Below, in pieces: positions 1 to 40,428 of a stretch of 40,428 bases of DNA. Where the stretch lies: positions 1 to 40,428 of the forward strand of contig JAJYDL010000004.1 of NCBI GenBank assembly GCA_021777495.1. The letters run 5' to 3'. Numbering within the stretch: position 1 is the stretch's first letter; every line of letters begins with the position of its first letter. This stretch comes from a bacterium (GTDB lineage Bacteria > Patescibacteriota > Minisyncoccia > UBA6257 > 2-01-FULL-56-20). The translations under genes and the position numbers were made by a program. The notes under the pieces are model-generated. The model was given only the letters and a program-made list of their open reading frames with translations. It had not been told where the DNA came from and ran no database searches.

Positions 1-483
1 GAGACGGAGCGGATGCTCGCCTTGGCCCAGATCGAAGCGATCAGGGCGAATGCGAGACTCACGGAAGCGAAGGCAACCACGGAGGAAGGTCTTCTGCCAT
101 TGCGGAAAAACGCGATGGCGGCGGATACCAACCTTGTAAATATGAAGGCGGGCTATCTGAAGCACGACCACCTGTGGCAGCTGTTAGGCCATATGGTCGA
201 TGCTACGGGGTTCTCGATGGGTATGGCCTATCAGAACGTCGCCGGCATCAACGTTTCCCAGCAGGGAGGGGGTGCAAGTGTTTCGAACGCCGGCAACGTG
301 ACCGCAAAGGCCGATGGCGGCAATGCCTCGAGTTCGAGCTCAAGCGCAAGCCAGAGCCAGAGCAAGAGCGAAAGCTCGAGTTCAAGCTCGAGCGTCAGCA
401 GCTCGAAGTCCGACTCCGGCGCGAGCGCAAGCGCGGCCTCAACCGGACCGGCACTTCCCCCGCCGGACAAAGACGCTCATTGA
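1..483 (+). CDS. C-terminal part of a coiled-coil protein with a Ser-rich tail (5' truncated by window)
   Basis: The frame is open to the window edge, so the true start lies outside. The first ~70 residues are helical and charged, with a pattern like a coiled coil or a band-7-type tail (…LAQIEAIRANARLTEAKA…). A short Gly/Ala region follows, then about 40 residues that are almost all Ser with Gln, Lys and Glu, and a short Pro-rich end (GPALPPPDKDAH). Such tails are usually disordered linkers. I do not recognise the family. The gene ends 14 nt before a good rho-independent terminator, so it is the last gene of its transcript and is not linked to prfA downstream. Confidence 0.6.
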   Translation, partial: ETERMLALAQIEAIRANARLTEAKATTEEGLLPLRKNAMAADTNLVNMKAGYLKHDHLWQLLGHMVDATGFSMGMAYQNVAGINVSQQGGGASVSNAGNVTAKADGGNASSSSSSASQSQSKSESSSSSSSVSSSKSDSGASASAASTGPALPPPDKDAH

Positions 484-497
484 CAACAGATTTATCC

Positions 498-546
498 AAG
501 GACCTTCATCGCCCGCAATCGCGGCGCGAAGAAGGTCCTTTTTTTA
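498..546 (+). terminator. Rho-independent terminator
   Basis: A 9-bp stem AAGGACCTT/AAGGTCCTT encloses a ~25-nt loop and is followed directly by a run of seven T. It lies just after the stop codon of the first CDS and separates it from prfA. Confidence 0.8.
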
Positions 547-621
547 TCGTTCGACTATTTCCACTCCACCCATAGGCTCAGGACCCCCCATGCGTTCAAA
601 TTTTTCATAATCATTGCGATA

Positions 622-630
622 TGCTAGGAT
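622..630 (+). promoter_or_regulatory. Extended -10 promoter of prfA
   Basis: TGC TAGGAT forms an extended -10 box; TTTTCA lies 17 nt upstream as a weak -35. The box ends 10 nt before the ATG at 641, so the 5' UTR would be only about 3-4 nt. No Shine-Dalgarno sequence is present. Confidence 0.55.
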
Positions 631-640
631 AGTCCAGTCT

Positions 641-1387
641 ATGACCACAAATAAGATCATCATGGAGGTTCGCGCGGGCGCGGGCGGCGACGAAGCATCG
701 ATCTTCGCGGGTGATCTCGCACGCATGTATCAGCGCTATTGTGCGAAGCGGGGGTGGAGCTTTTCCATACTCGACGCGAACGACAACGGCCAGGGATACA
801 AGCACCTTGTGGCGGAAGTGAAAGGTGAGGGCTGCTATGAGGCGTTCCGAAACGAATCGGGCGTGCACCGGGTCCAGCGCATCCCCGTCACGGAAAGATC
901 CGGCCGGGTACACACCTCGACCGCCTCGGTCGCGATCCTTCCGATCGTGGAAGCGAAGGAGGTGCGCATTGCGGATACCGACCTCGAAGTGACGTTCTCC
1001 CGTGCAGGAGGGCCCGGCGGCCAGAACGTCAACAAGGTGGAAACCGCGGTGCGCATCCTCCACAAGCCCACGGGAATCGTCGTGGCATCGCGCGAAGAAC
1101 GCTCCCAGTATGCGAACCGCGAGAAAGCGATGGATGTCCTCCGCGCAAAGCTTTATGAGATAGAACAACTGAAGGCCACCGGCAACATCACCGACATGCG
1201 CCGCGAACAGATAGGTTCGGGTGACCGTTCAGAGAAGATACGCACCTACAATTTTCCCGATGACCGCATCACGGACCATCGGATAGGCAAAAAGTGGCAT
1301 AACATCGAAAAAATCCTGGAAGGCGACTTCGACCCCATTGCAAAGGCATTCGAAAAGGAAGAGGGCGCAGGCGCGCCGCAGCAATAG
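641..1387 (+). CDS. prfA: Peptide chain release factor 1, form lacking N-terminal domain 1
   Basis: Class I release factor that reads UAA/UAG and triggers peptide release on the ribosome. It starts straight at the PCRF core ([20 protein letters not shown]), which in E. coli RF1 lies about 105 residues into the protein. The codon-recognition tripeptide is PVT in [13 protein letters not shown], the RF1-type PxT rather than the RF2-type SPF. The catalytic loop is [10 protein letters not shown] with the GGQ motif. The conserved C-terminal [15 protein letters not shown] and VTDHR-like [10 protein letters not shown] segments are present. Length is 248 aa against about 360 aa for ordinary RF1. A terminator and a promoter lie directly upstream, so the missing helical domain is not hidden in another frame. 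The alternative TTG at 614 lies upstream of the -10 box. Confidence 0.9.
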
Positions 1388-1410
1388 AAAATCCCCGCGG
1401 GGGGATTTTC
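1387..1410. terminator. Bidirectional terminator between prfA and the NUDIX gene
   Basis: Perfect inverted repeat GAAAATCCCC-GCGG-GGGGATTTTC with A/T flanks on both sides. It sits between the convergent prfA and NUDIX stops and can serve both. Confidence 0.8.
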
Positions 1411-1423
1411 CATTTTCATCCGT

Positions 1424-1888
1424 TTACTTTGCCGATACCGCGAAATTGATGAGTTCGTCGCCCGACTCGTCGAAGAAAAAGCGTCCTTCGACGCGCTTTC
1501 CCGCGAGCACGAGCGGCACCCAATGCGGGTCGTCGGCCCACATCTGCTCGAACGGAAGATCGCGGATGGAATGCCAGGCAGGACGCATTTCGTCCGACTC
1601 TCCCGGTTCCCCCGTCCAGTCTTCGGCCGCGAAGAGATGGCAATGATTGTCCCATGACGGGTTGTCCTTGAATGTGAAGGTGAGCGATCCCGCGTCCCGG
1701 AGATGAGCGGGGTCCACCGCAATGCCCGCCTCTTCGGCGATCTCTCTCGCTACGCCCCTCTTCGGATCCTCTCCCTCGGCGAGCTTTCCGCCGAATCCGT
1801 TCCATTTCCCGGACCCGAAACCCCGCTTCTTCATCCCAAGAAGGACCTTTCCGTCCCGCACAATGAAGCAGAGGGTGGTCTCTTTCAT
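1424..1888 (-). CDS. NUDIX hydrolase of the MTH1/NUDT1 type (8-oxo-dGTP diphosphatase)
   Basis: Probably hydrolyses oxidised purine nucleoside triphosphates to monophosphates, cleaning the nucleotide pool. The NUDIX box is complete: GGKLAEGEDPKRGVAREIAEEAGI fits Gx5Ex7REUxEExGU at residues ~34-56. The rest resembles human MTH1 unusually closely: VLLGMKKRGFGSGKWNGFGGK near the N-terminus and ESDEMRPAW plus MWADDPHWVPL near the C-terminus, where MTH1 carries the Trp/Asp/Asp residues that recognise the oxidised base. Length (154 aa) matches. It is last in the aspS-ndk-NUDIX operon, 5 nt after ndk, without an obvious SD. Substrate is inferred from the recognition residues. Confidence 0.85.
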   Translation of the reverse strand: MKETTLCFIVRDGKVLLGMKKRGFGSGKWNGFGGKLAEGEDPKRGVAREIAEEAGIAVDPAHLRDAGSLTFTFKDNPSWDNHCHLFAAEDWTGEPGESDEMRPAWHSIRDLPFEQMWADDPHWVPLVLAGKRVEGRFFFDESGDELINFAVSAK

Positions 1889-1893
1889 CGGAT

Positions 1894-2388
1894 CTACTGC
1901 TTAAGGGTAAGGTGGGTATACGAAGGAGTATGGGCCACGAGCTCTCCGGGCGCGAACCAGACGGCGATCTCCTGCTCTCCTTCCTCCTTCGAACCGGATG
2001 CATGGATGAGATTGAACACACCCATCTTATGCTCGTCGGCATGCTTGAAAGAGACATGCGCGAAATCGCCCCGGATCGTTCCCGGAGCGGCCGACTTCGG
2101 TTCCGTTGCGCCCACCATCTTCCGGACCACCTCCACCACCTCCACGCCTTCAAGCGCAAGCGCGACGATGGGCCCTGACGATATCATTTCGATCATAAGA
2201 TTGCGCACCGCTTCGCCGCGGCGCACCGCAAGGTCCTCGGTATAATGCTTCCGCGCGGTTTCCGCCGAGGCCATCACCATCTTCATGCCGACAATCTTGA
2301 TCCCCGTCCGTTCGAAACGGTGGATGATCTCTCCGACGATCCCGCGGTCCAATGCATCCGGCTTGAGCAATACGAGCGATCTCTCCAT
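1894..2388 (-). CDS. ndk: Nucleoside diphosphate kinase
   Basis: Transfers the gamma phosphate between (d)NTPs and (d)NDPs through a phosphohistidine. The N-terminus has the KPDALDRG signature, the middle has GATEPKSAAPGTIRGDF, and the catalytic His is in NLIHASGS. The usual motif is NxxHGSDS, so Gly and Asp near the His differ. There is also an insertion of roughly ten residues (KHADEHKMGVF) just before it. Length is 164 aa against ~140. It lies 13 nt after aspS; TAACAT ends 7 nt before the ATG and could be an internal leaderless promoter. Confidence 0.93.
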   Translation of the reverse strand: MERSLVLLKPDALDRGIVGEIIHRFERTGIKIVGMKMVMASAETARKHYTEDLAVRRGEAVRNLMIEMISSGPIVALALEGVEVVEVVRKMVGATEPKSAAPGTIRGDFAHVSFKHADEHKMGVFNLIHASGSKEEGEQEIAVWFAPGELVAHTPSYTHLTLKQ

Positions 2389-2401
2389 GGCAATAATGTT
2401 A

Positions 2402-3802
<1,401 letters not shown>

Positions 3803-3809
3803 ATATGTT

Positions 3810-3819
3810 ATGGTAATAT
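3810..3819. promoter_or_regulatory. Overlapping divergent -10 boxes of aspS and mgtC
   Basis: Only 24 nt separate the two start codons. On + the extended box TGG TAATAT (3811-3819) ends 7 nt before the mgtC ATG. On - TACCAT (3815-3810) ends 7 nt before the aspS ATG. The hexamers share bases 3814-3815, so the two promoters can hardly be occupied together. Confidence 0.55.
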
Positions 3820-3826
3820 TAATACA

Positions 3827-4321
3827 ATGTTGACGTTTGAACAAATGCTCGGCCGTTTCCTCATCGCGCTTCTCCTTGGGGCGCTCCTCGGCCTTGAGCG
3901 CGAACTCGTCGGAAAGGAGGAGGCGGGAATCCGCACCCTCGGCCTCGTGACGTCCGGCGCATCCATCTTCGCCATGATCGGCCTTTCGCTCCCCTACATC
4001 GTCTCCGCGGGAACGGGCAATCTTGCGGATGTCATCGCGCGGAACAGCGGATTCCTCACCGTGATCGCGAATATCGTGGTCGGCGTGGGATTCCTCGGCG
4101 CGGGCATCATCATGAAAATGAACGACCATCCGCGCGGCGTGACGACGGCGGCCCTCATCTGGTCCGCGGCGGCGATCGGCGCGCTCGTCGGCATAGGGCT
4201 TTCGTGGTTCGCGGGCGCCGCAACGGTCATCCTTGCGGTCGTCCTCTACTTCCTGAGAACGGTAAGTATCGCGGAGCGCATCGAGCGGAAACGGGAAGCG
4301 GCGGAACGCGGCAACGCATAA
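3827..4321 (+). CDS. MgtC/SapB family membrane protein
   Basis: Small polytopic inner-membrane protein linked in other bacteria to growth at low magnesium and to control of ATP/phosphate balance. The N-terminal MgtC signature is clear: LLLGALLGLERELVGKEEAGIRTLGLVT with the conserved Glu-Arg-Glu and Arg-Thr. About four or five membrane segments follow, including VGVGFLGAGIIMK and GVTTAALIWSAAAIGALVGIG. It is 164 aa and lacks the soluble C-terminal ACT-like domain of Salmonella MgtC, so it is the SapB-like short form. The ORF track starts earlier (3539), but the homology and the -10 box point to 3827. An EamA permease follows 12 nt downstream. Confidence 0.88.
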   Translation: MLTFEQMLGRFLIALLLGALLGLERELVGKEEAGIRTLGLVTSGASIFAMIGLSLPYIVSAGTGNLADVIARNSGFLTVIANIVVGVGFLGAGIIMKMNDHPRGVTTAALIWSAAAIGALVGIGLSWFAGAATVILAVVLYFLRTVSIAERIERKREAAERGNA

Positions 4322-4333
4322 CGATCCCGGTCC

Positions 4334-5230
4334 ATGCCTTCCTGGCTGGCATTCGCACTTGCTTCACCGGCGCTTTTCGGCGCGTCGACCATCATCGATA
4401 AATTCCTCATCGACAAACGGATCAAGGATCCGGTCTTTCTGACCGCCTTCGGGGGCTTCATCGTGCTCGCGGGCGCCGCCGCCATCTTCGCCATTCGGGG
4501 CTTCGGCACGCTGCCCGGAGGACAGATCGCCGCGCTCATCGCGATCGGCATCATGGACGAAATCGCGCTCGTCCCCTACTATAAAGCGCTTTCCTACGAC
4601 GATGCATCGAGTATCATGCCGTTCTTCCAGCTCGTCCCGGTGCTCGTGCTCACATTCTCCTATTTTTTCCTCCGGGAAGCGCTCACCGCCGCCCAGGTCG
4701 CCGCATTCGTTCTCATACTTTCGGGAAGCTTCCTTCTCGCCGCGGAAAAGATCGATGCGGGGATGTTCCGCCCGAGGAAGTCACTCCCCTGGGTCGTGCT
4801 CACGAGCGTGCTGTGGGCGGCGCCTGCCGTGATCTTCAAGTCGATGACGGTCGACCGGGGATTCTGGCATGCCGCAGCCTACACCCTGCTCGGCATCGCC
4901 GCGGGGGCGTTCATCCTCTTTGCCGCGTCGTACCGCCGCAGCATCGCGCAGCTCGGCGTATTGCGTGCGGATACCTGGGCCGCAGTGGGAATGAATGAAG
5001 TGATCTACTTCCTGGGACAGATGTTCTGGTTCTACGCGATCGCGCTCGGGCCCGTCTCCCTCGTATCGGTGATGGGAGGGCTCATACCCCTCTTCGTATT
5101 CCTCTACGGGACCGCGATCTCCCTCTGGCTCCCGAAGATCCTCCGCGAAGACCTTTCGCGCGGCACCGTGATGCTGAAGATCGCCGCCCTTGCGCTCGTG
5201 CTCGGAGGGGTATGGTTCATAAACCGATAG
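4334..5230 (+). CDS. EamA/DMT-superfamily permease
   Basis: Predicted 10-TM transporter made of two EamA repeats (about residues 4-135 and 150-297). Hydrophobic segments alternate with short loops. The end of repeat 1 is typical: SIMPFFQLVPVLVLTFSYFFLRE; repeat 2 has the matching SLVSVMGGLIPLFVFLYG. EamA proteins export amino acids, metabolites or drugs; the substrate cannot be told from sequence. Start ATG is 12 nt after the mgtC stop with no SD or separate promoter, so co-transcription with mgtC is likely. It converges with mgtA, with 14 nt between the stops. Confidence 0.85.
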   Translation: MPSWLAFALASPALFGASTIIDKFLIDKRIKDPVFLTAFGGFIVLAGAAAIFAIRGFGTLPGGQIAALIAIGIMDEIALVPYYKALSYDDASSIMPFFQLVPVLVLTFSYFFLREALTAAQVAAFVLILSGSFLLAAEKIDAGMFRPRKSLPWVVLTSVLWAAPAVIFKSMTVDRGFWHAAAYTLLGIAAGAFILFAASYRRSIAQLGVLRADTWAAVGMNEVIYFLGQMFWFYAIALGPVSLVSVMGGLIPLFVFLYGTAISLWLPKILREDLSRGTVMLKIAALALVLGGVWFINR

Positions 5231-5244
5231 CTTCCGCAGAAAGA

Positions 5245-7812
5245 TTACCGTTCGATAAGCCCTCCGTACCGCCGATAGAAATACTTCTTCGCGATCTCCA
5301 CGGTAACGAGGTATGCGGCCACGATGACGAGGATGAGGCCGAGAACGGGGATGCCGAGCCGTAAAAATCCGAATGCCGGACCGAGCGGAGAATATGCCGC
5401 AAGCCATGCGACCGCCACCGCGCCGAACGAAGCGCCGAGAAGCGCCTTGCTCGGCCCTCCGTTCGCCCAGAAATTGAGGCGGCTCCGTATGATGTTCACG
5501 ACAAGCGTCTGCGTGGCGATGGATTCGAGGAACCATCCCGTCTGGAACGCGGCCCCCGAAAAGCGGAACACGAGGAGCATCCCGGCGAAAGTGAGGAAAT
5601 CGAACACCGAGGAAAGCGGACCGAAGATCAGCATGAACTTTTTCATGAAAACGATGTCGAAGCGCTTCGGGCGCGCAAGAAAATCCGGATCGACGTTGTC
5701 GAACGGGATCGCGAGCTGCGATGCGTCATAAAGGAAGTTATTGAAAAGGATCTGCGGCGCGGTCATGGGAAGGAAGGGCAGGAAAAGCGACGCGATGGGC
5801 ATGCTGAACATGTTGCCGAAGTTCGAGGAAAGCGCCATCATGAGGTATTTGAACGTGTTCGCAAAGGTCTTCCTTCCCTCCACGATGCCGTCGATGATCT
5901 CGCCGAGCCCCTTCCGGAGAAGGATGATGTCCGCGGTCTCCTTTGCGATATCGACGGCGTTGTTGACCGAGATGCTCACATCGGCCTCTTTGAGCGAAAG
6001 GACATCATTCACGCCGTCCCCCATGTAGGCGACGACGTGGCCGTTCGCACGGAGCGCGCGGAGGATAAGCTCCTTCTGTTCGGGATTGACGCGGGTGAAC
6101 ACGTTCGTCGTTTCGACGCGCTTCGCGAGGCGGTGTTCGTCGAGCCCGGCGAGATCGTCGCCCGTAAGGGGGTCCCGCACCGCAAGCCCGATCTCCTCGG
6201 CGATATGCTTCGTGACGAGAAAGTTATCGCCGGTAATGATCTTGATGTCGACGTTATGCGCCGCCATCCGCTCAAGAGTCTCCTTCACCGTCTTTTTCGG
6301 AGGATCGAGGAACGCGAGAAACCCGAGGAAAGAGAGATCACGCTCATCCTCCTTGCCGTACGCCTTCTTCTGCGGCACTTTCCGCACGCCGACCGCCAGC
6401 ACGCGGAACCCCTCCGCGGAAAGCGCATCGTACGCCGCCGCGATCTTCTTCCGGGACGCCGCTGCGAGCTTTTTTGCATGCTCCGGGGTGCCGTAGTGGG
6501 AGGCGGCCTTCAATATCCCTTCGGGAGCGCCCTTCGCGATGATGACCGCCTCGGCCCCTTTCCCCACGATCACCGACTCGATCCTCCGCTCCGCGTCGAA
6601 AGGCACTTCGTCGAGCTTCTTCCAGGAGGCGGCATCCTTCGCTTCCGCCGCGGCGCCTTTGAACTCCTCGATGGCGCGGTCAAGCACGCCGCGCACCCCG
6701 GTAAGGTTCGTACTGCTCACGTATCCCCAGAAAAGGGTGTCCTCGCTCTCCTTGCCGAAGGGATCGAGGCACTTCACGAGCGAGATGCGATCCTCCGTGA
6801 GCGTGCCCGTCTTATCGGTGCAAAGGACATCAACGCTCCCGAAATTATGGATGGCGCCGAGGCGCTTTACGATCACGCCCCCCTCGGCCATGCGGATCGC
6901 CCCTTTCGCGAGATTGCTCGTCACGATAAGCGGCAGAAGTTCGGGGGTGATCCCGACCGCGATGGCGACGGCGAAAAGGAATATCTGAAGGGGGTCGTTT
7001 CGGAGGAAAATATAATCGAGGAGAATGACCGCGAGCACGAGCAAGATCGTGGTCCTGAATATGAACATGCTGAAATCCTTCAGGTTCCGCTCGAATTCCG
7101 TGGGCTGGTCCGGCTTCACGAGGCGCCCCGCGATCGCGCCGACCTTGGTGCGCGAACCGGTGTCGACGGCGACGGCAATGCCCTTGCCGCTCACCACGCT
7201 CGTCCCGAGGAAGACGGCGCGGACGCCGCCGTCCTTCGCTGCCGCGCCGCGGAGAGGTTCCGCGAACTTTTCCACCGGCGCCGATTCCCCGGTCAGCATG
7301 CTCTCGTTGAGAAAAAGGTCCTTTGCTTCGAAGAGGATGCCGTCCGCGGGAACAAGATCGCCCGCTTCGAGATTGAAGATGTCGCCGGGGACCACTTCCC
7401 GCATCGCGCGCTCCTTGAGCTCACCCCCCCGTACGACCGCAGCGGTGATCTTCACCTGCTCGCGGAGCGCCTCCGCCGCCTGCGCCGAGCGGTAGCTGTT
7501 CAGAAAATCGATGAACGCACTGCCGAACACGATCGCAAGGATGATCGTCGCTTCGATATGCGACCCGAGAGAGAACGTCACGAGCGCCGCGACGATAAGA
7601 AGGATCTGAAGAGGGTTCCGGAACTTCGACAGGAAGATGAGGATGGGACCGATCTTCCTGCGTTCCGCAAACTCGTTCGGACCGTATTCCCGGAAGCGTG
7701 CGGCGGCCTCCGCAGGAGTAAGCCCTTTCGGACCCGATTTCAGCGGGCGAAACACATCCTCGCCGCCGAGAGCGGCGAGGGATTCAAGCATGGCTTCCGG
7801 GGTGTCGGACAT
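5245..7812 (-). CDS. mgtA: MgtA/MgtB-type magnesium-importing P-type ATPase
   Basis: Type IIIB P-ATPase expected to import Mg2+ down its gradient. All P-ATPase signatures are visible: actuator TGES at residues 174-177, phosphorylation site DKTGTLTE at ~333-340, MKIITGDN-like IKIITGDN, and the hinge MGDGVNDV. Two N-terminal, two central and six C-terminal hydrophobic segments match the family's ten helices. The segment NFGNMFSMPIASLFLPFLPM is typical of MgtA/B. It is 855 aa against ~898 in E. coli, with a shorter N-terminus. TGATATAT lies 16 nt upstream of the start as a weak promoter candidate. Isochorismatase lies 22 nt upstream. Confidence 0.93.
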   Translation of the reverse strand: MSDTPEAMLESLAALGGEDVFRPLKSGPKGLTPAEAAARFREYGPNEFAERRKIGPILIFLSKFRNPLQILLIVAALVTFSLGSHIEATIILAIVFGSAFIDFLNSYRSAQAAEALREQVKITAAVVRGGELKERAMREVVPGDIFNLEAGDLVPADGILFEAKDLFLNESMLTGESAPVEKFAEPLRGAAAKDGGVRAVFLGTSVVSGKGIAVAVDTGSRTKVGAIAGRLVKPDQPTEFERNLKDFSMFIFRTTILLVLAVILLDYIFLRNDPLQIFLFAVAIAVGITPELLPLIVTSNLAKGAIRMAEGGVIVKRLGAIHNFGSVDVLCTDKTGTLTEDRISLVKCLDPFGKESEDTLFWGYVSSTNLTGVRGVLDRAIEEFKGAAAEAKDAASWKKLDEVPFDAERRIESVIVGKGAEAVIIAKGAPEGILKAASHYGTPEHAKKLAAASRKKIAAAYDALSAEGFRVLAVGVRKVPQKKAYGKEDERDLSFLGFLAFLDPPKKTVKETLERMAAHNVDIKIITGDNFLVTKHIAEEIGLAVRDPLTGDDLAGLDEHRLAKRVETTNVFTRVNPEQKELILRALRANGHVVAYMGDGVNDVLSLKEADVSISVNNAVDIAKETADIILLRKGLGEIIDGIVEGRKTFANTFKYLMMALSSNFGNMFSMPIASLFLPFLPMTAPQILFNNFLYDASQLAIPFDNVDPDFLARPKRFDIVFMKKFMLIFGPLSSVFDFLTFAGMLLVFRFSGAAFQTGWFLESIATQTLVVNIIRSRLNFWANGGPSKALLGASFGAVAVAWLAAYSPLGPAFGFLRLGIPVLGLILVIVAAYLVTVEIAKKYFYRRYGGLIER

Positions 7813-7834
7813 GGAATGGGGATCGGCGGATATA

Positions 7835-8410
7835 TCAGCCGAGGGCCTCGAGGATCTCCTTCGTGGAACGCACGCGGCCCATGCGTGTGAAGATGCCCTT
7901 CATCGCATGTACGTGCTCATCTTCTGAACGCGCCGCGGATGCGTCCTCCACGAACACCTGATCGTATCCGTATTCATAGGCGAAGCGTGCAGTGCTTTCG
8001 ACGCCGATATTGGTCGATATGCCGCACAGCACGATCGTCCGAATGCCGCGCCTGCGAAGTTGAAGGTCAAGCTCGGTACCGTAGAACGCACCCCACTGCC
8101 GCTTCGTAATGACGAAATCGCCCGCCTCCGGACCCATCTCCGGTACGATCTCGGCCCAGTCCTCCGGACGGGAAAAGTGCATCGGCTCCGCATCCATCGC
8201 CGGATGAAGGCCATCCCTGCCGTCCGCGGAAGGCGTGACCCGTACAAGAAACACGGGCATCCCCGCGGCGCGGAACGCCTTTGCGATCGAAGAAGCGTTC
8301 GCGACGACGTCCGCCGAGGCGTGCGGAGCCGAGGTCATTCCCACGATTCCTTTTTGGAGGTCAATGACCACAAGTGCGGTCTTTTCTTTATCGATACGGA
8401 TCGGTTCCAT
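7835..8410 (-). CDS. Isochorismatase-family cysteine hydrolase
   Basis: Rossmann-like cysteine hydrolase of 191 aa. The catalytic triad is visible: Asp17 in ALVVIDLQKG, Lys103 in ITKRQWGAF and Cys129 in IVLCGISTN, the last with the usual cis-peptide region. Members hydrolyse isochorismate, nicotinamide, N-carbamoyl compounds or other amides; nothing here fixes the substrate. With no siderophore genes nearby, an amidase or nicotinamidase-like role is more likely than isochorismate hydrolysis (inference). The start is the ATG at 8410. The ORF track runs further upstream through the neighbouring gene in another frame. It lies 17 nt after the bactofilin-like gene and is probably co-transcribed. 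Confidence 0.85.
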   Translation of the reverse strand: MEPIRIDKEKTALVVIDLQKGIVGMTSAPHASADVVANASSIAKAFRAAGMPVFLVRVTPSADGRDGLHPAMDAEPMHFSRPEDWAEIVPEMGPEAGDFVITKRQWGAFYGTELDLQLRRRGIRTIVLCGISTNIGVESTARFAYEYGYDQVFVEDASAARSEDEHVHAMKGIFTRMGRVRSTKEILEALG

Positions 8411-8427
8411 TGGTATGAAGTTATTTT

Positions 8428-9591
8428 TTATGCGTTCTTTACGATCCTCTCCCAGAGGAACATCGCAAGGGATCCGAAGGATGCAAGATAAATGGCGCCC
8501 GCCACGATCCATCCGACGAACGGCACAAGCGCCACAACGGCGAAGATCGCGGTCCCGAAGAGGATATGGTACCATCGCAGATTTTCCTTGCGGCGGCGCC
8601 AGATGAGGGAGGCGCTCACGATCCCGGCCACGGGCGCCGCGGCAAGCATGACCGTCGCATACGCAAGAAGCGCCACGATCCCCGGCAAGGCCCCGATAAC
8701 GGTGAATATGGCGACGAGGGAAGCGATAGGAAGCGCGACGGCAACGACGAAGCCCCGAAGAAGCTCCTTCCAGAAGCCCCGCGCGGCACGGAACACCACA
8801 AGCACCGAATCCTTGCGGAACGCATACCAGAAGAGATAGGCACCCGCGAGGATGGTAGCGAGCTTCAAAAGCCACCAAAGAGTGAGGATCGCGAGGAACG
8901 GTCCCGCCCACGCATCGCGTTCCGCGGGCGTCGGCGCCTTATGGAAAAGCGTGGTTCCGCCGATATGCGCGCTTTGCGCGATCGAAGCGGCGCGGGGGGC
9001 GGTATATTCAAGATTCCCTTCGATCGCCGCATCCGGCCCGATCGTGACATCCTTGGCATTCCTGATCACAAGATTGCCGCCGGTCCTGCCGTCGAAATAC
9101 ACGGTCCCACCCGTCACATACAACGTCCCCGATGCATCGCCGTCGAACGAAAGATTGCCTGCCGCAATATAGGAATCCTTCGCGATCGCGGTCCCCGGAG
9201 TGACCGTCACCGATGCGCCGGCGGCAAGGAGCTCCCCGCTGAAGGTGCCGCCCACGGTAAGGTTGGCCGCAGCCGTACGAACGTCCTGTGCCTCGGCGCC
9301 CTGGATCATCACCGTGCTGCCAAGCGCCATGATATCGCCCGTTGCCCGGCTTGAAATATAGACGACATCGCCTGCCGCAAGCACGTCGCCCGTCACCGGC
9401 GCCGAAACCGCGACATCCACTCCCGCCGCGTAAACGTTCTGATCGAAAGTCGCCGGAGCATCGACGGTCACGTTCCTTCCCGTGCCGAAATACGCCGCAT
9501 GGGCCGACGGTATGGCGATCGCCGCCGCACACGCGAATGCCGCAATGCCGCCGATCATCGCCACTATACCCTTTCCTATGTTCTTTTCCAT
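8428..9591 (-). CDS. Secreted bactofilin-like beta-helix protein with C-terminal membrane domain
   Basis: The 387-aa protein starts with a signal peptide ending near SAHA-AYF (residue ~33). About 180 residues of short repeats follow, with the rhythm of bactofilin/polymer-forming domains (GDVLAAGDVVYISSRATGDI, SGELLAAGASVTV, GGTVYFDGRTGGNLVI). These probably form a right-handed beta-helix outside the membrane. The last ~150 residues hold four or five hydrophobic helices (FLAILTLWWLLKLATILAG, LLAYATVMLAAAPVAGI, AIFAVVALVPFVGWIVAG). Classical bactofilins are cytosolic and lack this part, so here the helix is presented by a membrane anchor. TGATATAAT ends 6 nt before the ATG. Confidence 0.8.
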   Translation of the reverse strand: MEKNIGKGIVAMIGGIAAFACAAAIAIPSAHAAYFGTGRNVTVDAPATFDQNVYAAGVDVAVSAPVTGDVLAAGDVVYISSRATGDIMALGSTVMIQGAEAQDVRTAAANLTVGGTFSGELLAAGASVTVTPGTAIAKDSYIAAGNLSFDGDASGTLYVTGGTVYFDGRTGGNLVIRNAKDVTIGPDAAIEGNLEYTAPRAASIAQSAHIGGTTLFHKAPTPAERDAWAGPFLAILTLWWLLKLATILAGAYLFWYAFRKDSVLVVFRAARGFWKELLRGFVVAVALPIASLVAIFTVIGALPGIVALLAYATVMLAAAPVAGIVSASLIWRRRKENLRWYHILFGTAIFAVVALVPFVGWIVAGAIYLASFGSLAMFLWERIVKNA

Positions 9592-9597
9592 GAAATA

Positions 9598-9606
9598 ATT
9601 ATATCA
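9598..9606 (-). promoter_or_regulatory. Extended -10 promoter of the bactofilin-like gene
   Basis: TGA TATAAT on the minus strand with a consensus hexamer, 6 nt before the ATG at 9591. This implies a leaderless mRNA. Confidence 0.65.
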
Positions 9607-9637
9607 TTTCAGGCAAGAAAGACCATAAAAAAACACC

Positions 9638-10375
9638 ATGGAGAAACATTCTATGCGCGAAAGCGTCCCGGAGGAAGAAATGCTCCGGGAAGAGAGGGAG
9701 AAACGCGAACGGGCCATGGAGGAACTGAAAGCGGAATTCCAAAGGGAGATAGCATGGCGCGATACGGCGATAGAACATCTCACGCGCCTTGCCTATACGG
9801 ATGACCTGACGGGCCTCTATAACCGAAGGAAATTCAATGAGGAATTTTCGAGAAGGAACAAGGACCGCGAGGGAACGGCTGCCGAAAAAGAAGGCGCTCA
9901 GGACATATTCCTCCTCCTCGATCTCGATAATTTCAAAATAGTGAACGATGCCTTCGACGAGGGGCACGTCGGCGGAGACCGGGTGCTCAAGGAAGCAGCC
10001 CGGCACCTTTTCGAAAAAATAAAGGATATATTCCGGAAGGACGACCTCGTCGCGCGGTATGGAGGCGAAGAATTCGCGGTGCTCCTGAAAGATGCCGATG
10101 TGGAACAGATCGAAAAGCGCCTCCGCCTCGGCCTCACCGTAATGCTCGACAAAGAGCACGTCCCCATAACGTTCAGCGGCGGTTATACCGTCGTCGAACC
10201 AGGGGAAGATCTGAGCGAGGTCTTCGCGCGCGCAGACCGGGCCCTCTTTGTCGCAAAGGAGGATGAAGAGCTCCCGGATGGCCGCATCAAGAGGGGAAGA
10301 AACAGGATACTCCCCTACTCGCCCGAAATAGAAAATGAAATAATGGAAAAAAGGGAGGAGCTTGCCGAAGAATGA
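9638..10375 (+). CDS. Diguanylate cyclase (GGDEF domain) with N-terminal coiled coil
   Basis: Makes cyclic di-GMP from two GTP. Residues ~8-48 are a charged coiled coil likely to dimerise the enzyme. The GGDEF domain starts at the typical AYTDDLTGLYNRRKF and contains the active-site GGEEF at 142-146 in ARYGGEEFAVLL. RKDD at 133-136 is the RxxD inhibitory I-site at the usual spacing, so product inhibition is probably kept. There are no membrane helices and no sensor domain, so it should be cytosolic, perhaps controlled by level or dimerisation. No EAL or HD-GYP gene is in the window. It is divergent from the bactofilin-like gene; CATAAA lies 8 nt before the start as a possible -10. Confidence 0.9.
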   Translation: MEKHSMRESVPEEEMLREEREKRERAMEELKAEFQREIAWRDTAIEHLTRLAYTDDLTGLYNRRKFNEEFSRRNKDREGTAAEKEGAQDIFLLLDLDNFKIVNDAFDEGHVGGDRVLKEAARHLFEKIKDIFRKDDLVARYGGEEFAVLLKDADVEQIEKRLRLGLTVMLDKEHVPITFSGGYTVVEPGEDLSEVFARADRALFVAKEDEELPDGRIKRGRNRILPYSPEIENEIMEKREELAEE

Positions 10376-10386
10376 TTCCGGGAACA

Positions 10387-10416
10387 TTGACCGCATTTCC
10401 CCGCGCATGGTAAATT
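10387..10416 (+). promoter_or_regulatory. Candidate promoter of the 74-aa gene
   Basis: TTGACC, 18-nt spacer, then TGG TAAATT (extended -10). Leader of about 48 nt carrying an SD, unlike most promoters in this window. Confidence 0.45.
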
Positions 10417-10470
10417 TGCGGCAGAACGGCATTCGCTGGAACAGGGAAACCCGCCGGAAAGGAGCGGACC

Positions 10471-10695
10471 ATGAAACGTCCGAGCGCGGAGTGGAACAAG
10501 AAGGAACGGCTCGAGCTCATAGGAACGATCGGCCGAACGCTCATCGAGGAATCCAGGCGCGCAAATACCGTCCCCGGAAAGCTCGTATTCGAAGCTGCGG
10601 AGCGGATAACGCTCATCGCCGGAGAATCGGCGTATTTCCTCGAAACGAACCGGGAAGAGATGCTGAAAGGAATCCATTTCGAAGGACGCGCGTAG
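10471..10695 (+). CDS. Small helical hypothetical protein
   Basis: 74 aa, highly charged and predicted helical (AEWNKKERLELIGTIGRTLI…), with no signal peptide or known motif. The gene is supported by one of the clearest Shine-Dalgarno sequences here, AAAGGAG six nt before the ATG, by a candidate promoter upstream and by a terminator six nt after the stop. I do not recognise the family. A small regulator or stress protein is possible but not shown. Confidence 0.7.
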   Translation: MKRPSAEWNKKERLELIGTIGRTLIEESRRANTVPGKLVFEAAERITLIAGESAYFLETNREEMLKGIHFEGRA

Positions 10696-10701
10696 CCGAA
10701 A

Positions 10702-10732
10702 CCCCACGCATATCTGCGCGGGGCTTTTGTTA
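10702..10732 (+). terminator. Rho-independent terminator
   Basis: CCCC-A-CGCA / TGCG-C-GGGG stem with a 4-nt loop (TATC), followed by CTTTTGTT. It ends the 74-aa gene. Confidence 0.75.
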
Positions 10733-10822
10733 AATGAGATACGATAAAACGGGAGTTTGGGATAACTGCCCAAGCAGATACATCCATGCTGCGGTGATAT
10801 ATAAGCCTACTTTTTTATAGTT

Positions 10823-10851
10823 TTGACAAGAATATACAAAGGGTATATCAC
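10823..10851 (+). promoter_or_regulatory. Sigma70-type promoter of the secreted 174-aa gene
   Basis: Consensus TTGACA, 17-nt spacer, TATCAC. A second possible -10 (TATAAA) follows. The leader of ~34 nt has no SD but contains AACCAACCAACACA before the ATG. The rest of the 10733-10891 gap shows nothing else. Confidence 0.65.
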
Positions 10852-10891
10852 TTATATAAAGGCCGAAGCGGAAAAATAACCAACCAACACA

Positions 10892-11416
10892 ATGAAAAAA
10901 ATATTGATAGGAGCGGCGATAACGCTCGCAGCCGCAGGAATGATGGTGGTTCCCGCATTCGCGGCAGGCGGATTCAATTCGTATGGCTATAATTACGGCG
11001 CCCGGGTATTCGTCGGTACGTACCTCTCCTGGTGCGAAAGCGGCGGAGGCACCCCGGCAAGCTGCCAAACGAGTCTTGGCGTCTACGCGAACGATCAGCT
11101 TGTCATGAAGTGGAATGCCCAATGGGACGCATGCAATGCGAATGAATGGAATAATCCCACCTATTGCCTTGGCGCATGGGACTCCAATGAACTGAATGGC
11201 CGCTTCCCCGGAGGAAGTGGAGAAAACTGGCACTACAAAATAATCTGGGTCGGCTCAGAGGGTAGCAACAGTCCCTATTGGCTGCCCGGAGGATACCCGG
11301 TTTGGGGAAACTACGAGGTGATCATGGATCAAGGGTCGGATCCGAATTTCGGTCCCGGCCATACGTGGAACGCACTCGCAACTCCCGCAGGATATGGCGC
11401 GGTAAACAGCCGCTGA
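10892..11416 (+). CDS. Secreted hypothetical protein, Gly/Asn/Trp-rich
   Basis: 174 aa with a clear signal peptide (MKKILIGAAITLAAAG…) cut near AFA-AGG. The mature part is rich in Gly, Asn, Tyr and Trp and has four Cys (WCESGG, SCQTS, DACNA, TYCLG) that could form two disulfides. No known catalytic motif is seen. It has its own consensus promoter and its own terminator, so it is a single-gene unit, perhaps well expressed. Function unknown; a cell-surface or released protein is likely from the signal peptide. Confidence 0.75.
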   Translation: MKKILIGAAITLAAAGMMVVPAFAAGGFNSYGYNYGARVFVGTYLSWCESGGGTPASCQTSLGVYANDQLVMKWNAQWDACNANEWNNPTYCLGAWDSNELNGRFPGGSGENWHYKIIWVGSEGSNSPYWLPGGYPVWGNYEVIMDQGSDPNFGPGHTWNALATPAGYGAVNSR

Positions 11417-11435
11417 TCAACGCCCATGTCCGTAG

Positions 11436-11463
11436 AAATCCCGCTTCACGCGGGATTTTTTAT
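11436..11463 (+). terminator. Rho-independent terminator
   Basis: AAATCCCGC-TTCAC-GCGGGATTT followed by T-rich sequence, 20 nt after the stop of the secreted protein gene. Confidence 0.85.
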
Positions 11464-11503
11464 TGCGAAGACGATCTCCTTGTTCATTGACGGCTGCGAC
11501 AAT

Positions 11504-11533
11504 CAAAGCCCCGCCATTTCTGGCGGGGCTTTG
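11504..11533. terminator. Terminator downstream of rnpB
   Basis: Perfect 13-bp inverted repeat CAAAGCCCCGCCA-TTTC-TGGCGGGGCTTTG. It lies 4 nt beyond the predicted 3' end of the RNase P RNA on the minus strand and can also stop + strand transcription. Confidence 0.8.
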
Positions 11534-11536
11534 GAT

Positions 11537-12011
11537 GCGGGGCACACTATAAACCGGATTCTGTCGCCGCGCGCGGACGCGCAGGGACGATCATTCATCT
11601 GGACCCTTGATTGCTCGCGGGTTCGTGCGGCACTCTCCGCGCGCACGCAATGCCTTGCGGCACGGTGAACGCACGGAGCACGGCCTTGCACCCGGTAAGG
11701 ATTTTGCCGTTTCACTTCCGCCTTGTTATCCCTATAACGGAATTGGACCTTCTACGTCGGGATGGGGTCCTCCCTCGGCTTTCGCCTCGGGACGTCACTG
11801 CTCGCACCTCTATCCTTGCGGACGCCCGGCGTTTCGCCGGGTACCTTTTTATCTCCGCCGCACCGGTGGCGCGTCCCGCCGTAGCGGGTCCCGGTCCCGC
11901 ACGAATGCGGTACCGGAGCGGAGAGAGTGTCCGGATTTTCCTCTCCCCGCCCCCGCACAACGGCATATGCCGCGCGCAAAGATCGGAAAGCGATCGTCCG
12001 TGCTGCCTCGC
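11537..12011 (-). ncRNA. rnpB: RNase P RNA (bacterial type)
   Basis: Catalytic RNA that removes tRNA 5' leaders. Read on the minus strand, the 5' region has the conserved GAGGAAAATCCGGACAC, the centre has ACGGCAAAATCCTTACCGGGTGCAAGGCC, and the 3' end has GACAGAATCCGGTTTATAG, all diagnostic for bacterial RNase P. The ends can pair as P1 (GCGaGGCAgCAC with GUGUGCCcCGC), which sets the borders. At ~475 nt it is longer than the common 350-400 nt. TGATATAAT (12026-12018) places the transcription start near 12011. The long ORFs in this region on both strands are spurious. Confidence 0.93.
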
Positions 12012-12017
12012 AGGCTC

Positions 12018-12026
12018 ATTATATCA
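12018..12026 (-). promoter_or_regulatory. Extended -10 promoter of rnpB
   Basis: TGA TATAAT on the minus strand, 6 nt before the predicted RNase P RNA 5' end. This independently supports the distance rule used for the protein genes. Confidence 0.7.
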
Positions 12027-12046
12027 TATTTCCGGGGAAAAATCCA

Positions 12047-12074
12047 TTGACTTGCCGGCGCGTTCCCGTATCAT
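12047..12074 (+). promoter_or_regulatory. Promoter of the HTH gene
   Basis: TTGACT, 16-nt spacer, TATCAT. Leader ~31 nt with a weak purine-rich GGGAGA before the TTG start. Confidence 0.55.
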
Positions 12075-12111
12075 TGTAAACGGTTCACAATCCAACCGGG
12101 AGAAAAAAGAG

Positions 12112-12393
12112 TTGGCACACATCGAAGCACCTGAAGGAAGACCGGAAGCACCCGAGGCGCATGCACCCGTCAAGGAACCCGCAATGGGATCGATCGCACG
12201 GGCGGGGCAGAACATCGCCGAAGCGCGTACCAAACTGAAAATGACCCAGGTTGACTGCGCGAAGCAAGCGATCTGGACGGTAAGCGAACTTCAACGCTTC
12301 GAACAGGGATTCGGAAATCCGAGCATCGGCATGGTGATACGCCTTGCCGCCGTCGTGGAATTCGGCCCCTGGTACGAACTCTTCACCAGGTGA
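12112..12393 (+). CDS. Small helix-turn-helix (Cro/C1-like) protein
   Basis: 93 aa. The first ~30 residues are Glu/Pro/Ala-rich and probably flexible. From about residue 32 a five-helix XRE fold is visible: GQNIAEARTKLKMTQVDCAKQ, then WTVSELQRFEQGFGNPSIGMVIRLAAVV, which matches the helix-turn-helix plus the E-x-G-x-x-x-P turn. It may bind DNA as a dimer; targets are unknown. The start is inferred as TTG 12112 because the frame is open further upstream but only across rnpB and the promoter. It is divergent from rnpB. Confidence 0.75.
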   Translation: MAHIEAPEGRPEAPEAHAPVKEPAMGSIARAGQNIAEARTKLKMTQVDCAKQAIWTVSELQRFEQGFGNPSIGMVIRLAAVVEFGPWYELFTR

Positions 12394-12415
12394 CCTCCCG
12401 CGAGGAATCCCCATC

Positions 12416-12452
12416 AGCCGGCCGCGTGCGCTGCACGCCGTGCCGGCTTTTT
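12416..12452 (+). terminator. Terminator after the HTH gene
   Basis: AGCCGGC … GCCGGCT with an inner GCGTGC/GCACGC stem and a T5 tail, between the HTH stop and the convergent RNase H gene. Confidence 0.75.
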
Positions 12453-12466
12453 CATATCGTGCGCCG

Positions 12467-13108
12467 CTATCGATGGAACCCGAGATCCGCAGGATTATCA
12501 TCGCCCGGAATACGCATGACGGCACCGCCCGCATCCTCGAAACGGTCGCGGAGCGCCGCAACCTCGTCCGCAAGCGCCACCGTCTCCGGAGCGATCTCCT
12601 TACGCTTGATCTTCCGCCGGGACCAGTAATCGATCACAAGCTTGCTGTCCCCGAAAACCCTCTTCACGCCGGTCTCCATGGCTATCTCGAGCGCGAAGCG
12701 AAACGCGAGGAGTTCGCCGTAATTGTTCGTTGCCGCGGCATCGCCGACGCGATGCTTGCCGAAACGATTAAGAGCATCGGCTGCGACGGCCTTATGGAGA
12801 AGATCGATCCCCTTCTCGTCGGTGACGCTCACCTCCACCCCGTCGCCCCTCCCCGTTCCCGCATCGAAATACACGCCCGGATCGAGCGCGGCGCGACGGC
12901 GCGGCGCGGCAGGATGAAGTTCGTACATCGCGCCTCCGGCAAGCCATCGCTCCGCGGCGGCGCGGTCCTCGAAAGATTTATAACGCGCACCGGTCACCCC
13001 GGAAACGATGGATTCGCACACGCTCCATTCGGACGTCACTCCCTGCCGCACCGCGACGCCTTCGCCCGGCACGAAATACGCATAATATTTCCTTTTTTTC
13101 GGAGGCAT
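12467..13108 (-). CDS. Ribonuclease H with N-terminal hybrid-binding domain
   Basis: Expected to cut the RNA strand of RNA-DNA hybrids. Residues ~5-58 form a hybrid-binding domain like that of eukaryotic RNase H1 and viroplasmin (KYYAYFVPGEG … YKSFEDRAAAERWL). The catalytic RNase H fold follows with the acidic residues in YFDAGTGRG, NNYGELLAF, VFGDSKLVI and GDDNPADLG (D-E-D-D). Start ATG 13108 gives 213 aa; the longer ORF upstream runs through the neighbouring gene. It is third in the pgk-DHH-RNase H operon, 10 nt after the DHH gene. Processing of hybrids together with the DHH exonuclease would be a sensible pairing (inference). Confidence 0.82.
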   Translation of the reverse strand: MPPKKRKYYAYFVPGEGVAVRQGVTSEWSVCESIVSGVTGARYKSFEDRAAAERWLAGGAMYELHPAAPRRRAALDPGVYFDAGTGRGDGVEVSVTDEKGIDLLHKAVAADALNRFGKHRVGDAAATNNYGELLAFRFALEIAMETGVKRVFGDSKLVIDYWSRRKIKRKEIAPETVALADEVAALRDRFEDAGGAVMRIPGDDNPADLGFHR

Positions 13109-13118
13109 TGCGGTGTGC

Positions 13119-14105
13119 TTATTTCCCGTTGAGCACGGGCACGATGGCATCGATCGCGGCCCGCACGGCACGCTTCGAGGAGATCTCGCATGCACCCGCA
13201 TTTTTATGACCGCCGCCGCCGAACTTCCGCATAAGCTCGCCGATATGGACGTCGGCGTGCTTCTTCCGCAGAGCCCCCTTGAGCCACGGGTTCGCACCGA
13301 CCCCCAGATGATAGAATTTCCCTTTCTTCGTGAGTCTCACGGCATAAAGCACCCCGGGATGGAGATAGTAAGGCGCAAAGCGGAGCGAGGAGATCTCGGT
13401 GCCCGAAAGATCGATGAGGGACGCATCGCCAATAACCTTGAGATGCTTCCGGTAATATGCGAGTCCCTTCAGATTCTCCTTCTGCGCGGCCTTCGCCATT
13501 GCCTTCACGGCCTTCAATTCGGCGATCTCTCCGAGCGGCTCTTCGGCAAGCAGTTTCACGAACGCTACCGTGGCGGAAAGATCGTCTTCCGTGCCGTCAA
13601 CGTATGCCATGACCTGGAGCGCGGGCTCCTTGAGCATGATCGTTTGTTCCGCGGATACGAAACGCGCGCCGTCGATCACATCGAGCCATTTCACGAGGTC
13701 CTTGAAACGCGCGGGCGGCTTCCATCCGAAATTCTCCTTGAGGGCCGTATAGGTGAGATGGCAGTTCGAAAGGTACTCCGGGTCGAGCCGGTGGAACTTG
13801 TCCTTGCGGAACTTCTTCTTCCACTCCTCCTTTTTGAATGCCGTCGGATGGTGATCGAACCAGATCGCGGCCCCCGGATGATAGGGAAAATCGAGAACGA
13901 TGGCGGGATTGCGGGGGCCCTTGAACAGCGCATGCCGCGCAAAGAACCGGTCGTCGAGCCACTGCTTCGTGAGATCGAAATTCACGGGAACGAAGTGCGC
14001 GATATCGTCGCCGCGGCTCCGGAGAAAGGCGAGCATCACCGCCGCGCTCGCACGGCCGTCGAAATCGTTATGGAAATAGGCATCGTAGATCATGGTGGTA
14101 TGCAT
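13119..14105 (-). CDS. DHH/DHHA1 family phosphoesterase
   Basis: 328 aa, related to NrnA/RecJ/oligoribonuclease-type enzymes that use two Mn2+ ions to cleave phosphodiester bonds. Motif I is FHNDFDGRAS, the DHH motif is WFDHHPT, and the C-terminal DHHA1 substrate loop is FGGGGHKNAGACE. Substrates may be nano-RNA, short DNA or a cyclic dinucleotide; the sequence does not decide. The start ATG lies 2 nt after the pgk stop, with GGGGGAAAG inside the end of pgk as a possible SD, so translation is probably coupled. An alternative start is the ATG at 14093 (MIYDAYF). Confidence 0.85.
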   Translation of the reverse strand: MHTTMIYDAYFHNDFDGRASAAVMLAFLRSRGDDIAHFVPVNFDLTKQWLDDRFFARHALFKGPRNPAIVLDFPYHPGAAIWFDHHPTAFKKEEWKKKFRKDKFHRLDPEYLSNCHLTYTALKENFGWKPPARFKDLVKWLDVIDGARFVSAEQTIMLKEPALQVMAYVDGTEDDLSATVAFVKLLAEEPLGEIAELKAVKAMAKAAQKENLKGLAYYRKHLKVIGDASLIDLSGTEISSLRFAPYYLHPGVLYAVRLTKKGKFYHLGVGANPWLKGALRKKHADVHIGELMRKFGGGGHKNAGACEISSKRAVRAAIDAIVPVLNGK

Positions 14106-14107
14106 CG

Positions 14108-15277
14108 CTACTTTCCCCCGCGCTTCGTCTTCCGCGCTCCTCTTCCTTCGAGGGCCGCAATGCCGGGAAGCCGTTCGCCCGCCAGGAAATCGAGCATCGC
14201 GCCGCCGCCGGTCGAGATGAAGCTGAACCCCTCATCGAGCTTGTACTTCTTGAGGAACATCACCGTCTCGCCGCCGCCGGTGAGCGAAAACGCCTTCCGG
14301 TTCTTCCCGATCGCACGCGCGGCGGCAATGCTCGCCTTCGCGTACGGCGCGCGCTCGATGAACCCGAGCGGTCCGCTCCAAACGATCGTCCTTGCCGATG
14401 CGATCTTCTTCGCGAAGATCTCCTGCGACCGCGGACCGAGATCGAGGATCTTTCCCGCATCCTTGCCCCGTCCCCATACGAAATCCACGGGAAGGACGAC
14501 CTTGGGATCGCGCGCGAGGGGTTTCAGTGCGGCGAGAATCTTGGGATCGGTCTCGCGGAGCGATGCCTTCACGTCCTCGCCGCGGAGCGCGAGCACGCTG
14601 TTTGCCGACCCACCCCCCAAAAGGAACGCATCGGCCCGGGAACGGAAATGGCGGATGACGCCGAGCTTGTCGGATGCCTTCGCGCCTCCGAGGATAAGCA
14701 CCACCGGATGCGCGGGCGCCACGATCGCGCGGGAAAGCCCGTCAATCTCGTCCTGCAATTCAAGTCCGCCGTAGCTCGGAAGGAACTTGGTCACCGCGGC
14801 GACCGATGCGTTCGCCCGGTGCGAGACCGCGAAGGCGTCGTTCACGTAGTAATCGGCGAGCGATGCGAGCGTGCGGGCGAACGCGGGATCGTTCTTTTCC
14901 TCGCCGGGCATGAAGCGGAGATTATCGAGGAGGAAAACGGACCCCTTGGGCGCGGCGGCGATCCGCGCTTTTATTTCGGAAAAGCGGAAATGACCGATGA
15001 ACGCAACCCGGCGGCCGATCAGTGCGGAAAGCTTTGCGGCATCCTTCCGAAGGCGCAGGTCGGCGGGAAAGCCGGTAGGAACGCCTTTCACGATCGAGCC
15101 TCCCGAGGGACGGCCCCGGTGGCTCACGACGACGATCGTGGCCCCGGCCTTGAGCAGGAACTTCACGGTGGGGACCACGGCGCGCATGCGCCAATCGTCC
15201 TTCGTGTTGAAATCGAGACGGAGAAGCGCCGTCCCGGCAAGCGAGGACGGCGTTGCACTGCGGAGATAAGTGATCAT
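14108..15277 (-). CDS. pgk: Phosphoglycerate kinase
   Basis: Glycolytic enzyme transferring phosphate from 1,3-bisphosphoglycerate to ADP. Signatures: LLRLDFN, VVSHRGRPSG, LLDNLRFMPGEEKND, VLILGGAKASDKLGV, and the nucleotide-binding FISTGGGAMLDFLAG near the C-terminus. Length 389 aa is normal, slightly short. Some motifs deviate, for example SHRGRP for SHLGRP and GGGETVMFL for GGGDS. The ORF track starts at 15313, but the extended -10 TGGTAAAAT ends 7 nt before the ATG at 15277 and overlaps the other ATG at 15286, so 15277 is chosen. First gene of the pgk-DHH-RNase H operon. Confidence 0.92.
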   Translation of the reverse strand: MITYLRSATPSSLAGTALLRLDFNTKDDWRMRAVVPTVKFLLKAGATIVVVSHRGRPSGGSIVKGVPTGFPADLRLRKDAAKLSALIGRRVAFIGHFRFSEIKARIAAAPKGSVFLLDNLRFMPGEEKNDPAFARTLASLADYYVNDAFAVSHRANASVAAVTKFLPSYGGLELQDEIDGLSRAIVAPAHPVVLILGGAKASDKLGVIRHFRSRADAFLLGGGSANSVLALRGEDVKASLRETDPKILAALKPLARDPKVVLPVDFVWGRGKDAGKILDLGPRSQEIFAKKIASARTIVWSGPLGFIERAPYAKASIAAARAIGKNRKAFSLTGGGETVMFLKKYKLDEGFSFISTGGGAMLDFLAGERLPGIAALEGRGARKTKRGGK

Positions 15278-15284
15278 GGCTTCC

Positions 15285-15293
15285 ATTTTACCA
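15285..15293 (-). promoter_or_regulatory. Extended -10 promoter of pgk
   Basis: TGG TAAAAT on the minus strand, 7 nt before the ATG at 15277. It decides between two in-frame ATGs. Confidence 0.6.
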
Positions 15294-15316
15294 GATACGG
15301 GGACCGCGTCCAACTA

Positions 15317-15363
15317 TAAAAAATCGAGGCCCGGGATCCTCGAAAGGACCCGCGGGCTCGCGG
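15317..15363 (-). terminator. Terminator downstream of the ATPase gene
   Basis: Minus strand: a ~15-bp GC-rich stem (GAGCCC…GGGCCTC) with a TTCG tetraloop flanked by TCCT/AGGA, followed by ATTTTTTATAG. Very strong. The 55 nt between it and the ATPase stop contain only a small imperfect hairpin. Confidence 0.85.
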
Positions 15364-15418
15364 TGCCTCACCTGGCAGATTTTCCGAGGCTGGCACTATT
15401 AGGTGTACGGCATGCGTT

Positions 15419-17464
15419 CTATCCCCGCAAGCGCTTATAAATCTCATCCTCGATCGCAGCGCGATCCATGCCGTACTTCAGGCGCGAGTATTCCTTGAGC
15501 TTCGGCACAATGTCCGCATTTCCCGGCGACCACGATTGCGTACCGATCCGGAGGTTGAAGGGGCGCGAGGTCTGCCCGTTCACAAGGATCTTCGCATACG
15601 CATTGAAGTTGTCGATATTGATGAGGTCGTTCTCGTTGAACACCGGCGTAAACTGCTTCGCGAGAAATTCGGCGTCCTCTACGCCCACGCGCATCACGAG
15701 CTCCGATCCCACGTTACCGAAAACCGCAGCCTTGATGGGGTCGGTAAGCTGGCCGATGAACTGATGGGCCATCGTAAGGGAAAGATGGTATTTCCGCGCC
15801 TCGCTGAGGATCGTCGCGATGGAATCCGTCGTGAAGTTCTGGAACTCGTCGATGTAAAGATTGAAATCACGGCGGGAAGCGGCATCACTGTCGGTGCGGG
15901 AGAGCGCGGCCATGAGGATCTTTCCCGTGAACACCATGCCGAGCAGGCTCGCATTGATATCCCCTATCTTCCCTTTCGAAAGATTGATGAGGAGGATCTT
16001 CCCGGAATCCATCACCTCGCGGAAATTGAACGCTGATTTCGCCTGGCCGATGATCGGCCGCATATAGTCGTTCGTGATGAACCCGCCGAACTTCGAGGTG
16101 ATGTAAGGCGTCATGTTCGCGAGGGAGGCATCACCGCCGGCCTTCGCGGCCTCTTTTTCCCAAAAATCGACGACGACCGGATTCGCGATCCGCGCGAGCT
16201 TCCGATTGCGATATGCGCTGTCGGTAAAAACGCGCGGCACCTCGACGAGCGTCGCCGGCTCATTCGGCATATCCTCCATGAGGAGAAGAAGTGCGTTTCT
16301 CATGTATTGCTCGAACATCGGCCCCATGGTCTCTTTATCGAAAAGCTTGTCGAAGATGCTCTGCATCTCGTTCACGATGAACGTGCGCTCCTCGGGCTTC
16401 GCGAGGTTATGGTCGAGCATATTGAGGCCGATCGGCCGCGTAAGATCGCCCGGATCGAAGTAGATCACGTCATCAAGGCGTTCCTTCGGCACGAATGCGA
16501 GCGCCTTTTCAACGAGCTCGCCGTGCGGATCGATCACGGCAACGCCCTTCCCCTGAGCGATGTCCTCGATGATGAGATTGCTGAGGAGCGTCGATTTTCC
16601 CGTTCCCGTCTGCCCCACCACGTAAATGTGGCGCCGCCGATCCTCGTCCGTGAGATAAATCGGCCGCATCTGTCCCCGGAACACGCTGTCCCCGAGGAGA
16701 AGTCCTTGCTTCGGCATATTGTCCGGGGGCGGAGCCTCTTTCGCCTTCAGCCACTTCACTCGGGGCGTCTCCGTGGAGGCGATGGGGAAATGATAGAAGC
16801 TCGCGATCTCTTCGGCGGAAAGGGTCATCGCATGGGAAGGGTCGAATTCCCGATAGATGAACTTCTCGATGAGCGACCGGGGGTTCCTCGGCTTCACGAG
16901 CCTGAACTCGTTGCGCATGGGGCTCGCGAACTGGCTGAAGCCCGCCGCGAGGCCGTCGAGGATATCGTCCGCCTGGAACTTCGATGCGGCGCTTGCGACG
17001 ATGCGCACATTCACGTCGAAAAGGGGCTTCGACGCCTTCGCGGTAAGAGCCTTCACCGCCTCCTCGTCCACCACTTTCTCGCGTTCCTTCTTTTCCTCCT
17101 CTTTTTTGGAATCGGGATTCAGAAGCTTCACCGCATCCTCGAGGCCGGTGATGAATCCGGCTTTGAATACCTTCTCGAGCTTTTCGCCTCTTTTCAGGAG
17201 CTCGATGTAACCCTGGATCGTCTTTTTGGCACTCGGAAACGCGGGACGGAGAATGACCTGAAGCGATGCTCCTTCACCTATTTCCGCGATCTTGGAGAAC
17301 GAGCCCACGATCGATTCGAAAGAATCGATCCCGAGTTCGCCATAGGTCCTTAGGGGGAGAGCGAAATTCTCCTTCTCGGCGACATAGGCCGCCACCGTCG
17401 TGCCATGAACATTGAAGATATTGAAATCGTCGCCCACGAGCTCCACGCTCGCGCCGTTCCACAA
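15419..17464 (-). CDS. TraG/VirD4-like membrane ATPase, main part (downstream of an in-frame TAG)
   Basis: 681 aa from a TTG. The Walker A motif YVVGQTGTGKSTLLSN is at ~281-296, followed by VIDPHGELVEK; the Walker B-like segment is LYIDEFQNFTT; the C-terminal RecA-like core ends near KYGMDRAAIEDEIYKRLRG. Residues ~105-150 include a Lys/Glu-rich stretch. Family: conjugative coupling or DUF87-like ATPases, common in CPR bacteria beside pilus/DNA-transfer genes. The N-terminal membrane part lies in the same frame upstream but is separated by TAG at 17489-17491. Without this stop the two parts form one 797-residue protein. The TTG start has no SD, so it may be an artefact of the broken frame. A strong terminator follows. 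Confidence 0.8.
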   Translation of the reverse strand: MWNGASVELVGDDFNIFNVHGTTVAAYVAEKENFALPLRTYGELGIDSFESIVGSFSKIAEIGEGASLQVILRPAFPSAKKTIQGYIELLKRGEKLEKVFKAGFITGLEDAVKLLNPDSKKEEEKKEREKVVDEEAVKALTAKASKPLFDVNVRIVASAASKFQADDILDGLAAGFSQFASPMRNEFRLVKPRNPRSLIEKFIYREFDPSHAMTLSAEEIASFYHFPIASTETPRVKWLKAKEAPPPDNMPKQGLLLGDSVFRGQMRPIYLTDEDRRRHIYVVGQTGTGKSTLLSNLIIEDIAQGKGVAVIDPHGELVEKALAFVPKERLDDVIYFDPGDLTRPIGLNMLDHNLAKPEERTFIVNEMQSIFDKLFDKETMGPMFEQYMRNALLLLMEDMPNEPATLVEVPRVFTDSAYRNRKLARIANPVVVDFWEKEAAKAGGDASLANMTPYITSKFGGFITNDYMRPIIGQAKSAFNFREVMDSGKILLINLSKGKIGDINASLLGMVFTGKILMAALSRTDSDAASRRDFNLYIDEFQNFTTDSIATILSEARKYHLSLTMAHQFIGQLTDPIKAAVFGNVGSELVMRVGVEDAEFLAKQFTPVFNENDLINIDNFNAYAKILVNGQTSRPFNLRIGTQSWSPGNADIVPKLKEYSRLKYGMDRAAIEDEIYKRLRG

Positions 17465-17488
17465 TCCCTGAACCTGCTTCGCCGCGAT

Positions 17489-17812
17489 CTACGAGGAAAG
17501 CTTGGGAACACCGAGATAGAAATGGATCTCTTCGCCGACGTGCGGCACGGCAACCTCGAACGTGAACGGCTTCCGTATCGCCGCAAGCGAACCAAGGAGC
17601 TGCTCGAAGTGGGCAAGTTCCGTTTTAAAGTCGTTTCCTTCCGAGGAACCGGCCTTATCGTCGGGAAATGCCTTGGGGATCCGCACGAGAAAAAGCGATG
17701 TCTGCAGCGAATCGAATATCTTCCGCCGGGCGACGGCGCGCACGATGAAAAACGCGGCGACTCCCGCGGCGACGCCGAGCACGATCGCAAGAAGTATCCA
17801 AAATGCGGCCAT
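17489..17812 (-). CDS. N-terminal membrane segment of the same ATPase, ending at TAG
   Basis: 107 aa. One N-terminal membrane helix (FWILLAIVLGVAAGVAAFFIV) is followed by a soluble part ending in HFYLGVPKLSS, where TAG interrupts. Reading on in the same frame gives IAAKQVQGLWNGASVEL, a smooth continuation of a fold (membrane anchor plus beta/alpha region) before the ATPase core. The gene start is well supported: TGCTACAAT ends 7 nt before ATG 17812. Possible explanations are a real nonsense mutation, a base error, readthrough, or two separately made subunits. Confidence 0.7.
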   Translation of the reverse strand: MAAFWILLAIVLGVAAGVAAFFIVRAVARRKIFDSLQTSLFLVRIPKAFPDDKAGSSEGNDFKTELAHFEQLLGSLAAIRKPFTFEVAVPHVGEEIHFYLGVPKLSS

Positions 17813-17819
17813 TGCATTT

Positions 17820-17828
17820 ATTGTAGCA
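17820..17828 (-). promoter_or_regulatory. Extended -10 promoter of the ATPase gene
   Basis: TGC TACAAT on the minus strand, 7 nt before ATG 17812. Confidence 0.6.
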
Positions 17829-17859
17829 CAGCGCACGGCCCGGAGACGGGCAAAGCGGC

Positions 17860-18309
17860 CTACTTCACTATTCCGCGTTTTTGAAGCTCCGGATAAAGAC
17901 GTCCCGCAAGCGCATCGTGGAACGCGTCCTGCACGAAGTAGGGCGACTTCTCGGATTCCGTAAGCGCTTTCCCGATGCCGTGGCGCAACGCCACATCGAG
18001 AAGATACTCGATCTCGAGCTTCACCTCCGGCGGCGCGCTTTGCGCATATTCGGGCAGGGGGCTTGCCGTTGCCGCAGGGACGGCAGGGGCCGGTGCGGGC
18101 GGCGTAGAAACCGGCGCCGTTCCCGACGATGCCTGGGGCGTACGCTCGAAGCTCGGAAATGCCCGAATGGCCTCTTTTACAAGCTCCCGCTCGCTGTAAT
18201 CCTTCACGGTGATACTCTCTTTCCGATTCCGTATATCGGCCGCAAGCGCGGCAAGATCGTGTTCAAGGCCCTGTTCGAACGACGCGGATTGGGATGATGC
18301 CTGGTCCAT
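17860..18309 (-). CDS. Hypothetical protein with Pro/Ala linker, next to the ATPase
   Basis: 149 aa. An N-terminal helical part (LEHDLAALAADIRNRKESI) and the segment DYSERELVKEAIRAFPSF lead into a ~45-residue Pro/Ala/Thr linker. A compact C-terminal helical domain follows (KLEIEYLLDVALRHGIGKAL … AFHDALAGRLYPELQKRG). No signal peptide, membrane helix or known motif. It lies 47 nt upstream of the ATPase on the same strand and could be an accessory factor of that secretion or conjugation complex (positional inference). The ORF track extends this frame to 19944, antisense to the mannosyltransferase; that part is spurious. Confidence 0.7.
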   Translation of the reverse strand: MDQASSQSASFEQGLEHDLAALAADIRNRKESITVKDYSERELVKEAIRAFPSFERTPQASSGTAPVSTPPAPAPAVPAATASPLPEYAQSAPPEVKLEIEYLLDVALRHGIGKALTESEKSPYFVQDAFHDALAGRLYPELQKRGIVK

Positions 18310-18344
18310 TGATGGGATATCGGAAAATTTATATTGGTTCGATT

Positions 18345-18353
18345 TGATATACT
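18345..18353 (+). promoter_or_regulatory. Extended -10 promoter of the GT39-like gene
   Basis: TGA TATACT, 7 nt before ATG 18361. Confidence 0.6.
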
Positions 18354-18360
18354 GGAATAT

Positions 18361-19920
18361 ATGCCGAAACAACTCCGCTGGCTGCTCCTTATAGGTATTC
18401 TCATTATAGCAACCTTCCTCCGTTTCTACCATTTGACGACGATCCCGGGAGGGCTCTACCCGGACGAGGCGATGAACGGCAACAACGCGACGGAGGTCGC
18501 CGAAACGGGACACTTCCTGCCGTTCTATGTGGAGGACAATGGCCGTGAAGGGCTCTATATAAACATCCTTGCGATCACCCTGAAGATCGCCCCCGTAACG
18601 GACAGGACGGAGCCATGGATCGTGCGCGTACCGGCCGCGATTGCGGGCGTGGCCACGGTATGGGGGCTCTATCTTCTCGTGGGAGAACTCCTTGGCGATG
18701 CCGCGGGACTCTTTGCGGCATTCCTCCTCTCCGTAAGTTTCTGGGGCATCATTTTTTCCCGCATAGGATTCCGTGCGATCCTCGCTCCCCTTTTCCTTGT
18801 TTGGGCGCTCTGGCTTCTCATAAAGGCATTCCGGGCGAAACACGGCGGGGACGGCGATGCGCATGCGACGAACGGCGGCGTTGGATGGTGGTACGCCGTG
18901 CTTGCGGGAGCGGTATACGCCGCCGGATTTTATACCTATATCGCATACCGTGATACGCCGGTCCTTTTCCTTCTTTTCATTCCTTTCTTCCGCAAAACCC
19001 CGGGCTTTTGGAAAAAGACCGCTCTTTTCATTGCCGCCACATTCATCGTCTCTCTTCCGATCGGATGGTACTTCGTAAGCCATCCCGGAAGCTTCTTCGG
19101 CCGTACTACGGAGATAGCGGTCACCGCCGGAACAAACCCGATCCATGATTTTGCGGTAAATATCGGAAAGGAACTTTTCATGTTCAACTGGCACGGCGAC
19201 TACAACTGGCGGCAGAACGTGAGCGGCGCACCGGAACTCTTCTGGCCCGTAGGGATCCTGTTCCTTCTCGGGATCGCGGTATCGGGGATATCCCTCTGGA
19301 AAAGCTGGCGATCCCTGCGGACAAAGAATCCTGCGCACGCCGCTTCCCCCGAGCCTGGCGGCATGTTCCCTCCCTTCGCCCTCCTTCTCACATTCGCGTG
19401 GTTCGCGTTCGGGATATTGCCCGCGGCGGCATCGGACGAAGGCATCCCGCATGCGCTGCGTTCGATCCTCGCCCTTGCCCCGGCGCTCATTTTCGCCGCG
19501 ATCGGGGGAATATGGGCATTCCGCCTGATGACGGAACGCTTGGGATGGAAACCCGCGATAGTAAAAGCGATCGCGGCGGCATTCCTTGTCTTCACCGCGA
19601 TGGGCGGCTATACGGAGTACTTCGTCACCTGGGCCAGGAACCCCAACGTACCGGGGGCATTCAATGCCGACTATGTGGCGATCGGCAATGCAATGAACGC
19701 GCTCCCCGCAGCCACGCCGAAATACGTTATCGTGAATGCGGGCGGAGTTCCTGCGCGAGGCATTCCGGTCCCCGCGGAAACCGTGATGTTCGTCACGCAC
19801 TCCTTCACTCCCGCCGATGCCGCGGCAAAGAACATCCATTACGTGGTGCCGTCGGGCCCGAACGCGACGGGCACCGTCCCCCAAGGCACCCCCTCCGAAG
19901 ATATCTTCTACGTGAATTAA
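18361..19920 (+). CDS. Dolichyl-/polyprenyl-phosphate-mannose mannosyltransferase-like glycosyltransferase (GT39/ArnT type)
   Basis: 519-aa polytopic membrane protein of the GT-C fold. The first extracytoplasmic loop has the acidic motif in PGGLYPDEAMNGN, as in PMT and ArnT enzymes. About ten to twelve hydrophobic helices follow (WLLLIGILIIATFLRF, AALFIAATFIVSLPIG-like, FALLLTFAWFAFGILPA). The last ~110 residues form a soluble extracytoplasmic domain. It probably moves a sugar from a lipid carrier to protein, glycan or lipid at the outer face of the membrane; donor and acceptor are unknown. The chosen ATG follows an extended -10 by 7 nt. The secreted surface proteins encoded in this window are plausible acceptors, but that is speculation. 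Confidence 0.82.
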   Translation: MPKQLRWLLLIGILIIATFLRFYHLTTIPGGLYPDEAMNGNNATEVAETGHFLPFYVEDNGREGLYINILAITLKIAPVTDRTEPWIVRVPAAIAGVATVWGLYLLVGELLGDAAGLFAAFLLSVSFWGIIFSRIGFRAILAPLFLVWALWLLIKAFRAKHGGDGDAHATNGGVGWWYAVLAGAVYAAGFYTYIAYRDTPVLFLLFIPFFRKTPGFWKKTALFIAATFIVSLPIGWYFVSHPGSFFGRTTEIAVTAGTNPIHDFAVNIGKELFMFNWHGDYNWRQNVSGAPELFWPVGILFLLGIAVSGISLWKSWRSLRTKNPAHAASPEPGGMFPPFALLLTFAWFAFGILPAAASDEGIPHALRSILALAPALIFAAIGGIWAFRLMTERLGWKPAIVKAIAAAFLVFTAMGGYTEYFVTWARNPNVPGAFNADYVAIGNAMNALPAATPKYVIVNAGGVPARGIPVPAETVMFVTHSFTPADAAAKNIHYVVPSGPNATGTVPQGTPSEDIFYVN

Positions 19921-19942
19921 GCGCGGGGACGATGCGAAAAAC

Positions 19943-19970
19943 AAAAAGGCCCCGGATCCGGGGCCTTTTT
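19943..19970. terminator. Bidirectional terminator between GT39-like gene and rplU
   Basis: Perfect inverted repeat AAAAAGGCCCCGG-ATCCGGGGCCTTTTT, adjacent to the rplU stop codon. Confidence 0.9.
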
Positions 19971-20285
19971 CTATATCGCAGTGATCTCGACTTCCGTGAA
20001 TTCCTGGCGATGCCCTTTTTTGCGGCGATTGCGGGTTTTCGGATGATACTTGAAGATGATCTTCTTCTTGTCCTTTGCATTCCTGAGGACCTTCGCCTCG
20101 GCCTTCGCGCCGGCGACGTTCGGAGCGCCCACCTGGATCGTTCCTCCTTCGGAGCGGAGAAGGACTTCGTCGAAAATGACGGTGCCTCCTTCTTCGGCGG
20201 AGATCTTCTCCACTTTGATCTTGTCCCCGGCGGAAACCTTATACTGCTTCCCTCCGGTCTTTATGACTGCAAAATCATTGGCCAT
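19971..20285 (-). CDS. rplU: 50S ribosomal protein bL21
   Basis: 104 aa, the usual length. Clear L21 features: FAVIKTGGKQYKVSAGD at the N-terminus and KHRQ-type basic end NRRKKGHRQEFTEVEITAI. Binds 23S rRNA in the large subunit. The ATG at 20285 fits the family; the ORF track starts at GTG 20306, only 2 nt from the -10 box. TATAAT (20314-20309) predicts a leader of ~17 nt without SD. rpmA (bL27), often next to rplU, is not adjacent here. Confidence 0.95.
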   Translation of the reverse strand: MANDFAVIKTGGKQYKVSAGDKIKVEKISAEEGGTVIFDEVLLRSEGGTIQVGAPNVAGAKAEAKVLRNAKDKKKIIFKYHPKTRNRRKKGHRQEFTEVEITAI

Positions 20286-20295
20286 GGCTTTGGTT

Positions 20296-20664
20296 TCAAT
20301 TGACACTTATTATAGCGGCACAAGCAATAAAAAGCAAGACCGCCGCGGCAAGGACAACGGCAGCGGCCAATTTGCCGAGAACGCGGTCCCGTCGATCGAG
20401 TTCGAAGGCGACGGCGATGCCGGCTGCGGCGGCAACGAGCGCGAACACCCCGGCAGCGAGGAGATCCGCCGCCGTCCCGATCCTCGTAATGCCGGAAAGT
20501 TCATTGAAGTGGAGAATCACCGGCCTCCCGGAAAGGCCCACCTGGAACGCTCCGAGCGCGATAAGCGCCCAGCCGAACCCGCCCGCAATGAACGCGATCG
20601 CCGCCGCGCCCATCCCGACGACCGCATTGTGCCGCACGGTGGTTTTCCCCATGGCAGTTGTCAT
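20296..20664 (-). CDS. Small membrane protein of unknown function
   Basis: 122 aa with three hydrophobic segments (GMGAAAIAFIAGGFGWALIALGAF, LLAAGVFALVAAAAGIAVAF, LAAAVVLAAAVLLFIACAAI) separated by short charged loops (ELDRRDR). No motif I recognise. Its ATG overlaps the galT stop in ATGA, so it is translationally coupled to galT at the end of the morphogenesis cluster. Confidence 0.72.
   Translation of the reverse strand: MTTAMGKTTVRHNAVVGMGAAAIAFIAGGFGWALIALGAFQVGLSGRPVILHFNELSGITRIGTAADLLAAGVFALVAAAAGIAVAFELDRRDRVLGKLAAAVVLAAAVLLFIACAAIISVN
20309..20314 (-). promoter_or_regulatory. -10 box of rplU
   Basis: Consensus TATAAT inside the 3' end of the upstream membrane-protein gene. Confidence 0.5.
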
Positions 20665-21647
20665 TTATCTCCGCGCAAGATCGCCGCGGCATTATCGGGG
20701 TCTACCACATTAATGATGATGCTCGTCGAAAGTTCAAAACCGGCATCGATGGTGACCCTGGGAACCATTTCGATATGCCAATGATGGTGACGGTAATCTC
20801 CGGACCCGAGCGGAGCATCGTGGATGAAAAAGTTGAAATCCGGATCTCCAAGGCGACGCTTTATGGCTTTTGCGACGTCCTGCGCAAGGACGGCGATCCC
20901 CTTGAGTGCCGCGGGCGAAGTATCGCGCAGCGAAGAAACGTGACGTTTGGGAAGGATGCTCGTCTCGAACGGCTTCTTTGGAGCATACGGGGCGATCGCG
21001 ATCGCATGGGCGTTCTCGCCGATGACGCGCACCTTGGCGTTCCGTTCGTCCCGGATGATGTCGCAACGCACGCATCGTCCATGGGATTTGAAATACCGTT
21101 CGCCTCCCCGGAGCGAATGCTCCACATGTTCGGGGATAACGGGAAGGGCGAGCATCTGATAGTGCGGATGCCAGACCGACGCACCCGCCGAAGGACCGTA
21201 GTTATAGAACGAGGAAATATAGCGGGCATACTTGTCCTTCGCCGCAATCAGATGGAAGCGCCGTATCGTGGCAAAAAGCGCCGCCGCATCCTCCGGCGGA
21301 AGATCCGCAAAATGAAGCGTATGGGCGCGCGTAATGAGGAGATTGTGCGTCCCCACTCCCGTGCGAACGGGATAGATGCCGCGGTAAAAGATGCGCGACC
21401 GCGCGCCGTCTTCTTCCACGGCGGGATATTTGTTGCGGATCACCGCGATCTTCCAGTCCTTTTCCGCGGGATACCGATAAAGCGGAGGCGCCGAACTCGC
21501 ATGAGAAAGGTCCTCGAAGGGACACTCCCGTACGGGGAGCGGCTTGCGCACCTCTTTCTTCCGGTCCAGAAACCGCGGCCGTGCCGCGCGGCCCGGCGCA
21601 AGAAGCACCCAGTCGCCCGATACGATGTCCTGACGAAATTCGCTCAT
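20661..21647 (-). CDS. Galactose-1-phosphate uridylyltransferase-like nucleotidyltransferase (HIT superfamily)
   Basis: 328 aa. Active-site motif HPHYQM fits the GalT HPHxQ, with the nucleophilic His in the middle. Other GalT-like parts are FRQDIVSGDWVLLAPGRAARP at the N-terminus, ECPFEDL, GRCVRCDI and HHHWHIEMVPR near the C-terminus. It should move UMP or another NMP between sugar phosphates; CPR relatives may act on other sugars, so I leave out galT as a firm symbol. ATGA overlaps couple it to PBP2 upstream and to the small membrane protein downstream. Confidence 0.82.
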   Translation of the reverse strand: MSEFRQDIVSGDWVLLAPGRAARPRFLDRKKEVRKPLPVRECPFEDLSHASSAPPLYRYPAEKDWKIAVIRNKYPAVEEDGARSRIFYRGIYPVRTGVGTHNLLITRAHTLHFADLPPEDAAALFATIRRFHLIAAKDKYARYISSFYNYGPSAGASVWHPHYQMLALPVIPEHVEHSLRGGERYFKSHGRCVRCDIIRDERNAKVRVIGENAHAIAIAPYAPKKPFETSILPKRHVSSLRDTSPAALKGIAVLAQDVAKAIKRRLGDPDFNFFIHDAPLGSGDYRHHHWHIEMVPRVTIDAGFELSTSIIINVVDPDNAAAILRGDK

Positions 21648-23623
21648 TGAGTGATGGTGGAGGATGGGATCGGCAATGACGATGACGCACTCGTTCCCTG
21701 TGCCTTTATACGGTTATCATAATACCAATTAAAGACGGTATTGGCGATAGGCACCGCATTCAAGCTCCCCTGTTTCGAGTTTTCGATGAGGATGAGAAGT
21801 GCGATCTGCGGAGGCCCGTCGTCGGGCGCATTCGGATTGCACGGCAGGTATCCTACGAAAAGCGCATTTTCCTCGGAATTGTTCTTCACCTGGGCGCTTC
21901 CGGTCTTCGCGCACGCCTGGATGGGAAGATCGGAAAGCATGTGCGATGTGCCGCGCGGCGAATTGACGCCCGCAAGCATTCCCTGTTGCACGTCGCGGAT
22001 ATAGGGCGCAAGAGATGTGAGATCCGCATTCATATGGGGCGTGGAGCTTGCGTTAAGGAACGGGCGCCAGAGCGTGCCGCCGTTCGCAATGGCATCGATG
22101 TAGCTAAGAAGCTGCAGCGGCGTTACCGTAAGCGATCCTTGGCCGATCGCGACATTGTAAGTATCGCCGAGGAGCCATCTCGTGCCGGTCGTCTGTTCTT
22201 TCCATTGGGGCGTGGGGAGAAAACCCGAAGCCTCTCCGGGAAGATCGATGCCGGTCTTTACCCCAAGCCCGAATGTCTTCCACCAATCGAATAATTTACT
22301 CACGCCAAGCCCGCCGACGCCGTAATCGCTCGCATCATTGATGGGCGGCGTCGTCATTGCGGGAGACCCTCCCACGGTCACATAGAAATAGACGTCCGAC
22401 GATTGCGCAAGGGCCGACATAAGATCGACATTCCCCTGATACTGCCAATCGAGATACTTCGTGGGATGGGAAGGATCGTAAGGGTTCGGGACCATGAGAT
22501 AACCGGGCGAGAAAATCTCGCGTGTGGGAGATACGACCCCCTCTTTCATGATCGCGACGCCGTCGAGCGGCTTGATCGTGGATCCGGGATTGTAGTTTCC
22601 GGAAACGATGCGATCGAACATGGGCTTGAGGGGTGAAGTGAGAAAACCCGTGATCTCGGCGGAACTCGTCGGAGAAGGCTGGGCAAATGCATTGTTGTCG
22701 TAGCCCGGAACGTTCACGAGGGCAAGCACTGCCCCCGTGCGCGGATCGATGGCAAGCCCGAGCCCGATCTGCCGCCCAAGGATGGCAAGCTCGTTCTGAA
22801 TGGCATCGTAAAGCTCCTTTTGAAGGGCGCCGTCGATCGTAAGATGGATGGAATCGCCTACGGTCGGTGCGGATTGCTGCTTCTCCCCAAGTACGTGCCC
22901 TTGGGCGTCCGTGAAGGTGATGTTCACCCCGGGTTTTCCTTGGAGCACGGTATCATACTGCGCCTCGATCCCCATTTTGCCGATGAACCCGTCGGAAGAA
23001 ATGCGCGGATCGGCCGCAAGATCGGCCTGGGTCACGCGTCCGATGTATCCCACAACGGAAGAAAAGACGGGCCCGGAGGGATACACGCGCTGGAAATTGC
23101 TCACGATCTTGATCGTGGGAAGCGCAAGCGCCTGGAGATTCACAAGCTGGCTCTGGGCGAGACTCTCGGAAAGCACGACCGGGATCGCAAAGTCCTGCGC
23201 GGAACTCGAAGCGAGGAGCGACCAGAATGTGGAAGTGGGGATACCGAGCACGGAATTTACCGCGGAAACAGTCGAACTTTCGAGCGACGCATCGGCGCGG
23301 ATGAACTTTTCGGAATCGAGCTCCGCCGTGAACACCGTCCGATTCTCGGCGATGGGATCCCCCTCCGCATCATAGATGATGCCGCGCGGCGCGGCGGCCT
23401 GCGTCGCTTGGGATGCGTTGTCCGCGGCGCGCGACGCATAATAGGATGCGCCGAAAATATTCAGATATCCTATCCGGAAAACGACCGCGATCACGGCTCC
23501 CAGAACCACGATCGCGAGCACGAGGAGCGATCTGTTGCCCAAAGGGACCTCGACCATATTAAGATCGCGGCTCCAGTCGTCGTTCAACGAATCTTCGAAC
23601 GGAATGTCCTGCCGGCGCTTCAT
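21644..23623 (-). CDS. mrdA: Penicillin-binding protein 2 (elongasome transpeptidase)
   Basis: 659-aa class B PBP that cross-links peptidoglycan during elongation. One membrane anchor at ~31-54 (LLVLAIVVLGAVIAVVF), a dimerisation/pedestal region with APRGIIYDAEGDPIAENR, then the transpeptidase domain with S348-T-I-K351, SSD at 408-410 and AKTGSAQ. The C-terminus ends in a short Ser/Pro tail. It lies in the mre cluster, and TGATATACT ends 7 nt before the ATG, giving it its own promoter besides read-through from mreD. rodA is not in the window. Confidence 0.93.
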   Translation of the reverse strand: MKRRQDIPFEDSLNDDWSRDLNMVEVPLGNRSLLVLAIVVLGAVIAVVFRIGYLNIFGASYYASRAADNASQATQAAAPRGIIYDAEGDPIAENRTVFTAELDSEKFIRADASLESSTVSAVNSVLGIPTSTFWSLLASSSAQDFAIPVVLSESLAQSQLVNLQALALPTIKIVSNFQRVYPSGPVFSSVVGYIGRVTQADLAADPRISSDGFIGKMGIEAQYDTVLQGKPGVNITFTDAQGHVLGEKQQSAPTVGDSIHLTIDGALQKELYDAIQNELAILGRQIGLGLAIDPRTGAVLALVNVPGYDNNAFAQPSPTSSAEITGFLTSPLKPMFDRIVSGNYNPGSTIKPLDGVAIMKEGVVSPTREIFSPGYLMVPNPYDPSHPTKYLDWQYQGNVDLMSALAQSSDVYFYVTVGGSPAMTTPPINDASDYGVGGLGVSKLFDWWKTFGLGVKTGIDLPGEASGFLPTPQWKEQTTGTRWLLGDTYNVAIGQGSLTVTPLQLLSYIDAIANGGTLWRPFLNASSTPHMNADLTSLAPYIRDVQQGMLAGVNSPRGTSHMLSDLPIQACAKTGSAQVKNNSEENALFVGYLPCNPNAPDDGPPQIALLILIENSKQGSLNAVPIANTVFNWYYDNRIKAQGTSASSSLPIPSSTITQ

Positions 23624-23630
23624 TGCGCAG

Positions 23631-23639
23631 AGTATATCA
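23631..23639 (-). promoter_or_regulatory. Extended -10 promoter of mrdA
   Basis: TGA TATACT, 7 nt before ATG 23623, in the 27-nt gap after mreD. Confidence 0.6.
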
Positions 23640-23650
23640 CAAACGCGGAT

Positions 23651-24085
23651 TTACCGCTCCGCCCGTGAAAGAACGGCAAGCGCGATCTCTCCGTAGATGA
23701 GGGCCCCAAAAACATCGAATACGATCGATGGCGCGGCGGTCGCGAACATTCCGGGAGCGATCGCAAGATAAAACGCCGCGAATCCGAGAATCGTCACGAG
23801 AGGGATCCCCGCCCAGGGGGCCCACGCAAAGAACCTCCTGAATAGATACGCAGCGAACGGGATCGCGGCAAACACGAGCATCGTCGGCGTGATCGCGGGC
23901 TGCCAGTCGATCATAAAGACGGCGACAAGAACATAGACCGCGAGTTCCGGCCATTCGAAGAAGAACGCAAAGGCGATGAGTGCCGCAAGCATGAGGTCCG
24001 TAAACATCCCCGCGGAACCGAGAAGGAATTGAAGGCTCGCGGCGATAAAGAGAACGAGAAGGGCGATGAGGGATCGAAAGCTCAT
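23651..24085 (-). CDS. mreD: MreD-like membrane protein
   Basis: 144 aa, four or five hydrophobic segments (LIALLVLFIAASLQFLLG, LMLAALIAFAFFFEW, AVYVLVAVFMIDW, IPLVTILGFAAFYLAI). Sequence alone is weak, since MreD is poorly conserved. The call rests on position: ATGA overlap with mreC upstream, mrdA downstream. It would be part of the rod complex. Confidence 0.65.
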   Translation of the reverse strand: MSFRSLIALLVLFIAASLQFLLGSAGMFTDLMLAALIAFAFFFEWPELAVYVLVAVFMIDWQPAITPTMLVFAAIPFAAYLFRRFFAWAPWAGIPLVTILGFAAFYLAIAPGMFATAAPSIVFDVFGALIYGEIALAVLSRAER

Positions 24086-24786
24086 GAATGCGCAATAAGG
24101 ACCGTCTGGATCTGGTTGATGTCGTAAGGAAATACGATGGCCCCTTGCGTGAAAAGATTGTCAGGCGACGTACTCGTCGATTGGAGCGCGCCCACGGGAA
24201 CGGCATAGGGAACGCCCGGCGCGGAACTCATGACGATGTCCCCGGGAGCAACGGGAGAATCCTTCGCGATGGAGGCCACGTAAGGATAGGACCCGCCGGT
24301 GAGAAGCCCGTCATATCCCGCTTTGCCGATGCGCACGGGAAGGCGGAAATTATTATCGAACACGGTCTCGACGGCGGCGTAATGCGGCCATGTCTGTACG
24401 ACCCTTCCCACAAGAAGTCCCTCGTAAAGGACCGCGCTGCCGGTCGCCACGCCGTCATCCCCGCCCGCGTTCACAAAAAGCTCGTTCTTGAAATTCAAGG
24501 GGTACCGCGAATATACCATGGCACGCAGGTAGTTCGGCGAAGAGGTCGGCAGCTCGGCGACGATTCCCTGCAGTTCGGCAAGCTGGGCCTTCAACTGGTC
24601 GTTCTCGGCCATGAGGACGCCCATCGCGCTGCCGCTCGCCGCCGAACCCGCGCCGACCGCGATGTCCGAGGGCATGAGAAACGCACGAAGACGCCATCCG
24701 TAGGAGGGCTGGAAAAGCACAAGGATGAGCAATATGCACACAAGGACACCGAGAAGTGCGAGATTGGGCTTCCGTTCGGGTGTCAT
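24082..24786 (-). CDS. mreC: Rod shape-determining protein MreC
   Basis: 234 aa. A short cytoplasmic start, one membrane helix (LALLGVLVCILLILVLF), a coiled coil (LMAENDQLKAQLAELQGIV) and the MreC beta-domains with AMVYSRYPLNFKNELFVNAGGDDGV and VGRVVQTWPHYAAVETVFD. Links MreB filaments to PBP2. AAGGGAG lies 6 nt before the ATG, a good SD, so this internal operon gene uses leadered initiation. It lies 16 nt after mreB. Confidence 0.88.
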   Translation of the reverse strand: MTPERKPNLALLGVLVCILLILVLFQPSYGWRLRAFLMPSDIAVGAGSAASGSAMGVLMAENDQLKAQLAELQGIVAELPTSSPNYLRAMVYSRYPLNFKNELFVNAGGDDGVATGSAVLYEGLLVGRVVQTWPHYAAVETVFDNNFRLPVRIGKAGYDGLLTGGSYPYVASIAKDSPVAPGDIVMSSAPGVPYAVPVGALQSTSTSPDNLFTQGAIVFPYDINQIQTVLIAHS

Positions 24787-24802
24787 CGCGTTCTCCCTTG
24801 GA

Positions 24803-25846
24803 TTAAAGATTGATTGAAAGCGGCTTCAGAGGATTATCGAGAAGCTCCCGATGGGCATCGAAATCGTCCACCATCTGCCCGAGGCCGCGCGCCACGCAGG
24901 TAAGCGGATCGTCGGCAACGGAAACCTTCACTCCGGTCTCTTTTTCGATGAGTTGATCGAGGCCGCGCAGAAGCGCGCCGCCGCCGCACATCACGATACC
25001 CTGGCGAAGCACGTCTCCCGCAAGCTCCGGCGGAGTTTCCTCGATCACCTCATGGACCGAATCGATGATCGTGCGCAAAGATTTCGCAAGCGCCATGCGC
25101 ACATGGTTGTTCTTCATCGCGATCTCGCGAGGAAGGCCCGTTTCGAAGTCGCGGCCCCGGATCGGCACTTCGATGCGCTCGTCGAGCGGCACCGCGGACC
25201 CTACCGCGATCTTCGCATACTCGGCGGTGGGTTCCCCGATGGCAAGATGGAATTCCTCGCGCACAAAATGGATGATTTCCTCATTGAAACGGTCGCCCGC
25301 GATCTTGAGCGTGCGGGATACCACGATGCCTCCCATCGAGATCACGGCGATATCCGTCGTCCCTCCGCCGATGTCGATGATGAGGCTCGCTTCGGGAACG
25401 GTGATCGGAAGGCCGGCGCCGAGGGCTGCCGCGATCGGCGATTCCACGAGATATACCTTCGCGCAGCCGGCATTCAGCGCGGCATCCTCCACCGATTTCC
25501 GCTCCACCTCGGTGAGGTTGTTCGGTATGGCAAGAAGCGCACGGCGATAGGACATGACGGGATGCGCCTTCGGACGGTTGAGCAGATGGCGGAGCATCTC
25601 CTCGGTCATCTCGAAGTCCGAGATCACTCCGTTCACGAGCGGGCGGATGACGCTGATATGGGGCGGCACGCGGCCGAGCATTTTTTTCGCCTCGTCGCCC
25701 ACCGCAAGGACGTGGTTCGTCTTGGTGTTGATCGCGGCCACGGAAGGCTCGTTCACCACGATGCCCCTCCCTTTTATATAGATAAGCGAGTTCGCCGTAC
25801 CAAGATCGATGCCGATATCTTTGAACACGTTGTCGAATAATGCCAT
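24803..25846 (-). CDS. mreB: Rod shape-determining protein MreB (actin homologue)
   Basis: 347 aa. Actin-fold ATP-binding motifs: phosphate-1 DIGIDLGTANSLIYIKGRG, LIIDIGGGTTDIAVIS and VMCGGGALLRGLDQLI. Conserved MreB segments IRPLVNGVISDFE and VYLVESPIAAALGAGLPI are also present. Polymerises on the membrane and guides side-wall synthesis. The longer ORF (to 26095) runs into proS in another frame; the family start is ATG 25846, 10 nt after the proS stop. No SD is seen. Confidence 0.95.
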   Translation of the reverse strand: MALFDNVFKDIGIDLGTANSLIYIKGRGIVVNEPSVAAINTKTNHVLAVGDEAKKMLGRVPPHISVIRPLVNGVISDFEMTEEMLRHLLNRPKAHPVMSYRRALLAIPNNLTEVERKSVEDAALNAGCAKVYLVESPIAAALGAGLPITVPEASLIIDIGGGTTDIAVISMGGIVVSRTLKIAGDRFNEEIIHFVREEFHLAIGEPTAEYAKIAVGSAVPLDERIEVPIRGRDFETGLPREIAMKNNHVRMALAKSLRTIIDSVHEVIEETPPELAGDVLRQGIVMCGGGALLRGLDQLIEKETGVKVSVADDPLTCVARGLGQMVDDFDAHRELLDNPLKPLSINL

Positions 25847-25856
25847 AAGGAATGAA

Positions 25857-27083
25857 TTATTGTTTAACGGCCGCAAGGACCTCTTCCATGCCGAGGATAC
25901 GCGATTCCTTTTCCGCGCGGCGTTTGAGCTCCACCTTTCCTTCGCCGACTTTCGGACTGACGACGAGCCGCCACGGGATCCCGATAAGATCGGCATCCGC
26001 GAACTTCTCGCCAGGAGTCGCTTCCCTATCGTCATAGAGTACGTTGACCCCCGCTTTTTGTAAAGCATCGTATACGGCATCCCCGTTCGCGCCATTCAGG
26101 GCGAGAAGATGGGCCGTAAACGGCGCGATTGCATCCGGCCAGATGATGCCTTTTTCATCGTGATAGATCTCCACGATCGTGCCCATAAGGCGCGAAATGC
26201 CTATGCCATAGGACCCCATGACCACATCCTTCTTTTCGCCCTTCTCGTCGGTAAAGGCAAGGCCGAACGCCTTCGAGTATTTCGCGCCGAGCGGGAAGAT
26301 GTTTCCCACTTCGATCGCCTTTATCTCCCGCATGGCTCCTCCGCATTTCGGGCACGCGCTTCCTTCGCGCAACCGGGATATCTCGTTGTTCTCCGCATAT
26401 TCGCACTTTCCGCAAACGTAGACCGTATCCTCGCCGACGGACGATTCCACCTGGAACTCGTGCGTATTGCTCACGGTGAAATCGCCGCCCGCGGCAAGCG
26501 TGTAATACGCCTTGAGGCCGCAGCGCGTGAAGACCTTCTTATACGCATCCGCAACGCGGTCATAATAGCGATAAAGATCTTCCTCGGACACGTGGAAGCT
26601 GTAGAGATCCTTCATGAGGAATTCCCGGCCGCGGAGCAGGCCCGACTTTGCGCGGGGCTCATGGCGGAATTTCGTCTGGATCTGATATGCGGCGAACGGA
26701 AGGTCCTTGTAGGAATTCACGTATCGGGCGGCGATCTCGGCAAGGATCTCCTCGTGCGTCCAGCTGATGTTGAATCCCGGCTCTTTGTCTCCGCCGGCAA
26801 TCACTTTGTAGACCACATCAACGCCCCATCGCCCCGTCGCCTGAAGATAGTGCTTGTCGTGGAGCGCGGACATGAGCATCTCCTGCCCGCCGATCGCATC
26901 CATTTCCTCGCGGGCAATCTGCGAAATGTTGCGTATCACCCTCCACCCGAGCGGAAGATAAGAATAGACTCCGGCGGAATTCTTATAGATGAACCCGCCG
27001 CGCGTAAGAAGCTGGGCATTCTGCGCGACTTCGTCCTTTGGCGCGGTCTTTTGCGTCTTCGTGAACAGCTGGGATTGGCGCAT
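25857..27083 (-). CDS. proS: Prolyl-tRNA synthetase, short form without editing domain
   Basis: Class II synthetase of 408 aa. N-terminal part: RGGFIYKNSAGVYSYLPLGWRV (motif 1). Motif 2: KFRHEPRAKSGLLRGREFLMKDLYSFH. Motif 3 near VVMGSYGIGISRLMGT. C-terminal anticodon-binding domain: VLYDDREATPGEKFADADLIGIPWRLVV. The ~180-residue INS editing domain of most bacterial ProRS is missing; instead there is a Cys4 segment CGKC … CPKCGG that may bind zinc. ATG 27083 is chosen because MRQSQLF is the usual start and TGCTATTAT ends 8 nt upstream. It leads the mre cluster. Confidence 0.93.
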   Translation of the reverse strand: MRQSQLFTKTQKTAPKDEVAQNAQLLTRGGFIYKNSAGVYSYLPLGWRVIRNISQIAREEMDAIGGQEMLMSALHDKHYLQATGRWGVDVVYKVIAGGDKEPGFNISWTHEEILAEIAARYVNSYKDLPFAAYQIQTKFRHEPRAKSGLLRGREFLMKDLYSFHVSEEDLYRYYDRVADAYKKVFTRCGLKAYYTLAAGGDFTVSNTHEFQVESSVGEDTVYVCGKCEYAENNEISRLREGSACPKCGGAMREIKAIEVGNIFPLGAKYSKAFGLAFTDEKGEKKDVVMGSYGIGISRLMGTIVEIYHDEKGIIWPDAIAPFTAHLLALNGANGDAVYDALQKAGVNVLYDDREATPGEKFADADLIGIPWRLVVSPKVGEGKVELKRRAEKESRILGMEEVLAAVKQ

Positions 27084-27091
27084 ATAGCGCC

Positions 27092-27100
27092 ATAATAGCA
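27092..27100 (-). promoter_or_regulatory. Extended -10 promoter of proS-mreB
   Basis: TGC TATTAT, 8 nt before ATG 27083. Confidence 0.55.
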
Positions 27101-27138
27101 TAAAATCAGGCGGAATCAAAAAGGGATCCGCAGAGCGA

Positions 27139-27408
27139 TCAATGCGGCGTTTCCCGGCTTCGGAACCAAAGGCTCAGGAAAAGGACGGTCCATGAACCGA
27201 TCACGCCAAGGCCGAAGCTCAGCAGGATGACGGGGTCGCGGAGATACACTCCGTATGCGAACCACGATGCGGTTCCGACAGCGAAGATGGCGAAAGAAGA
27301 TACGGAGATATCGCCCGCCGATCGCGTACGCCATATCTTCCACGCCTGGGGATAATATCCGAGCGACATGAGAATCCCCGTGATCGTGGCGAGCGCGGAA
27401 ACGATCAT
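27139..27408 (-). CDS. SemiSWEET/PQ-loop family transporter
   Basis: 89 aa, the length of one triple-helix bundle. Three membrane helices: ALATITGILMSLGYYPQ, FAIFAVGTASWFAYGVY and LSFGLGVIGSWTVLFLSLWF. The PQ motif is in GYYPQAWKIWRTRSAGDIS, typical for SemiSWEETs, which dimerise to carry sugars. The ATG overlaps the upstream HD-gene stop (ATGA). The ORF-track start at 27486 lies inside that gene; 27408 gives the family length. Confidence 0.82.
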   Translation of the reverse strand: MIVSALATITGILMSLGYYPQAWKIWRTRSAGDISVSSFAIFAVGTASWFAYGVYLRDPVILLSFGLGVIGSWTVLFLSLWFRSRETPH

Positions 27409-28031
27409 TTCTTTTTTTGCTGTTTCTTCTTCTTGATGAACTTCGGATCGCGGGACACGAACCACTTGTCGTCCGAATCGAACCACCAGGAATCCGAATG
27501 CGTCGCAAGGAGATACTTCCCCACCGCCCGGCCCTGGGGCGTCTTCAGGCGCTTAAAGGCGCTCTTCTGCCACGCCTTCGCCTTGGCGTTGCCCTTCAGT
27601 TCCTCTTCTCGCAGGGTCGCAAGCCACTCAAGCTGATCCGCATCCTTCACAAGCCGGGCCTCGAGCGTCTCCTTCGCCTGCTCTTCCGCGTAAAATGCGG
27701 CCATTTCCTTTCCGAACGGAACCTCGGCGGCAATATCCTTGAATGCTTCGGACTCCGCAAGTCGACCGTACCGCTGATGGACATAATTCAGATCGGAAGT
27801 CCTTCCTTCCGCAAAATCATGGAAAATGCTCATCAGGATCACCCGCGAGCGATCGGCGGTTGGTGTGAGATGGCAAAGGGCGTACGCAATATACGTGGTA
27901 CGCAGGAGGTGTTCGGCAACCGACTGTTTGCCCGTGCCGAGAAACCAGAATCCCGAACGCGGGGTATTCGCGAGGATCCCCGCCTCATAGATGAAACGGG
28001 CGATCGATTGGAGCTCATCCTCCTTATTCAT
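27405..28031 (-). CDS. HD-domain phosphohydrolase (YfbR-like)
   Basis: 208 aa with metal-binding H…HD…D: SVAEHLLRT, IFHDFAEGRTSD and VKDADQLEW. This set is typical of YfbR-like dNMP 5'-nucleotidases and related hydrolases. The C-terminus is a basic tail (KKKKQQKKK) that may bind nucleic acid. TGATATCAT ends 6 nt before the ATG. The SemiSWEET gene is coupled by ATGA. Substrate is not determined by sequence. Confidence 0.82.
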   Translation of the reverse strand: MNKEDELQSIARFIYEAGILANTPRSGFWFLGTGKQSVAEHLLRTTYIAYALCHLTPTADRSRVILMSIFHDFAEGRTSDLNYVHQRYGRLAESEAFKDIAAEVPFGKEMAAFYAEEQAKETLEARLVKDADQLEWLATLREEELKGNAKAKAWQKSAFKRLKTPQGRAVGKYLLATHSDSWWFDSDDKWFVSRDPKFIKKKKQQKKK

Positions 28032-28037
28032 AGACTG

Positions 28038-28046
28038 ATGATATCA
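28038..28046 (-). promoter_or_regulatory. Extended -10 promoter of the HD gene
   Basis: TGA TATCAT, 6 nt before ATG 28031; overlaps the mnmA stop codon. Confidence 0.55.
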
Positions 28047-29156
28047 CACTGCGGATGGCGCGGCGATCACGCCGCCGCCCAGCATCTCGCCTTTCGGCCC
28101 GTAAAACACCGCCGATTGGCCTTCCGCCACGAATTTCTGGGGGGATGCAAAGGAAAGGACATGGCCTCCTTCGGCCGATTTTACGAGCATCGCCGGCGCA
28201 AGAGGCTGACGGTAGCGCACCCGCGCCATGACGGGTCCTTCGTATTCCACGCCGCGGATGAAACTCGTCTGCACAAGCCGAACCTCCGTACGGAAGAGCG
28301 CGGGATCGTCGCTCCCCTCCGCAACGACGATCGTATTCGCGAGAATATCCTTCGCGGCCACGTAAAGCGGTCTGCGTGCCGCCGGCGATCCCGTCGCCCC
28401 TGTTTTGGGAAACGCAAAATCGGCATCAAGGTGGCGCTGGCCTATCGTATAGAAATGGGCGCCCTTGTGCTCTCCGATCTTCTCCCCGCGGGTCGTGAGG
28501 ATCGCACCGCGCCGTTCGGGAATATACTCTTTCAAAAAATCGCCGATGGAAACCTGGCCGAGAAAGCAGATCCCCTGCGAATCCTTTTTTTCTGCCGTAG
28601 GCAGGCCGGCGCGGCGCGCGATCTCCCGCACCTCCGGCTTCCGATAATCCCCTATCGGAAAAAGACTGTGCGCAAGCTGGTCCTGGGTGAGGGTCCAGAG
28701 AAAATAGGATTGGTCTTTGTTCGAATCTTCGGCGGAGAAGAGCGCGAAGCGCGCCTTCAATCCCGCACCGGTCTTCCGCATGATGACATAATGGCCGGTC
28801 GCGACGTGATCCGCCCCCATCGCAAGCGCCTTTTCAAGAAAAATGCCGAACTTGATCTCCCGGTTGCACATCACATCGGGATTCGGGGTGATCCCCGCGC
28901 GATAGCCGTCGATCATATAATGCACGACGCGCTGTTTGTATTCCTCCTCGAAATCCCACACGTAAAAAGGTATGCCGATCCGTTCGGCGACGCGACGCGC
29001 ATCCTCCGCGTCGCGCTCCGCGCATCCGTCGATGTTGTAGCTGCGCATAAAGACGCCCACCACGCGGTGGCCTCGCCTTTTGAGAAGCAGGGCGGCGACG
29101 GAGCTGTCGACCCCGCCCGACATTCCCACGAAAACTGTTTTTCTGCGTTCGGCCAT
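28044..29156 (-). CDS. mnmA: tRNA-specific 2-thiouridylase MnmA
   Basis: 370 aa. Puts sulfur on U34 of Glu, Gln and Lys tRNAs. PP-loop SGGVDSS at 13-19; first catalytic Cys at 97 in PDVMCNREIKFG; second Cys in SQGICFLG. Further family motifs: ATGHYV, NKDQSYFLW, FYTIGQR. The C-terminal beta-barrel region is complete. Lies downstream of efp, separated by a terminator, and directly upstream of the HD gene. Confidence 0.95.
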   Translation of the reverse strand: MAERRKTVFVGMSGGVDSSVAALLLKRRGHRVVGVFMRSYNIDGCAERDAEDARRVAERIGIPFYVWDFEEEYKQRVVHYMIDGYRAGITPNPDVMCNREIKFGIFLEKALAMGADHVATGHYVIMRKTGAGLKARFALFSAEDSNKDQSYFLWTLTQDQLAHSLFPIGDYRKPEVREIARRAGLPTAEKKDSQGICFLGQVSIGDFLKEYIPERRGAILTTRGEKIGEHKGAHFYTIGQRHLDADFAFPKTGATGSPAARRPLYVAAKDILANTIVVAEGSDDPALFRTEVRLVQTSFIRGVEYEGPVMARVRYRQPLAPAMLVKSAEGGHVLSFASPQKFVAEGQSAVFYGPKGEMLGGGVIAAPSAV

Positions 29157-29174
29157 GGAAAGGATGGTTATGCG

Positions 29175-29210
29175 AAAACACGGGGCTCCGCTTCACGCGG
29201 ACGCCCCGTG
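29175..29210 (-). terminator. Terminator of efp
   Basis: CACGGGGCgtCCGCG…CGGaGCCCCGTG stem on the minus strand followed by TTTTCG. Confidence 0.75.
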
Positions 29211-29227
29211 CACGCGCGAAGCGGCCG

Positions 29228-29791
29228 TTACACGCGTTCGACGTATTCTCCCGTCTGGGTATTGATGCGGATAAGATCGCCTTCGTTCACGAAGAGCGGC
29301 ACATTGATCTTGGCGCCCCCTTCGATGGTGACCTGCTTGTTCCCGCCCTGAGCCGTATTGCCCTTGATCGCCGGCGGCGCTTCGGTGACCTTGAATTCCA
29401 TCTTGACGGGGATCTCCACCTGGATCACTTTGCCCTGGAACACGATCGTCGTCACTTTGATGTTCGGCTTGAGGAAACGTCCCTGTGCTCCCATCACCTC
29501 GCCGTCAAGCGAAAAACGGTTTTTGGGATTGCCCTCTTCGTGGAACCAATACTCGCCCTTGGATTCATAAATGAAGACCGCGGTTTTGCGCTCCACCTCC
29601 GCTTCTTCGAACGAATCGCTCGCCTGGAAGTTGCGGTCGAGAAGCTTGCCCGTGATGAGGTTGCGGATACGCGTCTGCACTACGGCTTTGCGCTGCTGCA
29701 TGCGAAGGAAGTGCATGTCGACCACTTCGTACGGAGCACCATCCATGATGAAGAGAACCCCTTTTGTGAGATCGGTGTATGAGAGTGCCAT
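29228..29791 (-). CDS. efp: Elongation factor P with non-canonical tip loop
   Basis: 187 aa, three beta-barrel domains. KOW-like N-terminus SYTDLTKGVLFIMDGAPYEVV; C-terminal signature GGAKINVPLFVNEGDLIRINTQTGEYVERV. It relieves ribosome stalling at proline runs. The domain-1 loop that carries the modified residue (PGKG in E. coli, Lys34) reads RMQQRKAVV here, so neither the Pro-Gly-Lys nor the Arg-type loop is present at that place. Start ATG 29791 matches the family; the track start adds 13 residues in an unlikely leader. TATCAT lies 10 nt upstream. Confidence 0.93.
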   Translation of the reverse strand: MALSYTDLTKGVLFIMDGAPYEVVDMHFLRMQQRKAVVQTRIRNLITGKLLDRNFQASDSFEEAEVERKTAVFIYESKGEYWFHEEGNPKNRFSLDGEVMGAQGRFLKPNIKVTTIVFQGKVIQVEIPVKMEFKVTEAPPAIKGNTAQGGNKQVTIEGGAKINVPLFVNEGDLIRINTQTGEYVERV

Positions 29792-29835
29792 AACGGTAGT
29801 AATGATAATTGCGAGAAATCTCTTTTGCAAGCACC

Positions 29836-29860
29836 ATAAAAAGCCTCCTCGGCCTTTTAT
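29836..29860 (-). terminator. Weak terminator after khpA
   Basis: AAAAGGCC-gagga-GGCTTTTT on the minus strand with an A/T-rich stem, 36 nt after the khpA stop. Confidence 0.55.
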
Positions 29861-29896
29861 GCGGGCCGCAGTACGACCCTTCCGTTTGCCGAAGAG

Positions 29897-30205
29897 CTAA
29901 TAATCGAGCGGCTTGTCGGGACCGTCGGCTCTGGGCTGGCGCATGCCTCCCTCGGGCTCCTCGATCTTAAGGTTCACGCGGGCGTTGTTCTTTACGCCCA
30001 CGATCTTGAGAAGCGAGCGGATGGACTTTGCGGTCGCGCCCTGGCGGCCGACCACCTGACCCATATCCATAGGATTCACGCGAAGAGTGAGCAGCACGCC
30101 CATTTCATCGACCTTTCGGTCGACCTTCACGTCCTCAGGATGGTCCACGAGGGACTTGATGAGATATTCCAGAAATTCTTGGTCTGCGGGAATCGCGTTC
30201 GTCAT
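29897..30205 (-). CDS. khpA: KH-domain RNA-binding protein KhpA
   Basis: 102 aa single-KH protein. The KH signature is VGRQGATAKSIRSLL, with preceding VNPMDMGQV. The start FLEYLIKSLVDHPEDVKV is typical of KhpA (YlqC), usually encoded after rpsP. It binds RNA, often with KhpB. Lies 89 nt after rpsP; GACAAT ends 7 nt before the ATG as a possible own promoter. C-terminal ~20 residues look disordered. Confidence 0.9.
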   Translation of the reverse strand: MTNAIPADQEFLEYLIKSLVDHPEDVKVDRKVDEMGVLLTLRVNPMDMGQVVGRQGATAKSIRSLLKIVGVKNNARVNLKIEEPEGGMRQPRADGPDKPLDY

Positions 30206-30294
30206 TGCGGTTATTGTCGGGATACTGAAAATGCTCTCGACCTTTCGCTGCGGTCCTTCCTTTCCTTATTCTAAACGAAAATGTCCTCCTGAAA

Positions 30295-30618
30295 CTAGGC
30301 CGCCGCTTCGGCGGACGCCGAAGCTTCCGCTTTTTCCGCCTGCTTCTGTACCGGTTTCGGCATCTTCACCGCCTTCTTTGCGGAAGAAACCACGCCTTCC
30401 TTCACGAGAAGGTTATGCGCGGTGACCGTGGGCTGTGCACCGGTCTTCAACCAATACTCAGTGCGGTCCTTTTTAATCGTCGCTTTCTTCGTGAAAGAAT
30501 TGTAGGAACCGAGATCTTCCACGGGAGGAGCTGCCATTTTCGAACGGCTCTCCGCCACCACGAGGCGATAGCTCGGCTGATGCTTCTTTCCGATGCGCTG
30601 TAATTTGATGGCCAACAT
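30295..30618 (-). CDS. rpsP: 30S ribosomal protein bS16
   Basis: 107 aa. N-terminal LAIKLQRIGKKHQPSYRLVVAESR is diagnostic. The conserved domain ends near residue 75 and a Lys/Ala/Glu-rich tail follows. The track start (30627) overlaps the -10 box; TATAAT ends exactly 7 nt before ATG 30618, which is also the family start. Operon rpsP-khpA. Confidence 0.95.
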   Translation of the reverse strand: MLAIKLQRIGKKHQPSYRLVVAESRSKMAAPPVEDLGSYNSFTKKATIKKDRTEYWLKTGAQPTVTAHNLLVKEGVVSSAKKAVKMPKPVQKQAEKAEASASAEAAA

Positions 30619-30625
30619 GAGGGTC

Positions 30626-30655
30626 ATTATATACCGAAAAGGACGGGACGGTCAA
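30626..30655 (-). promoter_or_regulatory. Sigma70-type promoter of rpsP
   Basis: TTGACC, 18-nt spacer, TATAAT; 7 nt to the ATG. Best complete promoter with a leaderless layout in the window. Confidence 0.75.
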
Positions 30656-30680
30656 GATGAGCCGCGGGGTCCCCGGCCTA

Positions 30681-30713
30681 AAAGCTAAAACGCTCCGCAA
30701 ATGCGGGGCGTTT
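30681..30713 (-). terminator. Terminator of the structured RNA
   Basis: AAACGC-c-CCGCA-tt-TGCGG-a-GCGTTT on the minus strand, followed by TTAGCTTTTAGG. Confidence 0.8.
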
Positions 30714-30859
30714 CGCCAAAGCCCAATGGGCGTTTTGTAGGTCCAACCGAAGATCTCTGGCGTAAAGCCAGGTGGGTGGACTCAGCCTGCAATCCACGGA
30801 CAGCAGGTGCTCTCGTCCTCCCTTTTAGTAATGTTTGATCCGAGATCTAAGGCCAGACC
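30682..30859 (-). ncRNA. Structured non-coding RNA, 6S RNA-like architecture (tentative)
   Basis: No ORF fits the gap between rpsP and the PEGA gene. A minus-strand RNA is framed by TATAAT (start near 30859) and a strong terminator. Its ends pair as GGUCUGGCC/GGUUGGACC (9 bp with G-U), then a 2x2 loop, then AGAUCUC/GAGAUCU. Inside, an A-rich strand (GAUCAAACAUUACUAAAA) faces a small hairpin CUGGC-UUUAC-GCCAG. An apical arm GGG-A-GGAC…GUCC-A-CCC carries CCUGC/GCAGG. A closing stem, an open bubble with a small 3'-side hairpin and an apical stem is the plan of 6S RNA, which mimics an open promoter to hold RNA polymerase. Identity is unproven; the core is ~120 nt, short for 6S. Confidence 0.6.
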
Positions 30860-30865
30860 CATCTT

Positions 30866-30871
30866 ATTATA
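30866..30871 (-). promoter_or_regulatory. -10 box of the structured RNA
   Basis: Consensus TATAAT preceded by TTTTG, 6 nt before the first base of the closing stem. No convincing -35. Confidence 0.55.
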
Positions 30872-30985
30872 CAAAAGGAGTATCCGGTTTGCTACATCGA
30901 ACATCGCGGATGGGCGTAAAACCGCACACCCGCCCGAGATACGGACCTGGATTATTTGAAAAATCAAACCTACAATGGATATGAT

Positions 30986-32344
30986 ATGACGATCCGTTCG
31001 CGAAGAATCCTTTTTTACGGGCTATTCGCCCTTTTTTTGGTGATGGGCACCGGAATTGCGTTCTACGCCCAAGGATGGCGATTCGATTTCATGACGTTCA
31101 AAACGGAAAAAGTGGGCGCCATTTATGTGGAATCCCATCCGGAAAATGCCGAAATAACCCTTAACGGGAAACCGATCCAAAATGCAAGCGGGTTTCTGAG
31201 CCACGGCACGCTCATTTCGAACCTTTTCCCCAAAAATTACATCCTTTCCCTTAAAGCTCCCGGATACGACGCCTGGTCCGAAAACGCCAGGGTAGCCCCC
31301 ACGCTCGTCACGGAAATGAAATATGCCGTACTTGTCCCTTCGAACGCGTCGAGCGTCTCCCCCATCGCCAATGTGACCGATTTCTTCGAGGCGGGAGGGA
31401 ACGTGGTGACGGAAGCATCGGACGGAACGATCGCCCGGGCAACGACGACCATCGTACGCGGTACGATCGTAAGTCATGGAAGCGACTTCGCGACCATCGT
31501 CACGCAGTCGGCCAAAGGGGGTTATTCGGCGTACGACCTCCTGAACGGAACGAGTACGAATCTTTCGGCCCTCCTCGCGTCCGCCGGAGCGACAAGGAGC
31601 GCCATTTCCGCCGTAATCGCGAACCCTTACGACGATGCGAGCATCTTCGCGGAAACCCCGAGGAAGTTCTATGCGATCGATCTCGCCGGAGGAGGAGCAC
31701 GCAATACCGTCACGGCCTTTGCGACGGCACCCGTCGGGGAATCCCTCGAAACGCCTCTTGCGATATCGTCGTCATGGCTCGCATGGGCGCAGTACCATGT
31801 CGCATCCGACACGTCCCAGATCGTGGTCTACGATCCTTTTTCGGGCGATACGATCGACTCGTCGCTCTCCATTCCGGGAACGGTGGCATCGCTCAAGTGG
31901 GTACGGGGCACGCTTCTCGGGATCCTCGGCGCGGACGGGAGCCTTTATCGGTACGACATCCCCTCCGAGACGCTCACCAAAATGGCGGATGACGTAAAAT
32001 CGTTCTTCCCCACGGACGACGGATCGACCGTGGCGGCCCTTGAGGGGCGGAGTGTCGAGATATTCTCGCTCACCCTTCCCGCGGACCAAGGCGGATACTA
32101 CCGTTTCAATCTCCCCGATATGGGCTCGGTACGCTCACTTGCCTGGTACCGCGACAACAGCCATCTTTTCGTCGCGTATCCCACCCACGTCAACTTCCTC
32201 GATCTTGCGGATCTTTCGCTGCGGAACCTCACGGAAATATCCGCGCTCGCTCCGGAAACGGATCCGTTCTACGACGCATCGCAAAACTCCCTCTATCTCA
32301 TCGATCAGGGCTGGAAGCTCATACGGTTCGATTTTCCGAGCTGA
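30986..32344 (+). CDS. PEGA-domain membrane-anchored protein with C-terminal beta-propeller-like repeats
   Basis: 452 aa. Membrane anchor at ~8-29 (ILFYGLFALFLVMGTGIAFYA), PEGA domain at ~40-115 (GAIYVESHPENAEITLNGKP … YILSLKAPGYDAW), then about 320 residues of repeated beta-strand blades (DLAGGG, VVYDPFSGDTID, SLAWYRDNSHLFVAYP) like a propeller. Likely an envelope protein facing outside, perhaps binding glycan or protein. TACAAT lies 9 nt before the ATG. The alternative TTG 30956 would precede the -10. Confidence 0.78.
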   Translation: MTIRSRRILFYGLFALFLVMGTGIAFYAQGWRFDFMTFKTEKVGAIYVESHPENAEITLNGKPIQNASGFLSHGTLISNLFPKNYILSLKAPGYDAWSENARVAPTLVTEMKYAVLVPSNASSVSPIANVTDFFEAGGNVVTEASDGTIARATTTIVRGTIVSHGSDFATIVTQSAKGGYSAYDLLNGTSTNLSALLASAGATRSAISAVIANPYDDASIFAETPRKFYAIDLAGGGARNTVTAFATAPVGESLETPLAISSSWLAWAQYHVASDTSQIVVYDPFSGDTIDSSLSIPGTVASLKWVRGTLLGILGADGSLYRYDIPSETLTKMADDVKSFFPTDDGSTVAALEGRSVEIFSLTLPADQGGYYRFNLPDMGSVRSLAWYRDNSHLFVAYPTHVNFLDLADLSLRNLTEISALAPETDPFYDASQNSLYLIDQGWKLIRFDFPS

Positions 32345-32351
32345 CGCGCGC

Positions 32352-32909
32352 TCAGCGCACGTTCATGATGCGCTCACCCACAAGCATATACGTGGAGGTC
32401 GCGCGAGCGCGCCCGTCCGTCTTCATGTTGATCGTAAGCACCCCGTCCGCGATTTCGTGAAAATAAACGGTGGTGGAAGCACCGAGGGGAAGATCGGCGA
32501 TATTGAACATGACGCCTCCCTGGTTGAGGAACATCGCAAGATCCGCTCTCGCGGATGTCCCGTTCCCCACCTCTACGATGGCGGCCGCATCATCGAAGCC
32601 GTCGCCATTGAGGTCCCCGAAAGAAATGGTCGGCTGATCGAGGACGACGCCATCGCCCTGAGGCGCATAGGACCCGTTTTCCGTGCGATATGCCGACTGC
32701 ATAAGATCGCCGACATTCGGCCAAATGCCGTTGTTCTGCGGGACCGCAAACCCGATCTTCGCTTCGGCCTGTGCGACAACCTGGACCGCTCTTCCCGCAA
32801 CCGCCACTGCCTGCACGGCGGCAGGACGCGGGATCGAAGGATTGTTCTGTACGCCCGCAAGAAGCGATGCGGCCATCTGAAGAAGCAATGCGACGGAGGA
32901 GGTGTTCAT
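32352..32909 (-). CDS. Secreted or anchored protein with Ca-binding-like (FG-GAP/dockerin-like) motif
   Basis: 185 aa. Hydrophobic N-terminus (SSVALLLQMAASLLAG) may be a signal or anchor, followed by an Ala/Val-rich helix. The central GDLNGDGFDDAAAIVEVG matches the Asp-rich calcium loop of FG-GAP/VCBS or dockerin repeats. A beta-rich C-terminus follows. Function unknown. ATG 32909 follows TACAAT by 7 nt. Confidence 0.7.
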   Translation of the reverse strand: MNTSSVALLLQMAASLLAGVQNNPSIPRPAAVQAVAVAGRAVQVVAQAEAKIGFAVPQNNGIWPNVGDLMQSAYRTENGSYAPQGDGVVLDQPTISFGDLNGDGFDDAAAIVEVGNGTSARADLAMFLNQGGVMFNIADLPLGASTTVYFHEIADGVLTINMKTDGRARATSTYMLVGERIMNVR

Positions 32910-32916
32910 GAAAAGT

Positions 32917-32922
32917 ATTGTA
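32917..32922 (-). promoter_or_regulatory. -10 box of the 185-aa gene
   Basis: TACAAT, 7 nt before ATG 32909. Confidence 0.5.
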
Positions 32923-32935
32923 TACGGCGCGGGCG

Positions 32936-33505
32936 TCACGAGGCAATACCCCGCCTGCGCCGCGGCTCATATGCGTCGCCCTCTCCTTCGCCGCCCACGG
33001 CGTGTCTCCGCGCCCTGAGAAGCAGTTCCTTTTGGACCAATCGGGCCCTTTGCGCCGCAACGGCGGGGAGGACGATCTTGGTGTGCGGAGTATCGTATTG
33101 TCCGCCCGCAAGGAAGATGACGATGCTGCTCACCCCGGTCATGCGGTCGGTCATGCTGCGCTCGATGTTTACGTTCTGGATCTGATGATAGAGCGTCGCG
33201 GTCTCGGTACGGGTGATGTAGCCCCGCGTCACCACAAACGCATTTCTCAGGAACGAATAGGTGTACGCGCGGTATTCCATGTACGTCCGTAGCAGAATGA
33301 AAAGGAGATAGGCTATACTTATAAGAAGGAGCACCTGCGCGGCGTAGTTTCCCCAGAGCGCCGAAAGTCCGGAAAGCCATTGCTCCGAAGCGAACCATGC
33401 GGCCGCCGTAACGAGGAACAGGAATACGGCGAACTTGATCCGCCGCGAAAGGAAGAGTACGAACGCGCGATGCCCGAGCCGGTGTATCCGACGACTCTCA
33501 CTCAT
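32936..33505 (-). CDS. Bacterial PH-domain (YdbS/DUF304-like) membrane protein
   Basis: 189 aa. Two membrane helices (FAVFLFLVTAAAWFA and AAQVLLLISIAYLLFILL) precede a bPH2 domain: YSFLRNAFVVTRGYITRTETATLYHQIQNVNIERS, where the Q-x-x-V-x-x-x-R pattern is typical. The C-terminus is Arg-rich. Role unknown; such proteins sit at the cytoplasmic face. TGTTATAAT ends 6 nt before the ATG and overlaps the divergent doxX -10. Confidence 0.78.
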   Translation of the reverse strand: MSESRRIHRLGHRAFVLFLSRRIKFAVFLFLVTAAAWFASEQWLSGLSALWGNYAAQVLLLISIAYLLFILLRTYMEYRAYTYSFLRNAFVVTRGYITRTETATLYHQIQNVNIERSMTDRMTGVSSIVIFLAGGQYDTPHTKIVLPAVAAQRARLVQKELLLRARRHAVGGEGEGDAYEPRRRRGIAS

Positions 33506-33511
33506 GAATCA

Positions 33512-33520
33512 ATTATAACA
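33512..33520. promoter_or_regulatory. Shared divergent -10 element of the PH-domain gene and doxX
   Basis: Minus strand TGT TATAAT (33520-33512), 6 nt before ATG 33505. Plus strand TATAAC (33514-33519), 7 nt before ATG 33527. The two hexamers share four bases, and the starts are only 21 nt apart. Confidence 0.6.
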
Positions 33521-33526
33521 GATACC

Positions 33527-33988
33527 ATGGCAGCGCCCTCCAAGATCCCCCACTCCCTCCGCATGGCGATATTCCTTCTCCGCATCGCGATCGGACTCAA
33601 TTTCTTTTCCTTCGGGTTCGCGGTGCTCTTCGATCCCGTATTCGGCAAGGGATTGCGGGAGCAATCGTTCAACAATCTGTATTCGTGGCTCTCGGCGCCC
33701 GCCGCGGGAAGCTGGATCCAACCCTTTGCGCAATGGGCGTTCCTCGTGATCGGGGCCTGTCTCATCCTTGGCCTCGCCGTTCGGCTCGCATCGGCGGTAG
33801 GCGTCGGCATCACGCTCCTCAGCTTTCTTCCCGGCGTAAATTATGCAACGCTCAGTCTGGCACAGTTCATCAACGACGAATTGATCGTGGTCATCTGCCT
33901 TCTCATCCTCTTCCTTGCGAATGCGGGGGCGTACCTCGGTCTCGACAATTTCCTTCACATTTCTTTCCGCCGCAAGCACGCAGACTGA
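33527..33988 (+). CDS. DoxX-like membrane protein
   Basis: 153 aa with four hydrophobic segments: FLLRIAIGLNFFSFGFAVLF, WAFLVIGACLILGLAVRLA, VGVGITLLSFLPGV and LIVVICLLILFLANAGAYLGL. The pattern (LRIAIGLNFFSFG at the start, N-x-x-W loop, GLDNFL at the end) fits DoxX/DUF417-like quinone-linked proteins. Function uncertain. The ORF track begins inside the divergent gene; ATG 33527 fits the -10 rule. Confidence 0.72.
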   Translation: MAAPSKIPHSLRMAIFLLRIAIGLNFFSFGFAVLFDPVFGKGLREQSFNNLYSWLSAPAAGSWIQPFAQWAFLVIGACLILGLAVRLASAVGVGITLLSFLPGVNYATLSLAQFINDELIVVICLLILFLANAGAYLGLDNFLHISFRRKHAD

Positions 33989-34021
33989 CGTTCCGGAACG
34001 GCCTTCCCGGAAAGATACAGA

Positions 34022-34054
34022 CGATACGCGCACCCTTATAGGGTGCGCGTATCG
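34022..34054. terminator. Strong hairpin between doxX and the giant surface-protein gene
   Basis: Perfect 14-bp inverted repeat CGATACGCGCACCC-TTATA-GGGTGCGCGTATCG between convergent genes. T-tracts are weak, so it may act as a 3' stabiliser as well as a terminator. Confidence 0.65.
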
Positions 34055-34076
34055 GGTTTACGCGGGAAAGCGCCGG

Positions 34077-37000
34077 TTAACGATTTACCGATGAATGGAG
34101 AAGTGCAAGATACTGCTCAAGGAGCGAAATAAGCTGCTCCTGAAGGAGATGAACCTGCTCCTCGAGCGCCGCGTTGCCGCTGATGCTCGCGCCGAGGACC
34201 ACTCCCCCGCCTTCCTCGGGCGAGTTTCCCCCTCCGACGATCACGATGAAGGGGGGCTCATCGGAACGGTATGTTTCGGTAATCGTACATATCGCGGAAT
34301 TGCCCGGAGGAAGGCCGCTTTCGTCGTGGCAGTCCCCCGCAAATCCCTGAATATAATGGTCATGGGACTCGATCACATTCACCCCGAAGTTCGTGTCGGG
34401 TTCGAGCGTAACGGTGGTCCCCTCGGCGTTCCCGGGGAACGTCGATGAACTCGTCCCGCTTCCGAATATCTTGACCGTGAAGTCGGACGAGGTCGCGCTC
34501 CCTCCCGAACCGTTATCAACGATCACCTTGACCGTAAGCATGCTGACGGTCGGCGCCGCAACGGAGAATGAGACGGTATACGTCTGGACGGAAGAACCGT
34601 TCTGCGCCGTCACGGTCACGGTCGCGGTTCCCGTCGTGCTCGTAGCCTGCACGATATTCACGGTCGCATTCGGATCGGAGGATGTCGCCGTAACAACAGG
34701 CGTCATCGTCGTGTTGTAGGGCAGCACGTCCGTGTAGGATAGCGTCCCCGGATCGAACGAGGGTGAAATCGCTCCCGCGGACACGCCGAGCGCGCTCAAG
34801 GTATCGTCGCTGCCGAGCGCAACGGTCGTAAAGGACTGCATCGCTCCGGGATGCCACGCACCGTTCACGTATGACCACGCCACGTAATGATACGTGGTGC
34901 CGGGCTGTACGGCGGGCATAGTCCCGAGCGATTGTCCGTAGACGTAGGCGTTCGTCTCGAGTGACGAGAGCGCGGCGGAAAACGGGGTGTCCGACGCGAT
35001 TGCGCCGAAGTCGGGGGTCGAATAGACGCCCTTCGGTATCACGGGGCTTGCGGTGCTGAACGTCGACGTGGAAACCCAGAACGAATGTCCGGCGGCATCG
35101 TAATCGCCGTTCATCGCATTCAAGGTGGCATCGGTCCGGCCTATCCCCGTCGCCGCATTGGTCGTCACGAAGACAGGGGCCTGGCACGCATACACGTTGA
35201 CCGAAAGGCTTCCCGAATTATCACCGCACCACGAGGGATCGGGTGCCGGGGAGGAAGACGAGGAATTCCCGTCAAACACCATAAGGCTCAATGGCTGGCC
35301 CGTGCCCGTATACAGATAAGAATACCGATGACTCGGCTGGTATGCTCCCCAATCGACGAACGAACCGCCAACCCGGAGCTGGAACTCCCCATACCCGAGC
35401 TGCGCCGATCCAATATGGTATCCCTGCATGTACGTGCTCCAATTATCCACGCTTGCATATGCCGTATCGGCAACATTGATGCCGCCGTTCTGCCAGGTTC
35501 CCGAAGACACAAGAAGGTACGTCTGCCCGTCGGCAAGCGTAGTTGAACCCACTGTCGGAACATAATCCTTCGAATTGACCGCATCCGTTTCCAGGAACAC
35601 CTGCTTCGTTCCCGCCGGGCATGCCGCGATCGCCGGCGGCGGAACGGTGTTGAGCGTCACGGCCCACACGGAGCTCCAGGGGCTCATATTGCCCGCGGAA
35701 TCGATGGCGCGCACCTGCCAATACCATGTCCCGTCGGGAGCGCCGGACGAAAGGAGCGACGTCGTGGAAAGCCTTCCCGAATCCCAAAGGCCGGTGGTGA
35801 GAACACCGTTCGTCTCCGCAGGATTCATGCTCGAATGGAACTCGTACGACAGTGAGCCCGGTATGGGGCTCGTCGTGGGATTCCATCGGAACGTGAAGAC
35901 GTTCGTCGGAGTGATGTCCCCGTTCACTGGCCATGCAAGCACAGGCGCGGGAATGATCACGGCCTCATGGCTCACGACGAAAGGCATTGATGCGGTCGTA
36001 ATGTTCCCCGCAACGTCGGTCGTACCCGCGCGCAACGTATACGTACCGTCGGAGTACGCGGAAACGTTCAGCGTACAGTCATAGGTATAGCTCGGAATCC
36101 CCTGAAGGCTCGGATTCCCCGATCCGCAGGACCCCAGAAGGGTGCCGGTCGCATTGTACACATGAACGAAGACGTTCGCGATGCCGGTCTGCCCGTCGCT
36201 CGCGGTCACCGAAACGGAAAGCGTGGAGCTTACCGTCGTGGTCGCCGTCGGCGCGACAAAGACGAGCGTCGGAGGCGTCATGTCGCAGTAGGAGTTCGTG
36301 CACCATCCTGAATACTTCACCGCGCCGATGACCGGCGACCCGGTCCCGCTTGCGTTCGTAACGGGGATGCTCCCGTCGCCGGAAACGGTATCCGCGGGTC
36401 CGGTGGAAGCTCCCCACCAGTTCCCGGAAGCGTTCACATTCGCGGCAGTGATCACCGTCGAAGAATTCTGCACGCCGGCAGTGCCTTCTCCAGAAAAATT
36501 ATTGCCGGAAATATTCACCGTGGCGGAAGAGGTGAATGCGCCGCCGTCATCGCCGAGATACACGCCCCGCAGATTGCCGGAAAGATCGTTGCCGTTGATC
36601 GTGAAGGTTCCCGAATTGGGCGCATCGGGCGTGCCATAGGCATCATTGCCGTGAATGCTCACCCCGCTGCTCCCTCCCCCGGTGATGACGTTGTCCGTAA
36701 CAGAAGCGGTACCCGAAACATCGCCCCAGAAAAAGAGCGCGGAACCGCTTATGCCGGTTGCATGGTTATCGGATATCACGATGCCGTCCGTGATGCCCGA
36801 AAGCGCCACGAAGCTGCTTCCGTTCGCATTCCCGTTGTCCATATTCCCCGAAACGGCGACATTTGAGGAATGGCTTCCCGTGCAGGAGAAATTGATATCC
36901 GCACCGCCGTTGTTCGAGGCGTCCATGAAGACGTTATGCACCACCTGGGTGCCGCTGCACCCTCCGGTCATGCCGTCCGATTTGATCTGCATCGGCTCCG

Positions 37001-38017
37001 AATTCGGGGCCGGCGCAGTAAAGAGGTTCCCCTCAATGAGCAGGTCCCCCGCATGATCCGTAGGCATGCCCACGCTCGAATACCCGTTGAAGATATTGTT
37101 TTCGATGGCCACGCCGGAAAGTATGGCGGTGGAAGAAACGATATTCATCTGGACGCCCGGATTGGTGAAGGTGAAACCGTTCACCGTGACGCCGTTCGCC
37201 GAAACGTTCATGGCGTCCACGACCGATTCATCGCCGGAGCGCGGGACGAAGCTCTCGCTCGCCCCGGGAACGCCGGCCTGAATACCGTTCAACGCAAGGG
37301 GTTTGGCGATCGATACCGTTTCGGGATAGGTACCCGCCGCAACATCGATCGTATCGCCCGGCACCGCGGCATCCACCGCCTCCTGGATCGTGGAGTACCC
37401 CGTATTCGTTCTCATATTCACCGCAGGACCGATATCTCCGGAGTCGCCGCCCGAAAGCGGATCGGCGTCCGTCCACGTGCCGTCATGCGGCGTCACATAG
37501 GTGAGCGAATAGGTATTGGTATAGCTCGAACCGCTGCTCGTAGCCATTGCAGGGAATACGTTATTGACCCACCACGAGAATCCCGCCGTGGCACTGTCGG
37601 GCAAAGTCACCGACTTCGGCGACGAAGTGCTGTAATCCGGGGAAAGCGCGAAGGTTCCCGGAATGGTGTAATTCTCCCCTCCGGTGAACGTACCCGTAAT
37701 GCCCGCCGCGAGCGGCGTACCTTTTTCCGGAGAAATAAGCCCCGCGGTAACAAACGTTCCGTCCGCGGTGCTGGCATTCGCACAATAAGTCACGCCATCG
37801 GTACCAAGCCACACGTTCACCTTTTCCGTGAACGCATCTATCGCCCAACTCCCGATGACCCCCGAATCGGGATCGTTCGTGATGCGCTGGGTGATGGTCA
37901 CGAACGGAGTGCCGACCGTGGCGCAAGGCGCCGGCGATGGGGCAAGCGCCGCATGGACGATCCCGTGCATCCCCGCAAAGAAAACAAAAACAAAACCGGC
38001 AAAAGCGATTTTTTCAT
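34077..38017 (-). CDS. Giant secreted surface protein: beta-helix, Ig-like, cadherin-like and prealbumin-like domains; probable frameshift at the start
   Basis: The open frame encodes ~1,350 aa. In order: signal peptide (KIAFAGFVFVFFAGMHGIVHA), a ~200-aa N-terminal region, a right-handed beta-helix of NosD type (STIQEAVDAAVPGDTIDVAAGTY … GVTVNGFTF, many GN/SGN turns), Ig-like domains (TPPTLVFVAPTATTTV), FN3-like parts (WYWQVRAIDSAGNMSPW), a cadherin-like sandwich (LSALGVSAGAISPSFDPGTLSY), a prealbumin-like domain (~1199-1288) and a C-terminal Leu-rich coiled coil. The frame has only a TTG at 38132, 42 codons before the signal peptide. TAAAAT ends 6 nt before ATG 38017, which is followed by A6; one more A would give MKKIAFAG… in the main frame. 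So the true start is probably 38017, one base out of frame here. Likely an adhesin. Confidence 0.8.
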
Positions 38018-38023
38018 TGCGAT

Positions 38024-38029
38024 ATTTTA
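38024..38029 (-). promoter_or_regulatory. -10 box of the giant surface-protein gene
   Basis: TAAAAT, 6 nt before ATG 38017. Confidence 0.5.
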
Positions 38030-38257
38030 TTATTTCTTGGCTATCCTTGTTTGTTGGATATCTGGCAGACGGGTTACGGCCTTGTCCCGTCTCACTGGCC
38101 GATAGTCCCACGCGATCACATGCAAAGATCAATATTTCACAATACTATTCCTGACCCGTCCATCATAGAAGCGTGCCTCAAAGAAAGTCAATGGTAAAAA
38201 GCGCCGATTTATGCAGAATTTATGCACACGATATGCACCGGCAAGGATATACGCAAC

Positions 38258-38283
38258 ACAAAAGCCCCTTCCGGGGCTTTTGT
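38258..38283 (-). terminator. Terminator after the 406-aa surface-protein gene
   Basis: ACAAAAGCCCC-GGAA/TTCC-GGGGCTTTTGT inverted repeat with a T-rich flank. The rest of 38018-38312 shows only the upstream promoter region of the giant gene and no other gene. Confidence 0.8.
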
Positions 38284-38312
38284 TGTCGGACAAGATCGGT
38301 TATTTTTCGGGT

Positions 38313-39533
38313 CTAGTTTCCGCCGCGCCCGTTCCCTCTTCCGTTGGTATGACCATTCCCGTTCTCACGGTTCTGGAATATGTTCTGGAGATTGTGGAAC
38401 TGAGTAAGCAGCTGCTGGAGACGGGCGTTGAGGCTTTCCACCGAAGAGGTCTCTGCCGTAGTGGTGGCGATACTGCCCGGAAGAGAAGCGCCAAAGAAAT
38501 TCTGGCCTCCATTCCCCTTTCCGTTATAGAACGGACTTTCGAACTGCCCCTCGCGCCTGCCGGGACGGAGCGCCATGATGCTGTAATCGCGCACGACGTT
38601 CGCCTGCACAACCAAGGGGTTCGACTGCGAAACGATGCCCGAAACACCCACTTCGTCACCGACCTGCAGCTGGGTCACGGGATTCGTTGCGCCGCCGCCA
38701 TTGCCATCGCGAAGATAGAATTCCGGATACAATCCTCCGGACCAATTCACCGTGTAGGTGATCCCCCAGACGGTGCCCTGGAACGAGCCGGAAGCAACGC
38801 TCGTCACGATCATGCCGTGGACGAGGAACCTTCCGTCGCCGTTGATCGTAAGCTCGGGCTTATAGACCCGCGGGAGCGGAGGGGTTGTCGTCGGCGTTAC
38901 CGCCGAAGGAACATAGGTTTCCGTGACCGCACACGCATCGGAAGCGCCGGCCGCGAGAGGACCCGTGCAGTTTCCCGTCATGCTCGCGGAATAATTCGGG
39001 AGCGCGGAAACCGTGATCGCATAGGTCGAACTGGCGCCCACGACGACCGGCGTGCCGGACGCGTTCCCCGGGAACGAGCCGGGATTCGCATTCGCGCCGG
39101 AAACGTTCACGGTGAAGCCGGAAGGCGTCGCAGAGCCGCCCGCGGCATTATTGACCGAAAGCGAAACATTGAGAGTCCCCGTGGAAACCGTCGGATAGGC
39201 CGAAACCGTCGCTGCGCAGCTCGAGGTCGCTACGGAAGACGATGCGTCCGTGACTTGGACCATTGCCGTATAGGTCGCATTGGCCGGATATGCCACCGTA
39301 AAGGCCGTGCTGGTCGTCCCGCTCGCAACGCCGCTGCCGGACCAAAGATACGTGTACGGGGCAACGCCTCCCGTCGAAGTGGCGGTCCAGGTGATCTGAT
39401 CCCCCGAAACGGCCCCTGAACAGGAAACCGTAGGCGCGGTTGCCGCGTGGGCCATGAGGGCAAACGCCGCAACGGCAAAAATACCGGCAGCAAGCGCACC
39501 CCAAAGCGTTTTCTTGGATGTTTGTATGTTCAT
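38313..39533 (-). CDS. Secreted surface protein with PKD/Ig-like, prealbumin-like and OB-like domains
   Basis: 406 aa. Signal peptide MNIQTSKKTLWGALAAGIFA… cut near AHA-ATA. A PKD/Ig-like domain (~33-112; ITWTATSTGGVAPYTYLWSG) is followed by a prealbumin-like domain (~120-207) that also occurs in the giant protein. Then comes an OB-like domain (LTINGDGRFLVHGMIVTSV … LQVGDEVGVSGIV) similar to DUF5666. A short coiled coil (LNARLQQLLTQFHNLQNIFQ) and an Asn/Gly/Arg-rich end (GNGRGNGRGGN) close the protein. No sortase motif. The layout suggests an external protein held by C-terminal self-association. No clear promoter. Confidence 0.8.
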   Translation of the reverse strand: MNIQTSKKTLWGALAAGIFAVAAFALMAHAATAPTVSCSGAVSGDQITWTATSTGGVAPYTYLWSGSGVASGTTSTAFTVAYPANATYTAMVQVTDASSSVATSSCAATVSAYPTVSTGTLNVSLSVNNAAGGSATPSGFTVNVSGANANPGSFPGNASGTPVVVGASSTYAITVSALPNYSASMTGNCTGPLAAGASDACAVTETYVPSAVTPTTTPPLPRVYKPELTINGDGRFLVHGMIVTSVASGSFQGTVWGITYTVNWSGGLYPEFYLRDGNGGGATNPVTQLQVGDEVGVSGIVSQSNPLVVQANVVRDYSIMALRPGRREGQFESPFYNGKGNGGQNFFGASLPGSIATTTAETSSVESLNARLQQLLTQFHNLQNIFQNRENGNGHTNGRGNGRGGN

Positions 39534-39715
39534 GTCTTGTTTTTTGTTGATTTATTCTGACCTTTTAACGTTATTGTGTAACGATCGACCGATCTTCATA
39601 AAATTGAACGCCTATCCCCTCCGAAATGTTACAGAACGGCATTTTCCACCAAAACCCTCGATGCGCAAAATATCCGCACTTCGGAAACCGAATAGGACCC
39701 GGAAAAGATTCGGCG

Positions 39716-40428
39716 TTAGATGAGCGCAGCGGCCCTCTCCACGTGCTGGATGAGCGTCGAAACATACCCCGCCTCGTTATCGTACCAGGAGAACACCTTC
39801 ACCATATCGCCATCAATGACCTTCGTAAGGTCGAGCGACACGGTCGCACCGTACTTTTCTCCGACGATATCCGACGAGACAATCTGATCGCGCGTAACCT
39901 TGAGTATCCCTTGCCATCGCGGGGAGTTGGCGGCATCGGTGAGGATCTGATTGATCTCCTCGACCGTGGTCGGCCGCTTGGCGATGAACGTGATATCGGA
40001 GATGGAACCCGTGATATTCGGCACGCGGAACGATACCCCGTCGAACTTCCCCGCGAGCGAAGGAATCGCCCTCGCGACGCTGATCGCCGCTCCCGTGGTC
40101 TCGGGCACGGTGTTGTGCGCGGCCGCGCGCCCCTTCCGGAAATCGTGCCCCGTGCGGATCGGGCCGTCGACGAGCGCCTGGGTCGAGGTATATGCATGCA
40201 CCGTGGAAAGCGACGCCTTCACGATGCCGGGGTTCTCGCTCAATATCTGCATCACCGGCGATGCGGAATTTGTCGTACAGGAACCGTTCGAGCTGATCGC
40301 GCATGTTTTGAGATTTTCTTCGTTCACGCCGACAAGCACCGTCTGTCCCATCGTTCCGTCCGCATCCTTGGCCGGCGCGGTGATGACGACCCTCTTTGCC
40401 CCCGCGTCGAGATGTACCTTCGCTTTTT
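39716..40428 (-). CDS. gap: Glyceraldehyde-3-phosphate dehydrogenase, C-terminal part (5' end outside window)
   Basis: The frame continues to the window edge. Catalytic Cys in SSNGSCTTNSASPV, followed by HAYTSTQALVDGP, RAAAHNTVPETTGAA, KFDGVSFRVPN, and the end SWYDNEAGYVSTLIQHV. Upstream residues HLDAGAKRVVITAPAKD match the NAD-domain end. Converts glyceraldehyde-3-phosphate to 1,3-bisphosphoglycerate, the substrate of Pgk encoded at 14.1-15.3 kb. The 182-nt gap between it and the 406-aa gene holds only a weak CCGAAT/ATTCGG hairpin and A/T-rich sequence that may contain that gene's promoter. Confidence 0.95.
   Translation of the reverse strand, partial: KAKVHLDAGAKRVVITAPAKDADGTMGQTVLVGVNEENLKTCAISSNGSCTTNSASPVMQILSENPGIVKASLSTVHAYTSTQALVDGPIRTGHDFRKGRAAAHNTVPETTGAAISVARAIPSLAGKFDGVSFRVPNITGSISDITFIAKRPTTVEEINQILTDAANSPRWQGILKVTRDQIVSSDIVGEKYGATVSLDLTKVIDGDMVKVFSWYDNEAGYVSTLIQHVERAAALI

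Follow-up and report, generated by a model that had tools for sequence, protein, structure and literature searches.

An adenine run one base shorter than in the nearest relative leaves the start codon of a giant secreted protein out of frame in a patescibacterial genome

The behavior of homopolymeric runs in bacterial genes depends on their length. In the meningococcus, tracts of at least 8 bases are predominantly variable, and the weak candidates are mostly A/T tracts (PMC5084427). Bacterial RNA polymerase is reported to bypass indels only in runs of 7 or more T, or of still more A (PMC6260861), and insertion rates climb exponentially with run length (PMC5574713). A single-base frameshift or consensus error in a short homopolymer is, for its part, a kind of event already known. 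Here, we describe a short A-run that directly follows the start codon of a gene for a very large secreted protein, and we compare it with each of these situations.

The window, by which we mean the whole analyzed stretch of 40,428 nucleotides, is contig C6 of a 700-kb genome (G000) that consists of 40 contigs and is 75.6% complete. On its minus strand, an ATG (38017-38015) is followed by six A (38014-38009) and then by TCG. As it stands, the frame of this ATG reads MKKSLLPVL… (MKKSLLPVLFLFSLRGC…) and reaches a stop after 39 residues. The main frame is -1 relative to ATG 38017 and open for ~1,300 codons; it runs from 38132 to 34077 (1,351 codons when counted from a TTG) and reads EKIAFAGFVFVFFAGMHGIVHA (…NEKIAFAGFVFVFFAGMHGIVHAALAP…) at the site of the ATG. 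The features of the locus are collected in Table 1.

Table 1. Coordinates of features at and around the start of the giant-protein gene, numbered along the window
Feature	Position	Strand	Basis
A6 run directly 3' of the ATG; A7 at the aligned place in G004	38009..38014	-	sequence and alignment
ATG start codon; aligned ATG kept in G004, used by G002 and G003	38015..38017	-	
Next in-frame ATG; a start there would lose the hydrophobic core of the signal peptide	37968..37970	-	
Stretch from TTG 38132 to the ATG; most likely a noncoding 5' untranslated leader (stops and frame-breaking indels in G004)	38018..38132	-	
Promoter-like TTGACT-N18-TATGAT, also in G004	38162..38191	-	
Inverted repeat CAAAAGCCCCGGAAGGGGCTTTTG in the gap between upstream gene and promoter; one change in the G004 copy; the upstream gene probably terminates here	38259..38282	-	by eye
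Main frame, secreted protein of ~1,310 aa	34077..38014	-	
Main-frame signal peptide region, KIAFAGFVFVFFAGMHGIVHA/A; G004 has nearly the same one	37949..38014	-	judged by eye
Upstream gene, secreted protein of 406 aa	38313..39533	-	

Six of the eight genomes available for the genus, the window's own counted, have a match. The nearest of them, G004, shares 83% DNA identity over ~629 kb of aligned segments and is syntenic over the whole contig; its promoter, leader, ATG, and signal peptide all align with those of the window, and the signal peptide DNA is nearly the same. The G004 gene starts with ATGAAAAAAATCGCTTTAGTC, which contains seven A, and in frame, as ATGAAAAAAATCGCT, it reads MKKIALVGFVFVFFAGMHGIVHA. 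The orthologs in G002 and G003 each begin at an ATG just 5' of the same conserved domain, the former with MKKSLLIGSGVFLVLGFSLAAAAHA (MKKSLLIG…; A6, in frame) and the latter with MKKITLAGLIFAFSLLGINTMAHA (MKKITLAG…; run AAAAAG). The A-run after the ATG is not kept among these relatives (A7 in G004, A6 in frame with a different continuation in G002, AAAAAG in G003), and the out-of-frame arrangement occurs in none of the three, all of which are in frame from the ATG. The ancestral run was probably A7, as judged from G004, the sole relative that can be aligned over the whole leader. The original prediction, that exactly six A follow ATG 38017 and put the giant protein out of frame, is borne out by the sequence; its choice of this ATG as the start agrees with G004, G002, and G003, which start at the same ATG, and the MKKIA… signal peptide that it expected from one extra A has its counterpart in G004, with A7 and MKKIALVGFVFVFFAG….

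The giant protein comprises a signal peptide, a conserved N-terminal domain, a right-handed beta-helix-like region, an Ig-like region, and a C-terminal Leu/Gln-rich segment. The beta-helix-like region (residues 249 to 578 of the 1,351-aa reading) matches a NosD-family NCBIfam profile at an E value of 4e-9, far under the curated cutoff; the protein gave nothing above the cutoff against Pfam and, by sequence, no match to solved structures. The N-terminal domain, ~164 residues after the signal peptide (37458-37949, minus strand) and without a Pfam name, is nearly confined to the genus, being present in four genus genomes (the window's own included), with one weak match among 38 family genomes. 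The Leu/Gln-rich end follows VLGA/VLGE in the giant protein and its orthologs (L011, L013, and L014), e.g., LLEQYLALL (the segment is 34077-34240, minus strand, in the window), and another protein encoded in this genome (1,216 aa; C2:914-4561) has a similar stretch at its end; this segment is possibly a shared cell surface or oligomerization tail. The giant protein and the 406-aa product of the upstream gene have a common C-terminal domain, with 36% identity over 171 residues, which suggests a small cluster of related surface proteins. A terminator scan reported none at the inverted repeat between the two genes, which we called a terminator by eye; Rfam and tRNA scans gave no matches, and an exact search of viral contigs with the signal peptide DNA likewise gave none.

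The frame break at this start proved to be isolated when the genome was compared with G004. Gene models were hexamer scored; models based on the longest ORF were dropped, having yielded many false frameshift candidates from antisense ORFs, and a conserved-ATG test was adopted in place of a scan of windows around predicted starts, which was dominated by indels 5' of true starts. Of the 457 gene pairs whose aligned ATG is conserved, 8 have a broken frame, and in 7 of these 8, another conserved in-frame ATG lies just past the indel (judged by eye), such that the indel precedes the true start. The giant-protein gene is the only one of the about 457 left without a start, with its frame broken and no conserved ATG just downstream. 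The reverse comparison (460 pairs) flagged 12, which show the same pattern or are overlapping false gene models, and among 573 G004 genes with an ortholog in the window's genome, internal frameshifts were limited to two weak candidates, both low-identity N-terminal pieces. The 527,617 aligned coding bases, a count that the focal A6 site falls outside of, its gene model having begun at ATG 37970, contain one single-base change in runs of at least 5, a T-run 5' of a true start. Within these aligned bases (with 419 runs of at least 6 in predicted genes), none of the other coding sequences showed a homopolymer altered in length by one base. Because the only such run change lies 5' of a true start, homopolymers are not an overall weakness of the assembly, and a general homopolymer error is ruled out by the lack of any other such change inside a gene. 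As in a sporadic frameshift or consensus error, the change at ATG 38017 stands alone, in a gene that is otherwise intact and under selection.

As a pattern, an ATG followed by A6 is not unusual in this genome; it is the out-of-frame position of ATG 38017 that stands out. The 700 kb contain 20 sites at which an ATG is followed by at least six A, compared with 3 for a reversed control pattern, and about two thirds of the 20 are plausible MKK starts of long frames. No frame difference was detected at the other ATG-A6/A7 gene starts that can be aligned with an ortholog. As a separate observation on gene starts in the window's genome and G004, a Shine-Dalgarno-like 4-mer precedes only ~15% of the genes that start with ATG, the upstream regions are A-rich, and several genes have TATAAT-like boxes within ~10 to 20 bases of the start codon, as though transcripts often lacked a leader.

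Selection on the gene was gauged from changes polarized against G002 and G003. The window branch carries 57 synonymous and 28 nonsynonymous changes and the G004 branch 69 and 34, and the pairwise dN/dS between the two is 0.146. Since the ratios on the two branches are alike, selection has not been relaxed, and the protein of the window still evolves as a functional one, or did so until very recently. Equal selection on both branches, together with the lack of any further frameshift in 1,300 codons, rules out an old pseudogene; the ratios fit a recent deletion, a consensus error, or a reversible state.

Several readings would let the gene be expressed as it stands. Translation might begin upstream in the main frame, at TTG 38132, at a GTG in the same stretch, or at a rare ATA or ATT, with the extra residues forming part of the protein. 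The main frame is indeed open back to 38132, but the aligned stretch of G004 has stops and frame-breaking indels even though the promoter and ATG are conserved, G002 and G003 begin at the ATG with normal signal peptides, and a polar extension of 38 to 39 residues ahead of a signal peptide is unlikely in itself; we find an upstream start barely credible. Because the stops and the indels not divisible by three lie between TTG and ATG in G004, that stretch is leader rather than coding sequence, and the same features, with nonconservation, rule out the TTG start and its extension. The earlier doubt about this TTG, which is conserved with its extension in none of the relatives compared, therefore holds, although the extension had been put at 42 residues. 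Alternatively, the gene might be expressed from A6 if RNA polymerase slips during transcription (A6 to A7) or if the ribosome slips by -1 on AAA AAA within the first codons. A -1 shift past the second AAA would land in the main frame, and selection on the downstream frame is unchanged; six A in the ATG frame, however, are not known to form a canonical slippery heptamer, and the relatives need no shift. The run also falls under the length reported for bacterial RNA polymerase (PMC6260861). Slippage at A6/A7, which had been raised in the original prediction, is not supported at a run this short and not conserved, and we regard either form of it as highly improbable.

The remaining alternative is that the A-run is a phase-variable contingency tract, in which reversible slipped-strand mispairing adds or removes one A and so switches the surface protein between an on state (A7) and an off state (A6). 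The two states would correspond to G004 and the window, the run adjoins the ATG of a gene for a large secreted protein, and the intact downstream selection is what a reversible off state would give. Set against this, the tract has only 6 to 7 bases, below the guide of ~8 (PMC5084427), the run is not retained among relatives (AAAAAG in G003, A6 in frame in G002), and other alignable A6/A7 gene starts hold their frame. The phase-variable homopolymer suggested at the outset is not supported on these three counts, and we consider phase variation very unlikely here; there is correspondingly little chance that A6/A7 reversibly switches the secretion of this giant surface protein, with the Parcubacteria-type organism caught here in the off state.

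The reading we prefer, with a probability of roughly 0.86, is that of an ordinary MKK signal-peptide start from which one A has been lost, recently and in a nonprogrammed way, either from the cells that were sampled or from the consensus sequence. On this view, a sigma-70-like promoter precedes the gene for the large secreted protein, whose MKK-type signal peptide would begin at ATG 38017, and a consensus A-run one base shorter than that of G004 would put the annotated start out of frame. The missing A could have been deleted by replication slippage in the population sampled, a cause absent from the original prediction, or could be an indel error of metagenome assembly, which that prediction had named; we hold the two to be about equally probable, and recency, cause, and effect on the protein are what we infer from the comparisons above. 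If the deletion is real, the full protein would no longer be secreted, and there would be at most low-level expression, either by leaky recoding or by initiation at ATG 37970, which would leave out the signal core. A mixture of A6 and A7 could be hidden behind the consensus.

The main consequence is for annotation: as in the relatives, the gene starts at ATG 38017, and an automatic caller that settled on the TTG would be in error. Were a mixture of A6 and A7 to be real, the locus would become a candidate phase-variable one among the Patescibacteria, in which surface proteins probably mediate contact with the host. A true switch would be an instance of phase variation within the Candidate Phyla Radiation; a limited literature search found no report of this, and the search for phase variation, homopolymers, and Patescibacteria together likewise found nothing.

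Among known systems, the contingency loci of Neisseria meningitidis (PMC5084427) share with this locus a surface protein, a start-proximal homopolymer, and on and off frames one base apart, but the run here has only 6 to 7 bases, is not conserved across relatives, and is known from consensus sequences. The slippage-rescued A-tract frameshifts of Citrobacter rodentium tssM (PMC4256274) and of Blochmannia (PMC3017870) have in common with it a frameshifted gene with an A-run; set beside them, the A6 run is below the length at which bacterial RNA polymerase is reported to slip (PMC6260861). The closest likeness is to the sporadic short-homopolymer frameshift, whether by mutation or by consensus error, with which the locus shares an isolated one-base difference in an A-run and a gene that is intact downstream and in a relative, and from which it differs in no feature tested.
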